52,816 bases of DNA from a virus, in IMG/VR virus record IMGVR_UViG_3300046517_000763, positions 1 through 52,816 of that record, one strand, 5' to 3'. The first letter of the stretch is position 1. Every line of letters begins with the position of its first letter. This document shows positions 1 through 52,816 of this stretch, one piece after another. The position numbers were made by a program, and so were the translations under genes. Under the pieces are notes generated by a model. It searched no databases. It was not told the DNA's origin and saw only the letters and a program-made list of their open reading frames with translations.

Positions 1-130
1 GATTATGTCCGAGGGGCCGAAGCTTTTCATGACTCGCTTAGACTCTTCGTACTGCGCGCGGTCCCCCTCGAAGAACTGAAAGCCGAAGGCGTCATGGATG
101 TTCGTCAGAAGGTTGATCTTGTCGCCCTGC
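1..130. repeat. Terminal repeat (contig end overlap), left copy
   Basis: Bases 5-130 are identical to 52691-52816. Extending outward, bases 1-3 also match and base 4 differs (t here, c at 52690). The repeat lies inside the DNA polymerase gene, whose frame continues correctly across the join. This is the usual mark of a circular assembly (circularly permuted or circular genome) and not a true direct terminal repeat, so unique length is about 52,690 bases. The one mismatch turns an ATG (Met) codon on the minus strand into ATA (Ile), which suggests a minor variant in the population or an assembly artefact. Confidence 0.95.
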
Positions 131-1818
131 GAAAAAATGTACTCGTCTATTTCCGCGAGCTTGAGTTTCAACATATCGGCATTCCCGCACTGCAAAAGCC
201 GATTGACGGCGGTGTAGCTACGGTCGCCCGTACGCTTCGCCGTGGGCGGCGGAAGATGCGCTCGCCGGCCAAGCAACGAAACGACGTAACCGCGCGACCG
301 CATCATCGCCGCAGCGCGCTTCTGCAAATGGCGCAAGTGGCCGGGCTCATTCGCGTCAGGACCCATGGCCTCGAAATAAAGATCGTAATAGCGTTTCGCT
401 TGGTCTACGGGAAGGCCGAGCTTTCGCGCCACGAGATTGATACCGCCGCCGAGCATGAGCGCTTGATTCAATGTTTTGCCTTTGTCGCGGTCGTCGGGGA
501 TGCCCATCTGATTCGCGACGGCTTGATGCGCGTCGATCGGAGGCTCTGCGTTGTAGCCATCCACGAGGGGTCTTAGATTGCCATACTCCGCGAGCAAGCG
601 GGGCTCGCACTGCGAATAGTCCACGTCACCCCAGATCATGCCCTCATCGGGGATGAAGACCGAACGCAATAGCGCACCGATCTCTTTATTGCGCTTATGG
701 AATTGTTGCACGTTGGGAGCCGAGCACGAAAGCCGCCCAGTCACGGTGCCGTGCTCATCGTCGTTTCGGAGCTGGTTATATTCGGGGTGGATTCTGCCGT
801 CGTGCAGAAAGTTTTCCGAGATAGGCGTCAACAGCAAATTAAAAAGCGTGCTGTATTCATTGACTTTGTTGATAAGCCGCCCGGCTTCCGAAAGCGCCAT
901 CCACTCTTTGGGGAAGCTTGGCAACCCATCGGGGTAGCGCGTCGTCGGCGCCGTCATGGGCCAATTCGTCACGCCGTGCGATTCAAAATAAGCGCGCTTC
1001 GATTGCCCCGAGCGCGTGTTCAAATCCTTCGGCAGTGCGGCCTGTGCTTGTTCCAGGCGCTCCTGCGCGATGCGCTTGACCTCGTGCAGCCGGTTCTCAT
1101 CGACGCGGATGCCGCGAACCGTCATCCGGTTGAGCACGGGTATCACACGGTTCTCGACGCGCCACACCTTCTCCAGCGTGCGGCCGTGATCGTCGGGGCG
1201 TAGGATCTCTTCAACCTGCTTGTGCCAGAGCTGCCACGTCGTCGTGCCATCGCCCTTGGCGTAGTCCACGACGAGGGGGTCGTCGCCGGCCGTGCGCCAG
1301 AGATTGCCCATCTGCTTCTTGTCTGGCTTGCCGCCGAAGAGGTTTGCAAGATGGTCGTAAAGCGGCTGTCCCTTCTTTGGCGCTACGCCCGCACGAGCGG
1401 CGCAAGCGTCAAGGCTGAAGGAGTCGGCATACTCATCGATGAGCGCGGCGTTCACCATGCTGTCAGTGAGGTTGCGGCCGAAATCGATGCCTAGGCGCGA
1501 CGCGAAGCGAAGATCAAACGCGAGATTGTGGCCGAGCACACGAAAATCGGAACGGCCCTTTAGGATGCGCGCAATCTCTATTTCGAGGGGGTGCGGATCG
1601 CCGCGCCAGCCATCGGCAGTTTGCGGGACTTCACACCCCTCGATGTTGCCGCCGCCCGCATGGCGTACAGGGATGTAGAATGAATCATCGGGTGCGGGGC
1701 CGAACGAAAAGACATGCCCGATGACGTGATTGTGTTGCCAGGAAAGGCCGCTGGTTTCGCAGTCGTAAACGAAAAGCTTCTCCGCTGCGAGGCGCTTCAG
1801 GCATTGTTCAAAGTTCAC
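1..1818 (-). CDS. polA: DNA polymerase I-type (family A) replicative polymerase with 3'-5' exonuclease, 5' part
   Basis: Replicates phage DNA. Joined with 52612-52816 it gives about 630 residues, the size of phage family A enzymes lacking a 5' nuclease. Exonuclease motifs are intact: DCETSGL (D19, E21), GHNLAFDLRF (about 96-105), and YAKGD (about 186-190). Polymerase parts are TGRLSCSAPN (about 360), motif A DYSQCEPRLLAEYG (D400) and a GRR..LP stretch near 518. Two sites are unusual. The O-helix (motif B) reads RDKGKTLNQALMLGGG, keeping R444 and K448 but lacking the usual aromatics. Motif C is NIHDAFGF, so the normal HDE is HDA, with the catalytic Asp576 kept. The GTG start at 1818 overlaps the upstream stop as GTGA; no in-frame ATG fits better. 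The gene is broken only by the contig ends, not by mutation. Confidence 0.95.
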   Translation of the reverse strand, partial: MNFEQCLKRLAAEKLFVYDCETSGLSWQHNHVIGHVFSFGPAPDDSFYIPVRHAGGGNIEGCEVPQTADGWRGDPHPLEIEIARILKGRSDFRVLGHNLAFDLRFASRLGIDFGRNLTDSMVNAALIDEYADSFSLDACAARAGVAPKKGQPLYDHLANLFGGKPDKKQMGNLWRTAGDDPLVVDYAKGDGTTTWQLWHKQVEEILRPDDHGRTLEKVWRVENRVIPVLNRMTVRGIRVDENRLHEVKRIAQERLEQAQAALPKDLNTRSGQSKRAYFESHGVTNWPMTAPTTRYPDGLPSFPKEWMALSEAGRLINKVNEYSTLFNLLLTPISENFLHDGRIHPEYNQLRNDDEHGTVTGRLSCSAPNVQQFHKRNKEIGALLRSVFIPDEGMIWGDVDYSQCEPRLLAEYGNLRPLVDGYNAEPPIDAHQAVANQMGIPDDRDKGKTLNQALMLGGGINLVARKLGLPVDQAKRYYDLYFEAMGPDANEPGHLRHLQKRAAAMMRSRGYVVSLLGRRAHLPPPTAKRTGDRSYTAVNRLLQCGNADMLKLKLAEIDEYIFSQGDKINLLTNIHDAFGFQFFEGDRAQYEESKRVMKSFGPSDII

Positions 1819-2378
1819 TGCGGCCCATCCTTCGGCAGCTCCAATTGCGTCCAGATCGGAGCGTGGTCGATGTCTTGCTTCTGCGCGGCGGCGCGCCACA
1901 CGTCGGAGGCCAGAGCGAGGCGCGCTACGGCCGGGATCGTATTGTCGGGCTTCAGGATATAGGTGCAAACAGCGATGAACGCGACGTCGGCGCCCATGCC
2001 GTTTTTCATGCCTACTTGAACCGTAACGATCTTCACGTCCTGCAATTCGGAATCGACGCGCCAATCGTGGAACGTCGGAGTGTCGAAACGCGAAGTCGGG
2101 AACACGGCCTTCGCGCATTGCTGCTTAACGTCGTCGTCGCTCCAGGTGTAGCCGTTTTTCAACTGCTGCGCCTGCGCGACCTTGCGGAGCGCTTCGGCTT
2201 TTTCCTCGTCGGCCTTGCGGCGTGCGGCCAGCTCTATTGCCGCCTCTTCACGCTGCGCATCGGCAACGGCGTCGATCTGCTCTTGCGCCTGGCGTTGCTG
2301 GTTGAGCCAATAGGCGCCGGGCACGGCACCGATGAGAAGGGCGAGGGCGAAGAGGCCCATTCGGTTGACGCGGGTCAT
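1815..2378 (-). CDS. Membrane-anchored coiled-coil protein, function unknown
   Basis: A 187-residue protein. Residues about 7-27 form one hydrophobic segment after a short basic N-terminus (signal anchor or uncleaved signal peptide). Residues about 28-80 are rich in Ala, Glu, Lys, Arg and Gln and should form a coiled coil. The remaining 100 residues look globular, with two cysteines. I do not recognise the family. A GAGGA ribosome site sits 8 bases before the ATG, which overlaps the stop of the upstream gene as ATGA; its own stop overlaps the DNA polymerase GTG start. The coupling suggests co-translation with the polymerase, possibly as a membrane-tethered replication or host-interaction factor, but nothing shows this directly. 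Confidence 0.8.
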   Translation of the reverse strand: MTRVNRMGLFALALLIGAVPGAYWLNQQRQAQEQIDAVADAQREEAAIELAARRKADEEKAEALRKVAQAQQLKNGYTWSDDDVKQQCAKAVFPTSRFDTPTFHDWRVDSELQDVKIVTVQVGMKNGMGADVAFIAVCTYILKPDNTIPAVARLALASDVWRAAAQKQDIDHAPIWTQLELPKDGPQ

Positions 2379-2584
2379 TCGTAAATCCTCGCCATGATCA
2401 TCATAAAACTAGGAGCGACGATAAGCCCGCTGAGGTAGTTGTCGGCCTCTTCTTCCGTAGGCTTTGCAGCCATGAAAACGCGCAAAGCTTCGCGCACTTC
2501 ATCCCGGCGGCGCGTTTGATCTAGGGTGCCAAGCTTCCCTATTGCTTGCAGTCTCAAGCCTGCGATTTTGCCTTGCGGGGTCAT
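2375..2584 (-). CDS. Small protein of unknown function (69 aa)
   Basis: Starts MTPQGKIAGLRLQAIGKLG and is mostly charged and helical, ending in a short hydrophobic stretch (LIVAPSFMMIMARI). A longer reading back to 2620 is possible, but the ATG at 2584 overlaps the upstream stop as ATGA, the rule for this block. It ends in a 4-base overlap with the next gene. Family not recognised. It belongs to the polymerase-proximal group of small early genes. Confidence 0.7.
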   Translation of the reverse strand: MTPQGKIAGLRLQAIGKLGTLDQTRRRDEVREALRVFMAAKPTEEEADNYLSGLIVAPSFMMIMARIYE

Positions 2585-2778
2585 GCGAGCTTGCCTCTGA
2601 TACGGTCCAAAATGCCCCATTGCTTAGCGCTCACGAAAACCGTCGCGCCGTATTTCTCGTACTTCTCGCGGAAATCAGCGATGAACGTCCGCTCCCAATC
2701 GCTCAGCAATTGCTCTGAGTCCTGCGCCATATCGAGCACTTCAGAAAGGGACGTTTCTTGGTCTTCGGTTAACGCCAT
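2581..2778 (-). CDS. Small acidic protein of unknown function (65 aa)
   Basis: Begins MALTEDQETSLSEVLDMAQD and ends ILDRIRGKLA. The first half is acidic and helical; the second half contains FREKYEKYGATVFVSAKQWGIL, reminiscent of small phage proteins with a C-terminal helix-turn-helix-like fold, but I cannot name the family. The ATG at 2778 is chosen because AGAGGA lies 8 bases upstream; an upstream alternative at 2802 lacks this. Its first 38 bases overlap the end of the upstream gene in another frame. Confidence 0.75.
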   Translation of the reverse strand: MALTEDQETSLSEVLDMAQDSEQLLSDWERTFIADFREKYEKYGATVFVSAKQWGILDRIRGKLA

Positions 2779-3049
2779 TGTCAATCCTCTTGTGTGCTTC
2801 AAGAAACGCGCGGCCGTTATCGGTTATGTAGAAGTCGCCGCGACAGCCACACCCGCACCCCTCAACCAAACCCCGGTTCAAAAGCATTCGCATTTTTGCT
2901 AATGCGAGTTTCGGGGGCGTTTCTTTCGGCATAGCGTGGGTCACGCTATTTTTGTACGCGTCGCCGAACCAATTGGCGGCCACAAAAGGCGGCATACGAG
3001 CTAGAAATTCTAAGATAGGAATCTCGGGAATATCCTTGCACTGAGCCAT
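2741..3049 (-). CDS. Probable small winged-helix-type protein (102 aa)
   Basis: Residues about 45-90 (KLALAKMRMLLNRGLVEGC then CGCRGDFYITDNGRAFLEAH) look like the recognition part and wing of a winged helix, with an unusual CGCGC cysteine cluster between them. DNA binding is an inference from this pattern. The ATG at 3049 has GGGGAA about 8 bases upstream and is the first gene after the structured intergenic region 3075-3208, so any regulation by that RNA would act first on this gene. The 3' end overlaps the next gene by 38 bases, more than the 4-base norm here. Confidence 0.7.
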   Translation of the reverse strand: MAQCKDIPEIPILEFLARMPPFVAANWFGDAYKNSVTHAMPKETPPKLALAKMRMLLNRGLVEGCGCGCRGDFYITDNGRAFLEAHKRIDNGVNRRPRNVPF

Positions 3050-3074
3050 TCACAAATTCCCCTAGAAGTTAGGC

Positions 3075-3208
3075 GGGGAGACTAGCGAATACGCTCGGCC
3101 CTAGTGGAAGGGATTCGCGTCGCGCCAGTCTCCCCATTTTGGGCGTGCAGATCAGGTTACTCTGCCCTTTGTCCGAGTTCTTGCATCGCTGCAAAAACCG
3201 CCCAAAAT
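3075..3208 (-). ncRNA. Candidate structured RNA: three-way junction plus long hairpin
   Basis: The 162-base gap 3050-3211 holds two abutting sets of inverted repeats. On the minus strand the first is closed by ATTTTGGGCG/CGCCCAAAAT (3208-3199 with 3145-3136). It contains TTGCA-GCGA-TGCAA (3194-3181, a GNRA tetraloop) and GCAGA/TCTGC (3165-3161 with 3151-3147), giving a three-way junction. The second starts at the very next base: GGGGAGACT/AGTCTCCCC (3135-3127 with 3083-3075), with inner GCGAAT/ATTCGC (3118-3113 with 3090-3085) and CCC/GGG. Neither has a U-tract, so a plain terminator is unlikely. P1 begins 3 bases after the stop of the upstream gene and the element ends 25 bases before the next start. 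Whether it is a cis-regulator, an RNA-processing site or a free RNA is open. Confidence 0.5.
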
Positions 3209-3211
3209 TCG

Positions 3212-4135
3212 CTAATACGCCGCGTCTTTCGAATCCTGCGGCGCTTCGGTCTTGGCCTCGGACTCTTCACCTTGCAGCGATTCTGCGTCCTTGATCTCGA
3301 CGCCCTGCTTTTTGAAGAACAAATACTGCTCGCGCAGAGAGTCAAAAAGGCCCTTGTCCTGCACAAAGCCGTCCGTCTGGAACCGGGGGATGTTGAATTC
3401 GCCCTTGGCGTTTTTCTTCACGACGGAATCGACGAGCACATAGACGCCATAGATAGGCCGGTTCATCTGCTTCAGCGTCGTGTTGAACGCACGGGCCGGG
3501 CCAAGCCCTGTGCGCTGGAACGACAACACGGCCGGCGACAGCTCGGGCTTGTCGGGGATCGTCACGACATAGGACATGATGATCGACGCGGCGGGGCCAT
3601 TGTCGTTCTCGTTGCCTGGATCCGCGGTACCGAACTCGGTTAGGCCCGATTCCCGCACATTGCCCTTAAGGTCGTACTCCACCGTCTTGCCGGATTTGAC
3701 CTTGACCTTGAACTTACGGTTCGGGATGTCCCAATGCACACAGTCTCGGGACTGCGCGAGGATGCCGCCGCCGTCGTCGCGCGGCCTCCAGAGAATGACC
3801 TGCTCGCTCGCATAGATCGGGATGACGCGAAACTTGCGGCCGAGCGAGGCGTTCTGGAGCAGGTGCCAATAGACGCCATCCGCGGCGCCTTGGTCGCGGT
3901 ACTCCTTGCATTGTGGGTTCAGCGCCTGTAGCAGCGCGATCCGAGGAACAGCGAAGGCCGAGTTTGTCAGGCCCTCCATCCCCTCGGAGGCGTAGTCCTT
4001 CATGAAGTCCGGGGCGGTGAGCGCGCCGGGCGAGTCGGATAGGGTGGCGACGTCTTTCTTTGACATTTGGGTCGGGCTTTCTGTTAAGAGGTCAATCCAT
4101 TTTATTGAACGAAACAGATTCACTGTAATATCCAT
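3212..4135 (-). CDS. Conserved phage replication-region protein of unknown function (about 284-307 aa)
   Basis: A soluble alpha/beta protein, not membrane-bound, with an acidic tail (about the last 40 residues are Glu/Asp/Lys/Gln-rich), the kind of tail common in single-stranded DNA-binding proteins. Internal marks are PDFMKDYASEGMEGLT, FAVPRIALLQ, VILWRPRDDGGGILAQSRD, PAASIIMSYVV and IYGVYVL. I recall similar proteins near family A polymerases in phages, but no function is established to my knowledge; an ssDNA-binding or recombination role is only inference from tail and context. Two starts are plausible: ATG 4135 (GGAAGG just upstream, overlaps the upstream gene by 44 bases) or ATG 4066 (MSKKDVATL), where conserved-looking sequence begins. 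Confidence 0.8.
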   Translation of the reverse strand: MDITVNLFRSIKWIDLLTESPTQMSKKDVATLSDSPGALTAPDFMKDYASEGMEGLTNSAFAVPRIALLQALNPQCKEYRDQGAADGVYWHLLQNASLGRKFRVIPIYASEQVILWRPRDDGGGILAQSRDCVHWDIPNRKFKVKVKSGKTVEYDLKGNVRESGLTEFGTADPGNENDNGPAASIIMSYVVTIPDKPELSPAVLSFQRTGLGPARAFNTTLKQMNRPIYGVYVLVDSVVKKNAKGEFNIPRFQTDGFVQDKGLFDSLREQYLFFKKQGVEIKDAESLQGEESEAKTEAPQDSKDAAY

Positions 4136-4460
4136 TAGACCTTCCGTACCAGCGGATATCGACGCTGCCTTTAATTGTGCGGAGTTTATAAAAGGTCCAC
4201 GTTTGACTTTCCGCTGGGTACTCGGGTTTTTTCACGTCCGGCGGATCATCGTTACTCGATGCCTCTTCGGCCATCAAAATCGGCGTTCCGATTAGATCGG
4301 CAAGGTCCCCGCTGATCGATTCGACGCGCACGTCTTCGCAGCAAGATTGGTAGTGATAAAGTCGAAATTTATCCCCATCGGCGGATGTAAAAACGATCTC
4401 TTCATCGTCGAGATTGCGAACGTCGCTAAGAGTTTTTCCCACAAGCGATGAAAATTCCAT
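4092..4460 (-). CDS. DUF7448 domain protein
   Basis: 122 residues. The pattern LVGKTLSDV, then YHYQSCCEDV, SGDLADLIGTPILMAEE, QTWTFYKLRT and GSVDIRWYGRSNGYYSESV matches the phage DUF7448 family (known as a family only, role unknown). The ATG at 4460 has GAGG 7 bases upstream. It lies between the 200-aa gene and the 300-aa gene in the replication neighbourhood; its 3' end overlaps the longer reading of the latter. The conserved Cys-Cys and the WYG..NGYYS patch are the likely functional surface. Confidence 0.85.
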   Translation of the reverse strand: MEFSSLVGKTLSDVRNLDDEEIVFTSADGDKFRLYHYQSCCEDVRVESISGDLADLIGTPILMAEEASSNDDPPDVKKPEYPAESQTWTFYKLRTIKGSVDIRWYGRSNGYYSESVSFNKMD

Positions 4461-4467
4461 TGGGGCC

Positions 4468-5070
4468 TCATTTCTTCTTCGTAAACGAAGTGTTCAATTG
4501 GACGTATACGGAAAACAAATCAGGGTCGAGCGATTTGCCTGTGTCCTGTTGCAAAGTCTGCGCGGTCTTGCCGAGCGTCGCGGCGTTGACCTGCTCTGTA
4601 ATGATGTCGCCAAGGTCATTGGCGCGGAGCCAATCCAATGCAGCGTCTTTCGTCTCGGCTTTGATCGAAGCGTAAGTGCGGTGCGTGATGGTGACGCGGC
4701 CGTAATTGGTGTTCTGGCTTGTCAATCCCTCCAGCTTGAACGCGCAGGGGATCGTGGCCTGCTTCATCGTCTCGACGGCTTCGGCGAGGGGCTTACGCAC
4801 TTCGTCAAAGGAATCCAGCAACATTTTCATCCGCGCGAAATCGCCAGCCAGCGCGCTCGACGGGATGGGGTTCAACGTCTCGCGCAGCTTGGCGTAATGC
4901 AGGCGCGGATCGTCTTCGCCGTCCACAAGCTCGGTCAGCAGGTTCTCGGGGTAGACCTTCGTCGTCGCATCGACCCAAAGCTTAAGGCCCTCGGTGAGCG
5001 GCGCAAGATCCTCAAGGATGTAGCGCGCTTTCTCCGCCGCGTTGGCGCGTTCTTGGACGGTGGCGGTCAT
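4468..5070 (-). CDS. Conserved phage protein of unknown function, replication region (200 aa)
   Basis: Helical N-terminal half (residues 1-60, then PSSALAGDFARMKMLLDSFDEVRKP) and a C-terminal part with GRVTITHRTYASIK, ALDWLRANDLGDIIT and NAATLGKTAQTL, ending in a Lys tail. The arrangement of a long helix plus a small terminal domain ending in lysines is common among phage replication or recombination accessory proteins, but I do not recognise a named domain. The ATG at 5070 overlaps the upstream stop as ATGA. Two genes upstream of the about 300-aa protein, with which it may work. Confidence 0.75.
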   Translation of the reverse strand: MTATVQERANAAEKARYILEDLAPLTEGLKLWVDATTKVYPENLLTELVDGEDDPRLHYAKLRETLNPIPSSALAGDFARMKMLLDSFDEVRKPLAEAVETMKQATIPCAFKLEGLTSQNTNYGRVTITHRTYASIKAETKDAALDWLRANDLGDIITEQVNAATLGKTAQTLQQDTGKSLDPDLFSVYVQLNTSFTKKK

Positions 5071-5345
5071 ATCTTCAATTCCTTGCCTAAGATTTTAATG
5101 GCGATGCCGCGCCTGGCGCGAGCCCTAAGCATCATGGCGAGATACATGCGGATGCGCGCCTTGGAGTGTTTGTCGCGGAACTTGGCGCAGCGCTCTTGCA
5201 CGCCGTTCTCCTTCGCAATTCGAAAAAGGTCCCGCTCCGAAAGGTGGCGCAGCGCGAGCGCTACTTTATCGCCGTTGTCCATCGACCATGCCGACGTGCC
5301 ATCGTCTTTCGTTGTGGGGTAAAATTGGTGCGCGGCGGGCTTCAT
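5067..5345 (-). CDS. Small basic protein of unknown function (92 aa)
   Basis: Strongly basic C-terminal two thirds (HLSERDLFRIAKENGVQERC, then Arg/Lys-rich helices to ILGKELKI), suggesting nucleic acid binding. The ATG at 5345 has AAGGAT 5 bases upstream and sits directly after the 16-base motif at 5351-5366 that recurs at 15047-15062. Stop and start couplings of 4 bases join it to both neighbours. Family unknown. Confidence 0.7.
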   Translation of the reverse strand: MKPAAHQFYPTTKDDGTSAWSMDNGDKVALALRHLSERDLFRIAKENGVQERCAKFRDKHSKARIRMYLAMMLRARARRGIAIKILGKELKI

Positions 5346-5665
5346 TGCTTATCCTTATTTAATCCTGGGGCGATTGTCAACAGGTGTTTATAGGTTTCGC
5401 CTTTTCGGACTTTATTGATCGCCCGGTAGGAAACACCGAATTTAATGGCGAAATGGCGGTTGGAGAGGGCCGAAGCGCGGATCTCCGCCACTTGCTGCGG
5501 GGTCAATCGGGCGTCGTTTCTACTGAATATGCGAGGGGGCAGATCGCCCACGCCTCGCGCGAAGCGCGCCAAGAGGCGCCTGCATGCAACACAAACCCCG
5601 CTACCATCGGTGCGGATCAACAGATTCTCCGGCCAGTCGTGCCCTCGGACGCAATGGGATTTCAT
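5342..5665 (-). CDS. Zinc-ribbon plus HTH protein related to HNH endonucleases but lacking the nuclease core
   Basis: 107 residues. The N-terminus CVRGHDWPENLLIR followed by CVACRR is a four-Cys/His zinc-knuckle typical of phage HNH proteins (known pattern). The C-terminus LTPQQVAEIRASALSNRHFA then FGVSYRAINKVRKG is the small HTH seen at the C-terminus of many homing HNH enzymes, and is similar in style to the HTH ends of the HNH genes at 34.3 and 46.8 kb. The HNH core itself is absent: between the two modules there are only about 30 residues. It is therefore either a decayed endonuclease or a DNA-binding protein assembled from HNH accessory parts. Coupled by 4-base overlaps on both sides. 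Confidence 0.75.
   Translation of the reverse strand: MKSHCVRGHDWPENLLIRTDGSGVCVACRRLLARFARGVGDLPPRIFSRNDARLTPQQVAEIRASALSNRHFAIKFGVSYRAINKVRKGETYKHLLTIAPGLNKDKQ
5351..5366 (-). repeat. 16-base element shared with 15047-15062
   Basis: The minus-strand sequence AGGATTAAATAAGGAT occurs here and at 15062-15047. Both copies lie just before a gene start (5345 and 15025) and both have TTGACA upstream (5380-5375 here, 15080-15075 there). Spacing to TTAAAT is 12 bases here, too short for a standard promoter, but 16 bases there. This copy is also coding (the GLNKD end of the upstream gene). It may be a shared ribosome-site or regulator-binding element. Confidence 0.45.
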
Positions 5666-5880
5666 CGCGGCATTGACGGGTGCGAAAAGGGGTAGGGATT
5701 TTGTTCATGCGGCAACGGTGTGAAGTTATCCGCAATCCGTTTGAGCGAAATGGCGATGGATGAAAGCACCACGAGGCTCGCGAACGCCGCGGCGCTATCG
5801 CTGGGCGGCGCTCCCGGCGGCTCGCTTCCGGGCTCGAATTGGTCGAGCCATTGGCGAAGTTTGGCGGGATCGAGGGTCAT
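5662..5880 (-). CDS. Small protein with one hydrophobic segment (72 aa)
   Basis: Residues about 28-45 (SAAAFASLVVLSSIAISL) form one predicted membrane segment, flanked by a Pro/Gly/Ser-rich stretch before and a basic/proline tail after. Probably a small inner-membrane protein; family not recognised. Overlaps both neighbours by 4 bases (ATGA). Confidence 0.65.
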   Translation of the reverse strand: MTLDPAKLRQWLDQFEPGSEPPGAPPSDSAAAFASLVVLSSIAISLKRIADNFTPLPHEQNPYPFSHPSMPR

Positions 5881-6059
5881 CGGGCGCGCCTAACGCTAAT
5901 TTTAGGCGGCAGACGCCAAGGTCGCCGCAGCCACGCTTTGAATCGTTGCCATCTGGTCGCGGGCTTAAATCGAACCCAACAAGCAAGCGTGATGGGTTCT
6001 TCTGCAATAGCGCGCGAAATGCGAATTTCGTCTGTTGCGCTGTGAAAATTGTAGGCCAT
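5877..6059 (-). CDS. Truncated LamG/concanavalin-like N-terminus fused to a basic tail (60 aa)
   Basis: The first 32 residues (MAYNFHSATDEIRISRAI, then EPITLACWVRF) match the first strands of a LamG/concanavalin-like fold and resemble the start of the full-length lectin at 42544 (MAYNFAVAHIAKTLSG then LACKVRM). The two genes also share nearly the same first 14 bases. After that the protein turns into a Trp/Arg-rich basic tail, with no room for the rest of the fold. It looks like a remnant of a duplicated fibre gene that has been kept open and coupled (4-base overlap with the next gene). A GGGC/pyrimidine leader with a hairpin (6070-6090) precedes it. Whether it makes a functional peptide is unknown. 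Confidence 0.55.
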   Translation of the reverse strand: MAYNFHSATDEIRISRAIAEEPITLACWVRFKPATRWQRFKAWLRRPWRLPPKISVRRAR

Positions 6060-6069
6060 CGGGCTAAAG

Positions 6070-6090
6070 GCGAGGGCTGCTAACCCTCGC
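6070..6090 (-). other. Short hairpin between regulator gene and LamG fragment
   Basis: GCGAGGG (6070-6076) and CCCTCGC (6084-6090) form a 7-base-pair stem with a 7-base loop in the 39-base gap between the stop at 6099 and the start at 6059. On the minus strand it is followed by CTTTAGCC, too few U residues for a confident intrinsic terminator. It could attenuate transcription or affect initiation of the next gene. Confidence 0.45.
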
Positions 6091-6098
6091 TCCTCTTG

Positions 6099-6458
6099 TT
6101 AGACGTCGGCGCCAAGGAAGCTTTGAAGCGCGGCGTAATTGCGTTCGATTGTGTCGCGGTGTGCGCCCACGGCGGCTTCACGCATGAAGGCTGGTAGCGA
6201 GGGGTGATCGATCCACGACATCGGCGCTTCCTCCAGACCGTGACACATTTGGGACAAGGCGTGCGGCGTAAGCCCTGCGGACTTCGCCAGATCGGCCCGT
6301 GTCTGTTCGGTATCGATCAGGTGCTTCGCGACGGCCTTGCCGAAATCGGTCAAAGGGCGCTTAACGCGCGGCGTTGCCGGCGCCTTCGCGGGCTTGTTCG
6401 GGTCAGCCTTGCGGCCGGGCTTCTTCTTGCCGTTGGCGGGGCTCGTGTCGGGTTCCAT
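6099..6458 (-). CDS. Helix-turn-helix regulator candidate
   Basis: 119 residues. Residues 1-35 are Lys/Pro/Ala-rich and probably disordered. Residues about 36-75 (LTDFGKAVAKHLIDTEQTRA, DLAKSAGLTPHALSQMCHG) fit a Cro/CI-type HTH, with the recognition helix near THPHALSQMCHG-like positions 63-74 as read here (LTPHALSQMCHG). A C-terminal helical part follows. It has its own promoter-like sequence (6469-6497) in one of the few real gaps of the early block, which supports a regulatory role: probable control of early or late transcription. Target sites are unknown; the iterons at 18 kb are one candidate. Confidence 0.65.
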   Translation of the reverse strand: MEPDTSPANGKKKPGRKADPNKPAKAPATPRVKRPLTDFGKAVAKHLIDTEQTRADLAKSAGLTPHALSQMCHGLEEAPMSWIDHPSLPAFMREAAVGAHRDTIERNYAALQSFLGADV

Positions 6459-6468
6459 TTCAAATCCT

Positions 6469-6497
6469 CTTATAATGGGTTGTTAAACGATTTGTAA
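6469..6497 (-). promoter_or_regulatory. Sigma-70-like promoter for the HTH gene
   Basis: On the minus strand TTACAA (6497-6492), a 17-base spacer and TATAAG (6474-6469) match the sigma-70 pattern (4/6 and 5/6). AGGATTT then leads into the ATG at 6458. The gap is AT-rich compared with its surroundings. Confidence 0.55.
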
Positions 6498-6797
6498 TTA
6501 TGAGCCTTCATTAAGCACGGGGCAAGAGTCATTTTCCAATTCCTTGCCCGTCGGCGAAAATATTGGAGCGTAGTCGGTCGAGCGCCGCGATTGAGATTTG
6601 CCCTTCATCTTGCCGTTGAGACAATCGTCAACACGTTGCGCCGCGCTCGTCGTCTCGTCCATGTAGCCGCGCAGATTCTCGAACGGTCCTGTCAACAGCC
6701 CGAACGAACGCAGCTCGGCCATGGCCAAGCCAATCTCGATTTGCGCCGCTTTCCAGCGCTCCAAGGCTTTCGGCAAGCTTTTAGATTCTTCGGTCAT
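6498..6797 (-). CDS. Small helical protein of unknown function (99 aa)
   Basis: Charged, helical N-terminal 60 residues (KALERWKAAQIEIGLAMAEL and following) and a polar, Ser/Lys-rich C-terminus. No recognised domain. The ATG at 6797 overlaps the upstream stop by 4 bases; downstream it is followed by the 39-base promoter gap, so it is the last gene of the upstream transcription segment. Confidence 0.65.
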   Translation of the reverse strand: MTEESKSLPKALERWKAAQIEIGLAMAELRSFGLLTGPFENLRGYMDETTSAAQRVDDCLNGKMKGKSQSRRSTDYAPIFSPTGKELENDSCPVLNEGS

Positions 6798-6979
6798 TTG
6801 TCATTTTCCTTTGCTTGAAGATCGGTGATCGTCAGCCGTTCCCCGGCAGGAGTTGAGCCCCAATCTTTCCACCACTTGGCCGCATGAGATTTACAAAAAT
6901 TAGCCTGCTGATTGCTTGGCCCCCATTGAAAATGGACATAGGCGGCATTGTCGCAATCTAAACATTTTAGGTCGGCCAT
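6794..6979 (-). CDS. Small zinc-finger-like protein (61 aa)
   Basis: Contains CLDCDNAAYVHF and FCKSHAAKWW: a CxxC followed by Cys-x2-His about 25 residues later, a likely zinc site of the kind in small phage accessory proteins. The ATG at 6979 is preceded by GGGAGGGGTG, a strong ribosome site, and overlaps the stop of the upstream gene by one base. A longer reading back to 7072 lacks support. Function unknown. Confidence 0.7.
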   Translation of the reverse strand: MADLKCLDCDNAAYVHFQWGPSNQQANFCKSHAAKWWKDWGSTPAGERLTITDLQAKENDK

Positions 6980-7299
6980 CACCCCTCCCCCTGTTCCGGC
7001 TTGGGCAGTAGGGCGCGGATGGATCGGGCGATGATCTCCGAAGCAATGTCTTCGCCGCGCTCTTCGGCCCAAATTTCATCCAGCGCCTCAGGGCTAAAAG
7101 AACGCGCTGTTTTGTTTCTGCGCTGCCGCTCGGCCTCGCCCTTGTGCGCCTCCGCGATCTCCGCGCAGTGCGTGAGCGCGAGGATGAGTGCAGCATGTGC
7201 GTACTCCTGCGCCTCTCTCCCTGTCATTCCGTATCCTTCAGGGACTTTTGCCATGATCGCCAACGTGGCCTTCTCCCGCAGCTCCTCATACGGTGTCAT
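6979..7299 (-). CDS. Conserved-looking early protein of unknown function (106 aa)
   Basis: Ala/Glu-rich and helical. The section GREAQEYAHAALILALTHCA resembles short helical proteins common in phage early regions. The C-terminal half (SPEALDEIWAEERGEDIASE) is acidic, ending in a basic helix. No known domain. There is a 13-base gap to the upstream gene at 7313, the first break after the long chain of overlapping genes. Confidence 0.65.
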   Translation of the reverse strand: MTPYEELREKATLAIMAKVPEGYGMTGREAQEYAHAALILALTHCAEIAEAHKGEAERQRRNKTARSFSPEALDEIWAEERGEDIASEIIARSIRALLPKPEQGEG

Positions 7300-7312
7300 C
7301 GGGCTTGTCCTT

Positions 7313-7531
7313 CTATGCAGCTGGAACGTGGCCGAGTTTTTTGATTTCCTTGCGCAAATCTTCAGCTTGCTTATCGTACATCATTCGCTCCAACTCTTGT
7401 TGGCGTTGAGCTTCGATGCGCTCTTTTTGAAGACGTAATGTGCGGTACGGTTCAGGTTCACCCATGCGCCGTATCAAGTCTTCCTGTAGCGCATTGATTC
7501 GGGTTGTCCTGTCTTTTAGTAGTCGGTTCAT
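7313..7531 (-). CDS. Coiled-coil protein (72 aa)
   Basis: Begins MNRLLKDRTTRINALQEDLI and is almost entirely a charged helix (QKERIEAQRQQELERMMYDK and following), so a coiled coil. The ATG at 7531 overlaps the upstream stop as ATGA and directly follows AAGGA; the spacing is too short for independent initiation, which points to coupled translation. Function unknown. Confidence 0.65.
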   Translation of the reverse strand: MNRLLKDRTTRINALQEDLIRRMGEPEPYRTLRLQKERIEAQRQQELERMMYDKQAEDLRKEIKKLGHVPAA

Positions 7532-7875
7532 TCCTTTTTGTCCTTCTGCTCGGGCTGGGCTTGGTGGAAAGCGCGCAGAGCGGCGATTAACCCGCAATCC
7601 TTAGAATGCCCAGTACTTTTCGGCTCTTCGCATACCGGGCAGGCTTCTAACCAAGGCCCTCCAAACCGAGTCATAAAAGACCATTGAACACTTTCTAACA
7701 CCACTGCTAGCGCCTCTGCGCACTTCGCCCCGGCTTCGGCGCGGGAGCGGAGGGAGGTGAGTTCGGCTTCGAGAGCGTCGATATGATGCGCAGCTTGTCT
7801 TTCGGCTTTTGAGAGCGGCATCCCCCAATCGAGCATCACATACCGGCGCAGCCTCTCCTGTATCGTCTCAGCCAT
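7528..7875 (-). CDS. Early protein with coiled coil and CPVC-type zinc motif (115 aa)
   Basis: An N-terminal helix (MAETIQERLRRYVMLDWGMP), a coiled coil (HHIDALEAELTSLRSRAEAG) and a C-terminal zinc module CPVCEEPKSTGHSKDCGLIAAL. The same C-terminal module (CPICEERKEWGHSSSCALAAL) ends the gene at 12322-12795, so the two are paralogues or share an exchangeable domain. The module pattern CPxC...GHxxxC is recurrent in phage early proteins; its function is not known to me. The ATG at 7875 overlaps the upstream stop by 8 bases (ATGGCTGA). Confidence 0.7.
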   Translation of the reverse strand: MAETIQERLRRYVMLDWGMPLSKAERQAAHHIDALEAELTSLRSRAEAGAKCAEALAVVLESVQWSFMTRFGGPWLEACPVCEEPKSTGHSKDCGLIAALRAFHQAQPEQKDKKE

Positions 7876-8167
7876 TGATCGACTCCGATTTGTCGCCGCA
7901 AGGTTCGCAAGGCTCGCCATCACTTAGTATTTCCGCGCCGCAGGCGAAACGCCAAAATCCCCAGCCCGTATTGAACCCTGGAGCGGTACAGTCGGGACAA
8001 CTCGCCTGTCTGAGGTCAATGTAACTCTTGAATCCGGCGCGCTGTTGATCGGCCACGCAAACAGCTAAGATCGCGCATCGTGTATCGCTGGAGGCATCAA
8101 TGCCCTCATCTCCTTCGGCTAATTTGGCGAAGTGATAAACTTCGTTATCGTTCTGCGTCTCAGCCAT
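7868..8167 (-). CDS. Small cysteine-rich early protein (99 aa)
   Basis: Contains CPDCTAPGFNTGWGFWRFAC and CEPCGDK, two CxxC pairs that could bind one or two zinc ions. The N-terminus MAETQNDNEVYHFAKLAEGD is acidic. The ATG at 8167 is preceded by GGAG 7 bases upstream and overlaps the upstream stop by 8 bases (ATGGCTGA), the same junction motif as at 7875. Not recognised. Confidence 0.65.
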   Translation of the reverse strand: MAETQNDNEVYHFAKLAEGDEGIDASSDTRCAILAVCVADQQRAGFKSYIDLRQASCPDCTAPGFNTGWGFWRFACGAEILSDGEPCEPCGDKSESING

Positions 8168-8459
8168 TGGGGCTCTCCTTAAGCGCGGCGCGGGCATTAA
8201 GAAAGTCTCTGACATAGAGGACTTCGCCGTCATGGCGAAACCATTCTTCGTATGGCCCCGCAGGATCTATACCCTCGTCGAATTTGGCGAACGGCTTCAG
8301 CGCCTCCTCCAGCTCCTTCACCCGCTCCGCATAGGCGAGGAGGGCGGCGCGAGCGTCTTTGACGGCAAGGGCATGGTCTTGCCATACGGGTATGTCGAGC
8401 ACGTCGCCAGCGCCATCCAGCCGCTCAACCAGCTTCTCGATATCGGGGAGGGTTGTCAT
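8160..8459 (-). CDS. Small early protein (99 aa)
   Basis: Mostly helical, with an ALLAYAERVKELEEALKPFA coiled-coil element followed by EEWFRHDGEVLYVRDFLNAR. This layout is widespread among small phage early proteins with no assigned role. The ATG at 8459 overlaps the stop of the cytosine methyltransferase gene by 4 bases. Confidence 0.65.
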   Translation of the reverse strand: MTTLPDIEKLVERLDGAGDVLDIPVWQDHALAVKDARAALLAYAERVKELEEALKPFAKFDEGIDPAGPYEEWFRHDGEVLYVRDFLNARAALKESPNG

Positions 8460-9085
8460 ACTACTTGCTCCTGTCTAATATGCTCAAGCGCGGCGCGGCC
8501 GATGTATTCGGCGTAGGCGGGCGGGATGGATTCCCGCAATTCGTCCCGCGTCATCCAATCAATGCCCATCGCCTCGCGCGCCGCTTGTGCTCCAGAGAAA
8601 TTGCCAACCACATGCATAAATTCCCCATCCGTCGGTCGGCGCCCCATTTTCCGAAGCGGCGCGCTATGCGTGACGTGCCTTGGCGAGGCAATAGGAAACG
8701 AGCACTCGAAAAGGCGATGACGATAAACCCGAAGTCCGAATGCGGCGCCGCAAAGTTCGATAGGGTTGACGAGGGGGGCGCCTGGCACGTTCTCAATGAC
8801 GTAGGGCGCGCGGGACGCCTTAAGACGGGTACGGATAGGCGGGATAAGATCGGGATGCTCGTAAGATCGTATGCGCTGCGCGTTGCTGTAGCGTTGGCAC
8901 GGCGGGCTCGCCCAAATAAAATCAAACCCATCGAGCGGGAACGTCAACGCGTCTGCCAGAACGAATTTGAACGGATACCGGGGCTGTGGCTTGATATCGA
9001 CGCCAGTCACGTCGAAGCCCGCGCGGTGCAGGCCCATGGAAGCGCCGCCGGCACCACAGAACAAGTCGAGGGCTCTGGGCTTCAC
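8456..9085 (-). CDS. DNA (cytosine-5)-methyltransferase
   Basis: Transfers a methyl group from S-adenosylmethionine to C5 of cytosine in DNA, probably protecting phage DNA from host restriction. All key motifs are present: motif I LDLFCGAGGASMGLHRAGF (about 7-24), motif IV SPPCQRYSNA with the catalytic Cys63, motif VI ENVPGA (98-103), RHRLFE (122-127), and a motif X-like IPPAYAEYIG near the end. At 209 residues the target-recognition segment is very short. The GTG at 9085 overlaps the upstream stop as GTGA. No cognate restriction enzyme is visible, as expected for an orphan phage enzyme. Specificity cannot be read from sequence. Confidence 0.93.
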   Translation of the reverse strand: MKPRALDLFCGAGGASMGLHRAGFDVTGVDIKPQPRYPFKFVLADALTFPLDGFDFIWASPPCQRYSNAQRIRSYEHPDLIPPIRTRLKASRAPYVIENVPGAPLVNPIELCGAAFGLRVYRHRLFECSFPIASPRHVTHSAPLRKMGRRPTDGEFMHVVGNFSGAQAAREAMGIDWMTRDELRESIPPAYAEYIGRAALEHIRQEQVV

Positions 9086-9276
9086 TCCCCGTCTCCTATG
9101 ATCCCGATCTCGACACGAACGGCGCGGTAGCCCCGGCGGTACCAATACTGCCATCTACCCCCGCAGTTGTTGATCGTGGCGGTGATTACCTCCGTTCTTG
9201 TGCTCGCGACATAGGGGATAATGATCCCTCCATCTGCCGGCGCAATCGCCCACGCCTTCACGGTGCGGTCAGTCAT
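9082..9276 (-). CDS. Small early protein (64 aa)
   Basis: Begins MTDRTVKAWAIAPADGGIII and contains NNCGGRWQYWYRRGYRAVRV. Compact, beta-rich appearance, with basic and aromatic residues that could contact nucleic acid. The ATG at 9276 overlaps the upstream stop by 8 bases in the repeated junction motif ATGACTGA (also at 10036). Family unknown. Confidence 0.6.
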   Translation of the reverse strand: MTDRTVKAWAIAPADGGIIIPYVASTRTEVITATINNCGGRWQYWYRRGYRAVRVEIGIIGDGE

Positions 9277-9478
9277 CGGTCGGCCTCCAGTTTGGCTTAT
9301 TGGTGTATTCGCCGCACCAATCGTCTTCACGCATGCGCGGCCAATACGGAGGAGCCTGCGGAGACTGACTTGAGGCGCGAATATCGATCGTCGGGGGAAA
9401 CCGATGACAATCTCCGAGCCTTAAGTGCGGCGCATTCAGCCGCGCGGCGAAGAATTTACATTCTGCGCATCTGCTCAC
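9269..9478 (-). CDS. Small zinc-site protein (69 aa)
   Basis: GTG start at 9478 (GTGA overlap with the upstream stop). Cys pattern CAECKFFAARL, then DCHRFPP and WCGEYTNK: a CxxC plus two further cysteines, a common small phage fold of about this length that binds zinc or iron. Function unknown. Confidence 0.65.
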   Translation of the reverse strand: MSRCAECKFFAARLNAPHLRLGDCHRFPPTIDIRASSQSPQAPPYWPRMREDDWCGEYTNKPNWRPTDD

Positions 9479-9507
9479 CGCTCCCCCTCCGTCTTCTCGC
9501 CTTCGCG
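9475..9507 (-). repeat. 33-base junction repeat, copy 1
   Basis: Identical over 33 bases to 10661-10693. On the minus strand it encodes the C-terminal REGEKTEGER tail and stop of the upstream gene and the GTG of the next. Shorter versions are at 10949-10966 (18 bases) and 9996-10010 (15 bases). The repeated tails sit on otherwise unrelated proteins, which suggests recombination at gene boundaries. Confidence 0.85.
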
Positions 9508-9993
9508 GTTGCTGCCGCGACGTGGGCAAAACTCGCACCGCGTCTCGTCTGTGGGATAACCCGTTGGTGGACAGTCCGAACAAAACACCACGGCTCCAGG
9601 ACCATTTACAGGAATCAATTCTGACTTTGCGATCCCATGGCTTTCGATCCCGTAGCCATGGTCTTTGATCTGCGCAATTTCCCCTGACAAAGTCAACGCC
9701 GTCTTGCCGGGAAATTGCCGTTGCAGGCGCCGCGTTATGGCGTGGACCGTGCGTGGATGCGCTTCTCCATCGCCATTGGGATTGCGGGTCTGACAGGCAT
9801 TCGCAAAATTCTCAGCCCATATTCCGAGAATGCGCAGCTCGTGCCAATTCACCGTGACCGATACGTCTTCGTTGGGATCGCATGGATTGCCCGTGTCCCC
9901 GCATTTAGGGCATGCCAGCGCTCCATCAATCTCCGCATGAGTGAAGCGTGCACCGCAAAGCGTGCACCATGTCGTCTCTTTGCGCTCAATCAT
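9475..9993 (-). CDS. Early zinc-ribbon protein (172 aa)
   Basis: Two cysteine modules: CTLCGARFTHAEIDGALACPKCG at the N-terminus (two CxxC pairs, a zinc ribbon) and FCSDCPPTGYPTDETRCEFC near the C-terminus. The middle (TVNWHELRILGIWAENFAN, then a basic HAITRRLQRQFPGK) is helical. It ends in the REGEKTEGER tail encoded by the 33-base repeat. The ATG at 9993 overlaps the 16-codon mini-ORF by 8 bases. It looks like a small nucleic-acid-associated protein; family not recognised. Confidence 0.7.
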   Translation of the reverse strand: MIERKETTWCTLCGARFTHAEIDGALACPKCGDTGNPCDPNEDVSVTVNWHELRILGIWAENFANACQTRNPNGDGEAHPRTVHAITRRLQRQFPGKTALTLSGEIAQIKDHGYGIESHGIAKSELIPVNGPGAVVFCSDCPPTGYPTDETRCEFCPRRGSNREGEKTEGER

Positions 9994-10036
9994 CGGTCTT
10001 CTCGCCTTCGAGGCTGGTTCCAATTGTGTCAGTCAT
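9986..10036 (-). CDS. 16-codon mini-ORF, probable deletion remnant
   Basis: Encodes MTDTIGTSLEGEKTDD. It fills exactly the interval that would otherwise break the chain: its ATG overlaps the upstream stop by 8 bases (ATGACTGA) and its stop overlaps the next start by 8 bases (ATGATTGA). The N-terminus starts like the gene at 9276 (MTD..) and the C-terminus carries the same EGEKT tail as two neighbours, so it looks like a gene whose middle was lost by recombination between boundary repeats. A coupling peptide is the alternative. Confidence 0.4.
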   Translation of the reverse strand: MTDTIGTSLEGEKTDD

Positions 10037-10664
10037 TGGTCGGCTCCGGTGTGGTGGGGACTGATCGCGCAATGGAAATCAGCAGGTCGCGAAAAGGGAT
10101 CGGCGTAGCGTTGCGTATCTTCGTCTTGTCTTTGCCGCCCACTGCCGCCATGACACCAATGCGCCTGGCTTTCGCATAGCCATAGCGCTCAACGGCGTAG
10201 GCCGGCAGGCGCTGCTCTGACGGCCCCCAGATCAATTCCGGGCGTGTGATGTGCATTGCGTAGAGCCATGTAGGCTTGCGGGAGAAGTGCCCGTAATGGC
10301 CCTGTTCGACGCAACAGGTGTAGCCGCCGTACGCATCCGCCCAGATCCACTGGCCGGCATTGGGAGGACGATGAATTGAGAACTGGCCCCATGCGTGGCT
10401 GTCCTTCGGATGCTCAAGGACACCGCCCCATCTGCGCACGCTGTCCAATGCAGCCTCGAAGCATCCGCCATCTTCGCCCAGCCGGAATTGACACGGTTTG
10501 TTCGGTGCGCCGTGCCAGTAACGCCCCCAGCGCTGACAAGGTGGATGCGCGATGACAGGATGCGGTCCGGCGTAGGTGCGGGCGTCTCGCGGTTCGTCCC
10601 ATGGATCGACACCATCAAGGCCAAAATAGCAGCCACCAGTTTCTACAAAAAGCGCGGCGATCAC
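10029..10664 (-). CDS. PPC-motif protein related to cytosine methyltransferases (211 aa)
   Basis: Contains VIAHPPCQRWGRYW (methyltransferase motif IV-like, Pro-Pro-Cys), GGVLEHPKDSHAW (motif VI-like, EHP in place of ENV) and conserved aromatic and Cys residues (YTCCVEQGHYGH, RKPTWLYAM). The normal SAM-binding FxGxG motif is not seen; the N-terminus reads MIAALFVETGGCYFGLDGVD. Similar proteins occur in many phages without assigned function. Possibilities are a divergent base-modifying enzyme or a non-catalytic DNA-binding relative. GTG start at 10664, GTGA overlap at the second 33-base repeat. It stands four genes away from the bona fide methyltransferase. Confidence 0.7.
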   Translation of the reverse strand: MIAALFVETGGCYFGLDGVDPWDEPRDARTYAGPHPVIAHPPCQRWGRYWHGAPNKPCQFRLGEDGGCFEAALDSVRRWGGVLEHPKDSHAWGQFSIHRPPNAGQWIWADAYGGYTCCVEQGHYGHFSRKPTWLYAMHITRPELIWGPSEQRLPAYAVERYGYAKARRIGVMAAVGGKDKTKIRNATPIPFRDLLISIARSVPTTPEPTND

Positions 10665-10693
10665 CGCTCCCCCTCCGTCTTCTCGCCTTCGCG
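10661..10693 (-). repeat. 33-base junction repeat, copy 2
   Basis: Identical to 9475-9507. It encodes the LREGEKTEGER end of the upstream 95-aa gene and the GTG start of the PPC-motif gene. Confidence 0.85.
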
Positions 10694-10948
10694 AAGCGCC
10701 GGGGGCAAACCATGTTTGTCAACCCAAGCTCTGAGTTCATTCCAATCTTGTTTTGGGGCATTTATCCAGTGCGTTGGGGGTTCTTTCTTAGAAAAGCCAC
10801 CATCCCAACTGCACCACCCTTTTGGTTTATCCATGGCGTATTTCCCAAAAGTTACGCGAGTACCCCGCGCCAAAAATAAAAATGTCGCGTCCATTTGCGC
10901 TGGAGTTACGCGCTGCCAAGATGGCCATGTTATTGTTTCGTCGATCAT
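10661..10948 (-). CDS. Small early protein (95 aa)
   Basis: Begins MIDETITWPSWQRVTPAQMD and contains GKYAMDKPKGWCSWDGGF and APKQDWNELRAWVDKHG. The fold is not recognised. It ends with the repeated REGEKTEGER tail. The ATG at 10948 overlaps the upstream stop as ATGA, next to an 18-base partial copy of the junction repeat (10949-10966). Confidence 0.6.
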   Translation of the reverse strand: MIDETITWPSWQRVTPAQMDATFLFLARGTRVTFGKYAMDKPKGWCSWDGGFSKKEPPTHWINAPKQDWNELRAWVDKHGLPPALREGEKTEGER

Positions 10949-11379
10949 GTCTTCTCGCCTTCGCGGCTGGTTGTGAGGGAGACGGCGTAAGCCTTGGCGA
11001 GGCGCTGCACATTGTGAAGCTGGCGCATAGCCCATCCAGGTTCGGCGTCATCGGCGATATTGCGGACCAAATAACCCGAATCAATTAGCGCGAATACATC
11101 GGTTAGCGCTGCGCGTAGCTCGCGCTCGCGGGATTGGAGGGCTTCAACCTCTTCCATAAGGGCGTCCACATCGCTCTGATTTGCTAAGCGTTCGTTCCAT
11201 GTCTTCTTTTCTTTCGTCAGCCTCTCGACCTCAGCCGCGCGCTCCTGCGCAAGGGTAATCAAATCGTATAGCGGCTGGCGTTGCCTGCTCGGTAAATATG
11301 CTTCAAGCAGAATCGCGTTCGCTATCACGTCCTCCCCGCTATCGGCAGGGCGGGGCTCGGGGGGCTCGGGGGTTGTCAT
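10945..11379 (-). CDS. Early coiled-coil protein (144 aa)
   Basis: An acidic/proline N-terminus (MTTPEPPEPRPADSGED), then a long coiled coil (ERAAEVERLTKEKKTWNERL to EEVEALQSRERELRAALTDV) and a short globular end, closing with the SREGEKT tail. This layout recurs in small phage early proteins. ATG 11379 is preferred over 11469 because it overlaps the upstream stop as ATGA. Confidence 0.65.
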   Translation of the reverse strand: MTTPEPPEPRPADSGEDVIANAILLEAYLPSRQRQPLYDLITLAQERAAEVERLTKEKKTWNERLANQSDVDALMEEVEALQSRERELRAALTDVFALIDSGYLVRNIADDAEPGWAMRQLHNVQRLAKAYAVSLTTSREGEKT

Positions 11380-11774
11380 TGGAGAACGCTTTCGTTCTTG
11401 GTGAAATCGGGATGCTTTGTCTTCATATGGCGATGCAGACCATTGAAAGACCGCGAGCAACATGGACAAACACCATTTCCAACGCGATTTTTAATCCGCG
11501 TAACAACGCCTTTCTGAGCTGAAAGCTGCCGCTCAGTCATTTGTTGTTGCTCTTGTTGGGCGAGGATTCGATCATCCTTTTCGGCCATTCTTTGGAGTAG
11601 TCGATCACGTTCACGGCGGAGCTTATCTATTTCAGTTTCCCCCGCAGGGAAATGGGCTTCGTGCCCGTAAGGACACCAAAATGAAATGCTGGGGGTTTTC
11701 TTCGCCGCCCCATAAAGTTCATCTGGAAGTGCAAATTGCGTAGCGCAACGATGGCAAGTGATCCAGGTGCTCAT
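11376..11774 (-). CDS. C2H2-type zinc-finger protein with coiled coil (132 aa)
   Basis: An N-terminal CHRCATQFALPDELYGAAKK with a later FWCPYGHEAHF (a zinc-ribbon half-site pair), a central coiled coil (DKLRRERDRLLQRMAEKDDR), and a C-terminal finger CPCCSRSFNGLHRHMKTKHP that fits a classical C2H2 finger (Cys-x2-Cys-x12-His-x3/4-His). Conserved family in phages of alpha- and betaproteobacteria by my recollection, function unassigned; DNA or RNA binding is the natural inference. Confidence 0.75.
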   Translation of the reverse strand: MSTWITCHRCATQFALPDELYGAAKKTPSISFWCPYGHEAHFPAGETEIDKLRRERDRLLQRMAEKDDRILAQQEQQQMTERQLSAQKGVVTRIKNRVGNGVCPCCSRSFNGLHRHMKTKHPDFTKNESVLQ

Positions 11775-12325
11775 GGCGCCCTTTCCTCCGCGCGCTTGAT
11801 CGCGGCTTGCGTCTGCTTCACGCGCTTGAATGTTGCGGGATCAGTGCGCTTTCTAAGCTGCTCATCGTTCCACCCGTCATAGTCTTCGTACCATTCCTTC
11901 AGCGCCCCCAGCAGATCGGCTTGGCGGGTGCGTAAAATCGTGTTTTCGCGCTCAGCAGCCCCTATTGTGTCAAAAAGATCCCCCTCGCGTTCGTGGCCTT
12001 CCTCGCATGATTTTTTCAAAGCCCTGATCTCTTCCGCCTGTTCTGCGTTCAGCGCGGAAAGGGATTCGATAGCCTCCGCAGCCTCAAGCTCATCGGTTTT
12101 CCCGAGCGCGCGGCCTCTTCGCAATTCGTAATCGGCCGCCTTTGCTGCGTGCATATTCCGCAGGTTCTTCACAAGCTCCGCCAGATCCGGCGCCAGCGTG
12201 GGGCGTTCCGCGTCGCGAGAGGCGAGTTCCTCCAAGATTTCCACGATTGCGGGCCGTAAATCGATGGGAGGATGACTATCCTTTTCCAAGGCCGCGAGAC
12301 GTTTCTCAATCTGTTCGTCTGTCAT
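11771..12325 (-). CDS. Early coiled-coil protein (184 aa)
   Basis: Begins MTDEQIEKRLAALEKDSHPP. Long helical stretches (LAELVKNLRNMHAAKAADYE, ELEAAEAIESLSALNAEQAE) are broken by a WYEDYDGWNDEQLRK element near the C-terminus. The ATG at 12325 is preceded by GGGAAAG and overlaps the upstream stop. No domain recognised; it may be structural or an adaptor. Confidence 0.65.
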   Translation of the reverse strand: MTDEQIEKRLAALEKDSHPPIDLRPAIVEILEELASRDAERPTLAPDLAELVKNLRNMHAAKAADYELRRGRALGKTDELEAAEAIESLSALNAEQAEEIRALKKSCEEGHEREGDLFDTIGAAERENTILRTRQADLLGALKEWYEDYDGWNDEQLRKRTDPATFKRVKQTQAAIKRAEERAP

Positions 12326-12795
12326 ATCTTTCCCACCTTCTCGATCAGGGCGGCGAGGGCGCAGGAAGAGGAGTGGCCCCACTCCTTACGCTCTTCACAT
12401 ATTGGGCAACGAGAAATAAGAGAATCGCCTTTCCATTGCACTTGTTGCAGCATCGCCCCGGCCTCGGTGAGGAGGGCTTGGAGGCGCGTTTTCTCGGCAT
12501 AATCTGCCTTGACGCAGTGTTTGTAGTGCTCGCTGGTCTCTACGTAGTTGTCCCTCTGCTCGCGCATGTCGGATAAATCGCTGGCGGCTTTGTCGATAGT
12601 CGAGACCAGTGATTTTGTCAGCCTCTCTATCTCCTTGTCCTTCTCGGCCACGAGGGCGGCAGAGGAGAGGAGGCGGCGTAGTAGACCAGCATCAATGTAG
12701 CCGTCGCCGCCAAGCTCTGTATTGATTGCGACAAGCCTCTGCACTTCTACAATATCGGCTTCGCTCAGCGGCGCGTCGGGGGCGGGGCGGGTCAT
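12322..12795 (-). CDS. Early coiled-coil protein with CPIC zinc module (157 aa)
   Basis: Three parts: an N-terminal DIVEVQRLVAINTELGGDGY region, a coiled coil (AEKDKEIERLTKSLVSTIDK onward), and a C-terminal VQWKGDSLISRCPICEERKE then GHSSSCALAAL zinc module. The last part matches the C-terminus of the gene at 7528-7875 closely (VQW...CPxCEE.K..GHS..C.L.AAL), showing an exchangeable or duplicated domain. Overlaps both neighbours by 4 bases. Confidence 0.7.
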   Translation of the reverse strand: MTRPAPDAPLSEADIVEVQRLVAINTELGGDGYIDAGLLRRLLSSAALVAEKDKEIERLTKSLVSTIDKAASDLSDMREQRDNYVETSEHYKHCVKADYAEKTRLQALLTEAGAMLQQVQWKGDSLISRCPICEERKEWGHSSSCALAALIEKVGKI

Positions 12796-13022
12796 TTACC
12801 GTCAGCCTCTTTGAAAAGCTCGATGATCGCGGGTTCATTTGGAACAAGACGAACGCCGATGCTCGCCGGAAGCATGTTCCTGACGTCCTGAATAGTAAGG
12901 GCGCGAGGATATCGCGGTCCCTTTAACAGTTCACGGGCAAGCGGCGGTAAAATCCACAGCCCAAGAGCCCAACGAAATTTTAGGAGCGTTACGCGCCATG
13001 GGTTTTTAAAGATGTGCATCAT
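12792..13022 (-). CDS. Small protein with a hydrophobic segment (76 aa)
   Basis: The N-terminus (MMHIFKNPWRVTLLKFRWAL GLWILPPLARELL in two runs) has one hydrophobic helix, followed by a soluble tail (IQDVRNMLPASIGVRLVPNE). Probably membrane-associated. The start at 13022 overlaps the upstream stop as ATGATG. Family unknown. Confidence 0.6.
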   Translation of the reverse strand: MMHIFKNPWRVTLLKFRWALGLWILPPLARELLKGPRYPRALTIQDVRNMLPASIGVRLVPNEPAIIELFKEADGK

Positions 13023-13165
13023 AGGAAGGCAGCCACGGCGAAGACGAAGCCCCACACGAGCGAGCCCAGCGTGATCAGCACAAGCGCCTTGAACCAGCGC
13101 GGCCAGAACGGCGGCTGAGGCGTAGGCGGGCCAAGGGGGCCGAACAGCGATTCGAAGTCGGTCAT
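13019..13165 (-). CDS. Tiny single-pass membrane protein (48 aa)
   Basis: Begins MTDFESLFGPLGPPTPQPPF and ends with ALVLITLGSLVWGFVFAVAA, one clear membrane helix after a proline-rich N-terminus. ATG at 13165 within an ATGA-type overlap with the upstream gene, and its TGA overlaps the next start, so it keeps the coupled chain intact. No family known. Confidence 0.65.
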   Translation of the reverse strand: MTDFESLFGPLGPPTPQPPFWPRWFKALVLITLGSLVWGFVFAVAAFL

Positions 13166-13476
13166 AGCTTGCGGCCTTCTGCTTTGGCTATAGCGATCCG
13201 CGCAAGTTTTTGTCCTCGCGGATCGCCTTCTTCCGTTAAGAGTTTCAACGCTTCTAAAAGGTCCGGCGCGGCAGCAATAAGACGCGCAATTTCTTCTGCT
13301 TCTTCGATTGGCGAATCCTGAGAACGAGATACAGCCGCTCCAGTTTTGCCGAAAGCAAATGGAGCAGCCGGCATAACGATAAGAAAAGGCCAATCCTCGT
13401 AAGGCGGGTCTATTGCAGATCGCAGACCGCCTGAGCCAGGAGGATTATTTTCGCGGTATTCCCAAGGACCTTTCAT
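13162..13476 (-). CDS. Ead/Ea22-like early protein (104 aa)
   Basis: The stretch EIARLIAAAPDLLEALKLLT, followed by ARIAIAKAEGRKL, is the hallmark C-terminus of a very common group of phage early proteins (Ea22-like region; role unknown). The N-terminus MKGPWEYRENNPPGSGG is variable, as usual for the group. ATGA overlap with the upstream gene. Confidence 0.75.
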   Translation of the reverse strand: MKGPWEYRENNPPGSGGLRSAIDPPYEDWPFLIVMPAAPFAFGKTGAAVSRSQDSPIEEAEEIARLIAAAPDLLEALKLLTEEGDPRGQKLARIAIAKAEGRKL

Positions 13477-13703
13477 GATGCGTTCTCCTTCACGTGATTG
13501 GCGAGGCCGTCATAGCCCATGACGAGCGCGATTGACGACGCCGCGGCCAGATCGAGAATGGATTCATGATCCCCGGTGATGGCGCACGCTGTCATGCCGC
13601 CGCTAATGCGATTGGCGAGCGATAGCTTTTCTTGATCGGTGTTCGGAGCAGCAAACCGGGATTCAAGCATGTGCTGAAGGAATCTTTGCGCGAAGGGGGT
13701 CAT
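13473..13703 (-). CDS. Small early protein (76 aa)
   Basis: Helical, starting MTPFAQRFLQHMLESRFAAP, with a mildly hydrophobic middle (ILDLAAASSIALVMGYDGLA). No recognisable domain. 4-base overlaps on both sides. Confidence 0.6.
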   Translation of the reverse strand: MTPFAQRFLQHMLESRFAAPNTDQEKLSLANRISGGMTACAITGDHESILDLAAASSIALVMGYDGLANHVKENAS

Positions 13704-13975
13704 TTCTCATCCTCGGGCAGGAGGGAGCGAAGGAAGGCGAGTTCGCGCTCGTCTCTCTTTATATCTAAAGTGTCATAGTAGGGCGTTCCCAAACAATTGC
13801 CGTAACCCGTTTTAATTTTAACGGGGCATTGCTCGCTCCTCTTTGTGCACCCAAGGTCAGAGAACCTTTTGCACAATGGGCAGTTTCTTGATCCCTCATC
13901 TTTTCCCGTCCCAGCCACAATCGCTTCCCACTTCGCGATGGAGCCCTTGAGCGCTTTGAGAGTGAGTTTGTTCAT
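13700..13975 (-). CDS. Small early protein with cysteine cluster (91 aa)
   Basis: An N-terminal helix (LKALKGSIAKWEAIVAGTGK), then NCPLCKRFSDLGCTKRSEQC, a four-Cys cluster likely to bind zinc, with a later NCLGTPYYDT. The C-terminal helix is charged. Similar in type to the other Cys-rich genes of this chain but not a clear paralogue. Function unknown. Confidence 0.65.
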   Translation of the reverse strand: MNKLTLKALKGSIAKWEAIVAGTGKDEGSRNCPLCKRFSDLGCTKRSEQCPVKIKTGYGNCLGTPYYDTLDIKRDERELAFLRSLLPEDEK

Positions 13976-14346
13976 CTGCCACCTTCAAATTTTTGTTTCA
14001 GGCGGTTAAACTCGATGGCCTCTTCCGCTTCTTTCGCGGCCAAGGCTTCAGCGTAAAGAGTTTGTCGCGCCGCAAATTCTTCGTCTGTTTCGGAACGAAC
14101 GAAAGAGACTTCGACGCTCAATTCGCTTTCCCCTTCCCAGCCTGCATGCGCTTCAAAATTCACCTCTGCAATGTCGCGAAATTCTGGAGGTATCTCTAAA
14201 AGCCTGGCGTTGACCCATTGTATGAGCTTAAGCGCGTTCTCCGATGGCCAGCCCGCACTATACGCATCGGCGCGGAAAGAAACGATCCTCACGGTATTCC
14301 GCTCGGGCGGCCCCCAACGAAGGGCGTTTTCGTGCTGGAAGATCAT
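13972..14346 (-). CDS. Early protein of unknown function (124 aa)
   Basis: Begins MIFQHENALRWGPPERNTVR; the middle has beta-rich character (NFEAHAGWEGESELSVEVSF) and the C-terminus is a charged helix (EALAAKEAEEAIEFNRLKQK). ATG 14346 has GGAG 8 bases upstream and overlaps the upstream stop. Not recognised. Confidence 0.65.
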   Translation of the reverse strand: MIFQHENALRWGPPERNTVRIVSFRADAYSAGWPSENALKLIQWVNARLLEIPPEFRDIAEVNFEAHAGWEGESELSVEVSFVRSETDEEFAARQTLYAEALAAKEAEEAIEFNRLKQKFEGGR

Positions 14347-14468
14347 CGTCCGATCTCCTGGCATTGCGAGGGGTAGTGAAACACGTCGTCAAGTATGATC
14401 GCTGCGAGGCCCACGGCGCCGATCAGCAGCGCGGCGAAAAGGATGCAGGTGAGGGCGGTGCGGATCAT
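14343..14468 (-). CDS. Tiny membrane protein (41 aa)
   Basis: MIRTALTCILFAALLIGAVG then LAAIILDDVF and a short polar tail. Almost all of it is one membrane helix, so a small inner-membrane peptide. The ATG at 14468 and the TGA at 14343 each overlap neighbours by 4 bases, which is why I accept an ORF this small. Confidence 0.6.
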   Translation of the reverse strand: MIRTALTCILFAALLIGAVGLAAIILDDVFHYPSQCQEIGR

Positions 14469-14716
14469 GTTATGGGCCAATCAAGAAGCACGCAGCTTCC
14501 TTGCTTTTCGCCGCGTAAACCAAAGCTGTATTCCATGTGACCCGTGACGGTTTTCCCGCCATCAGGAAAATCATCCAGCGCCATAACAACGGAATCCGCG
14601 TCGTTATCGCGCGACATTTTTCTCGCGTGAATATGCGCGGCGCGAAAGTCATCGAATATCTCAATCCTTTCGCGCTCATTGAAGCGATCAAACCATTCCA
14701 CTTGCCATTGCCGCAT
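14465..14716 (-). CDS. Small early protein (83 aa)
   Basis: Begins MRQWQVEWFDRFNERERIEI; the pattern DDFRAAHIHARKMSRDNDAD then VVMALDDFPD suggests a small alpha/beta fold (YcfA-like size, but no match claimed). First gene of the fully overlapping chain that runs down to 7313. Confidence 0.6.
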   Translation of the reverse strand: MRQWQVEWFDRFNERERIEIFDDFRAAHIHARKMSRDNDADSVVMALDDFPDGGKTVTGHMEYSFGLRGEKQGSCVLLDWPIT

Positions 14717-14719
14717 AGT

Positions 14720-15025
14720 CTAATCTCCACTGTCAACTGAAGCGTCGAAGCCGCATTTGCGGCACACCGCGCGATGCCAGCCACGCGAGGGGTTGGAGCC
14801 GGAGGTGTCGAAGTCGTGAAGACATGCTCCCTCCAAAACGTATTTTTCTGCTTGTTCGACCGAAAAATAAGCCGACGCCCCCAACCAGTCAGTTCCGTCA
14901 TCGTGTTTGCTATAGAAAGGGCGATAATAAATCACGCCCTGTGCAATGCGGGTAACGACGCACTCAAGCGGCTTTCTGTCTGGCGTGATCCAGTATGTGT
15001 GGTTAAAGTGTTCGCCTCGTTTCAC
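14720..15025 (-). CDS. Early protein with C-terminal zinc site (101 aa)
   Basis: GTG start at 15025 with AAGGAG 8 bases upstream; first gene after the promoter at 15053-15080. N-terminal half beta-rich (PLECVVTRIAQGVIYYRPFY); C-terminus has CLHDFDTS, then AVCRKCGFDAS, a Cys-x-His plus CxxC arrangement that may bind zinc. Function unknown. Confidence 0.65.
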   Translation of the reverse strand: MKRGEHFNHTYWITPDRKPLECVVTRIAQGVIYYRPFYSKHDDGTDWLGASAYFSVEQAEKYVLEGACLHDFDTSGSNPSRGWHRAVCRKCGFDASVDSGD

Positions 15026-15052
15026 GGCGCTTCTCCTTGTTTCCAGATCCTT

Positions 15053-15080
15053 ATTTAATCCTTCTATAATCCGCTGTCAA
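15053..15080 (-). promoter_or_regulatory. Sigma-70-like early promoter
   Basis: On the minus strand a perfect TTGACA (15080-15075), a 16-base spacer and TTAAAT (15058-15053; 4/6). It lies immediately downstream of the terminator at 15085-15127 and upstream of the long early gene chain, so it is the best candidate to drive genes from 15025 leftward. The -10 region is inside the 16-base element repeated at 5351-5366. Confidence 0.6.
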
Positions 15081-15084
15081 GCCG

Positions 15085-15127
15085 AAAAGATCCCCCCGCC
15101 GAGCTTCGAGGGGCTCAAGGCGGGGGG
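15085..15127 (-). terminator. Intrinsic terminator after the primase operon
   Basis: CCCCCCGCC (15092-15100) pairs with GGCGGGGGG (15119-15127), with an inner GAG/CTC. On the minus strand the stem is followed by ATCTTTTCGG (15091-15082). It should end leftward transcripts of the primase and the 134-aa gene just before the new promoter starts. Confidence 0.65.
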
Positions 15128-15134
15128 CAAGTGG

Positions 15135-15164
15135 CAGAGCCGCGCCCATGGCGGCGCGGCTCTG
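15135..15164 (-). other. Perfect 12-base-pair GC-rich hairpin
   Basis: CAGAGCCGCGCC (15135-15146) and GGCGCGGCTCTG (15153-15164) form a perfect 12-bp stem with a 6-base loop, 7 bases upstream of the terminator hairpin. There is no U-tract on either strand, so it probably acts with the next hairpin as a tandem terminator, pause or RNA-protecting element. Confidence 0.6.
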
Positions 15165-15174
15165 GGGAACCTGC

Positions 15175-15579
15175 TCACGGATAAAATCCAGGATTTTTTA
15201 GTCGACCTCGATTGGAATCGTCTGGACGGCCAGATTTCTTGGGGGAGTTTAAAAATTCTTCTAGCTCTTCCAAACAGTTTCTTGCGGGGTGCATCGGGCT
15301 CGTTTCAAGGCACCGTCCGTCTTGATTGGACGCGAGCAAATAGAGGATGTCTCTTATCCTTCGCAGTTTCGTTAATCGTTTTGGGTAATTGGCCAAACTG
15401 TCATCGTAGTACCACGATTGCATGTCCCACGTTACCCAATGATGCCTACACGGCCTAAAAATTCCGTCTTCGCACTTTTCCAAGATAGGGGAATAGAATC
15501 TATTGAAAAGAAACCGCGTGCCTTCTTTAGTGGTCCATACCCCGTAAGGAAGAGTCAGACGATCAATGTTTTTTAGCAT
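15175..15579 (-). CDS. Protein of unknown function downstream of primase (134 aa)
   Basis: Begins MLKNIDRLTLPYGVWTTKEG and contains aromatic-rich FRPCRHHWVTWDMQSWYYDD, then basic helices (YPKRLTKLRRIRDILYLLAS). A phage-encoded accessory of the primase operon by position (3 bases after the primase stop, before the terminator). Lower G+C than its neighbours. No family recognised. Confidence 0.65.
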   Translation of the reverse strand: MLKNIDRLTLPYGVWTTKEGTRFLFNRFYSPILEKCEDGIFRPCRHHWVTWDMQSWYYDDSLANYPKRLTKLRRIRDILYLLASNQDGRCLETSPMHPARNCLEELEEFLNSPKKSGRPDDSNRGRLKNPGFYP

Positions 15580-15581
15580 GG

Positions 15582-17813
15582 TTACATATCCTGTGTGTCA
15601 TCGGGTTGCTTTTCTTCGAGCGGATTGGAATCCACGCCGCTCCACGTGATCTCGGTTTGCATATAGGCGTCGAAGGATTTGCGGCAAGCATCGAGGGGTG
15701 GAAGGCCAAAAAAGGAATCCTGGCGTTCGGGGATCGGCGTTCGCTCGCGGAAGTCAAGCGGAATTATGAACCGAACCTGTTTCGTCGGCACTGCGCCGCC
15801 AAGCATTTTCGCCAGCTCCGCGCCCCATGCGTTGCGGCTGACCCGCGAACGTGGATAATTGTCGCGGAAATTTGCCCATAACGCGGTCTTGCCGACCGTG
15901 AAAGGCCAATCGGCCTTGGCGTCGTCGGTCGCCCATTTCAAACTTTTGGGGAGAATGTCGCCGGCTTGCAAGATTTGGTGCCACCATTCCTGCGTCTCGT
16001 TGAAGTTCTGAATTTTCATTGCCTCATGTTCTTTGTCTTTTATGTTGGTACGGATCATGTCTTTCTCATAAGCGTAATTTTGCAGGAAGTGCAGCAACGC
16101 TTGCGGCCCCTGCGCTTTCATTTCCGCGAAGAACCTATCTTTCAAGGCTCCGTCCATTTTGCGGCCGCTCGCGTCGAATACGATGTAGCGTCGGTCAGTT
16201 CTGGCGATTGGCGCGGCTTGCGGGTCATTGGAAGTAAAGATGATTCTTGCGTAGCTGCGGGCTTGTTCGGGCATCCCGAATTTTTTCATCGCCATGAAAT
16301 AGCGATCTGTGATGAGCGAGCGCAAAACTGAGCGGTGTTTTTTCTCTGGCGCGTAAATCGCTTCTTCCGATTGGATCAGCAACATGTTTTTTAAATGGTC
16401 GTTGAATTTCCCCGTTATGTTTTCTTGGTCGGATATTGAGAGGAACGAGAAGCCTAGTATTTTCGCGAAATATTCCAGAAAGACCGATTTAACTGCGCCC
16501 TCGTCGGATACAAAGACGAGCGCTGTTCCCGGCTTATTCGAGGGGTCTTGTATGATGTCGGCGAACCACGCTAGCCCAAGTTTGTATTTCTCTTCGTTGC
16601 CGCCGCACAAAACAGTTTTGAAGACATCGCACCATGCGGAACAATCCCCCCCGATTGGCGCAACCGCCCATCCTTGCCATAGGTTTAATTCGGTGTCCGT
16701 CGATTCTTTGCCGGATGGGTCGAACGTCGTATTCTCAAACTCTTTTCGGTTTTGGCTTTTGAGCCATATCGAGGCTTTAGGTATTTCTTCATCGCCGATT
16801 GTCAGAAGATCGTTGCAGCGCCATTTCTTGAATTCGCCGACGGGCATGAATGTCAATTGGTTTTTGGTTTTCGCCGTGACGAAGACGCGGCCATCCATTC
16901 GGATGACGGAAAAGCTTTCGTTGTATGTTTCAACGATAGTATCGCCGAAGGCTCCGAACCATTCCAAGATTAAATCGATGATCTCTTTTTTGTCCCGCAG
17001 GTGCGCCTTGAGTTTTGTGGCGCCTGTGTTTTTCTTCCCGGCTTCTTTTCGTTTGTAAGTCGTGGCGACGGCTTTGCGCGTGCGCTCGGGGTCTTTGTCG
17101 CCGTGGAAGCTCATGACGGCTTCCATCATTTCGAGGGTTTCTTCTTCGCTCCAGCCGAGATTGCAGAACATGCCGGATATGTGCATGGCCGGCTGATCAC
17201 GGTCGCCTGGCTCCCAGGCGTAGCGCGCGAGCAGCGTGGCGGCGGCGATCTTCTTGACCGCGCGCAACAGGACGTCTTCGGTTGTTTCGGCGATGATGAG
17301 GGGGACGGCTGTCGTCTCCCATCGATAGGTCTCGCCGCTTGGGTGAATCGAGCCGGGCAGGATTGTGTGGTTTTCGGCACCGTCCCCGCGGAATTCCACG
17401 ATGGTTTTGCGTTCGGTCGCAATGAAGGGGTCTTTGAATTCCATGCGCTTCGCGGGGGACGAGGGGCAGATATAGAACCAATGGGAGCGCGGCGCCGATT
17501 TGCGGCCGAAAACGCAGTCGGTCTTCGGCAGGAAGATCTCGGCGAAGGGCAGGCCGTCGGGGTGGTCGATATCGACGTCGGTCGGGCCTTTGCGCGAGGG
17601 GCCGGTGAGCACGCCCGCGCCATAGTCGTTCTGCTCCCAGAAATCGGGGTTCGGCGAATTGTACTGTTTGTCTGTGTAATTAGCGTGCGTCGAGGCTACG
17701 GCCTTCGCGCGCACGATGACGGGCACGAGGGCGAATCCTTTGGCGCGCGCCCAGCGGACGCTTTCGAGAACGCCCGGGCTGGCCCCGTGAGGGGCTTGGG
17801 GGCTTCCGGCCAT
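15582..17813 (-). CDS. Primase-polymerase / SF3-type helicase fusion (replication initiator candidate)
   Basis: 743 residues. N-terminal archaeo-eukaryotic primase/PrimPol domain: DVDID at 79-83 (metal-binding acidic pair), RSHWFY at 109-114, and GSIHPSGETYRW near 155-165. C-terminal part matches the DUF5906/D5-like primase-helicase group: NMLLIQSEEAIYAPEKKHRS (Walker B region, about 476), LRSLITDRYFMAMKKFGMPE, and ARIIFTSND (sensor). The Walker A site reads VSDEGAVKS (about 436-443): Lys-Ser are kept but the glycine spacing is degenerate. It makes primers and opens the fork for the family A polymerase. First gene of the leftward block, next to the iteron array, as initiators often are. The ATG at 17813 lacks a clear ribosome site and itself overlaps a GGTAG copy. 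Confidence 0.88.
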   Translation of the reverse strand: MAGSPQAPHGASPGVLESVRWARAKGFALVPVIVRAKAVASTHANYTDKQYNSPNPDFWEQNDYGAGVLTGPSRKGPTDVDIDHPDGLPFAEIFLPKTDCVFGRKSAPRSHWFYICPSSPAKRMEFKDPFIATERKTIVEFRGDGAENHTILPGSIHPSGETYRWETTAVPLIIAETTEDVLLRAVKKIAAATLLARYAWEPGDRDQPAMHISGMFCNLGWSEEETLEMMEAVMSFHGDKDPERTRKAVATTYKRKEAGKKNTGATKLKAHLRDKKEIIDLILEWFGAFGDTIVETYNESFSVIRMDGRVFVTAKTKNQLTFMPVGEFKKWRCNDLLTIGDEEIPKASIWLKSQNRKEFENTTFDPSGKESTDTELNLWQGWAVAPIGGDCSAWCDVFKTVLCGGNEEKYKLGLAWFADIIQDPSNKPGTALVFVSDEGAVKSVFLEYFAKILGFSFLSISDQENITGKFNDHLKNMLLIQSEEAIYAPEKKHRSVLRSLITDRYFMAMKKFGMPEQARSYARIIFTSNDPQAAPIARTDRRYIVFDASGRKMDGALKDRFFAEMKAQGPQALLHFLQNYAYEKDMIRTNIKDKEHEAMKIQNFNETQEWWHQILQAGDILPKSLKWATDDAKADWPFTVGKTALWANFRDNYPRSRVSRNAWGAELAKMLGGAVPTKQVRFIIPLDFRERTPIPERQDSFFGLPPLDACRKSFDAYMQTEITWSGVDSNPLEEKQPDDTQDM

Positions 17814-18393
17814 GGTAGGCGGCCGGCGCTAGGCGCAGGGACGCCAGCGGGCTCGGTAGAGGCGGGAAGGTAGCGGAGCGGGGAGCTGTTCCATGGCGTC
17901 GGGGCCTTCATGTTTTTGAGGAACCTTGTGCGATGAGTAGAGCGCTTCGGACAGGTAGCCGCAAGAGAAAAACGGCGCTTGACAAGGGGATATGGTCGGG
18001 TGAAGGGTTGGGAACGGGGCCTAAGCCCTTGATATCTGGCTACCTTTCCATCGTAAGGTAGCCGCTAAGGTAGCCAGAAATTCTCTTGTAGAATCAAGAG
18101 GATGCTACCTTGTCTACCTTTTCTACCTTGAAAAAAAAATCGCTTAATACGCAAGCCCGTAAATACGTGCATTACGCGCAACAATGTTTCACGTACCAAT
18201 TACCCTCCATATAGCAAATTATATAAGGTAGATATGGTAGCCAAGGTAGTATCATATTGAATCTAAAAATGAATTTCTGGCTACCCTCGGAATACGGGGG
18301 TTGCCATAGGTAGCCACAACTTATGGGGGCAGAAATAATTCGCAAAAATCGTGTGGCTTGCCCCCGCCTCGAAGAACCTGTAAATTCGGTCGA
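17814..18393. other. Iteron-bearing intergenic region: candidate replication origin and divergent control region
   Basis: 580 bases without a gene. The motif (A)AGGTAGCC or its complement occurs at 17867-17874, 17953-17960, 18038-18046(-), 18055-18063, 18067-18075, 18104-18111(-), 18113-18120(-), 18122-18129(-), 18225-18232, 18234-18242, 18243-18250, 18279-18287(-) and 18308-18315; further GGTAG cores are at 17855 and 17814. The pair 18038/18055 is a perfect 9+9 inverted repeat, and 18036-18046 with 18067-18077 extends to 11 bases. AT-rich stretches lie among them (A9 at 18131-18139; 18205-18226). Iterons next to the initiator gene are the classic origin layout; an operator array controlling the two divergent blocks is the alternative or an additional role. 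Confidence 0.75.
18218..18244 (-). promoter_or_regulatory. Possible leftward promoter inside the iteron array
   Basis: On the minus strand TTGGCT (18244-18239), a 15-base spacer and a perfect TATAAT (18223-18218). The spacer and -35 box overlap three iterons (18225-18250), so an iteron-binding protein would block it. It points toward the primase gene. The spacing is short, so this is tentative. Confidence 0.35.
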
Positions 18394-18915
18394 ATGAGCG
18401 AACTTGCGCGCAAAGTGGGCAGGCCAACAATTTACGACCCGGAGTACCATCCGGCGCTTGTCCATGATTACGCGCTATTGGGTTACACTGAGGAGCGAAT
18501 TGCCGGTTGCCTCGACATTGCGTGGTCAACGCTTAAGGATTGGAAAGAAATCCACGAGGAATTTTCAGCTTCATTAAAAGCGGGCAAGGAGATTGCAAAT
18601 ACGAAAGTCGCGAAAAGTTTGTTCGCAAATGCTGTTGGTCAAACGGTGTTGTTGAATAAGACATCCGTCACGAAAGACGGCGATATTATTCATTACACCG
18701 AGGAGCTTTACATCCCGCCGCAAACGACGGCCCAGATCTTCTTTCTGAAGAATAAAGAAAAAGAACTTTGGAAAGATCGCCACGACATCACGACCCCGCC
18801 AAACGAACCATTCCAAACGCAAGCTCTCCCTGCATTCGACACGTCGAAACTCAATCCTGAGCAGCTCGCCCAATTGGCTGTGATCATGGAAGCGGCCGGG
18901 GTCAAGGATGAATGA
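18394..18915 (+). CDS. terS: Terminase small subunit
   Basis: 173 residues. The N-terminal HTH (RKVGRPTIYDPEYHP, then YTEERIAGCLDIAWSTLKDW) binds the packaging site in the phage DNA, and a central helical segment (LKAGKEIANTKVAKSLFANA) fits oligomerisation. The C-terminus (SKLNPEQLAQLAVIMEAAG) resembles the large-subunit contact region. The ATG at 18394 is chosen; a TTG 36 bases upstream is possible, but no good ribosome site is visible for either. It precedes the large subunit with an ATGA overlap. First gene of the rightward late block, so the late promoter must lie in the iteron region. Confidence 0.85.
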   Translation: MSELARKVGRPTIYDPEYHPALVHDYALLGYTEERIAGCLDIAWSTLKDWKEIHEEFSASLKAGKEIANTKVAKSLFANAVGQTVLLNKTSVTKDGDIIHYTEELYIPPQTTAQIFFLKNKEKELWKDRHDITTPPNEPFQTQALPAFDTSKLNPEQLAQLAVIMEAAGVKDE

Positions 18916-20357
18916 ACGCCTTCACGCAACTAGGGCCGCAGCATCTTCGCGCAGTCAGGAAGCGCCAGGCGGAGTTGTCGCTTTACGAGTTTGTGAAGCA
19001 GGCGTGGCCGATTGTCGAAGGCGATAACCCATTCGTCGATAGTTGGCACGTCAAAGCGATTTGTGATCATCTGCAATCGCTGGCCAAGTTTGAAATCCCG
19101 CATTTAGGAATCAATGTTCCGCCTCGCGCGCTGAAGTCTTTGCTTTGCGCCGTGATGTTCCCGGCATGGGTATGGACATTGTGGCCCGAAGCCAAGTTTA
19201 TTTTTGCTTCGTATGCGGACAATCTTGCCAAACGCGATCAGGAAAAGACGCGCAGGCTTTGGGAATCGCCGTGGTATCAAACTCGGTGGCCAACCAATCT
19301 TATAATTTCGCGCCAAGACAAAATAGAAAACGCGCGCGGTGGCTATCGCATCAAGACATCGGTCGGCGGGCAAGCGACAGGCGAAGGTGGGCATTTCGTC
19401 GTGTGCGACGATCCGCTTTCTGTAAGCGATGGCACGTTCTCCGAAGTGAAGCGCCTTGAAGCTATCGATTGGTGGAACGAGACGATGGCCAATCGCTACG
19501 TCGATCCCGATAAGTTCCGTAGGCTGATCATCATGCAGCGTATGCACGACAACGACCTTTCGGGATTTTTGCAGCGGGAGCGCAAGGACAAATATATTTG
19601 GCTGATCTTGCCAGCGGAGTTTGAGCCGGATAGGCGTTGCGTGACGCCTATTTTCACGGACCCGCGCGAGATTGAGGGCGAGCCCATATCCCCTCGTTAC
19701 TCCCCGGGCTTCTTGCGCGCGCAGAAGATTGATCTTGGCGAATACGCTTACGCCGGCCAAATGCAGCAATCTCCCGTGCCGCGCGGCAAGATGGTCTTTC
19801 AGGTCGATCTCATTCAGCGCATCGCGAGCATTCCGAATCGATTGATGCGCACCATTCGCTATTGGGACAAGGCCGGCACGGAAGGCGGCGGCGCATACAC
19901 CGCTGGTGTGAAGATGGGGCAGCTCCCCGATGGGCGCTTCATCATCCTCGACGTGAAGCGCGGGCAATGGAGCTGGGGCAATCGCGAAATGCACATAAAG
20001 GCCGCTGCGGTCAATGACGGCTACGGCGTCGAGATTTGGGTCGAGCAAGAGCCCGGCTCTGGCGGCAAGGAGTCGGCCGAATCCACGATCCGCAACCTCG
20101 CTGGCTTCATGGTGTACGCCGATCCGGTCGGTGCGTCAGACGGCAACAAAGAACGCCGCGCCGCGCCGCTTGGCGTGCAGGTCGAGAACGGCAACGTGTT
20201 GTTGCTCGACACGGGGCAGGATTGGGTGACACCGTTCCTTGACGAGTTGCGCATGTTCCCTGTTGGGCGCTACAAGGATCAGGTTGACGCCGCTGCGGGG
20301 GCGTTTAACAGGCTGACAGACAACACGCTCGACTGGAACAAACTTCTTACGATGTGA
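18912..20357 (+). CDS. terL: Terminase large subunit (packaging ATPase/nuclease)
   Basis: 481 residues. ATPase: Walker A-like NVPPRALKS (68-76), SYADNLAKRD (100-109), and Walker B HFVVCDDPLS (161-170). Nuclease: RYWDKAGTEGG (first catalytic Asp near 319), WVEQEPGSGGKES near 378, and a C-terminal FLDELRMFP..KDQVDAAAGAF with the last acidic residue. The order and spacing are those of headful or cos-type terminases of tailed phages; I cannot tell which packaging mode from this alone, but the circular assembly favours headful packaging. Confidence 0.95.
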   Translation: MNAFTQLGPQHLRAVRKRQAELSLYEFVKQAWPIVEGDNPFVDSWHVKAICDHLQSLAKFEIPHLGINVPPRALKSLLCAVMFPAWVWTLWPEAKFIFASYADNLAKRDQEKTRRLWESPWYQTRWPTNLIISRQDKIENARGGYRIKTSVGGQATGEGGHFVVCDDPLSVSDGTFSEVKRLEAIDWWNETMANRYVDPDKFRRLIIMQRMHDNDLSGFLQRERKDKYIWLILPAEFEPDRRCVTPIFTDPREIEGEPISPRYSPGFLRAQKIDLGEYAYAGQMQQSPVPRGKMVFQVDLIQRIASIPNRLMRTIRYWDKAGTEGGGAYTAGVKMGQLPDGRFIILDVKRGQWSWGNREMHIKAAAVNDGYGVEIWVEQEPGSGGKESAESTIRNLAGFMVYADPVGASDGNKERRAAPLGVQVENGNVLLLDTGQDWVTPFLDELRMFPVGRYKDQVDAAAGAFNRLTDNTLDWNKLLTM

Positions 20358-20363
20358 TCGGCG

Positions 20364-20801
20364 ATGGATATCTTAGAGACCCACGGGCATTTGATTTCGC
20401 CAGAACCTAATTCAGGCTGTTGGCTTTGGGAGGGCTCGTGCGTTGAGTTCGGTTACGGACAATTAACCCTACGCCAAAAACGCATGCTTTCGCACCGATT
20501 GTCTTGGGAATTGTCGCGCGGAAAAATACCGGATGAATTATTTGTTCTGCATAAGTGTGACGTTCCTGCTTGTGTAAATCCGGGGCATTTGTTTTTAGGC
20601 GATAACACCGACAACATGCGCGATGTTAGAGCCAAAGGAAGAGACCGTGGTTTGACAAAAAGAAAACTAACCATGGCGCAAGCCGCGTACATCCGCCTAT
20701 CGGAAAAAAGTGGCGCGGAACTGGCGTTGGAATTTGAGGTAAGCCGTAAGGCTATTTGGCATGTTCGTAAAAATATTTCGTACAAAGAAGAACGTTCTTG
20801 A
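20364..20801 (+). CDS. HNH endonuclease (homing type), copy 1
   Basis: 145 residues. N-terminal PNSGCWLWEGSCVEFGYGQL, then SHRLSWELSRGKIPDELFVL, HKCDVPACVNPGHLFLGDNT: the HNH_3-like core with His-Lys-Cys-Asp, Asn and the final His. The C-terminus KLTMAQAAYIRL then FEVSRKAIWHVRKN is a small HTH. Strikingly AT-rich compared with terL and portal, a sign of separate origin. It sits between terL and the head genes, where homing endonucleases are common. Two relatives occur in this genome (34335 and 46844). A role in packaging, as for HNH proteins of HK97-like phages, is possible but less likely for this type. Confidence 0.88.
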   Translation: MDILETHGHLISPEPNSGCWLWEGSCVEFGYGQLTLRQKRMLSHRLSWELSRGKIPDELFVLHKCDVPACVNPGHLFLGDNTDNMRDVRAKGRDRGLTKRKLTMAQAAYIRLSEKSGAELALEFEVSRKAIWHVRKNISYKEERS

Positions 20802-20990
20802 ATGCGCCAACAACTCAAAAAGTACCCCGGCGATACAGAAGATCACCGCATACGGCGCGGCAAGATGCGCGCGGAAATGTCGTCGGCGATGTACGACGCG
20901 GAGCGCGCTGCGGAGATTGAGCGCGCGGAGGGGATTTGGAAAATGCAATTGCGGCGTGAGCGGTTCGACGAGAAGGAACGTTCGCGATGA
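20802..20990 (+). CDS. Small basic protein upstream of portal (62 aa)
   Basis: MRQQLKKYPGDTEDHRIRRG and a charged helix (RAEMSSAMYDAERAAEIERA) to the end. The ATG directly follows the HNH stop, and the 3' end overlaps the portal start by 4 bases. Probably a head-assembly accessory by position; family not recognised. With the HNH gene removed it would lie directly behind terL. Confidence 0.65.
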   Translation: MRQQLKKYPGDTEDHRIRRGKMRAEMSSAMYDAERAAEIERAEGIWKMQLRRERFDEKERSR

Positions 20991-22369
20991 GCGCCAAAGT
21001 CTCCTTGTTGCGCAAAGATGGTTGGCAGAATCTCTTTACGAAGATCGGCACGCAGCTCGACCGCGTGAAGTCAACGCAGTACGCACGCGACCGTTTCAAG
21101 AACAAGGTTCTGCTTGAATCGATTTATCTCAGCGACGGGCTAGGCCGGCGCATCGTGGATATCGTGCCGAACGATGGCACACGCGAATGGATCACCATTC
21201 CCGAAGACACCGATGGCCTGTTGCTCGAAGAACTTGACCGGCTACAGGCGCGCGTGCTGTTCCGTCGCGCCTGGAAATGGGCACGGCTCTACGGCGGCGC
21301 GGTTATTCTCCTTGGTGCCGATGATGGCGGCGATTTTGAAGAGCCGTTGAACGAGACGAATATCCGCAGTGTGGAATTCCTGCGCGTCTATGACCGTTGG
21401 CAAACGTCGTGGACCTATCCTGATCTGGAGACGAACCCCCAGAGCCCGGAATACGGCAAGCCGCAATTCTTCTGGATCGCGCCGTACAATATGCCTGGCG
21501 CGTTTCGCGTCCACAAATCGCGCTTGCTGCGCTTCGAGGGAGACGAGCTGCCCGACAAAACACGGATTGAGAACCACACTTGGGGCGCGTCTGAGTTTGA
21601 ATCTGTTTACGAGACGCTGAAGACGTTCGGCTTTGCCTTTCAGGCTTCGGCAAATATCATTTCCGATTTCATTCAGACAACGCTGACCGTCAAGAATTTG
21701 CAGAACATGATTGCGGCCGGCAATGAAAGCCAGATCATCACGCGGCTATCTCTGATCGACCAAAGCCGCTCGATGATTAACACGATTTTGTTGGACGAGA
21801 ATGAATCTTATACGAAAGTCGCATCGTCGGTAGCGGGCTTGCCCGATCTGCTCGACCGCTTTTCGTTCTTGATCTGTGCCGTGACAGGCATTCCGATGTC
21901 GCGGCTGTTTGGGCGCAGCCCCTCGGGCTTGACGGCTTCGAGCGAAACGGAATCCGATCAATATTTCGATATGGTCGCGGCGCAGCAGAACGACATTCTG
22001 CTAGAGCCGTTGAATCGGCTTAAGCAATTGTTGCTGCTCGCCGCTGATTCCAAGATCTCAAACGCGGACCCCACGAAATACACAATCGAATTCAATCCGC
22101 TTTGGCAGATGAGTGACAAAGAGCAAGCGGATATGCGCTACGTCATGGCGCAGGCCGATAATCTTTACGCAGGCATGGGCGCCGTCGATCCGCAGGACAT
22201 CGCGAAATCTCGCTTCGGCGGCGACAAGTACTCAATTGAGACGCAGTACGATCAAGCCTTGCAGAACAAAATGGCCGCGGAGCGCAAAGCCGCGTTCGAA
22301 GCGACGATCAATCCCGAAGCCGGCGACGCCACGGATCCATCGGCAGAGCCACCGGACAGGAGCGCATAG
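20987..22369 (+). CDS. Portal protein (DUF1073 / HI1409-like family)
   Basis: 460 residues, the usual size of this portal family. Recognisable stretches: LGRRIVDIVPNDGTREWITI, RRAWKWARLYGGAVILLGAD, RIENHTWGASEFESVYETLK, CAVTGIPMSRLFGRSPSGLT and ASSETESDQYFDMVAAQQND. Forms the dodecameric ring through which DNA enters the capsid. The family is sometimes labelled with the anti-CBASS name Acb1 because of a shared domain name; the gene order (terL-portal-minor head) and full length support the portal role here. Confidence 0.92.
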   Translation: MSAKVSLLRKDGWQNLFTKIGTQLDRVKSTQYARDRFKNKVLLESIYLSDGLGRRIVDIVPNDGTREWITIPEDTDGLLLEELDRLQARVLFRRAWKWARLYGGAVILLGADDGGDFEEPLNETNIRSVEFLRVYDRWQTSWTYPDLETNPQSPEYGKPQFFWIAPYNMPGAFRVHKSRLLRFEGDELPDKTRIENHTWGASEFESVYETLKTFGFAFQASANIISDFIQTTLTVKNLQNMIAAGNESQIITRLSLIDQSRSMINTILLDENESYTKVASSVAGLPDLLDRFSFLICAVTGIPMSRLFGRSPSGLTASSETESDQYFDMVAAQQNDILLEPLNRLKQLLLLAADSKISNADPTKYTIEFNPLWQMSDKEQADMRYVMAQADNLYAGMGAVDPQDIAKSRFGGDKYSIETQYDQALQNKMAAERKAAFEATINPEAGDATDPSAEPPDRSA

Positions 22370-22372
22370 GGC

Positions 22373-23224
22373 GTGACCCAGCTTAACCCCCATCTGGCGA
22401 GGCTCGCGCGAGCCCGTAGGCACGTCCTGGGGCGCAAGGGCTTACGGCGCAAGCCGCCGCGCCAACTCTACCCCCTCGCCCAAGAGCGGGCCTATGCGCG
22501 CGTCCTATTGGCCTACACGGCACGGTTCGAGGCGATCATCCGCAACGACGTTCTGCCGGTCCTGCCCGGCCTGCTGCGAGAGTCCGGCGTACGCCTCGAT
22601 GATTGGGCAGATCGCCTTGCCCCGATCTTTACGACCGTCCGGCTCAAGGTGGGCAACCTCTTCGAGGACTTCGACGCCGAACGCGAAGCGCGTATCGCAG
22701 CCGAAGACATATCCGATTTCAATCGCGGCGAGATATTGGATCAAATGCGCGCGGTGCTCGGCGTGGACGTGTTCTTGAACGAGCCGAAGCTGAACACGGC
22801 GTTGAACGCTTTCGCGAAGACGAATGCCGCGCTGATCAAATCGATACCCGAACAGGAATTGGGGAAGATCGAGCAGATCGCGATGAATTCGATTAGGTCT
22901 TCGCGGAGGCCGGAGGATATTGCCGCAGAAATAGTTGACCGATTCGGCGTTGCTGAGAGTCGCGCGAGGCTCATCGCATTGGACCAAAGTGGAAAGTTGA
23001 ACGGTCAACTGACGCAGTTGCGGCAAACAGAATTAGGAATCGGTAAATATATTTGGCGCGGCGTGTTGGACGAGCGGGAGCGCGAGAGTCATGTTGAAAT
23101 GGAGGGGGCGATTTGTTCTTGGGATACGCCGCCGGAACCGCTAGGGTTGCACGTCGGGCAAGATTACGCGTGCAGGTGTAACGCCGAACCTATCCTCCCC
23201 GCCGATCTCTTCGGAGGCGAATAA
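22373..23224 (+). CDS. Minor head / head morphogenesis protein (SPP1 gp7 / Mu F-like)
   Basis: 283 residues, GTG start 4 bases after the portal stop. The C-terminal half carries the family signature: AESRARLIALDQSGKLNGQL, RQTELGIGKYIWRGVLDERE, RESHVEMEGAICSWDTPPEP and a final QDYACRCNAEPI with paired cysteines (likely metal site). Acts in capsid assembly, carried into the head with the portal. Standard position behind the portal. Confidence 0.92.
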   Translation: MTQLNPHLARLARARRHVLGRKGLRRKPPRQLYPLAQERAYARVLLAYTARFEAIIRNDVLPVLPGLLRESGVRLDDWADRLAPIFTTVRLKVGNLFEDFDAEREARIAAEDISDFNRGEILDQMRAVLGVDVFLNEPKLNTALNAFAKTNAALIKSIPEQELGKIEQIAMNSIRSSRRPEDIAAEIVDRFGVAESRARLIALDQSGKLNGQLTQLRQTELGIGKYIWRGVLDERERESHVEMEGAICSWDTPPEPLGLHVGQDYACRCNAEPILPADLFGGE

Positions 23225-23574
23225 TGATTTTACTTCTGGAGCGGCCTAAAGTGGATAACCCAAGGGGAACGGATAACAGCCGGGGCGGGAACGTTGCGGC
23301 GATCCTGGCCCGCTTGGATGAGCGACAGGCGCAACAGCACTTGCAAATTCGCGACGACGTGAGCGAGCTGCGCCAATTGGTACAGGTTGCGCTTAGTAAG
23401 ACAAACGTGGATTTGGAACTGCTCCGCAAAACGATGTTGGAGCAGGAAAAGCGCATCTACGTTCTTGAGGATCGCAATTCGTGGGTATGGCGCATCGCGG
23501 TCGGTCTTGGCGGCATAAGCGCGGTGTGCGTCGATCTGGGTTTGAGGCTTTTCGGGTTTTTTGGGAGACGGTAG
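23224..23574 (+). CDS. Coiled-coil protein with C-terminal membrane segment (116 aa)
   Basis: Residues about 25-80 (AAILARLDERQAQQHLQIRD and LRKTMLEQEKRIYVLEDRN) form a coiled coil; residues about 88-112 (WRIAVGLGGISAVCVDLGLR) form a membrane helix followed by basic residues. The ATG overlaps the previous stop by one base (TAATG). Topology resembles the small protein at 45085 and XhlA-like/holin-accessory proteins, but its place among head genes is unusual for a lysis gene. Family not certain. Confidence 0.65.
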   Translation: MILLLERPKVDNPRGTDNSRGGNVAAILARLDERQAQQHLQIRDDVSELRQLVQVALSKTNVDLELLRKTMLEQEKRIYVLEDRNSWVWRIAVGLGGISAVCVDLGLRLFGFFGRR

Positions 23575-23578
23575 GAAC

Positions 23579-24223
23579 ATGACCGCGAAATACCAAGGCA
23601 CGCCTGTCGTCGTCTATAACGAAGACGGAACACCCGCCACACTTGGTGGCATTGTCGCGGGTGATATTGAAATCGGCGCCGTCGAGATTAAGGACGGCAC
23701 GACCGACAATCGCGCGGCGGTGCTCAATACAAACCCCCTTGTTGCGGCGTCAGATTATGCGCTTGTAACCCGCGTCGTAGGGTTGCTAGCGACGCTTGGC
23801 GAAGTTCAGGCAAGCCCAACAGCAAACACACTCCTTGACCGGCTCAAGACCCTCGCTACCTCACTTGCTAATTTGCCCCCTTACATCCCCGCAGCGATCA
23901 ACACTACAATCGCGAACGCCGCGAGCCTTTCGGATGCGCAGGAAATCGACGGGCGTTTGGCCGGTATCGTTATGCCCGCGACGTGGACACTCGCGGCGAT
24001 CACATTTCAAGGTAGCCTCGACGGTTCAAACTTTTTCAACATTTACGACGGCGATATCGAGCGCGCTATTTCTTCGAGCCAGGCGACGGCGAGCAAATGG
24101 CTCGCGCTTGACCCTGCCGATTGGAAGGGCGTGAAGTTTTTGAAGTGCCGCTCGGGAACGTCCGCGACGCCCGTCAATCAGGGGCAACAAAGCATCCTCA
24201 CACTCGTGAATGGCGGATACTGA
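23579..24223 (+). CDS. Structural protein candidate, head region (214 aa)
   Basis: Begins MTAKYQGTPVVVYNEDGTPA; low in charge, Ala/Thr/Asn-rich and beta-rich (PATWTLAAITFQGSLDGSNF, KFLKCRSGTSATPVNQGQQS), typical for virion surface proteins. AGGA 5 bases before the ATG decides this start over a TTG 18 bases upstream. Probably a head decoration or fibre protein together with the next gene; not recognised by family. Confidence 0.65.
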   Translation: MTAKYQGTPVVVYNEDGTPATLGGIVAGDIEIGAVEIKDGTTDNRAAVLNTNPLVAASDYALVTRVVGLLATLGEVQASPTANTLLDRLKTLATSLANLPPYIPAAINTTIANAASLSDAQEIDGRLAGIVMPATWTLAAITFQGSLDGSNFFNIYDGDIERAISSSQATASKWLALDPADWKGVKFLKCRSGTSATPVNQGQQSILTLVNGGY

Positions 24224-25217
24224 TATGACAGCGCTCAGCTTTTTGAAGCCAAACAAGCCCGCCACTATTTTGCCCCTCGATAAGGGTTACGTCACGACGA
24301 CCGTTCTTGAAAAAGTGGTCATCGCTGCGGGCGGAACGGCTACGTTAATCGACCAGGCTTTCACGAGTCCCGGCTATTGCTCCAAGATATGGTTCACGTT
24401 TACGGGCGTTACTGGAGCAGCGAAGAATGACCCGATCCTCAACATCTATGTTGACGGTGAGTCTTCGCCGAGCATAACGACTGATCTCGGCCACTTGCTG
24501 GGGCATTGGACGGTAACGGGGTTGTATCAGACGGCGAATATACGTTCGGAGCAAGACACGACAAACACGAATGGGACTTATACAATAGACTTTCCAATTC
24601 CGTTTTCGTCGCACTTGAAGATAACCATAGTCACGTCGGACGGCTTCCCCAATTTATTTTCCATCATTTATGTGAACCAGGGCGGTGAGGTTCTTCCCTA
24701 CCGGCTAAAGTCATCCAGCCGGACGATGCTTAATCGCCTGACGGGCATTACGCCCACTAATATGGCGAACGGTACGTTAGAATTTTTGAACCTCGCTAGC
24801 GGCGAAGGATGGATTGTTTGGCACTGCCTTTACTACACCGATTTGGTGAGCAGCAATTGGTCGTCCATGGAGAATAATATCGTCGTGTACCGCGACGGAC
24901 TTGCGCCAGGCGCAGGGGTTTTTCCACAATTCGACACGAGCGGCGGGGAGGATTATTTCGGTAGTTCTTGGTATTTTCAGGGAACAAATATTCCAGGGCT
25001 TTCCGCTACGCAACAAAACCTAGACCACGTTTTGCTGGCTAAAAATTCGACCGTCATAGGCATGGCAGTGGATTTAATGTCCATGCACGGAGGGCTACAT
25101 TTCAAGAACGGCGTTAAACTTCGCGCAGAAAAAGGTTTGCGCGGAACGGCCGTAGCGCAAACAGGCAATTGTTCCGCGTCGTGGCTCGTGCTGTATTATG
25201 TACCGTTTGTGCAATGA
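24210..25217 (+). CDS. Structural protein candidate, probable head fibre or decoration (335 aa)
   Basis: Rich in Thr, Ser, Asn, Gly and aromatics, with alternating beta-strand patterns throughout (SKIWFTFTGVTGAAKNDPIL, GEGWIVWHCLYYTDLVSSNW, NCSASWLVLYYVPFVQ); no membrane segment. It looks like a beta-sandwich virion protein. Starts at ATG 24210 or 24225 (MTALSFLKPN); the first overlaps the previous gene by 14 bases. G+C is lower than in the flanking genes. It ends with an ATGA overlap into the sugar cassette. No named family. Confidence 0.65.
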   Translation: MADTDMTALSFLKPNKPATILPLDKGYVTTTVLEKVVIAAGGTATLIDQAFTSPGYCSKIWFTFTGVTGAAKNDPILNIYVDGESSPSITTDLGHLLGHWTVTGLYQTANIRSEQDTTNTNGTYTIDFPIPFSSHLKITIVTSDGFPNLFSIIYVNQGGEVLPYRLKSSSRTMLNRLTGITPTNMANGTLEFLNLASGEGWIVWHCLYYTDLVSSNWSSMENNIVVYRDGLAPGAGVFPQFDTSGGEDYFGSSWYFQGTNIPGLSATQQNLDHVLLAKNSTVIGMAVDLMSMHGGLHFKNGVKLRAEKGLRGTAVAQTGNCSASWLVLYYVPFVQ

Positions 25218-25837
25218 ACTTCTGGAGCGTCCCGAAGGAATGGACCGGCGAGCGCGCTTACGTTATCGGTGGCGGGCCGAGCTTCGACATCGAAACAGCC
25301 CCTCGGTTAAAGGGGCGCATCGTCGCTTGTAACGTGGCGTTCAAGCTTTTCCCTTACGCGGATGTTTGTTGCTGGAGCGATCAGCGATTTCTAGTCGAGT
25401 ACGCCGACGCGCTGGGTAAATGGAAAGGGCAATACCGCATTGCGCGCGGCAATCTTCCATTCCAGCCGCCGTTTGACGTGAAGATCCTGGGCCGCACGGG
25501 CTCGGACTTGCCCCACAACATTCGCAAGCTATCGCGCGATCCGTCGCGTGTGGGCGGTTTTTGTACCGGCGCCATGGGCCTCAATCTCGCGGCGCTCTTT
25601 GGCGCCAAGGAGATTGTGTTGCTCGGGTTCGACATGAGTTTTGTCAACGGCAAATCACATTGGCATGATTGGCACAGAAGCCCGTCCTACGAGAACCATT
25701 ACGCGGATTTCTTCCACAAGCATTTCGACGCGATGGCGCCGGACCTTGAGCAGCAAGGAATAAAGGTTTGGGATTGCGCGTTGAACGGCAAGCTGCAATG
25801 TTTTGAGAAGATCGCAATCGAGGGGCTACTTGCATGA
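25214..25837 (+). CDS. DUF115-like nucleotide-sugar/pterin-fold protein
   Basis: 207 residues starting MNFWSVPKEWTGERAYVIGG. The glycine-rich YVIGGGPSFD with ACNVAFKLFPYADVCCWSDQ, RVGGFCTGAMGLNLAALFGA and EIVLLGFDMSF is the pattern of DUF115/MptE-like and sialyltransferase-like proteins found in alphaproteobacterial prophages (often called 'norphogenetic protein' there). It probably acts on a nucleotide-sugar or related ligand. First gene of a four-gene cassette with an O-methyltransferase, a GT-B-like transferase and a second methyltransferase. Confidence 0.75.
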   Translation: MNFWSVPKEWTGERAYVIGGGPSFDIETAPRLKGRIVACNVAFKLFPYADVCCWSDQRFLVEYADALGKWKGQYRIARGNLPFQPPFDVKILGRTGSDLPHNIRKLSRDPSRVGGFCTGAMGLNLAALFGAKEIVLLGFDMSFVNGKSHWHDWHRSPSYENHYADFFHKHFDAMAPDLEQQGIKVWDCALNGKLQCFEKIAIEGLLA

Positions 25838-26394
25838 GGCCGGGGCCTGTCAGCGACCACAGCGAGCTTATCCGCAGAGTATGGGCCGAGCGGCTTTCCT
25901 CCGTGCCCGGACAAATTGCTGAGTTTGGCGTCTTCGAAGGCGGCACGACGCGGCAGCTTGCGGAGATAATGCCTGACCGCACGATCTATGCTTTCGATAC
26001 GTTCGAGGGCTTCCCCGCGCAAGGCATTGACCCTGAGATAGACGACACGACGCAAATATCGCCCGGAATTTTCAAGCCTACACAAACGCCCGCACAGATG
26101 TTTGAGGGGTACACTAACATCGTGCCGATGGTCGGCTTGTTTAGGGATACGATTTGGGGTTTGCCGCCGGGCATTCAATTCGCCTTCGTGTTTCTCGATT
26201 GCGATACGTATAGCGGGCACCTTGATGTTTTGTGCCATTTGGGAGGAACAAATAGACTCTCGCCTGGCGGAGGAATCTTTATCGAAGATCTGCACTACCT
26301 GAAGGGCGCGCGCCAAGCCGTGGATAAATTTTTGGTTGGCTGCCCCGCATGGGGTTTGAATGAAGGAACGCGCATGATCTATAGGTCACATTGA
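25834..26394 (+). CDS. TylF/MycF-like SAM-dependent O-methyltransferase
   Basis: 186 residues. AEFGVFEGGTTRQ (29-41, SAM-binding motif I), YAFDTFEGFP (52-61, typical of TylF), VFLDCDTYSGHL (119-130) and SPGGGIFIEDLHYLKGARQAVDKF (143 on) fit the TylF/MycF family, which methylates hydroxyls of deoxysugars in antibiotics and some surface glycans. Metal ligands would be the Asp residues of LDCD and the Glu-Asp of FIED. In a phage it most likely decorates a sugar, either on virion proteins or on the host surface. ATGA overlaps on both sides. Confidence 0.88.
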   Translation: MRPGPVSDHSELIRRVWAERLSSVPGQIAEFGVFEGGTTRQLAEIMPDRTIYAFDTFEGFPAQGIDPEIDDTTQISPGIFKPTQTPAQMFEGYTNIVPMVGLFRDTIWGLPPGIQFAFVFLDCDTYSGHLDVLCHLGGTNRLSPGGGIFIEDLHYLKGARQAVDKFLVGCPAWGLNEGTRMIYRSH

Positions 26395-27332
26395 TGGACC
26401 TAAACATTACCTCTCTTCAGGGGCTCGGCGACAACATTTTCCAACGCCCCTATGTTCGCGCCGCTGCGAAACATAATCGTATTTGGATCGATAGCGCGTT
26501 CCCCGAGATTTACGCGGACATATCCGGCCTCAATTTTATTCGCTCCAACACGAATTTGCGGACGCAGGCCAAGAACGTGGCGCGCCAGGCCCGGCGGTGG
26601 TCGGCACCCCCTCGCACCGCGCGCAATGTGCGGTTCTCTTACGGCGCCATGCTTAACACCGTACCGATCATGACGACGCTTGAATCGCAGCTCCCCTTGA
26701 ACGGCGAGCCCTTCGTCTTCGATCTGCCCCCGGCTGTTGTGCCGTCTCCGGTCGAAGGACCGTACGTCATCGTGCGCCCGACGACGCTGCGAACGGAATG
26801 GGCGAGCAATTCGAGGGGGCCTCTGCCGGAGTACCTGCAACGCGCCATTGACTGCTGCAAGGCGCGCGGCCTGTACGTCGTGACGGTCGCTGACGTGGAC
26901 GGTCGGAACGAAGTGTTTGACGGCCCCGACCCCGTGGGGATGGACGTTGCGTTCCATCGCGGGGAACTGGACACCAATCAGCTTTTGGCCTTGTATCAGG
27001 GAGCTAGCGCGGTTGTTGCTGGCGTCGGGTTTTCCGTGCCGATGGCTATAGCCGCAGGCGTGCCGCTCTACATCGTCTTCGGCGGAAGAGGTTTGCATAA
27101 CTCGTTCGACAAGATTACTGACCCGAGGATGGATCTTTCGAAAGTTGACGCCGCTTGTCCTGAGAATTATTGCATGTGTTCCGACGCCCGACACAATTGC
27201 AACAAACAGATTGTTGATTTCAACGGGAAGTTTAACGGGTGGCTCGACAAACTATGCTCAACGTCCTTGCAAAGCCGAAGCAATTGGAATGGGACCATGC
27301 AAATGGATTCGGCTATTATCCCGTCGATCTGA
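26394..27332 (+). CDS. GT-B-fold glycosyltransferase candidate (family 9-like)
   Basis: 312 residues. SLQGLGDNIFQRPYVRAAAK at the N-terminus resembles the GLGD-type start of ADP-heptose transferase relatives; YVIVRPTTLRTEWASNSRGP mid-protein and LALYQGASAVVAGVGFSVPM then AIAAGVPLYIVFGG (the donor-binding domain with its glycine-rich turns) continue the pattern. The C-terminus has CPENYCMCSDARHNC, a Cys cluster common in phage members. Likely sugar transfer; donor and acceptor unknown. ATG 26394 overlaps the previous stop as TGATG. Confidence 0.75.
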   Translation: MDLNITSLQGLGDNIFQRPYVRAAAKHNRIWIDSAFPEIYADISGLNFIRSNTNLRTQAKNVARQARRWSAPPRTARNVRFSYGAMLNTVPIMTTLESQLPLNGEPFVFDLPPAVVPSPVEGPYVIVRPTTLRTEWASNSRGPLPEYLQRAIDCCKARGLYVVTVADVDGRNEVFDGPDPVGMDVAFHRGELDTNQLLALYQGASAVVAGVGFSVPMAIAAGVPLYIVFGGRGLHNSFDKITDPRMDLSKVDAACPENYCMCSDARHNCNKQIVDFNGKFNGWLDKLCSTSLQSRSNWNGTMQMDSAIIPSI

Positions 27333-27877
27333 CAGCGCATCCCTACGACGATTCCTACTTCGAGAAATACGCGGGCTACGCGCAAACCGAAATGGGAAAG
27401 GCGCTTACAAAATTCCGCGCGGATCTCGTTGACGGGCTGAAGCCGAAAAACATTCTGGACGTCGGCATAGGCTGCGGCGCGTTTGTCGAAGAAATGGGCC
27501 GTCGCCATTACGTCGCTTACGGCACTGACATCAATCCGAAGGCGGTTGCGTGGTTGACCGAGCGCAAGCTGCTTCGAAGCATCGATTTGAAAATCGATTG
27601 CGCCACGTTTTTCGATTCATTCGAACATCTGCAATACCCGATGCGCGCCATTCGCGGCGTCGCGCGCTTTGTCGCCATGTCGATCCCAATCTTCCACGAC
27701 GAGGCACACGCGCTCGGCTCGAAGCATTTCCGCCCCGACGAGCATTTCTATTACTGGACGCAGGCCGGTCTCATTCGCTTCATGCACTTCAGCGGCTTCG
27801 AGCTTCAACAGGAATCGAACGCCGAAACGCTGCTCGGGCGCGAGGGCATTTCGACCTTTGTCTTTGCTCGGCGGTAG
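27254..27877 (+). CDS. Class I SAM-dependent methyltransferase
   Basis: 207 residues. ILDVGIGCGAFVEEMGRRHY is motif I, GTDINPKAVAWL the acidic ribose-binding strand, and DCATFFDSFEHLQYPM the motif IV region; the shape is that of Methyltransf_11/23 enzymes. Starts at ATG 27254, overlapping the preceding gene by 79 bases, more than other overlaps here, so one of the two ends may be altered. Last gene of the cassette; a 136-base gap follows before the protease gene. Confidence 0.85.
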   Translation: MLNVLAKPKQLEWDHANGFGYYPVDLTAHPYDDSYFEKYAGYAQTEMGKALTKFRADLVDGLKPKNILDVGIGCGAFVEEMGRRHYVAYGTDINPKAVAWLTERKLLRSIDLKIDCATFFDSFEHLQYPMRAIRGVARFVAMSIPIFHDEAHALGSKHFRPDEHFYYWTQAGLIRFMHFSGFELQQESNAETLLGREGISTFVFARR

Positions 27878-27964
27878 GCCGCAAAAATACTTGTTTCCCT
27901 ACTTGACTGTGTAGAACGTACTTCCGTAGCGTGAATGAGTAGCGTCGGGCTATGCTTACAGGTT

Positions 27965-28006
27965 GACCCTTGCCGGGGCTTGATGCCTCGATCCTCGGCA
28001 AGGGTC
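27965..28006 (+). promoter_or_regulatory. Hairpin upstream of the capsid protease gene
   Basis: GACCCTTGCCG (27965-27975) and CGGCAAGGGTC (27996-28006) form a perfect 11-bp stem around a 20-base loop. No T-run follows, so it is not an ordinary terminator. It ends 7 bases before ATG 28014 and 31 before ATG 28038, in the only sizeable gap of the head genes (27878-28013). It could set capsid gene expression by mRNA processing, stability or translation control. Confidence 0.55.
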
Positions 28007-28013
28007 GGCTTGA

Positions 28014-29171
28014 ATGGCGCCCGCGAAAGGGCGGTGGATGCTTCGTTTCGATATCGGGGAATTGAAGGGCAAGGCGACAAAGACCGATGAAGGGTTTTTG
28101 CGCGTTGATGCCGTCGTGACCCGAACCGGAATTTTCAAGTACCGCAACCCCGACGGCTCCATTACACGAGAGCTGCGCCACCCCGACGAGGTTTTCTCGA
28201 AAGCCTCTCTGGATTCCATGAAGATGATCCCCGTCACCAACGATCATCCGAAGGCGCGCATCGTGGACGCGGAGAACGCGAAAACGTTCATGGTGGGGCA
28301 GACCGGCGAGAACATTTCACCCGATGGCCGTCACGTCATGGCGCCATTGACGATCACGCACAAGGACGCCGTTGCAGCGGTCGAAGGCGGCAAGCGCGGG
28401 CTGTCCCTCGGCTACACCGTGGACCTTGTGAAAGAGGATGGCGTCTACAACGGGCAGCGCTATGACGCGAAGCAGACAAACATCCGCTATAACCATTTGG
28501 CGCTTGTGCAGGCGGGCCGCGCCGGCCCCGAAGCGCGGATCAACATGGACGCAGAAGACGCGCTCCAAACTGACGACGATCTAGAGGAGAATCGGCCTAT
28601 GAAGAAAGTCAACATCGACGGCATTGAGTACGAGGCCGCTCCCGAAGTCATCAACGCACTCGCCAAGCAGACGAAGCGCGCCGACACGGCGGAAACGTCG
28701 CTCGCCGATGCCTTCAAAGCGCGAGATACCGCTGCGACAGAGCGGGATTCGCTCAAGACCAAGCTCGACGCGGTGACCGGCCCCGAAGCCGACAAAAAGC
28801 GCGCCGACGAGATTGCGGCGGCTGTCAAGGCGCGCTCTGCCCTCCTTGCGCAGGCGGCTAAGATTGTGAAGGCCGATGTCGCGCTGAAATTCGACGGGAT
28901 GAGCGACGAGGAAATCCGCAAGGCGGTCATCACGGCCAAATTTCCCAAGACCGATTTCACAGGCAAGGACGCGGCCTATATCGCGGGCCGCTACGACTCC
29001 GCGCTTGAGGTCGCAATCCCCTCGGATGCCATGGCGCGCAATCGTGAGCGTATGGGCACGATGGCACGCGGCGATGACGCGAAGACCGATTCGGAGAAGG
29101 CCCGTGACGATATGCGCGAGAGCCTGACCAACATGTACAAGAAAGAGCCCCCGGCTAAGCCCGCTCACTAA
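28014..29171 (+). CDS. Prohead protease with scaffold domain (DUF2213)
   Basis: 385 residues. The N-terminal domain (MLRFDIGELKGKATKTDEGF, DAVVTRTGIFKYRNPDGSIT, RHPDEVFSKASLDSMKMIPV, TNDHP, KRGLSLGYTVD) is the DUF2213 maturation protease: His of NDHP and Ser of GLSLGY are the likely catalytic pair. From about residue 195 a charged coiled coil (TAETSLADAFKARDTAATER) and a helical end form a scaffold. The protease clears the scaffold before DNA enters. Starts at 28014 or, more in line with relatives, ATG 28038. An in-frame ATG at 28599 with its own ribosome site probably makes the free scaffold. Confidence 0.9.
   Translation: MAPAKGRWMLRFDIGELKGKATKTDEGFLRVDAVVTRTGIFKYRNPDGSITRELRHPDEVFSKASLDSMKMIPVTNDHPKARIVDAENAKTFMVGQTGENISPDGRHVMAPLTITHKDAVAAVEGGKRGLSLGYTVDLVKEDGVYNGQRYDAKQTNIRYNHLALVQAGRAGPEARINMDAEDALQTDDDLEENRPMKKVNIDGIEYEAAPEVINALAKQTKRADTAETSLADAFKARDTAATERDSLKTKLDAVTGPEADKKRADEIAAAVKARSALLAQAAKIVKADVALKFDGMSDEEIRKAVITAKFPKTDFTGKDAAYIAGRYDSALEVAIPSDAMARNRERMGTMARGDDAKTDSEKARDDMRESLTNMYKKEPPAKPAH
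28599..29171 (+). CDS. Internal-start scaffold protein (nested in the protease gene)
   Basis: ATG 28599 is in frame with the protease gene, at codon 196 of the long form. CTAGAGGAGA precedes it with the GAGGAG core 9 bases upstream, one of the better ribosome sites in the head genes. The product, beginning MKKVNIDGIEYEAAPEVINA, would be 190 residues: exactly the coiled-coil scaffold part. Lambda C/Nu3 and related phages use the same device (known). Expression itself is inferred. Confidence 0.6.
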   Translation: MKKVNIDGIEYEAAPEVINALAKQTKRADTAETSLADAFKARDTAATERDSLKTKLDAVTGPEADKKRADEIAAAVKARSALLAQAAKIVKADVALKFDGMSDEEIRKAVITAKFPKTDFTGKDAAYIAGRYDSALEVAIPSDAMARNRERMGTMARGDDAKTDSEKARDDMRESLTNMYKKEPPAKPAH

Positions 29172-29198
29172 TCTCGAAGCTGAAAAGGATTAAGGCCC

Positions 29199-29672
29199 AT
29201 GTCCGGTCAAGACGATTCAACCACTTACGGCTATACCCTCGACCCGGCACAGGCGGGCCAGATGTACGGCATTGAAGGAATCGAGCTTGTCGATTCTTTC
29301 TCGGCTGAAACGGCCGTCAATTTCGGCGCTCCGGTTAAGCGCGGCACGGCCCCCGGCAGTCAATGCAAGATGATCGACGGTTCGGGCGACACGTTCCTTG
29401 GCGTCGCACGACGCACACTCAATAAGGAAAAGCTGCGCTCCGACACGAGTGTGCTCTACAAGGCGACCGAGATGGTCAACGTCGTTCGCAAGGGCCGGAT
29501 CTGGGTTTATGTGAGCGAGGCCGTCGTGATTGGCGACACGGCTTACGCCGATGCCAATTCGACCAATGTCGGGCAGTTCTCGAAGACTGCGAGCGGCAAT
29601 GTCGTGACCGGCGGCAAATTCATCAGCGCACAGCCCACGCCCGGCGGCTTGGCCGTTCTGGAAATCATCTAA
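29199..29672 (+). CDS. Capsid cement / decoration protein
   Basis: 157 residues, small, beta-rich and Gly/Ala/Val-rich (AETAVNFGAPVKRGTAPGSQ, KGRIWVYVSEAVVIGDTAYA, SGNVVTGGKFISAQPTPGGL AVLEI in two runs). Size, composition and position between protease and major capsid are those of structural cement proteins (DUF2190-like/Gp24-like) that stabilise the expanded head. A GGATTAAGG sequence precedes the ATG. Confidence 0.8.
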   Translation: MSGQDDSTTYGYTLDPAQAGQMYGIEGIELVDSFSAETAVNFGAPVKRGTAPGSQCKMIDGSGDTFLGVARRTLNKEKLRSDTSVLYKATEMVNVVRKGRIWVYVSEAVVIGDTAYADANSTNVGQFSKTASGNVVTGGKFISAQPTPGGLAVLEII

Positions 29673-29699
29673 CGCTATTTTCTCGGAGGAGAATTAAAA

Positions 29700-30677
29700 A
29701 TGTCACTTATGGACCAACTCCGCCAGGATAGCGCAAGCTACTCGCACCTGCGCGAGGACGCCGACTTTTCCATCTTCTTCGAGCGCGAGCTTGAGTTCCG
29801 CAAGGCGCGTTCCTACGATATCGTCCGTGCCCCGCTCAAGGCGATGGAGCTTATCCCGGTGTCGATGGAAGCCGGGCCGGGCGCGGAGACCATTGCGTAC
29901 GAGCAGTACGACAAGACGGGCGTCGCGAAGATCATCGCGAACTACGCTGACGATTTGCCGCGCGCCGACATCAAGGGCAAGGAATTCCGTTTCCCCGTGC
30001 GCTCCATCGGCAACAGCTACGGCTACTCCATTCAGGAAATCCGCGCCGCGGCGCTCGCCGGCAAGCCGCTCCAGCAGCGCAAGGCCGACGCCGCAGTCCG
30101 CGCGCAGCGCGAAGAGTGGAATCGCTTGGCGTTCTACGGCGATGCGCCGTCCGGCCTGCCCGGCTGGCTCGGCAACGCCGCTATTCCCATCGCGACGGTG
30201 GCGAATGACGGCACGGGCTCGACCACGACATTCTCGACTAAGACCCCCGATCAAATCCTTCGGGACATGAACAATCTCTGCAACGGGATCGTGTCGCTTA
30301 CGAATGGCGCGGAACAGCCTGACACCCTCGTCATGCCGATTGCGCAGTACGCCTATATCTCCAGCACGGCGCGCTCTGCGAATTCGGACACGACGATTCT
30401 GGACTATTTCCTGCGCAACAATCCGTTCATCAAATCGGTGGATTGGGCGAACGAGTTGAAGGGTGCGGGCGCGTTTCTTTCGACGCCGCAGTCCACGAAA
30501 GACATCATGATTGCCTATCGCAAATCGCCGGATGCTTTCACGTTCGAAATGCCGCAGCCTTTCGAGCAATTTCCGGTGCAGGAAGAGGGCTTGGAATTTG
30601 TCATCCCGTGCCATTCGCGCGTGGGGGGTTGTCTGGTCTATTACCCTTTCAGCCAAAGCATCGCTTACGGGATCTAA
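29700..30677 (+). CDS. Major capsid protein (DUF2184)
   Basis: 325 residues. FFERELEFRKARSYDIVRAP near the N-terminus, GYSIQEIRAAALAGKPLQQR, AVRAQREEWNRLAFYGDAPS, LPGWLGN and the late QFPVQEEGLEFVIPCHSRVG then VYYPFSQSIAYGI fit the DUF2184 HK97-fold major capsid family. Excellent ribosome site (GGAGGAG before ATG). No N-terminal delta domain, consistent with a separate scaffold. High G+C and strong codon bias, as expected of the most expressed gene. Confidence 0.92.
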   Translation: MSLMDQLRQDSASYSHLREDADFSIFFERELEFRKARSYDIVRAPLKAMELIPVSMEAGPGAETIAYEQYDKTGVAKIIANYADDLPRADIKGKEFRFPVRSIGNSYGYSIQEIRAAALAGKPLQQRKADAAVRAQREEWNRLAFYGDAPSGLPGWLGNAAIPIATVANDGTGSTTTFSTKTPDQILRDMNNLCNGIVSLTNGAEQPDTLVMPIAQYAYISSTARSANSDTTILDYFLRNNPFIKSVDWANELKGAGAFLSTPQSTKDIMIAYRKSPDAFTFEMPQPFEQFPVQEEGLEFVIPCHSRVGGCLVYYPFSQSIAYGI

Positions 30678-30688
30678 TCGAGGGTGTG

Positions 30689-31054
30689 ATGAAGGTTCGT
30701 TACAACGGCACGAGCATCCTGACTTGTTATTTGCGCCCCCCGCATGCGCCCGTGCAACTCGCGCCCGGCCTTAACTATGTCCAAGACGATGCGCAAGCAA
30801 CCGAGTTCAAGAACCATCCTAGCGTGAAGGATTTCATCGCGACCAAGACGATTGAGATTCTGAGCGCGGATACGCCAAAGCTCGCCAAGGAAATCGTCGT
30901 TGACATAAAGGACATGTTCAACGTCAACGAATTGCGCAAGCTTGAGCAGAGCGAAGCGCCGTCCGTCTCCAAGGCAGCCTCAAAGCGGCTTGTCGAGCTG
31001 CTAGGGCGCCCGACACCGAAGGGTGGGGCCGATGCCTCTTCTGGAGCAAACTAG
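30689..31054 (+). CDS. Head protein of unknown role (121 aa)
   Basis: MKVRYNGTSILTCYLRPPHA then QLAPGLNYVQDDAQATEFKN form a small beta domain; the C-terminal half is helical (ELRKLEQSEAPSVSKAASKR) with a Lys/Gly end. AGGGTG precedes the ATG at 30689. Proteins of this type often sit between capsid and connector genes; function not established. Confidence 0.65.
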   Translation: MKVRYNGTSILTCYLRPPHAPVQLAPGLNYVQDDAQATEFKNHPSVKDFIATKTIEILSADTPKLAKEIVVDIKDMFNVNELRKLEQSEAPSVSKAASKRLVELLGRPTPKGGADASSGAN

Positions 31055-31409
31055 CGCCCTACAGGTCATCGCGCCTGAGCTGTTCAATCCGACCGTCAAT
31101 CCCACGATTGACGCGGCGCTCGGCCTTGCGGATATCCGCACGAGCCAATCGGCGTTTGGGGTAAAGCGGGACCTGGCCGTCGCCTATCTCGCGGCGCACA
31201 TGCTCACCCTGGCCGGCCGCAGGGGCTATGGCGGCGCGATTATAGGGCTCAAGGAGGGCGACCTTGCCGTGCAGTATGGCGGCGGGCGCCAAGAGTCTCG
31301 GGCGCTTGAGGCGACGTCCTACGGCCTGGAGCTTATCCAGCTCCGAGACGAGAACATTTTCGGCACGACGGTTACGCCTCCCGTTCCTCCTGACGCGGAA
31401 ATCTTGTGA
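31032..31409 (+). CDS. Head-tail connector (DUF4054-like)
   Basis: 125 residues. APELFNPTVNPTIDAALGLA, FGVKRDLAVAYLAAHMLTLA and GYGGAIIGLKEGDLAVQYGG follow the DUF4054 pattern of small helical adaptor proteins that dock under the portal. Starts at ATG 31032 (overlapping the previous gene by 23 bases) or 31023. Ends with TGATG into the next gene. Confidence 0.8.
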   Translation: MPLLEQTSALQVIAPELFNPTVNPTIDAALGLADIRTSQSAFGVKRDLAVAYLAAHMLTLAGRRGYGGAIIGLKEGDLAVQYGGGRQESRALEATSYGLELIQLRDENIFGTTVTPPVPPDAEIL

Positions 31410-31972
31410 TGGGCGCCCTTGACCGTTTCAACACCGTTGTGGATATCGATCACGGGTTCCACGCCATCATGGCGGAGCTGGCGTCGTTCAAGCATATGAG
31501 TGTCAAGATCGGCATTCAGGACGACGCAGAGGCTGAAGCGGACGGAACGCCTATGGTGCTCGTCGGCGCTGTCAATGAATTCGGCACGCATGACGGACGC
31601 ATCCCTGAGCGCTCTTGGCTCCGCTCGACCGCAGATGAGAAGCGGGAAAAGTGGAATCTCGGGATCTCCAACGGCCTCAAGACGATCATCGACCAATTGC
31701 ACGGCGTATCGTCGGGCGAGAAGGTCCTGACGGCCGCGGTGCACGGCACAACGCTCTCGTCCCTGCTTACCGCGTCGGTTGGGGCCGGCGCCAAGGCGCG
31801 TCATCTGCTCAAGCTGGTCGGCGAAGCCGCCAAGGCTGATATTCAAGCCAAGATCCGTTCGAACGTGCCGCCCCCCAATGCCCCCTCGACCATTGCGCAA
31901 AAGGGCAGCTCCAAGACCTTGATCGACACGGGCGCCATGCTGCGTTCAATCGACTACAAGGTGGAGGGCTGA
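31409..31972 (+). CDS. HK97 gp10-like head-tail joining / tail completion protein
   Basis: 187 residues. VGAVNEFGTHDGRIPERSWL and a C-terminal NVPPPNAPSTIAQKGSSKTL, IDTGAMLRSIDY are hallmark stretches of the phage gp10-like / Mu virion-morphogenesis family (EFGT..IPeRsfl, lidTG.l..Si). Joins head and tail. Overlaps the upstream gene by TGATG. Confidence 0.88.
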   Translation: MGALDRFNTVVDIDHGFHAIMAELASFKHMSVKIGIQDDAEAEADGTPMVLVGAVNEFGTHDGRIPERSWLRSTADEKREKWNLGISNGLKTIIDQLHGVSSGEKVLTAAVHGTTLSSLLTASVGAGAKARHLLKLVGEAAKADIQAKIRSNVPPPNAPSTIAQKGSSKTLIDTGAMLRSIDYKVEG

Positions 31973-31974
31973 TC

Positions 31975-32322
31975 GTGGCTTCGCCATTCGTTCAATTCCA
32001 CAAGCCGATTGACGTTCTGCGCAAGACGGCCGGCGCTTACGTTGACGGTGTGTGGGTCGAGGGCGAAGCACAAATCGTCGGTATCATGGGCAGCCTTCAG
32101 CCTTTGCGTCCGACCGATTTGCAACTCGTTCCCGAGGGGCGCCGCGACTCCGCAAAGTTTCGTCTGTACACGGACCAAAAGCTTGTGACGACGAAAGAGG
32201 GCAGCCAAAACCCCGATATTGTCTCTATAGACGATAGCGATTTCGAGATTATCGGCGAGGCGATCTGGCAGAACGGCGTCATCCCTCACAATATCTACAT
32301 TCTCGGGCGGATGCAGGAATGA
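31975..32322 (+). CDS. Head closure / stopper-like protein
   Basis: 115 residues, beta-rich, with GTG start at 31975. IVGIMGSLQPLRPTDLQLVP and DFEIIGEAIWQNGVIPHNIY are typical of the small beta-barrel closure proteins between connector and tail terminator in this gene order. Not certain as a family call; position is the main support. ATGA overlap with the next gene. Confidence 0.75.
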   Translation: MASPFVQFHKPIDVLRKTAGAYVDGVWVEGEAQIVGIMGSLQPLRPTDLQLVPEGRRDSAKFRLYTDQKLVTTKEGSQNPDIVSIDDSDFEIIGEAIWQNGVIPHNIYILGRMQE

Positions 32323-32831
32323 ATCTCTCCCAGGTTCGAGGTATCCTACAAACTTTCGCGCAACGTCGTGTCACGACGGGCTGCGAGGTCATTTTCGCGA
32401 ACCAGAATTCGCCGCGCCCAGACTTTCCATTCGTCATGATCTACACGCGAAAAGGTACGGACGTTGGGCAGCCCACGGAATCGCGAGCCGACAATTACGG
32501 CAATGTGCATTTGACGATTGACGCCAATGTGCTCGTACAGTTCCAAGGCTTTGGCCCTGGGGCGCTCGACATCATCGAAGACCTTTCGCACGAATTTGAG
32601 AAGCCGCGCCAGCGCGAGGATTTGCAGCGTGCCGGACTCATCTATGTGGAAGAGGTGATGCCCGTCAGTGACATTTCTGCCGTGACTGGCACAGGATTCG
32701 AGCAGCGAGCGGCGTTCGATGCTATGTTCCGCGTCGCCATGGAATTTGACGATAACGTATCGGTGATCGAGCACGTCATAGGCGAAGGCACAATCGATAG
32801 TCTTCACGTCCCGATTGACATAGGAGCTTAA
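32319..32831 (+). CDS. Neck / tail terminator protein (LIC_12616-like)
   Basis: 170 residues. PRPDFPFVMIYTRKGTDVGQ, the central LTIDANVLVQFQGFGPGALD, then EKPRQREDLQRAGLIYVEEV and FEQRAAFDAMFRVAMEFDD fit the neck-terminator family next to sheath genes. It caps the tail tube and docks it to the head. Confidence 0.85.
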   Translation: MNLSQVRGILQTFAQRRVTTGCEVIFANQNSPRPDFPFVMIYTRKGTDVGQPTESRADNYGNVHLTIDANVLVQFQGFGPGALDIIEDLSHEFEKPRQREDLQRAGLIYVEEVMPVSDISAVTGTGFEQRAAFDAMFRVAMEFDDNVSVIEHVIGEGTIDSLHVPIDIGA

Positions 32832-32835
32832 GAAA

Positions 32836-33864
32836 ATGGCGCTTGAAGACATCGTAAAAGTCCAAATCAGCCGGGAAACGACCGTCGTTTCGCAAGTCGG
32901 ATTTGGCACGCCGCTTTTCGTCGGGACTTCGCAGCGCTTCTCAAGCGAGCCGCTGAAATCTTATGGCACGATTGCGGAAGTCGCCGTCGATTTCCAAACG
33001 ACGGACCCGGAATATTTGATGGCGAACACAGCATTCGCTCAGACGTTTGCGCCTGACCGCGTGAAGATCGGCCAGAAGCATACGGGCACGAGCTGGACTA
33101 ATACGATGATCGCGATTGAGAACGCGGATTCGGATTGGTACGGTTTGGCTGTTTCGAGCCGGGCGCAGGCCGACATTATTGAGCTTGCCAATTGGATCGA
33201 GACGCAGAAGAAAATTTTCGTTGCGGCGAGCGGCGACGCAGGCGTCAAGAACCCTTCGATTACGAATGACGTGGCGTCTGTGTTGAAGCAGGACGCCTTC
33301 TCGCGGACGGCTTTGCTGTTCCACAATCAAGCGTCGCTCTACTACCCCGACGCGGGATGGCTCGGTAAAATGCTTCCGACCAAGCCGGGCAGCGCGACGT
33401 GGAAATTCAAGACGCTGGCCACAATCCCCTCGGACACACTCGTCTCTGCGGATCGTGACACGATTTTGCTCAAGAAGGCCAATTGCTACGAGACGGTGGC
33501 AGGCGTCAACATCACGGAAGACGGAACGACGGCCGCGCCGGAATGGATCGACGTGATTGTCGGGCTCGATTGGCTCACGGCGCGCATGAAGGAGCGCGTC
33601 TTTGGCGCCCTCGTCAATTCGCCTAAGATCCCTTACACAAATCGAGGAATTGGCATCATCAAGAATCTCGTGCGCGAGCAATTGGATATCGCCGTTGATA
33701 TGGACATCATCGCGCCAGAGCCGAAATTTACCGTCACGGCGCCGGACGTGCTCGACGTCGATCCTATTGACCGCGGGAATCGCGTGCTGCGCGACGTGAA
33801 ATTTACGGGCCGATTAGCGGGAGCTATTCACCAATTAGACGTGCAAGGGGTCGTTACCGTTTAG
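32836..33864 (+). CDS. Tail sheath protein (DUF3383)
   Basis: 342 residues. Begins MALEDIVKVQISRETTVVSQ; LFVGTSQRFSSEPLKSYGTI, NWIETQKKIFVAASGDAGVK, LLFHNQASLYYPDAGWLGKM and GIGIIKNLVREQLDIAVDMD are DUF3383 features. The protein forms the contractile outer sheath, which makes the phage a myovirus. Followed immediately by the tube gene. Confidence 0.92.
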   Translation: MALEDIVKVQISRETTVVSQVGFGTPLFVGTSQRFSSEPLKSYGTIAEVAVDFQTTDPEYLMANTAFAQTFAPDRVKIGQKHTGTSWTNTMIAIENADSDWYGLAVSSRAQADIIELANWIETQKKIFVAASGDAGVKNPSITNDVASVLKQDAFSRTALLFHNQASLYYPDAGWLGKMLPTKPGSATWKFKTLATIPSDTLVSADRDTILLKKANCYETVAGVNITEDGTTAAPEWIDVIVGLDWLTARMKERVFGALVNSPKIPYTNRGIGIIKNLVREQLDIAVDMDIIAPEPKFTVTAPDVLDVDPIDRGNRVLRDVKFTGRLAGAIHQLDVQGVVTV

Positions 33865-33882
33865 CGAATAGGAGAAATTTCA

Positions 33883-34335
33883 ATGGCTGGCTCGGTCAGA
33901 ACCTACGACCCGCGAAATGTTATTTGCATAATTGGGGTCATCCCAATGAGCGGGTATATGGACGGCACTTTCATCGATCTTGAACAAGATGAAAATGCGT
34001 ACAAGAAAACAGTCGGAGCGGATGGCGAAGTTTCGCGTTCGCGCTCCAACAATCAAACGGGCACGCTGAAGCTCACGCTTAAGCAGACTTCGCCGGGTAA
34101 CGATGTTCTGTCATCGCTTTACGATCTAGACTTGGTAAGCAATGCAGGGATCTTTCCCGTCACCATTGAAGAAGGCGGTGGTGGGCGCACTTTGATGTTT
34201 GCGCAAGCCGCATGGATCGAAAAACTCGCGAAACTGGATTACGGAAAAGATATCGTTGGTCGAGAATGGGTCATCGCTCTTTCCGACATTAAAGCCTTCA
34301 TCGGCGGCAACGATGCTTCAAGTGGGGTCGCTTGA
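33883..34335 (+). CDS. Tail tube protein (DUF3277)
   Basis: 150 residues. RTYDPRNVICIIGVIPMSGY, FIDLEQDENAYKKTVGADGE, NQTGTLKLTLKQTSPGNDVL and VTIEEGGGGRTLMFAQAAWI fit the DUF3277 tube family paired with DUF3383 sheaths (KPP10/Pam3-like phages). Forms the rigid inner tube. Its stop overlaps the start of the inserted HNH gene as TGATG. Confidence 0.92.
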   Translation: MAGSVRTYDPRNVICIIGVIPMSGYMDGTFIDLEQDENAYKKTVGADGEVSRSRSNNQTGTLKLTLKQTSPGNDVLSSLYDLDLVSNAGIFPVTIEEGGGGRTLMFAQAAWIEKLAKLDYGKDIVGREWVIALSDIKAFIGGNDASSGVA

Positions 34336-34793
34336 TGCAGACAATTTTGGATTTTTATCCAGGCAAAATAAAGGTTGACTGTTTGCCTGGGCCTACTAGG
34401 GGCTGTTGGGTGTGGCAACGCGCGCGCAATCGTGGGGGCTACGGTATTTTAAAACGCGATGGAAAGTCGGGCTTGGCCCACCGCTTTTCTTGGGAAACAT
34501 CAATTGGTCCTATAACGGATAAAGTTTTGCATAAGTGCGACAACCCGGCTTGTGTAAATCCTTCGCATTTGTTTGAGGGCTCGCAGTGCGACAATAACAA
34601 AGACAAAAAGAATAAAGGTCGCGGCGCAAAAGCTCAATTCAGTAAGCGAACATTGACCGCTGATCAAGTGCGCGCAATACGCGCGAACCCTTTAGGCTTA
34701 TCTGGGGTCGAATTGGCTAAACTGCATGGCACTTCTCCGCTTATAATTTCTAGAATTCGCGCGTTGAAGATTTACACTGTGCTGGAGAATTGA
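34335..34793 (+). CDS. HNH endonuclease (homing type), copy 2
   Basis: 152 residues. TRGCWVWQRARNRGGYGILK, AHRFSWETSIGPITDKVLHK and CDNPACVNPSHLFEGSQCDN give the same Cys/His core as copies 1 and 3; the C-terminus TLTADQVRAIRANPLGLSGV then LHGTSPLIISRIRALKIY is the HTH. It lies exactly between the tube and tail chaperone genes, with no spare bases on either side, and is clearly AT-rich relative to both. Free-standing homing endonuclease that probably cuts uninterrupted relatives at this spot. Confidence 0.9.
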   Translation: MQTILDFYPGKIKVDCLPGPTRGCWVWQRARNRGGYGILKRDGKSGLAHRFSWETSIGPITDKVLHKCDNPACVNPSHLFEGSQCDNNKDKKNKGRGAKAQFSKRTLTADQVRAIRANPLGLSGVELAKLHGTSPLIISRIRALKIYTVLEN

Positions 34794-35240
34794 ATGGCCA
34801 TCGAAACTAAAGAGCGCGATATCAACGGCGCGTCCTACAAGGTAACCACGTTCCCCGGCCGCACTGGCGCGCGCATGACGTTCAAGCTCGCCAAGCTGCT
34901 CGGGCCGGGCCTTGGAAGCGCGCTGGAGGCGGGCGAGAGCGCCGGAGGCCTTATGCAGGCCGAGCTAGGCAGTAAGAGCGTGGGCGCGCTCCTAGCGGCC
35001 TTTACCGAGCGGCTGGACCCCGACCGTGACACCGAATTGCTGCTTAGCCTGTTCAGCATGACGTGGCGCAATGGGCGTGAGCTGACAGCGGCGGAATTCG
35101 ACAGCGCCTTTGCCGGCAATTTCGGAGAAATGATCCAGGCCCTCGGCTTTGTCTTCGAGGTCAACTTTTCAAGTTTTATGGGGGCGGTGAGGACTATTAC
35201 AAGCCTTACCGCCGCGCAGGAAGCCCCGCTCAAAAACTGA
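34794..35240 (+). CDS. Tail assembly chaperone, short form (G-like)
   Basis: 148 residues. MAIETKERDINGASYKVTTF, GRTGARMTFKLAKLLGPGLG, and a helical body; it matches by position and size the chaperones encoded between tube and tape measure. The zero frame ends AAA AAC TGA at 35232-35240. Just before that stop is C AAA AAC (35231-35237), a -1 slippery heptamer, and the -1 frame is open on to 35416 with no usable start codon of its own. The short form would coat the tape measure during tail assembly. Confidence 0.85.
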   Translation: MAIETKERDINGASYKVTTFPGRTGARMTFKLAKLLGPGLGSALEAGESAGGLMQAELGSKSVGALLAAFTERLDPDRDTELLLSLFSMTWRNGRELTAAEFDSAFAGNFGEMIQALGFVFEVNFSSFMGAVRTITSLTAAQEAPLKN

Positions 35241-35416
35241 CGGGGACGCTCGACTCCGATCTGGAACAGGAATGGATTATCTGGCGTCTCGTGCTGGAGG
35301 GTGTCGCGAAGCTTGAAGAGTTAGAGACGATTTATTCATTGGATGACGTGCTGCGCGCAAATGCGCTGCTCGACTTTAAAGCAGACATGGAAGCGAACGC
35401 GGCGAAGGAAAAGTAA
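34794..35416 (+). CDS. Tail assembly chaperone, long form by -1 frameshift (GT-like)
   Basis: A -1 slip at C AAA AAC (35231-35237) joins the short form to a 59-residue extension (LTGTLDSDLEQEWIIWRLVL and on to ANAAKEK; stop TAA 35414-35416), giving about 207 residues. The extension is a proper acidic helical domain ending 3 bases before the tape measure start. In the -1 frame there is no ATG upstream, and a TGA near 35080 closes it, so it cannot be translated alone except from a late GTG. G/GT-type frameshifting is known in most tailed phages with long tails. A G5 run at about 35180 is a weaker alternative slip site. Confidence 0.75.
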
Positions 35417-35418
35417 GA

Positions 35419-36927
35419 ATGCTCGTTCGCGAATTAGTAACCCGCCTCGGGTTCGAAACGGAAGACGCAGAGCGCCAGGTTCTTCGCTTTACGCGGCTCG
35501 TCGGCACTCTTTCTGAAACATTGTTAGGCGTTACCGTTGCGGCCGTAGCCGTAAGCGCGGGCATTTTCGAGCTTGCCAAAAAAACAGCAGAGTACGGCGT
35601 TGACGTAAAGAAGTCCGCCGAAGACATTGGCATCGCGACCGACGCCTTTCAACGTCTGAAATATTCTGCGGATCAATTTGATTTGGATCCCGAGCGCTTC
35701 ACGTTCGGCCTCAAGTTTTTCACCCGCATCGTTGGCGATGCGAAACTCGGGCTTAAGGGCCTCGGTGCGGCCGGCGCCAAGGAGCTTGGCCACCTTGGGA
35801 TCAACATCCACCAAGATCAAGTCAAGGTGTTGCTGGATCTCGCGGACAAACTCCACACGATCAAAGATACGAGCGAGCGCGCAGCAATCGCACAACAGTT
35901 CTTCGGTCGAAACTCAGTGCGTATGGCCAATTGGCTCGCACAAGGCAGCGCTGCGCTCAAGGCGCAGGGCGCAGAATTTGAAGCCCTAGGCGGGATTATA
36001 ACCGAAGAATCGACCGAGCAATCCGAAGAATTTGTCAAGGGCATGAAGTCCATAGGGACGGCAATGCTTGGCGTTAGAAACGCAATCGGCGTGGCGTTTC
36101 TCCCCGCATTCAACGACATGATACGACGGTTTAAAGATTGGTACGTCGATAATGGAAAGCTGATCCGGCAGAACATCGTCGGGTTCTTCAAGACTATCGG
36201 CGATGTTCTCGGCCTTATTTTCATCCCCGTTCGGCATTTCACAGATGCCATTGTTGCCATGCTGCGTTGGGTATGGGAAGCGCCCCTCGCCGTGAAGCTA
36301 CTCGGTGCGGTGCTGATGGCCTACCTGTTTCCGGCTTTCGTGGCGAGCGCTATTGCGGCAGCCCCACTCGTCGGCGCCATCGCATCGATTGTGCTCGCGC
36401 TTGACGATCTCGTTACGTACTTCGAGGGGGGCGATTCGCTGCTCGGCAATATGCTTCCGCCGTGGAACATTCTAAAATACGGCATACAAGCTTTTGTCGA
36501 AGATATAACGCAAGCCTTCGCGAATTTCGAAAACGGCATTTTCAATCTCGCCAAGAGCATCGGCGATTTCATAAGCAACGCAGGCGAAAAGCTTCTTGGC
36601 TGGCTGGAGAAAGTTAAAACGTATTCCGACGTTCTGGGATTCATTGGCCAATTGTTGAACCCGTTCGGCGGAATGGCGCTCGGCTTTCAAGCCGCGGCTT
36701 TGCCCGGTGGCGTCGCCAATCCCCGCGTGCAAAGCATCGCGAAAGCGACCTACGCCGCAAAACACACCAATGTCACGGTGAACCACGAAACGACGATAAC
36801 CGTACCGCAAGGAACTTCCGAAGATCAAATGCGCGCCGTTGATTCTCAGGTCAAGAAATCTTGGCACGATCTTTGGAACGGGGAAATGCGAAAGACCGTA
36901 GGGGACGTGCCACGCCATGGCCCTTGA
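35419..36927 (+). CDS. Tail tape measure protein
   Basis: 502 residues, largely helical, with hydrophobic stretches at about 34-50 (LLGVTVAAVAVSAGIF) and about 294-331 (LLGAVLMAYLFPAFVASAIA and following), as tape measures have. It sets tail length; 500 residues would correspond to a short contractile tail of roughly 75 nm (about 1.5 angstrom per residue, a known rule of thumb). It follows the chaperone cassette by 2 bases. The C-terminal 60 residues are soluble and may contact the baseplate hub. Confidence 0.9.
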   Translation: MLVRELVTRLGFETEDAERQVLRFTRLVGTLSETLLGVTVAAVAVSAGIFELAKKTAEYGVDVKKSAEDIGIATDAFQRLKYSADQFDLDPERFTFGLKFFTRIVGDAKLGLKGLGAAGAKELGHLGINIHQDQVKVLLDLADKLHTIKDTSERAAIAQQFFGRNSVRMANWLAQGSAALKAQGAEFEALGGIITEESTEQSEEFVKGMKSIGTAMLGVRNAIGVAFLPAFNDMIRRFKDWYVDNGKLIRQNIVGFFKTIGDVLGLIFIPVRHFTDAIVAMLRWVWEAPLAVKLLGAVLMAYLFPAFVASAIAAAPLVGAIASIVLALDDLVTYFEGGDSLLGNMLPPWNILKYGIQAFVEDITQAFANFENGIFNLAKSIGDFISNAGEKLLGWLEKVKTYSDVLGFIGQLLNPFGGMALGFQAAALPGGVANPRVQSIAKATYAAKHTNVTVNHETTITVPQGTSEDQMRAVDSQVKKSWHDLWNGEMRKTVGDVPRHGP

Positions 36928-37522
36928 TATGCTTTTCCGAATGCTAGGCACGCCGACGTCTAAGACACAGATTGGCGCGATCACGCTTGACGCCGCGATC
37001 ACGGACACGCACGAGTTTTCGGCAGAGGTAACCAATCACCCCCTCGAAACGGGCTCATCCATCACGGACCATGTGTTCCTCAACCCGGATCGTCTGACGA
37101 TCGAAGGAGAGGTTACGAATTCGCCGGTGCAGATTTTTGGCGGCATTCTGAGCGGCGGGTTTAGCGGTCTGTCGGATCGCCGTGTCGAAGCATTCGAGGA
37201 GCTGATCGCGCTCAACAAAGCGCGTGCTCCTATTACCGTCGTCACCGGGCTGGCAGTCTATAAAAACATGGTGCTTAACAATCTGAAAGTGCCGCGCGAC
37301 ACAAACACGGGGCAGCGCTTGCTTTTCACCGCCGAGTTTCAACGGGTGACGTTTGTCGAAACAAAGAATGTTGAGATATCGCAAGACAAAACGAGCAAGC
37401 CGGACCAAGCCGCTTCAAAACAAGACGCAGGCTCTCAAACGACGAAAGACGCGACCACCACGCAAACCAATAAATCCCTAGCCGTGCGAGGGATCGATGC
37501 GATCAAGGGGGCGCTGCATTAA
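36917..37522 (+). CDS. Dit-like baseplate protein
   Basis: 201 residues. The N-terminal part (AITLDAAITDTHEFSAEVTN HPLETGSSITDHVFLNPDRL in two runs, IEGEVTNSP, RVEAFEELIALNKARAPITV) matches the Dit-like N-terminal domain of KPP10/Pam3-type baseplates. The C-terminal 45 residues are Gln/Thr/Lys/Asp-rich and disordered. It forms a hub ring at the end of the tube. Confidence 0.85.
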   Translation: MALDMLFRMLGTPTSKTQIGAITLDAAITDTHEFSAEVTNHPLETGSSITDHVFLNPDRLTIEGEVTNSPVQIFGGILSGGFSGLSDRRVEAFEELIALNKARAPITVVTGLAVYKNMVLNNLKVPRDTNTGQRLLFTAEFQRVTFVETKNVEISQDKTSKPDQAASKQDAGSQTTKDATTTQTNKSLAVRGIDAIKGALH

Positions 37523-37854
37523 TGGCGTACATCGTTTTGCCCTGGCAAGATTTTCCTGCGTACCAAATGACGGTGCCACTTGAGCAGACGGCCTATGTCT
37601 TCAATTTCAAATGGAACACAAGCTTTTCGTTCTGGACAATGGACATCCTAGATCCGCAGGGGGATTTGCTCATTGCTGGGTTAAAGCTTGTGCTGCATGT
37701 CGAGCTGCTGCGCCGCTATCAGAACGCGCTATTGCCTCCTGGCGAACTGCGTGTGATCGATACGGAAGGCGCGCTGACAGAAATCAGCCGTGCCGATATG
37801 GGCGTGTTCGCGCAGCTTATTTACAGGGAGTCCACGACCGTTGACGCAGTTTGA
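37522..37854 (+). CDS. Baseplate plug protein (Pam3 gp18-like)
   Basis: 110 residues. WQDFPAYQMTVPLEQTAYVF NFKWNTSFSFWTMDILDPQG (in two runs) then LLIAGLKLVLHVELLRRYQN and LPPGELRVIDTEG are the pattern of the small plug protein of minimal myophage baseplates. One-base overlap with the Dit-like gene; its end overlaps the next gene's TTG start by 14 bases. Confidence 0.85.
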   Translation: MAYIVLPWQDFPAYQMTVPLEQTAYVFNFKWNTSFSFWTMDILDPQGDLLIAGLKLVLHVELLRRYQNALLPPGELRVIDTEGALTEISRADMGVFAQLIYRESTTVDAV

Positions 37855-38728
37855 CAGAGCGGCGGCAATCGACATTGAACTGACGGATGGAACAGCCGTC
37901 CGCGCGGAGAATCTGCGCATAACGTTCAATGTCGAGAAGACGCGAGGCTCCGCCACAAATGCGATCAAAATGGGGGTTTATAATCTATCGAAGGACACTC
38001 GGGCCAAGATCAAGCAAAAGGATTCCTATGTCCGGCTCATGGCGGGCTACAACAAAGGCACAGGGCTTGAGCTGCTCTTTGCGGGGCACGCTCAATTCGT
38101 TCTGCATTCGCATCAACCGCCGGACGTCATAACGCAGCTCGAATGCCAGGACGGCGTGAAGGAGCTTCGAGAGACGCGCGTTAATCTTTCGTTCGGGCAA
38201 GGCGTGGCGGGCTCGAAAGTCATGGACGCCATCGCTGCGCAATTCGGCTTTCCGATCCTCAACAAACAAGCGATCAAGGGTAATTTCCCTAACGGCTTTT
38301 CCTATGTCGGTCCGGCCAGAGCAGCGCTCGACAAAGTGTCGAAGCGGTTCAACCTGGAATGGACGATCCAGAACGGCAATCTTGTGTTCGCGCCGCTCGA
38401 CGGAAACAATTCGCAACCGCCAGTTCCGCTATCTGTTGAGAGTGGGCTGATCGGCAACCCCTCGAAACTCTACTACACCGCGAGCCAGCTTGATGGATCT
38501 TTGAACGCGCATAAATCGCTCGGCAAAGCCAAGAAAGAGGCAGACATCGTTGCAACGGGATGGCGTGTGACTTCACTTCTTTTGCCCAAGGCATTGCCGA
38601 ATGGCCGCATAAGCATCGACGCGCTTGAGATTCCTGGGGGCAAGAGCTTCAGGATTGAATCGGTTAAGCATAGTGGCGACACGCGCGGACAAGATTGGTA
38701 TACGGATATCGACGTGGTGGAGCAATGA
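37841..38728 (+). CDS. Baseplate hub protein (gp27-like position)
   Basis: 295 residues from a TTG at 37841 (a GGGAG lies 12 bases upstream; no in-frame ATG precedes without entering the previous gene deeply). Beta-rich throughout: IDIELTDGTAVRAENLRITF NVEKTRGSATNAIKMGVYNL (in two runs), QPPDVITQLECQDGVKELRE, RFNLEWTIQNGNLVFAPLDG. Position between plug and spike defines it as the hub. No lysozyme-like insert is seen. Confidence 0.8.
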   Translation: MTQFDRAAAIDIELTDGTAVRAENLRITFNVEKTRGSATNAIKMGVYNLSKDTRAKIKQKDSYVRLMAGYNKGTGLELLFAGHAQFVLHSHQPPDVITQLECQDGVKELRETRVNLSFGQGVAGSKVMDAIAAQFGFPILNKQAIKGNFPNGFSYVGPARAALDKVSKRFNLEWTIQNGNLVFAPLDGNNSQPPVPLSVESGLIGNPSKLYYTASQLDGSLNAHKSLGKAKKEADIVATGWRVTSLLLPKALPNGRISIDALEIPGGKSFRIESVKHSGDTRGQDWYTDIDVVEQ

Positions 38729-39354
38729 CGACGCTAACCGAATTGCTCCACACTCATTTCGATCATCGCATGTTCTCGCTTAATTTCTGCTGCCCCGGCT
38801 TGATCGTTGATTACGATTTCGCCACCAAAAAGGCGACAGTGCAGCCCGCGCTACGATGGACTTACGCGAATGGCGCCGTTGACGATCCGCCTTTGATCTC
38901 TGGCGTCCCCGTGCAGTGCCCCCGCTCGGGTGGGGCAGAGTTTTCGTTCCCCGTGATCAAAGGCGACGCGGTGCTGCTCATCTTCACGGATAGGTCAATC
39001 GAGGAATATTTGGTTCAAGGCGGGCTGCGCACGCCAGGCGACCCCCGCTCGCACGACCTTAACGACGCTATTGCCCTACATGGCGTGCCCTACCCCTTCA
39101 ACGCCAAATCCCTTGCGGAGAATAACGACGACGTTCTGCTGATCTACGAGCAAAAGAAACTCCGCATGAAGAAGGGCGCGGGCTGGGAAATCGAGGGCGA
39201 CGTGAAGGGCACAGGGGACTGGTCCATCAAGGGCGACCTTGCCGTGGATGGCAACATAACTGCGACAGGGGATGTTAAGGCTGGTACAGTGAGCCTCAAG
39301 AACCACGTCCACACCGATCCGCAAGGCGGCAACACGGGAGCGCCGACACCGTAA
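38725..39354 (+). CDS. Baseplate spike protein (gpV / gp138-like)
   Basis: 209 residues. The N-terminal OB-fold region (CCPGLIVDYDFATKKATVQP, GVPVQCPRSGGAEFSFPVIK, GDAVLLIFTDRSIEEYLVQG) is Gp138/gpV-like. A repeating beta-helix end (KGTGDWSIKGDLAVDGNITA TGDVKAG in two runs) closes with NHVHTDPQGG; the His-x-His resembles the iron-binding tip of phage spikes (known for P2 gpV). It pierces the outer membrane. Confidence 0.88.
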   Translation: MTTLTELLHTHFDHRMFSLNFCCPGLIVDYDFATKKATVQPALRWTYANGAVDDPPLISGVPVQCPRSGGAEFSFPVIKGDAVLLIFTDRSIEEYLVQGGLRTPGDPRSHDLNDAIALHGVPYPFNAKSLAENNDDVLLIYEQKKLRMKKGAGWEIEGDVKGTGDWSIKGDLAVDGNITATGDVKAGTVSLKNHVHTDPQGGNTGAPTP

Positions 39355-39716
39355 TGGACCTTCTGCTCGATGCGCGCACACATGATTTGGTCATCCGCGA
39401 CGGCGATCTACAGCCTGCGCGCGGCCTTGATCTTATGCGTCAGCGGATCAAGCAAAGCCTGCTGTTCTTTTTCGGCGAGTGGTATCTCGACGTGACACAA
39501 GGCATACCGTATTTCACGGACATCCTCATTAAAGGCCCCGTCCGTTCCCACGTGGAAAGCCTTTTTAAGGCGACAATTCTAGGCGTTCCAAATGTCACTG
39601 AGTTGACGAATTTTGAACTGAATTACAACAACGTCGCGCGCTCTCTTACGGTCATTTTCTCGTGCCGCACTGACATCGGCGATCTGACTAACGTGTCCGT
39701 TCCGATCACGATCTAG
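39354..39716 (+). CDS. Baseplate wedge protein (gp25/gpW-like, DUF2634 type)
   Basis: 120 residues. DLVIRDGDLQPARGLDLMRQ RIKQSLLFFFGEWYLDVTQG (two runs) IPYF is the gp25-like signature (QrI...L.t..GEwflD...GipY). It links sheath to baseplate wedge. Starts at the last base of the spike stop (TAATG). Confidence 0.92.
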   Translation: MDLLLDARTHDLVIRDGDLQPARGLDLMRQRIKQSLLFFFGEWYLDVTQGIPYFTDILIKGPVRSHVESLFKATILGVPNVTELTNFELNYNNVARSLTVIFSCRTDIGDLTNVSVPITI

Positions 39717-39724
39717 GAAAAACT

Positions 39725-41146
39725 ATGGCGGGCCTTACTGCACTCGGGTTTGAAAGAAAGCGATTGCCCGAACTTAAAGCGGACATCGAATTGTCTTTGC
39801 AAACAGCGTTCGGCGCCGATATCGATTTGCGCCCAGAGTCATTCTTCGGGCAATTGATTGGAGTTTTTATCGACCCGCTATCGCTAGTCTTGGAAATGCA
39901 GGAGAATATCTATCTCGCCTATATTCCTGATTTCGCTACGGGCGTGCAGCTTGACGGCTTGGCCGCGCTTAGTGGCATCACGCGATTGCCTGCGATACGG
40001 ACGCAGGTCATCGGCACGCTTTACGGCACAGAGGGAACGGTTGTTCCGGGCTCCGCCGCACTGGACGGAACCCCCCTCGGATCATCAGCGCAAGCCGGAT
40101 CGTTCGTGTTTCAGCTTGTCGAAGACGCCACGATCACGCACGCCGCCTTGCTGGATTTTCAAGTGCAGGTCAGCGATCTTGAGGCTCTGACGAATTATAC
40201 CGTCACGATTAACAGCGTTGCGCATACATTCCATTCCGATACAACGCCTGCGCTTAATGAAATTCTCGCAGGGCTGCGCGATCTTATTCTTGCCGCAGGG
40301 TTCACGGCCTCGGTTGTTTCGACGTCGATCAAAGTCACGTCACCCAATGCGATGGACGTAACGCTTTCCGCAAACCTTGTTTTTACCCTGATCGGTTCGC
40401 CCGGCAATTTCGTCGCGGCGGCAACAGGTGCGCAGATGGTCGCGGCCGGCGCGCTCAATAAAGTCGTGTCGCTCGTGGATGGCTGGACGGCGGTATCGAA
40501 CCTCGTGGAAGGCATAACGGGGACTGCGGTCGAGACCGACATAGATTTCCGCGTCCGACGCAAAGCCTCAGTCTCGTTCCCCGCGACGGCGACGACCGAC
40601 GCGATCATGGCCCGCTTCACGAATGTGCCGGAAATAACCGCGTCCCTCGTGTTGCAGAACAACACCGAGCTTGCCGATCTCAATGGTGTGCCACCGCATT
40701 ATATTTGGGCCATTGTGCTTGGCGGTACCGACGATCAAGTCGCACAGATCATTTTCCAAACTTTGTCGGCGGGCATCGGCATGTTCGGCGCGACAACGGT
40801 AACCGTGAAAGGCGCCAATGGGCAAAGCTTCCCCGTCACCTTTGATCGCCCCACGGTGACAGACGTTTATCTTACGGCTTCGATTTCCAAGAATTCGAAA
40901 TACCCGAGCAGCGGTGACGCCGATATCGCAAGCGCGGTGTCCGCCTTTGTCGAATTCAACTACACCATCGGCGACGAGCTTCCTTTTACGCGGCTCTACA
41001 CACCGATCAACACAATCCCTGGGCACGAGGTCATGGATTTGCAGCTTGGGCTTTCGCCGGGCTCCCTTGCGCGCGTCAGCCTGCCCGCAGTGCCAAACGT
41101 CGTCTATCGTATCTCGACTTCACACGTTACGATCTTGAGCGTTTGA
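39725..41146 (+). CDS. Baseplate J-like protein
   Basis: 473 residues. FIDPLSLVLEMQENIYLAYI PDFATGVQLDGLAALSGITR (two runs), GTLYGTEGTVVPGSAAL, then the EGITGTAVETDIDFRVRRKA segment and repeated domain boundaries (TYTVTINSVAHTF-like middle inserts) are typical of gpJ/gp6 wedge proteins; the length is that of the larger J proteins with an inserted beta domain (about 140-260). Forms the outer wedge ring. Confidence 0.9.
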   Translation: MAGLTALGFERKRLPELKADIELSLQTAFGADIDLRPESFFGQLIGVFIDPLSLVLEMQENIYLAYIPDFATGVQLDGLAALSGITRLPAIRTQVIGTLYGTEGTVVPGSAALDGTPLGSSAQAGSFVFQLVEDATITHAALLDFQVQVSDLEALTNYTVTINSVAHTFHSDTTPALNEILAGLRDLILAAGFTASVVSTSIKVTSPNAMDVTLSANLVFTLIGSPGNFVAAATGAQMVAAGALNKVVSLVDGWTAVSNLVEGITGTAVETDIDFRVRRKASVSFPATATTDAIMARFTNVPEITASLVLQNNTELADLNGVPPHYIWAIVLGGTDDQVAQIIFQTLSAGIGMFGATTVTVKGANGQSFPVTFDRPTVTDVYLTASISKNSKYPSSGDADIASAVSAFVEFNYTIGDELPFTRLYTPINTIPGHEVMDLQLGLSPGSLARVSLPAVPNVVYRISTSHVTILSV

Positions 41147-41149
41147 ACC

Positions 41150-42544
41150 ATGACCAAGACAATCGGCAATAGCGCACTTTTAGATGCTTGGGCGGCGACG
41201 GGTACACGCATCACGCCAACCGATTCCGAATTGGATGCGGGGTGGGCTGTAGGGCAACAGCCCTCCGCCGAAGTCATGAATTTCTTGCAAGGGCTTCCTG
41301 CGGAAAAGATAAACCACATATTGCAGAACGGGATTCCCGTTTGGAACAACACGACGCCTTATGTCGTCAGCAGCTTTGCGCAATTCGGCGGGGTGCTTTA
41401 TCAATGCGTTCTCGCCCACACAAATCACCAGCCGCCTAACGTCACGTATTGGTCCGTGTTTTCGCCGGGCGGTGGGGGCGGTGGTGGAACGGTAGGCCCG
41501 GCCGGCGGCGGCGTTTCTATCCCTTACGTTTTCGACACGACAACGACCGACGCTGACCCAGGCAACGGCAAGCTGCGCTTGTCGAGCGCGACGCAGAACA
41601 CGTCAACCGTGATCCGCGCGGATCTTCTCGACGCAAACACGGCGGATTGGTCGAGCGTGCTGGCCACCCTCGCCGATTCCACAAACACGATCAAAGGCCA
41701 CATTCGCCTTTTCAACACGGCGGACCCTACGAAATGGCTTGTGTTTTCGGTGAGCGCCGTTGCAGCGCCGACAGGCTATAAAAATATCACAGTCGCGATT
41801 GTGGGTTCGTCTTCGGCCAACCCCTTCGCCAACGCCGACGCCCTTACCTTGTCTTTCACCCGCGCGGGCGACGTCGGATCGAACGGCTCGGCGGGCTCGT
41901 CAGGCGCCAACGGCTCTAACTTCCTCGTCGGCTCTGGCGCGCCTGCGGGCGGCACGGGCGCCAATGGGGACTACTACCTCGACAACGCCGACGCGGGCTT
42001 GCTGTACGGCCCCAAGGCTGCGGGGGCATGGCCTGCGGGGGTTATCCTTCGGCGCATGGCGCCGCGCATCATGCGGCCCGGTATGGCCGATTCCCCCGCG
42101 ACCAATTACGGCCGCTTCGGGGTCCGCAACGCGCATCCCTTCCTTGCGTATGACGGTACGACCCAAGAGACGAGCTTTTGGGAAGACTACATGCCCCTCG
42201 ATTATCACGGGGGCAATCTCATCGTTGATGTCTACTGGATGGCGGCGAGCGCGACCACGGGCGGCGCTGTGTTCGACGCCACGTTCGAACGCCTTGCATC
42301 GGGCGGGCAGGACGAGGATTCAGACGGTTTCGCTACGGCGCAGCAATGCGCCTCAGTGACGACCAACGCGGCGTCGGGCGTGCTGGCCAAATCGACGGTG
42401 ACGTGCACCGTTGGCGCAGCCGGAACGTCGAGCATCGCAGCGGGCGACCCATTCCGGCTTAGGTTGCGCCGCGTTCCGGCCGATGCCGGCGACACGATCA
42501 CGACCGACGTGCAGGTGACGCGCGTCGTAGTGCGGGAGGCATAA
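41150..42544 (+). CDS. Tail fibre protein 1
   Basis: 464 residues. The first about 110 residues (MTKTIGNSALLDAWAATGTR, GWAVGQQPSAEVMNFLQGL, INHILQNGIPVWNNTTPYVV, QFGGVLYQCVLAH) are shared with fibre 2 at 43904 and should be the baseplate-attachment domain. A glycine run (PGGGGGGGTVGPAGGG) and a short Gly/Ser/Asn collagen-like linker (about 243-256) follow, and the C-terminal 200 residues form a beta-rich binding head. Host recognition. Confidence 0.85.
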   Translation: MTKTIGNSALLDAWAATGTRITPTDSELDAGWAVGQQPSAEVMNFLQGLPAEKINHILQNGIPVWNNTTPYVVSSFAQFGGVLYQCVLAHTNHQPPNVTYWSVFSPGGGGGGGTVGPAGGGVSIPYVFDTTTTDADPGNGKLRLSSATQNTSTVIRADLLDANTADWSSVLATLADSTNTIKGHIRLFNTADPTKWLVFSVSAVAAPTGYKNITVAIVGSSSANPFANADALTLSFTRAGDVGSNGSAGSSGANGSNFLVGSGAPAGGTGANGDYYLDNADAGLLYGPKAAGAWPAGVILRRMAPRIMRPGMADSPATNYGRFGVRNAHPFLAYDGTTQETSFWEDYMPLDYHGGNLIVDVYWMAASATTGGAVFDATFERLASGGQDEDSDGFATAQQCASVTTNAASGVLAKSTVTCTVGAAGTSSIAAGDPFRLRLRRVPADAGDTITTDVQVTRVVVREA

Positions 42545-43188
42545 TGGCCTATAATTTCGCGGTTGCGCATATCGCTAAGACGCTATCAGGGCTCGCGCTC
42601 CCGCTCTCGCTTGCCTGCAAAGTGCGCATGACGAATTCGGCGGACGGCTTGGTACATGGAATTCTCAAAGTAGGAGATTTGACGGGCGCCACGAGCCAAG
42701 AGAAATATCACGGGCTTACACTCAACTCGACGGCTCATCTTGTGGCGGAATCGTCGGACGCGAGCAATTGGGTTCAATCGACTTCGGCCGCTGCGATTGC
42801 CGATTCCAATTGGCACCATATCGGCGGCGCCTTCGCGTCAGCCGCGAGCCGCACAGCCTATCTTGACGGCGTGGCCGCGACGGTTGACACAAATTCGCGA
42901 ACCCCGCCAATCAATGAAGGCGTCATCGGTTCCAATTTCAACAATAACGGCACGTTCAACCAGAACACCGGGCATTCCGTAGAGTGGGCGGCGTGCTGGA
43001 ACATCGCACTCGCCGCTAAGGATTTTGCGTCGATGTCTGCGGGCCTACCGCCCTATAAGGTGCGCCCGGACGCTCTCGTGTTCTGCGTCAAGCTCTATGA
43101 CGGAATGCAGGGGATGCTGGGTTCGCCCTGGACAAACACGAGTGCGACACAGGTAAGCGGCGCTCCGGTGTATGAGGTTGCGGCATGA
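42544..43188 (+). CDS. LamG/concanavalin-like lectin, fibre-associated
   Basis: 214 residues. SNWHHIGGAFASAASRTAYL DGVAATVDTNSRTPP (two runs) and VEWAACWNIALAAKDFASMS follow the LamG/pentraxin signature (W.hva....s....lYvdG; .a.v.....aLs...i..l). Probably binds host surface glycans as part of the fibre tip. One-base overlap with fibre 1 suggests stoichiometric expression. The N-terminus is echoed by the fragment at 5877-6059. Confidence 0.8.
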   Translation: MAYNFAVAHIAKTLSGLALPLSLACKVRMTNSADGLVHGILKVGDLTGATSQEKYHGLTLNSTAHLVAESSDASNWVQSTSAAAIADSNWHHIGGAFASAASRTAYLDGVAATVDTNSRTPPINEGVIGSNFNNNGTFNQNTGHSVEWAACWNIALAAKDFASMSAGLPPYKVRPDALVFCVKLYDGMQGMLGSPWTNTSATQVSGAPVYEVAA

Positions 43189-43898
43189 CCGACCGCGTTG
43201 AAGAGGCCATCGGCCTTCTCATCCAGCAATACAAGGCGAAGCCGAACATTGCTTCGTTGATCGGCGCGCTGACGTCGCCCATGAACGAAATCGAGGGGGT
43301 ATCGAACGATCTGCTTTTGAAGCGGCTGCTTGACACGGCCGAAGGCGCGCAGCTTGACGTCATTGGCAAAATAGTCGTGCTTGATCGGCCATTCATCGAT
43401 ACCGCGATAGACGATACGTTCCAGCTTAGCTCGGTCTTCGATATGGATTCGGCATTCGATCCCATCATTGACAATTTCAAAGGGCTTTCAAGCCTTACAC
43501 GCCCGGACCTTGGCGGGCGCCTATTGCAATTCGAAACGGGGTCTTTATCACTCGCCGACGACGAGCTTTACCGCCGGTATCTCAAAGCGAAGATCATCCG
43601 CAACAACACAGACGGCACGATACCTACGCTCATCCGCTATTTCAATTTCGTGTTCGACGCGACAGTGACGATCTCCAATCACGTCGGGTTCATCGTGGTC
43701 ACGATCAACAAAGCGGTCTCGTTCCGCGAGACAGAGCTTGCGACGACGGCCGTCCCCGTCGCTGCGGGGGTGCGCGTCGATGCCATTTATTTTGCGCCGG
43801 GCCTTGGCCCCTTCGGCTTCGCAGGCAATGATGTAAACTCAGGGTTCGGGCAATACGGACAGCCGCAAACCGGCGCCGGATTCTCTAGCGTGGTTTAG
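43185..43898 (+). CDS. Baseplate/tail protein I-like (DUF2612)
   Basis: 237 residues. LIQQYKAKPNIASLIGALTS, the central EGAQLDVIGKIVVLDRPFID, DDELYRRYLKAKIIRNNTDG TIPTLIRYFNFVF (two runs) match the DUF2612 family, which occupies the gpI place after gpJ. Usually it lies directly after J; here fibre 1 and the lectin are inserted between them. Confidence 0.88.
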   Translation: MTDRVEEAIGLLIQQYKAKPNIASLIGALTSPMNEIEGVSNDLLLKRLLDTAEGAQLDVIGKIVVLDRPFIDTAIDDTFQLSSVFDMDSAFDPIIDNFKGLSSLTRPDLGGRLLQFETGSLSLADDELYRRYLKAKIIRNNTDGTIPTLIRYFNFVFDATVTISNHVGFIVVTINKAVSFRETELATTAVPVAAGVRVDAIYFAPGLGPFGFAGNDVNSGFGQYGQPQTGAGFSSVV

Positions 43899-43903
43899 GA
43901 CAC

Positions 43904-45082
43904 ATGACAAAAGACATTGGGACATCCGCGCTAATCGACGCATGGGCGCACTCCGGCTCAATCGCCGAACCCTCGCCGACGAAAAAGGATCTTGGCTGGG
44001 TCTCGGGCGAACGTCCACCCGCTGAATATCTGAATTGGAATTTCAACACCCTCGCCCTCGCAGTGAATGGCATCCTGCGGCGGGGCGTGCCGGATTGGGA
44101 CGCCGGCACGCAATACGTCGCGGGCGATCTGGCCAAGCGAAGCGGCGTCGTGTACGCCGCGGCGTTCGGCAACATCAACTCCACGCCCCCCTCGGTCAAT
44201 TGGGCGCGCACTCTTGGCGCGGAGCCGGCCGGCAACATCGCCGTGGACCTTGTGATGCGAGGGGCGAAGCTCGCGCGCGACGTGGTGGCCAGCGTCGCCA
44301 GCGCATCAAGCATCGATTTGTCGGGCGTGCATGGTGACGTGTTCAACGTCACGGGAAACGTTGGAATCGCAGCGTTTGCCAATGGCGTAAAGGGGCAGCT
44401 TTTCATCGTGCGGTTTAGCGGTGCTCCGCTCTTGACGCATGACGCAACGGTGCTCCGTTGCCCCTCGAATGCTTCGATTCAGGTTGCGGCCGGCGACCGA
44501 ATGGACTTGCTCGTCTACGACGATAGCGGGCATTGTGAGATTGTGAATTACACCAGAGCAAACGGGCAGCCGCTTTTGTTGCCGACGATTGTTCCGGCCG
44601 GAACGTTTTTCCCCTTCGCGGGAGGAACGCTACCCGGCAATTATCTTTGGTGCGACGGCGCAAGCTATTTGCGTTCGACCTATCCGCTATTGTTCACGGC
44701 TATCTCTACGAATTGGGGCGCCGCCGACGGCACACATTTCAACGTCCCCGATCTGCGCGGCATTTTCCTTCGGGGCTTCAATAACGGCGTGACAAGTGAC
44801 CCCGATGCGTCAACCAGAATCGGAAAAGTCGGCGGCGCAACAGGCGACAATATCGGCTCGTATCAGAACGATAAAGTCGTAGACCACACACACCTGCTCG
44901 ACAAAGAAGACGTCAACGTGCCGTCCACTTCTACCGGCTCGCATCAGACTGTCGCGGACGCGCGCGGCGCTGGAACGGGCGGCGCATATGAGCCACTAGC
45001 GACCGGGGGCATAGCCGGCGGAGGCGGCGCAGAAACACGCCCGAAAAACGCGCAAGCGCCGTACATCATCAGGTATCAGTGA
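43904..45082 (+). CDS. Tail fibre protein 2 with collar domain
   Basis: 392 residues. The N-terminal about 110 residues (MTKDIGTSALIDAWAHSGSI, GWVSGERPPAEYLNWNFNTL, LRRGVPDWDAGTQYVAGDLA, RSGVVYAAAF) are homologous to fibre 1. The C-terminus has the phage tail-collar domain (PAGTFFPFAGGTLPGNYLWC DGASYLRSTYPLLFTAI in two runs, FNVPDLRGIFLRGFN), then a His-containing tip region (DHTHLL) ending in PYIIRYQ, as in short T4-type fibres. Receptor binding or fibre folding. Confidence 0.9.
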   Translation: MTKDIGTSALIDAWAHSGSIAEPSPTKKDLGWVSGERPPAEYLNWNFNTLALAVNGILRRGVPDWDAGTQYVAGDLAKRSGVVYAAAFGNINSTPPSVNWARTLGAEPAGNIAVDLVMRGAKLARDVVASVASASSIDLSGVHGDVFNVTGNVGIAAFANGVKGQLFIVRFSGAPLLTHDATVLRCPSNASIQVAAGDRMDLLVYDDSGHCEIVNYTRANGQPLLLPTIVPAGTFFPFAGGTLPGNYLWCDGASYLRSTYPLLFTAISTNWGAADGTHFNVPDLRGIFLRGFNNGVTSDPDASTRIGKVGGATGDNIGSYQNDKVVDHTHLLDKEDVNVPSTSTGSHQTVADARGAGTGGAYEPLATGGIAGGGGAETRPKNAQAPYIIRYQ

Positions 45083-45084
45083 CA

Positions 45085-45426
45085 ATGGCAGACGACCGAG
45101 AAACCGAAACGAAAAAGGACGGGCACCGATTGACGGTTGACCTAACTTTGCCGATTCCGCTTCTCTTCGCCGTATTGCTTCAGACATGCGCGATTGTCTG
45201 GTGGGCTTCGAGTCTCAATGTTCGGATGCAAGAGCAGGAACGTAGCGCGGCTTTTGAGCAAGGTGAGATTAACAGCACAGTCACAGCATTAAACTCGCTG
45301 ACGAAAGATCTTATAGCGATTCAAGAACGGCAAAACTTCGTCATCAAAACACTGGACGATATACAGCAGCGAACGAATAGAAACGGCGATTTGCTGGAGC
45401 AGCACACAGACGGGAACCGGAAATGA
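45085..45426 (+). CDS. Single-pass membrane protein with coiled coil, lysis module candidate (113 aa)
   Basis: A charged N-terminus (MADDRETETKKDGHRLTVDL), one membrane helix (about 23-45, PIPLLFAVLLQTCAIVWWAS) and a C-terminal coiled coil (SSLNVRMQEQERSAAFEQGE onward). Could be an i-spanin or holin accessory. ATG 45085 is preferred; a GTG at 45079 overlaps the fibre stop. Same architecture type, in reverse order, as the 23224 protein. Confidence 0.65.
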   Translation: MADDRETETKKDGHRLTVDLTLPIPLLFAVLLQTCAIVWWASSLNVRMQEQERSAAFEQGEINSTVTALNSLTKDLIAIQERQNFVIKTLDDIQQRTNRNGDLLEQHTDGNRK

Positions 45427-45881
45427 ACATCGATCTTACGCCTTTCTACAATCAGGCCCTCGCGCTCATCATTCCGGCTTTGGTGTCCGCCATCGGCGGC
45501 TTTCTCGTGTGGGCGCTCAACGCCGCACGGCGATGGATGGAAGCCGAATCAGCCAAGCTCCAGAAGCAGGGGTTCAACGCCGACATTCTCAGCGCCATCG
45601 ATTTCGCCGTGGAAGTGGCGAAGCGTGGCGGTTCTGATCTCAACGACCCCGAGACTCGCACCCATGTCGCGGCCGTGGCGGAAAACTATTTGCAACAGGC
45701 GATCCCCGGCAAATTGAAAACACTCAAGGTGAACCAGCAATGGCTCGCCAACATCATCACGGCGCGTTTCAACTCCCCCTCGTCGGCGATCCCGGCTTTG
45801 CCGAGCGCCCCGCAGCCTGATACAGTGCCGCCGCAGCCGTGGGTGGGAGCGCCTAAGAGCGAACCCCCCGCGCAGCCTTAA
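45423..45881 (+). CDS. Putative holin (LLH-like, one membrane segment)
   Basis: 152 residues. The N-terminal helix (YNQALALIIPALVSAIGGFL VWALN in two runs) is the only membrane segment, followed by an amphipathic helical domain (RWMEAESAKLQKQGFNADIL) and a proline-rich tail. This arrangement resembles the LL-H holin family; position in the small-membrane-gene cluster behind the fibres supports a lysis role. Not proven. Confidence 0.6.
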   Translation: MNIDLTPFYNQALALIIPALVSAIGGFLVWALNAARRWMEAESAKLQKQGFNADILSAIDFAVEVAKRGGSDLNDPETRTHVAAVAENYLQQAIPGKLKTLKVNQQWLANIITARFNSPSSAIPALPSAPQPDTVPPQPWVGAPKSEPPAQP

Positions 45882-45892
45882 AGGAGCCCGTC

Positions 45893-46276
45893 ATGCGCCG
45901 TTACGTCTTCCTCCTGCTTCTCATCCCCCTTACAGCGTGTGCCTGGGTGCAATCGACCCTCGGGTTAAGCCCTCAGACGATCACGCCGAACCAAGCGCTC
46001 TACGCTATCGAGGGGGGTTATGGCGGCGTGGTGGCCGCAACCCTCGCCTATGCCCAGGAGCCGAAATGCGGCGTGGTCCATGTCAATTGCCATGATCCAG
46101 CGGTGCTCGCCAAAGCCGCTACACTGGAGCACCAAACGAGCACGGCTATCGACGCGGCGAAGCTCGCCGTTGCGGCTAACCCGAGCGGAAGCGGCGTGGC
46201 CGGCGCCATCGCCACGGCCAATTCGGCGTTGACGGCTTTGGTGACGTTCCTCACGACGCAGGGGATTGTGAAATGA
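45893..46276 (+). CDS. Lipoprotein, possible o-spanin-like lysis protein (127 aa)
   Basis: MRRYVFLLLLIPLTACAW is a clear lipoprotein signal peptide with lipobox LTAC and lipidation at Cys16. The mature part is Ala/Thr-rich and helical, with two cysteines in EPKCGVVHVNCHDPA. It would be exported and anchored in a membrane. Lysis (outer-membrane spanin) or superinfection-related roles are possible. GGAG precedes the ATG. Confidence 0.75.
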   Translation: MRRYVFLLLLIPLTACAWVQSTLGLSPQTITPNQALYAIEGGYGGVVAATLAYAQEPKCGVVHVNCHDPAVLAKAATLEHQTSTAIDAAKLAVAANPSGSGVAGAIATANSALTALVTFLTTQGIVK

Positions 46277-46497
46277 GCATTGCTTTAATTCTCGAAATCA
46301 TAAATGGCCTCATGGCAGCGGGCTCGTTCGCCGTGGACGTGTTCGACAAATGGATTGCGATTCGCGATTCACTCGTCAAAATGCAAGCGGCCGGCCGCGA
46401 CCCAACGGCAGATGAATGGGCGGCGCTCGACACGCAAATCCGCGATCAGCTCTCGCAGATCGACGCCATAGTGAAGGTCGATGCAGGAACGCCCTAA
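46273..46497 (+). CDS. Small protein with hydrophobic N-terminus (74 aa)
   Basis: MSIALILEIINGLMAAGSFA VDVFDKWIAI (two runs), then an acidic, helical end (DEWAALDTQIRDQLSQIDAI). Weak membrane segment or amphipathic helix at the start. ATGA overlap with the lipoprotein gene. Function unknown; part of the terminal late cluster. Confidence 0.65.
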   Translation: MSIALILEIINGLMAAGSFAVDVFDKWIAIRDSLVKMQAAGRDPTADEWAALDTQIRDQLSQIDAIVKVDAGTP

Positions 46498-46759
46498 ACG
46501 GACATTCCGCTTTTTTGCTCGCACGAGACGCGAACGATTGGCGCTCGCGGAATTGAGAAGGATAGATAAATTGACTCAGGCCGCAACCGACTTAGCCGCC
46601 GCCATCAACAACTTTGTTGCAGCGGTGCCCGCCATCGTCGCCGCGCTTAAAAGCACGGGGACGCCCGATTCGGAATTGACGCCGCTTACAACGGCGATCA
46701 CGACGGCGCTTAGCGAAATTCAGGCCGCACTTCCTCCAGCCGTAACGCCCCCCGCGTAA
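46481..46759 (+). CDS. Small late protein (62 or 92 aa)
   Basis: Two starts are possible: ATG 46481 (overlaps the previous gene by 17 bases; gives a strongly basic N-terminus, RPKRTFRFFARTRRERLALA) or TTG 46571 with GAGAAGGAT upstream, giving TQAATDLAAAINNFVAAVPA and on, a pattern I know from small phage proteins. The core is Ala/Thr-rich and helical with a proline end. Last gene of the rightward block, just before the terminator. Confidence 0.6.
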   Translation: MQERPKRTFRFFARTRRERLALAELRRIDKLTQAATDLAAAINNFVAAVPAIVAALKSTGTPDSELTPLTTAITTALSEIQAALPPAVTPPA

Positions 46760-46804
46760 GCTGGCGGACAAATCTCGCTGGGCTCCCTCGCTGCGGGATT
46801 TTCA

Positions 46805-46839
46805 CCCCTCGAATTCGCTGCTACGATTCGAGGGGTTTT
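46805..46839 (+). terminator. Intrinsic terminator of the late block
   Basis: CCCCTCGAAT (46805-46814) and ATTCGAGGGG (46826-46835) form a perfect 10-bp stem with an 11-base loop, followed by TTTTC. It faces rightward and lies between the convergent late block and the leftward HNH gene (stop at 46844). On the other strand there is no U-tract, so leftward transcripts may rely on another signal. Confidence 0.85.
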
Positions 46840-46843
46840 CTAT

Positions 46844-47302
46844 TTAGGGGAGCCAGGACCAATTAATCCGGCGTTTTATGAGCCCAATCGTGGCGCGATT
46901 GACAGCGTAATCGGCGGCTATCTGCGTTTCGCTTCGAGAGTCAGCGCGTATTTTTAGGACGTCGTTGGCATTCAATTTGCGCGACGCTACCCCGCCACCG
47001 TTTCTAGCGCCTTTTGCTGCGCGTTTTTTATCCTTCATATCTTTAGAGTTTTCGGCGTTTGTGCCAAGCCAAAGATGATCCGGATTTACACAAGCAGGCA
47101 CATCACAACGATGCAGCACGCACAGGCCATCGGGAATTTCTCCGCGATAAAGGCGCCAGGATTCTCTGTGGGCTCTTACTACTGGCCGACATCCAAACGC
47201 GCCATAGCCACTGTCTTTGAAAAGCGCAGCGGTCCAAATCCAACACCCCGAATTAGGTTCGGGGATATATTTTTCTTCGAATAATTCTTGTCTCGATTTC
47301 AT
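46844..47302 (-). CDS. HNH endonuclease (homing type), copy 3
   Basis: 152 residues from ATG 47302, which overlaps the fibre stop as ATGA. PNSGCWIWTAALFKDSGYGA, HRESWRLYRGEIPDGLCVLH RCDVPACVNPDHLWLGTNAE (two runs) carry the full HNH core, closest to copy 1; the C-terminus KLNANDVLKIRADSRSETQI then YAVNRATIGLIKRRINW is the HTH. AT-richer than the fibre gene. Last gene of the leftward block, so it would be expressed weakly unless it has its own signal. Confidence 0.9.
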   Translation of the reverse strand: MKSRQELFEEKYIPEPNSGCWIWTAALFKDSGYGAFGCRPVVRAHRESWRLYRGEIPDGLCVLHRCDVPACVNPDHLWLGTNAENSKDMKDKKRAAKGARNGGGVASRKLNANDVLKIRADSRSETQIAADYAVNRATIGLIKRRINWSWLP

Positions 47303-49422
47303 GCGCAATTCGCCAATAGGTAAGCGTCAGCAGTTTTGAAAGCCGTTACGACGTCAGCTTGGCCGCCTGTGCCGTCCATCAACGATGGATCGCTGCCTGA
47401 TTTGTTAAAGGCGTGGCTTCCGGTGCCCGAACTTACTGTAACAGCAAACAAACACGGTCGCAATTCTGGCATTCCGTGGGCTGCTGCACTAATTGCAACA
47501 GGGTAATCTGAATTCACTTGATCCAGCCCATCGGGGTTCGACGGCGACCATTCCGAAAGAATGATCGGCCAGCCGCCAATGCTGTCGGAATATGGGAGCA
47601 CCGTGTTTTGAATCGTCGTCGCCCATCCCGACGTTAGAGCCGCCGCGCGGCCGGGATAACGATGCACGTCGATAATGATCGGCCCGCCGTCGCTCGGGAT
47701 TTGGAAGCCCGTATTTACGAGCTGATCGTAACCGTCCCATCCCTGCGGGTTTATCACCATGATCGCGTTGGCGCCCATGAAGCTGCGCCCGATATTGTAA
47801 AGCGCGAGCTGCACGGGATTGATGGCGGCATGGCCGGGCGTTCCGCCCCATTCATCGACGGACTGGAACGCGACGCGCGTCATATCCCACTTGTCCGCGG
47901 CCGCTCGGATCTGCGCCTGGGTGTAGAAATTCGTCACGGCCTGCTTGAGCCATGTCAATTCGTTGCCCGAGAGCGACGAAGGATCGATAACCTGCGTCGC
48001 TCCGACCTGCACATACATCCCCGCCGCGAGCGCTTTGGTCACGGCTTGCAACATCGGATCGTAACGCGAAGGCGGTGGGATCGACGCTTGCCCTGTGCCG
48101 GCGCCGTCGAGATTGAAATTGGGCTTCCAGTAGTAGAACATCCGCACGCCCGTCACGCCTTGCGTTTTGTACACGGCGTAATTCGGGTTCAACGTCCAAG
48201 GCGTATTGGCTTCGAGGTTGATCCTGACGCGCTGATTGCAAACCCAAGCCCTCGCCAAATCCTTCGCCGCAACGCCGGTTGACGTGCGCCAGCGCGAGAG
48301 CGTCCCTGCGCCGGGTGGCGGGGTCAAGCTTCCACCCGTGCCGCCTCCTCCGCCTGAAACGACATAGCCCGGCGGGTTCACATTGGCGCCCATGTCGGTA
48401 TAAGTGCCTGCCTTGGTGCTGCCATTGATCGAATCGAGGCGGAACCAATGGAAAGCGCCGGAGCCGAGGAAATTGGGGTTGCGCTGATAGAATAGATGCC
48501 CGGTGTAATAGCCCTGATCGACCGCAGCCGTCGGCGTGTCGGTCACACCGTCGATCACGACTTGGCCCCCCGCCGAAATGGAGACGGTATCGGTGAGGTT
48601 CTGCAAGCGAAGCGTGGCGCCGCCTGGGGTGATCGTCGTTGGGTCCGGCGATTCGGTGACTGGCGAGCGAGGGTCGCCGGCCGCATTGGCGACGAGCGTG
48701 GTGCCGTTATCGATCCACCAGGCGCCCGCGAAGTCCTTGAAGTAGAGCGTGCCCGCCGTGACGCCCGGAGGCTTGTAATAGAGCCCTAGGACGGCCGTCG
48801 TGACCGTGCCGTAGTTCGACCCGGCCTTCTTGGGCTGGCCACCCGCTGGAAGGCTCCCGGCGATGGTCCAGGCGGCTGCGGCGTGATCGGTGATTGTGCC
48901 CGAGCTGGGCGTGATCGTCGTGCCGTTGACGCTCTCTGTGGCGCCGCCGGCCTGCTTCAGCGTGTTGATGTCCTGCTGCGCCTGGGTGAGCCCCGATTGC
49001 AGGCTCGTGATGTTGTTCTGGTTTGCAGTCTGATTGCCTTGGAGCGTGCTTATGCTGGCCAGTGCTCCGGCGACGGCAAGCGCGTTTGTGGACACCGAGG
49101 ACTGTAGCGCCTGGATGGTGCTTTGCATTGTGGTAATGGTTGAGGTGTCGGTCGATGCGCCCGGAGGGCCGGGCTGGCCTGGAGGGCCAATAGGGCCTAC
49201 CGAGCCGGGAATACCTTGAGGCCCGATCTGCCCGCCACCCGCGCCGCCCGTCGATTGGATCGCGTCGATCTGGGTTTGGATTGAATCGAAATACTCGACT
49301 TCGGCGTCGAAGACAGCGGTAAGGGCGTTTGAGAGCGCCACACTGTCATTGGTGATGCCCAGACGCGCGAGCGCATCCATCTTGAGCGCGACAAGGGCTT
49401 TAAGCTCGGCAGACGTCGGCAT
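47299..49422 (-). CDS. Large tail fibre/spike with collagen-like repeat and glycoside-hydrolase-like C-terminus
   Basis: 707 residues. Helical N-terminus (1-55); collagen-like Gly-X-Y stretch (GPQGIPGSVGPIGPPGQPG, about 68-86) for trimerisation; coiled coil (about 90-155); beta-rich middle with Gly/Pro linkers (about 355-372); C-terminal about 320 residues with a (beta/alpha)8 glycosidase look (GVTGVRMFYYWKPNF, VAFQSVDEWGGTPG, MVINPQGWDGY, IIIDVHRYPG, PIILSEWSPSNPDG), the two Glu-containing strand ends being candidate acid/base and nucleophile. Probably cleaves a host polysaccharide. Unusual in that it is on the strand opposite to all other virion genes. Its ribosome site (AAGGAGC) lies inside a hairpin (49427-49447). 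Confidence 0.8.
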   Translation of the reverse strand: MPTSAELKALVALKMDALARLGITNDSVALSNALTAVFDAEVEYFDSIQTQIDAIQSTGGAGGGQIGPQGIPGSVGPIGPPGQPGPPGASTDTSTITTMQSTIQALQSSVSTNALAVAGALASISTLQGNQTANQNNITSLQSGLTQAQQDINTLKQAGGATESVNGTTITPSSGTITDHAAAAWTIAGSLPAGGQPKKAGSNYGTVTTAVLGLYYKPPGVTAGTLYFKDFAGAWWIDNGTTLVANAAGDPRSPVTESPDPTTITPGGATLRLQNLTDTVSISAGGQVVIDGVTDTPTAAVDQGYYTGHLFYQRNPNFLGSGAFHWFRLDSINGSTKAGTYTDMGANVNPPGYVVSGGGGGTGGSLTPPPGAGTLSRWRTSTGVAAKDLARAWVCNQRVRINLEANTPWTLNPNYAVYKTQGVTGVRMFYYWKPNFNLDGAGTGQASIPPPSRYDPMLQAVTKALAAGMYVQVGATQVIDPSSLSGNELTWLKQAVTNFYTQAQIRAAADKWDMTRVAFQSVDEWGGTPGHAAINPVQLALYNIGRSFMGANAIMVINPQGWDGYDQLVNTGFQIPSDGGPIIIDVHRYPGRAAALTSGWATTIQNTVLPYSDSIGGWPIILSEWSPSNPDGLDQVNSDYPVAISAAAHGMPELRPCLFAVTVSSGTGSHAFNKSGSDPSLMDGTGGQADVVTAFKTADAYLLANCA

Positions 49423-49426
49423 GAAT

Positions 49427-49447
49427 GCTCCTTCACGAGAAAGGAGC
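49427..49447 (-). promoter_or_regulatory. Hairpin that hides the fibre ribosome site
   Basis: On the minus strand GCTCCTT (49447-49441), a 7-base loop and AAGGAGC (49433-49427) form a 7-bp stem. The 3' arm is the ribosome site of the gene starting at 49422. This would reduce translation from a read-through message and allow timing control. Confidence 0.55.
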
Positions 49448-49462
49448 GTCGGGCCGCTTATC

Positions 49463-49672
49463 CTACGCCGATGCGCGAAGGGCGTCTAGTTCGGCGTGCA
49501 GCTCGGAGGCCCATCGACGCGCCTTCGCTTCGCCCGGCCCGCATTTTTGATCGCAATAACCGAGCCTGCTTAAGATCACCCCACGGATGAATTCGTTGTC
49601 GAGGGGTTTGCCGGAATCCAGAATCGATAAGGCAAGTTTAAGGTCTTCGTTACGCTGCGGATTGAGTTGCAT
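49463..49672 (-). CDS. Small protein of unknown function (69 aa)
   Basis: MQLNPQRNEDLKLALSILDS then FIRGVILSRLGYCDQKCGPG and a helical end. A Cys-x3-Cys is the only special feature. Its ATG lies inside the end of the helicase gene (23-base overlap). The following 40 bases contain the fibre's hairpin. Family unknown. Confidence 0.6.
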   Translation of the reverse strand: MQLNPQRNEDLKLALSILDSGKPLDNEFIRGVILSRLGYCDQKCGPGEAKARRWASELHAELDALRASA

Positions 49673-51044
49673 TGTTGCGCTCCCGAATTGCGTTGACGAT
49701 TGCGGCGGCTATACTTTCCTTCTTACGCAAAGCTTTGACTATTTTCTCTTCGATATCCGAAGCGAGAATGTCGATATGGTGCGGTGCTTCGTCTTGGCCG
49801 AAGCGGTGATTGCGGTCTTCGATCTGCAAACGGTGCAGCAAGTTGTAAGAGTTTTCAAAATAGATCGTCAGCTTGGCGCGATCCTTACCGGCTTGGCCTA
49901 ATAGGGTATGCCCCATCGCCGCAGTTTGAGATTGACAGACGATCTCGCGACAATCCGGATCGTTGTTGAAGCGGTGTTTCTGCGCTTCCAGATCGTCTTC
50001 ACGCATTCCGCCGCGAATGTAAGCGGCGTTCGGAAATGCAGCAAGCAGCAAGTCAACGGCCCTGACGTGACGCGCCACAAGAATCGCTTTCCCCTCGAAG
50101 TTTGAAAGCTCTTCTTTGATCGCCAAGATTTTCGGGTTGCTTTCGAGCGGCATTAGATCATAGGTAACGTCGCCGTCGATCAGGAACCCGGCCGATATCT
50201 GTTGCAGCTTCTCCGCTTGAGAAATGACGTAATCCACGGCCACTTCGCCCATGCCGATCTGCACGGCGAAAGCATCCTCCATTTGTTTGTACGCGGCTCG
50301 CTGCGCGGGCAGCATGTCGATGTAAAGCTTGCCGTAGGTTTTTGCAGGAAGATCGGTCCAATCTTCCTTGAGCGCGCGAAAGCTCCATTTGTCGAGCAAC
50401 GCGCTCAACTCGGTTTTGTTGCGGACGCCGACGATCTGCTTTCCCATGTAGCCGCCCATCACGGCGAAATGGTTGCGGAACGCATAGCGATTGACGCCTT
50501 CGAGCGCACCCAACACGCGGAGCTGCGGGTAAAGATCCATGCAGTTCTGCACATAGGGCGTGCCGGACAGCACGCGGACGAATGCTGCGAGGGCTGCAAC
50601 AGACATGGCCCAACGCGCGATTTGGCTGGCGGGGTTCTTGATGTTTGTCGATTCGTCGAGCGCGAGCATACAACGGCGCGAACGCAAGAGGCTTTCGATG
50701 TAAGGGCCGTCATTGGCGCGGCACGCTTCGTAATTGATGATGACGCCTTGCCCCTCGACACTGAAGCGTTTGCCCGGCTTGGGGCGCTTGTAAAGGTCCA
50801 ATTGCAGAGCGCCGTTTGTCCATTCCGAAGATTCGTTGCGCCAGTCGCGGCGTTTTGACTTCTGGCAAATCACGACGAGATAATCGACAAGGCCGCGCGA
50901 TTTGTATTCGAGGAATTCGTTAAAAGTAAGGTTTGATTTTCCTAAACCTTGCTCGACGAAGTTTCCGAAGCCGCGCCGTCCGTCTGCCTTTTCAAGGTAG
51001 GCGGACTGGACCCTGTAGGGGGAGCCTGTAAGGTGCCATTTCAT
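49650..51044 (-). CDS. SNF2/SF2-type DNA helicase-translocase
   Basis: 464 residues from ATG 51044. Motif I EQGLGKS (31-37), motif II LDES (129-132; the DEST variant of DEAH common in phage SNF2 proteins) with LDESTNIKNPASQ, motif III LSGTPYVQN, motif V region QTAAMGHTLL, and motif VI RLQIEDRNHRFGQ (405-417), typical of the SNF2 branch. ATP-dependent movement along duplex DNA; in phages of this type it is taken to aid replication-fork restart or recombination. Coupled to the 59-aa gene upstream by a 4-base overlap. Confidence 0.93.
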   Translation of the reverse strand: MKWHLTGSPYRVQSAYLEKADGRRGFGNFVEQGLGKSNLTFNEFLEYKSRGLVDYLVVICQKSKRRDWRNESSEWTNGALQLDLYKRPKPGKRFSVEGQGVIINYEACRANDGPYIESLLRSRRCMLALDESTNIKNPASQIARWAMSVAALAAFVRVLSGTPYVQNCMDLYPQLRVLGALEGVNRYAFRNHFAVMGGYMGKQIVGVRNKTELSALLDKWSFRALKEDWTDLPAKTYGKLYIDMLPAQRAAYKQMEDAFAVQIGMGEVAVDYVISQAEKLQQISAGFLIDGDVTYDLMPLESNPKILAIKEELSNFEGKAILVARHVRAVDLLLAAFPNAAYIRGGMREDDLEAQKHRFNNDPDCREIVCQSQTAAMGHTLLGQAGKDRAKLTIYFENSYNLLHRLQIEDRNHRFGQDEAPHHIDILASDIEEKIVKALRKKESIAAAIVNAIRERNNATQSAA

Positions 51045-51220
51045 AGAACGGAATCCACCAGCCGCTCGGCTTCTTCTCGCGACATTTCGGGATGCTCTAG
51101 CAGCATTTCTCCAATCACCCACGAACGGCGCTGTGCTCGTCTATGTTCACGTTGCTGTTCCGGGGTCAGCGCGTCAAAAGCCGCGATTGCCTTTTTTAGC
51201 AATTCGTCAAGCTCTGTCAT
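51041..51220 (-). CDS. Small helical protein (59 aa)
   Basis: MTELDELLKKAIAAFDALTP EQQREHRRAQRRSWVIGEML in two runs, ending ERLVDSVL. Fully helical and charged. Both ends overlap neighbours by 4 bases (ATGA), and similar small proteins occur near phage SNF2 helicases in my recollection. Function unknown. Confidence 0.7.
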   Translation of the reverse strand: MTELDELLKKAIAAFDALTPEQQREHRRAQRRSWVIGEMLLEHPEMSREEAERLVDSVL

Positions 51221-51585
51221 GCCGCCCTCGCCACCCGCATTTCAAAATCGCGGATCTCGGTCACGCCGAAGAACGAGACAATTTTGTTGAGCGCCCGTGC
51301 ATGGCTGATCTCAGCGGACACCCCCTCGCTCTCTGCCCATCCATCCAACATCGCCACCAGAAGCGAATCGCACCGTTCGATCATCGAGCGATTGTAGTCC
51401 TGCCAGTAGGAGAAGTCGCGCGGGCAATCTTTCATGATGTTGGCGAGGGGGTGACAGTGTACGATGGGGGAGAACACGTTAGAGCCCTCGCGTTCCACGA
51501 GATAGGCCGTGACGACGAGCGCCTCGCGATAAGCTTGCTCGACGCCGCGCGGGTGTTTGCTATATGGCGAGGCTACATAAATCAT
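51217..51585 (-). CDS. DUF1937 protein (nucleoside deoxyribosyltransferase-like fold)
   Basis: 122 residues from ATG 51585 (GGAG 8 bases upstream). IYVASPYSKHPRGVEQAYRE at the N-terminus and SYWQDYNRSMIERCDSLLVA MLDGWAESEGVSAEISHARA (two runs) match the DUF1937 pattern, related in fold to nucleoside 2-deoxyribosyltransferases (YASPYS, then D-x-x-L and SxGVxxEI). May act on a nucleotide or N-glycoside, possibly in host nucleotide use. Confidence 0.85.
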   Translation of the reverse strand: MIYVASPYSKHPRGVEQAYREALVVTAYLVEREGSNVFSPIVHCHPLANIMKDCPRDFSYWQDYNRSMIERCDSLLVAMLDGWAESEGVSAEISHARALNKIVSFFGVTEIRDFEMRVARAA

Positions 51586-51797
51586 ACGCAAATCTCCTTC
51601 AATTGGACTTCGACTCTCACGGCCTTCGGCATTCTCCAATTGTACGGCGGCTTTCGGAGATCAGCTCTTACAGCAATATAGGCGTAATTTTCTTTTATGT
51701 AGGCGTTGGCTTGCGCGCGGGTTCTAAATAGGAATGGGCAAACACCGTTCCATTGAAATCCATTGTGCCATTTTACAGCCCAACGACGAACGGTCAC
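51582..51797 (-). CDS. Small protein of unknown function (71 aa)
   Basis: GTG start at 51797 with AAGGGAA about 10 bases upstream. Rich in aromatics and basic residues (RRWAVKWHNGFQWNGVCPFL, YIKENYAYIAVRADLRKPPY). Compact alpha/beta appearance. Sits between the nuclease-like gene and DUF1937. Family unknown. Confidence 0.65.
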   Translation of the reverse strand: MTVRRWAVKWHNGFQWNGVCPFLFRTRAQANAYIKENYAYIAVRADLRKPPYNWRMPKAVRVEVQLKEICV

Positions 51798-51800
51798 AGT

Positions 51801-52229
51801 TCATTTCCCTTGAAAGATCGGCACGAAAAAAGTCTGATAATCGCGCAACACCCAATTCTTAGACCACGCGATGGCGTTGCGGGTAAAATCGGCGGGATAG
51901 AGACACTCAAGCTCCGCTGTGCCGCACATGACGCGGCGTTCGCCGCGCCGATCCCCCTCGCATGACGTCATCCACCCCGTCGAGCCACCTGCGGCGCGGA
52001 ACTGCCGCATGAATCGAAACTGCATCGGCGTGACGTTGAGCTTGATCGGTGTAGTTTGGCGCGCCGGCATTTCAAAAACCTTGTTCTCGATGACGAGCGT
52101 ACGTTGCCCCGGAAGCTGGATGAGCAAATCCGGCATTCCCACGGCGTAGGGCTGTTGCAGTTTGCGCGCGTACCCGCCGAGCGCGACGATGCACTTGACG
52201 AGTACGGCGCTGAAAACAGTTTCTCTCAA
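51801..52229 (-). CDS. VRR-NUC-like nuclease
   Basis: 142 residues from a TTG at 52229 (GGGGAG 4 bases upstream, TTGA overlap with the upstream stop). CIVALGGYARKLQQPYAVGM PDLLIQLPGQRTLVIENKV (two runs) with the Pro-Asp (about 33-34) and Glu-x-Lys (48-50) fits the VRR-NUC/PD-(D/E)XK pattern, and QFRFMRQFRAAGG the conserved following helix. Such proteins are Holliday-junction or flap nucleases in phages. It lies with polymerase and helicase genes, consistent with a role in recombination or replication repair. Confidence 0.82.
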   Translation of the reverse strand: MRETVFSAVLVKCIVALGGYARKLQQPYAVGMPDLLIQLPGQRTLVIENKVFEMPARQTTPIKLNVTPMQFRFMRQFRAAGGSTGWMTSCEGDRRGERRVMCGTAELECLYPADFTRNAIAWSKNWVLRDYQTFFVPIFQGK

Positions 52230-52393
52230 GGCTCCCCGCTTTTCTGTGTCGCGATGGACCAAGCGTAGGACAAGCACGCAAAACCCGCGACCCAAAGAGG
52301 AGGCGGCGCCAACGCTATTTTATGGCCCAAATCTTCGAGGAAATACATCGTCCCAAAGCAACACCAAATGCCGACGGTGAAAATGTTCTGCAT
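52226..52393 (-). CDS. Small membrane protein (55 aa)
   Basis: MQNIFTVGIWCCFGTMYFLE then PPPLWVAGFACLSYAWSIAT: two short hydrophobic segments with a Cys pair. The ATG at 52393 overlaps the previous stop as TGATG. A longer reading from 52639 in the same frame is unlikely because it covers the next gene in another frame. Function unknown. Confidence 0.6.
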   Translation of the reverse strand: MQNIFTVGIWCCFGTMYFLEDLGHKIALAPPPLWVAGFACLSYAWSIATQKSGEP

Positions 52394-52548
52394 CACTGCA
52401 CCACACGCAAAATGCCGTGGTGATGCAGCCACGTCAAAGGGCGAATGCTCGTCTGCTCCGCGGCCAGCATTCCGAAAACAACCGCCGCGCCGTACACAAA
52501 AAGCGCCGCGAACAAATTCCCATTCTTGCGGTATCGATAATTTCTCAC
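52393..52548 (-). CDS. Small membrane protein (51 aa)
   Basis: GTG start at 52548 with an excellent GAGGAG ribosome site 9 bases upstream. RNYRYRKNGNLFAALFVYGA AVVFGMLAAEQTSI (two runs) contains one membrane helix, positive-inside N-terminus. Pairs with the next gene (TGATG overlap). The ribosome site is in the 3' arm of a hairpin (52558-52573). Possible toxin, antiholin or exclusion role, none shown. Confidence 0.6.
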   Translation of the reverse strand: MRNYRYRKNGNLFAALFVYGAAVVFGMLAAEQTSIRPLTWLHHHGILRVVQ

Positions 52549-52557
52549 GGTCAAATC

Positions 52558-52573
52558 CTCCTCTGTTGAGGAG
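52558..52573 (-). promoter_or_regulatory. Hairpin containing a ribosome site
   Basis: On the minus strand CTCCTC (52573-52568), loop AACA and GAGGAG (52563-52558) form a perfect 6-bp stem with a tetraloop. The 3' arm is the ribosome site for the gene at 52548. The 63-base gap 52549-52611 after the polymerase holds nothing else I can support. Confidence 0.55.
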
Positions 52574-52611
52574 TCCGAACGTAAAGGAGAAAGGTTGACG
52601 CATCGTTAATG

Positions 52612-52816
52612 TCATTTGCCGTATGTCGCCTCGGACCAATTCGTGCCTTCCTTGGCGTCAACCTCGACCGGCACGCGTTTTATGTGGATCATGTCCGAGG
52701 GGCCGAAGCTTTTCATGACTCGCTTAGACTCTTCGTACTGCGCGCGGTCCCCCTCGAAGAACTGAAAGCCGAAGGCGTCATGGATGTTCGTCAGAAGGTT
52801 GATCTTGTCGCCCTGC
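52612..52816 (-). CDS. polA: DNA polymerase I-type polymerase, 3' part
   Basis: The C-terminal part of the gene described at 1-1818. The first 126 bases repeat bases 5-130; the new coding part ends IHIKRVPVEVDAKEGTNWSE then TYGK and TGA at 52612-52614, a usual end for family A polymerases. The codon at 52690-52688 is ATG (Met) where the left copy has ATA (Ile). Confidence 0.95.
   Translation of the reverse strand, partial: QGDKINLLTNIHDAFGFQFFEGDRAQYEESKRVMKSFGPSDMIHIKRVPVEVDAKEGTNWSEATYGK
52687..52816. repeat. Terminal repeat (contig end overlap), right copy
   Basis: Bases 52691-52816 equal 5-130; see the left copy. Joining the ends gives one uninterrupted DNA polymerase frame, which confirms circularity of the assembly. 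Confidence 0.95.

Follow-up and report, generated by a model that had tools for sequence, protein, structure and literature searches.

What is the function of the dense array of short repeats that separates the two divergent gene blocks of this viral genome? The window, that is, the whole stretch of DNA analysed (52,816 nucleotides; IMG/VR record IMGVR_UViG_3300046517_000763), has a 130-bp overlap between its ends (1-130 and 52687-52816; 99.2% identity), indicating a complete genome that is circular or permuted. It carries a Mu-like head module and a contractile tail, with structural genes for portal, head, sheath, tape measure, baseplate, and fibre, as well as a family A DNA polymerase gene that spans the record junction (43-999 and 52630-52806, minus strand). 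A tyrosine integrase was looked for in the window and not found. A 707-aa protein encoded at 47299-49422 on the minus strand matched a family of minor head proteins only weakly (phrog_19577, E 2.7e-05). The leftward block has at its upstream end the gene for a PrimPol-DUF5906 helicase (15582-17813, minus strand), and the rightward block opens with the genes for the terminase small subunit (terS, 18394-18915, plus strand; phrog_309) and large subunit (terL, 18912-20357, plus strand; phrog_38). The sole match in a DNA similarity search of the region was a 66-bp stretch of terL; no relative was found at the DNA level, and a literature search with the string GGTAGCC returned only noise.

The whole array (17814-18313) contains 15 GGTAG cores, 10 on the plus and 5 on the minus strand, compared with 46 across the entire window. 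Nine of the 11 AAGGTAG copies in the window fall within it, the others being single copies at 24009 and 50994, and so do seven of the nine copies of GGTAGCC. The densest 450 bp held 13 GGTAG and 9 AAGGTAG, whereas the maxima in 300 order-2 simulations of the window were 5 and 2, respectively, confirming that the clustering is real and far beyond chance. The preliminary description had counted about 13 copies of the core here; its statement that the copies are mostly AAGGTAGCC was too strong, as the full AAGGTAGCC occurs just three times in the array. The perfect inverted pair of AAGGTAGCC that it described is present exactly as claimed (18038-18046, minus strand, and 18055-18063, plus strand) and is followed by a further plus-strand copy at 18067-18075, so that this auxiliary part covers 18038-18075. 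Other auxiliary GGTAGCC sites lie at 18279-18285 (minus strand) and 18309-18315 (plus strand). Weaker outlying GGTAG sites on the plus strand, at 17814, 17855, 17869 (AAGGTAGC), and 17954 (AGGTAGCC), all within 17814-17960, are putative members of the functional array. The spacing of the copies around the triplet core is not fixed.

This core consists of two tandem triplets that face each other. The left triplet (18104-18130, minus strand), which reads CTACCTTGT CTACCTTTT CTACCTTGA when given as the plus strand, has CTACC cores at 18105, 18114, and 18123. The right triplet (18225-18251, plus strand; AAGGTAGAT ATGGTAGCC AAGGTAGTA) is inverted relative to the left one, with GGTAG cores at 18227, 18236, and 18245. 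The three inverted copies (18105-18129) and three direct copies (18225-18249) had been noted correctly, and both have a 9-bp period; their arrangement as a dyad around a 95-bp spacer had been missed. The spacer (18130-18224) is only 37% GC, compared with 57% for the window, carries alternating purine-pyrimidine runs (ACGTGCAT and ACGCGCA), and presumably functions as a DNA-unwinding (melting) element. Using a scan that scores geometry and self-similarity only and is blind to the letters, we found no second dyad anywhere in the window at periods of 6-15; this one scored 52.7 out of 56 against a maximum of 42.0 in 60 simulated windows. The GC-skew minimum, predicted earlier to coincide with the array, was located at 15100, approximately 3 kb away. 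The AT-skew minimum, at 17917, does lie within the array but follows the change of gene direction there. Neither skew was counted for or against an origin.

Given its position in a divergent intergenic region, the array could be an operator, at which the helicase or an HTH protein (e.g., the one encoded at 6099) switches the leftward and rightward blocks while replication starts elsewhere. A weak promoter-like pair over the right triplet is consistent with such a role, and both uses could coexist. This pair, TTGGCT-15-TATAAT (18218-18244, minus strand; TTGGCT at 18244-18239 and TATAAT at 18223-18218), points toward the helicase gene and is present as described before, but its spacer is 15 bp and a promoter scan gave it no score. 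Beyond the two single AAGGTAG copies, the window contains no second cluster or matching site, and the 6099 protein has HTH matches below threshold only. Moreover, the facing-triplet layout tracks helicase genes rather than promoters, as detailed below, and usually lies 3' of them, where a divergent promoter is not expected. An operator alone is therefore improbable, and the earlier view that it would fit the array equally well is not supported.

Of the two binders proposed for the array, the adjacent helicase is far better supported than the 6099 protein. It is an NrS-1-like SF3 protein of 743 aa with Pfam domains PF09250 and PF19263. Foldseek comparison of its AlphaFold model recovered the NrS-1 CTR (6k9c) at 5e-16 and SaPI5 PriRep1 (7ola and 7pds, the latter a dsDNA complex) at 1e-8. 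Residues from about 638 to 718 form a beta-helix-helix-beta-beta-helix unit in the model. When this C-terminal unit was searched alone by fold, the top matches were nearly all winged-helix DNA-binding proteins, every one with E above 0.1, and we predict a winged-helix-like fold for it. The PrimPol and SF3 helicase parts of a pRN1-type initiator are thus present, together with a predicted C-terminal winged helix whose fold matches are non-significant. We presume that this protein, a self-loading helicase, is the initiator that acts on the array. Searches of IMG/VR and GTDB genomes found no relative of the helicase above 34% identity, and a single-sequence search of viral contigs found no close ones.

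More distant relatives were collected with a helicase profile, which retrieved 160 loci from IMG/VR and GTDB genomes. Keeping only representatives under 70% identity left 113, of which the 106 with enough sequence 3' of the helicase gene were used. An unbiased 7-mer cluster scan of the 106 loci found 58 short-repeat arrays. More than half of them (30; p 3e-20) lay in the slot from -150 to +650 bp of the helicase stop, which accounts for just 6.7% of the sequence. Copies in both orientations were present in 29 of the 30. Unlike in the window, the slot 5' of the helicase held no array in any of the 106 relatives. The motif itself varied by lineage (ACTAGGACA, CCTGGACA, GGTTGGACC, ACTGGTGACA, AAGGTCGGTA, and others), and its correlation with helicase sequence was weak (Mantel r 0.24, 17/2000 permutations). 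When the geometry scan was applied to the 106 3' regions and the window, 33 matches were obtained at period 9, one of them in the window and 32 in the regions of the relatives, with 0-1 matches at each of periods 7, 8, and 10-14. The scan found no dyad in control regions, and 74 of the 106 helicase loci lacked a 3' dyad. After phase alignment, the dyad units averaged TGTCCtAGn. Their spacers had a mean length of 79.5 bp (47-104), were AT-richer than their own loci (p 6e-4), and showed longer purine-pyrimidine alternation (p 2.5e-5). In GC-rich hosts (L240:8200-8300, L258:9130-9200, L265, L301, and L317), the spacer is often a long alternating purine-pyrimidine run of up to 49 nt (e.g., GCGCGCACGCACACACGCGCG), which may replace the AT-rich melting region there.

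Among complete phages, clear dyads were present in RDJL Phi 1, VP5, CN2, M6, and Mcat5, one in each and not always adjacent to the helicase gene. The dyad is at 32279 in Roseobacter phage RDJL Phi 1 and at 39114 in Vibrio phage VP5. About half of the complete genomes scanned had no dyad, including several complete phages with this helicase. We dropped the idea that the array always adjoins the DUF5906 gene, as the dyad can sit elsewhere in complete lytic phages. In Bordetella phage CN2 it occupies the gap before terS, as in the window, whereas in VP5 it precedes terS by about 1.2 kb, with the record junction in between. These positions suggest that full phages may have a second preferred location for the dyad, where the replication block meets the packaging block. 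The window is atypical for its class in that the dyad is 5' of the helicase gene and terS adjoins it.

The start of terS, 81 bp past the last GGTAG, together with the dyad positions in CN2 and VP5, would also be compatible with a pac or cosB site, at which the terS product would recognise the DNA for packaging. The dyad class does not follow the type of terminase, however. At the loci with a 3' dyad, the next large gene encodes terminases of differing families (phrog_15, phrog_2, and phrog_51) or no terminase at all, and 80 neighbourhoods of related TerL genes (0.71 Mb) contained no period-9 dyad. Furthermore, the layout serves as an origin in the PICIs and in pRN1, which lacks a terminase. 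We consider a packaging site very unlikely, and less likely than an overlap with operator use, with the adjacency of terS and the positions in CN2 and VP5 leaving some room for such a role. Other short-repeat arrays were observed beside the packaging genes of phages with related TerL (L055:424-750, L056, and L057; L063:2000-2170; L034:340-620), namely TAATCGTTCG with a 13-bp period, CGTACCGTAC, and TTACTGTCGC. They are perhaps origins of other initiator types.

The association with helicases was also recovered in reverse, starting from the DNA pattern. We searched IMG/VR with the inverted GGTAG dyad of 9-bp period, using no protein information, and obtained 40 stretches. A VapE- or DUF5906-type helicase was encoded within 2 kb in 22 of them, and in 20 of the 40 the dyad lay no more than 400 bp 3' of the helicase gene. 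The earlier statement that other phages are not known to have such a repeat was therefore wrong. A caution is that the VapE profile behind these counts derives from members of the 9-bp set; Pfam had identified these independently. With an 8-bp period, 13 of 17 inverted stretches (L390-L406) were just 3' of VapE-type helicase genes, and with a 10-bp period 3 of 11 were near a VapE/DUF5906-type helicase. The everted order (GGTAG left and CTACC right, 70-100 bp apart; L407-L469) gave such a helicase nearby in only 3 of 63 stretches. It was meant as a chance control, yet its stretches outnumbered the inverted ones (63 versus 40), so raw scan counts were not used and only the association with helicases was considered. 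Judged by this association, it is inward-facing copies with an 8-9-bp period that track the helicase. Outside the DUF5906 group, 9 bp is not the sole period allowed, which suggests that the repeat period differs between helicase subfamilies. A triple AAGGTAG pattern was also searched in IMG/VR and gave 12 stretches, of which several were clearly repetitive protein-coding DNA; two (L085 and L091) were followed.

Comparison with known origins places the window in the same context. Every PICI origin is reported to comprise an AT-rich region between two sets of iterons and to lie 3' of the initiator gene, and one such origin was shown to work in E. coli (PMC6092414). SaPI Rep and Cch2 bind their iterons via the C-terminal domain (PMC7581432). 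Two features of the PICI/SaPI type were found in the window, namely two iteron sets around an AT-rich middle and a cognate self-loading helicase-primase next to them (PF09250 and PF19263, with the match to SaPI5 PriRep1). The window differs in three respects: it is not a satellite but a tailed phage that is complete and encodes its own heads and tails, its array is 5' of the initiator gene (3' in 32 of the 106 relatives), and its initiator is a PrimPol-DUF5906 fusion. The layout with two iteron sets has been described as confined to PICIs (PMC6092414), and the relatives found here suggest that this claim does not hold.

The Sulfolobus plasmid pRN1, like the window, combines an archaeo-eukaryotic PrimPol fused to an SF3 helicase with inverted repeats of 9-bp period around a spacer. 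Its 3' element is essential for replication and was described as a stem-loop (PMC4234260). Re-read here, the element is TGTCCATAG-TGTCCAACT, 62 bp, and an inverted copy, with two 9-bp units per arm that share a TGTCC core with most of the phage dyads found in this study. It differs from the window in having two units per arm instead of three, in lying 3' of the gene, and in having been labelled a stem-loop rather than iterons. A stem-loop was likewise proposed as an origin element of BIP-1 (PMC4234260), and its counterpart in BPP-1 is (TTGCCTCGT)x2 around 64 bp. Streptococcus phage Sfi21 has an annotated origin region (302 bp, 3' of a P4-type primase) that also comprises inverted tandem pairs around an AT-rich spacer, of 71 bp, but with an 8-bp period, two units per arm, and another motif. 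The alpha protein of phage P4 resembles the presumed initiator of the window in combining a primase, an SF3 helicase, and a C-terminal origin-binding domain, and P4 too has short repeats in both orientations, with two copies 9 bp apart and two inverted copies 18 bp apart in crr. Its repeat, the type I iteron, is GGTGAACA, with spacings of 10-11 bp in ori, as opposed to the (AA)GGTAG core of the window, and P4 gave no dyad in the geometry scan. The primase of alpha is of the bacterial (Toprim) type (PMC4234260), in contrast to the PF09250 Prim-Pol of the window.

The published models for pRN1 and BIP-1 raise the question of whether a hairpin or cruciform of the two arms is the functional element, with the repeats being incidental. 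The arms of the window can pair (single-strand DNA fold of -18.6 kcal/mol, z -3.7), those of pRN1 pair better (z -8.4), and the intact element is required for pRN1 replication (PMC4234260). Across 26 dyads, however, the unit match was 18.46 of 21 in hairpin order and 18.52 in other orders (p 0.61), and the linkers (2.31 versus 2.27 of 4) likewise showed no excess in hairpin order. This absence of a hairpin-order constraint implies that copies of a site, not a stem, are conserved. The comparison favours iteron sites over stems, and we regard an origin that depends on a stem-loop as highly improbable.

Taken together, the array is very probably the replication origin of the phage, bound by its own PrimPol-helicase. 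The origin reading of the preliminary description is well supported by comparison, since helicase relatives and known origins show the same dyad layout. Demonstrated here are the presence of a single such dyad in the genome and the association of its layout with the helicase family. How the protein would bind, load as rings, melt the DNA, and prime we infer from the relatives named above, and autoregulation is likewise a proposal. The C-terminal domain of the helicase would bind both triplets, and one helicase ring would assemble on each, so that the two rings face each other and could melt the 95-bp spacer. The PrimPol domain would then prime within the spacer, leading to bidirectional synthesis by the family A DNA polymerase of the phage. 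The auxiliary copies would raise the local concentration of the initiator, and through them the helicase may possibly repress its own leftward promoter. An added operator role of this kind is plausible because the weak promoter-like pair overlaps the right triplet.

More generally, there may be a sequence-independent origin code, shared by bacterial phages, prophages, satellites, and archaeal plasmids. Their self-loading helicase initiators, whether DUF5906, VapE-like, or pRN1 in kind, would all act on sets of two or three sites that repeat every 8-9 bp and face each other across a spacer of roughly 50-105 bp. The letters would differ between lineages, with the geometry set by assembly of the helicase ring, and the published stem-loop origins would be instances of it; we consider this generalization about evenly balanced between holding and failing. 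We found no earlier description, among the openly licensed papers searched, of a PICI-like layout in complete PrimPol phages or of its unification with pRN1 and BIP-1. Few origins have been mapped in tailed phages that encode PrimPol-helicases, and repeat letters are uninformative for this purpose since they are lineage-specific. The geometry (9-bp period, facing triplets, and a spacer of about 80 bp) predicts an origin without knowledge of the motif and, when starting from DNA alone, predicts the type of helicase. Both the claim that the layout is restricted to PICIs (PMC6092414) and the model of stem-loop recognition by PrimPol-SF3 initiators (PMC4234260) thereby become directly testable, and candidate origins are supplied for dozens of prophages.
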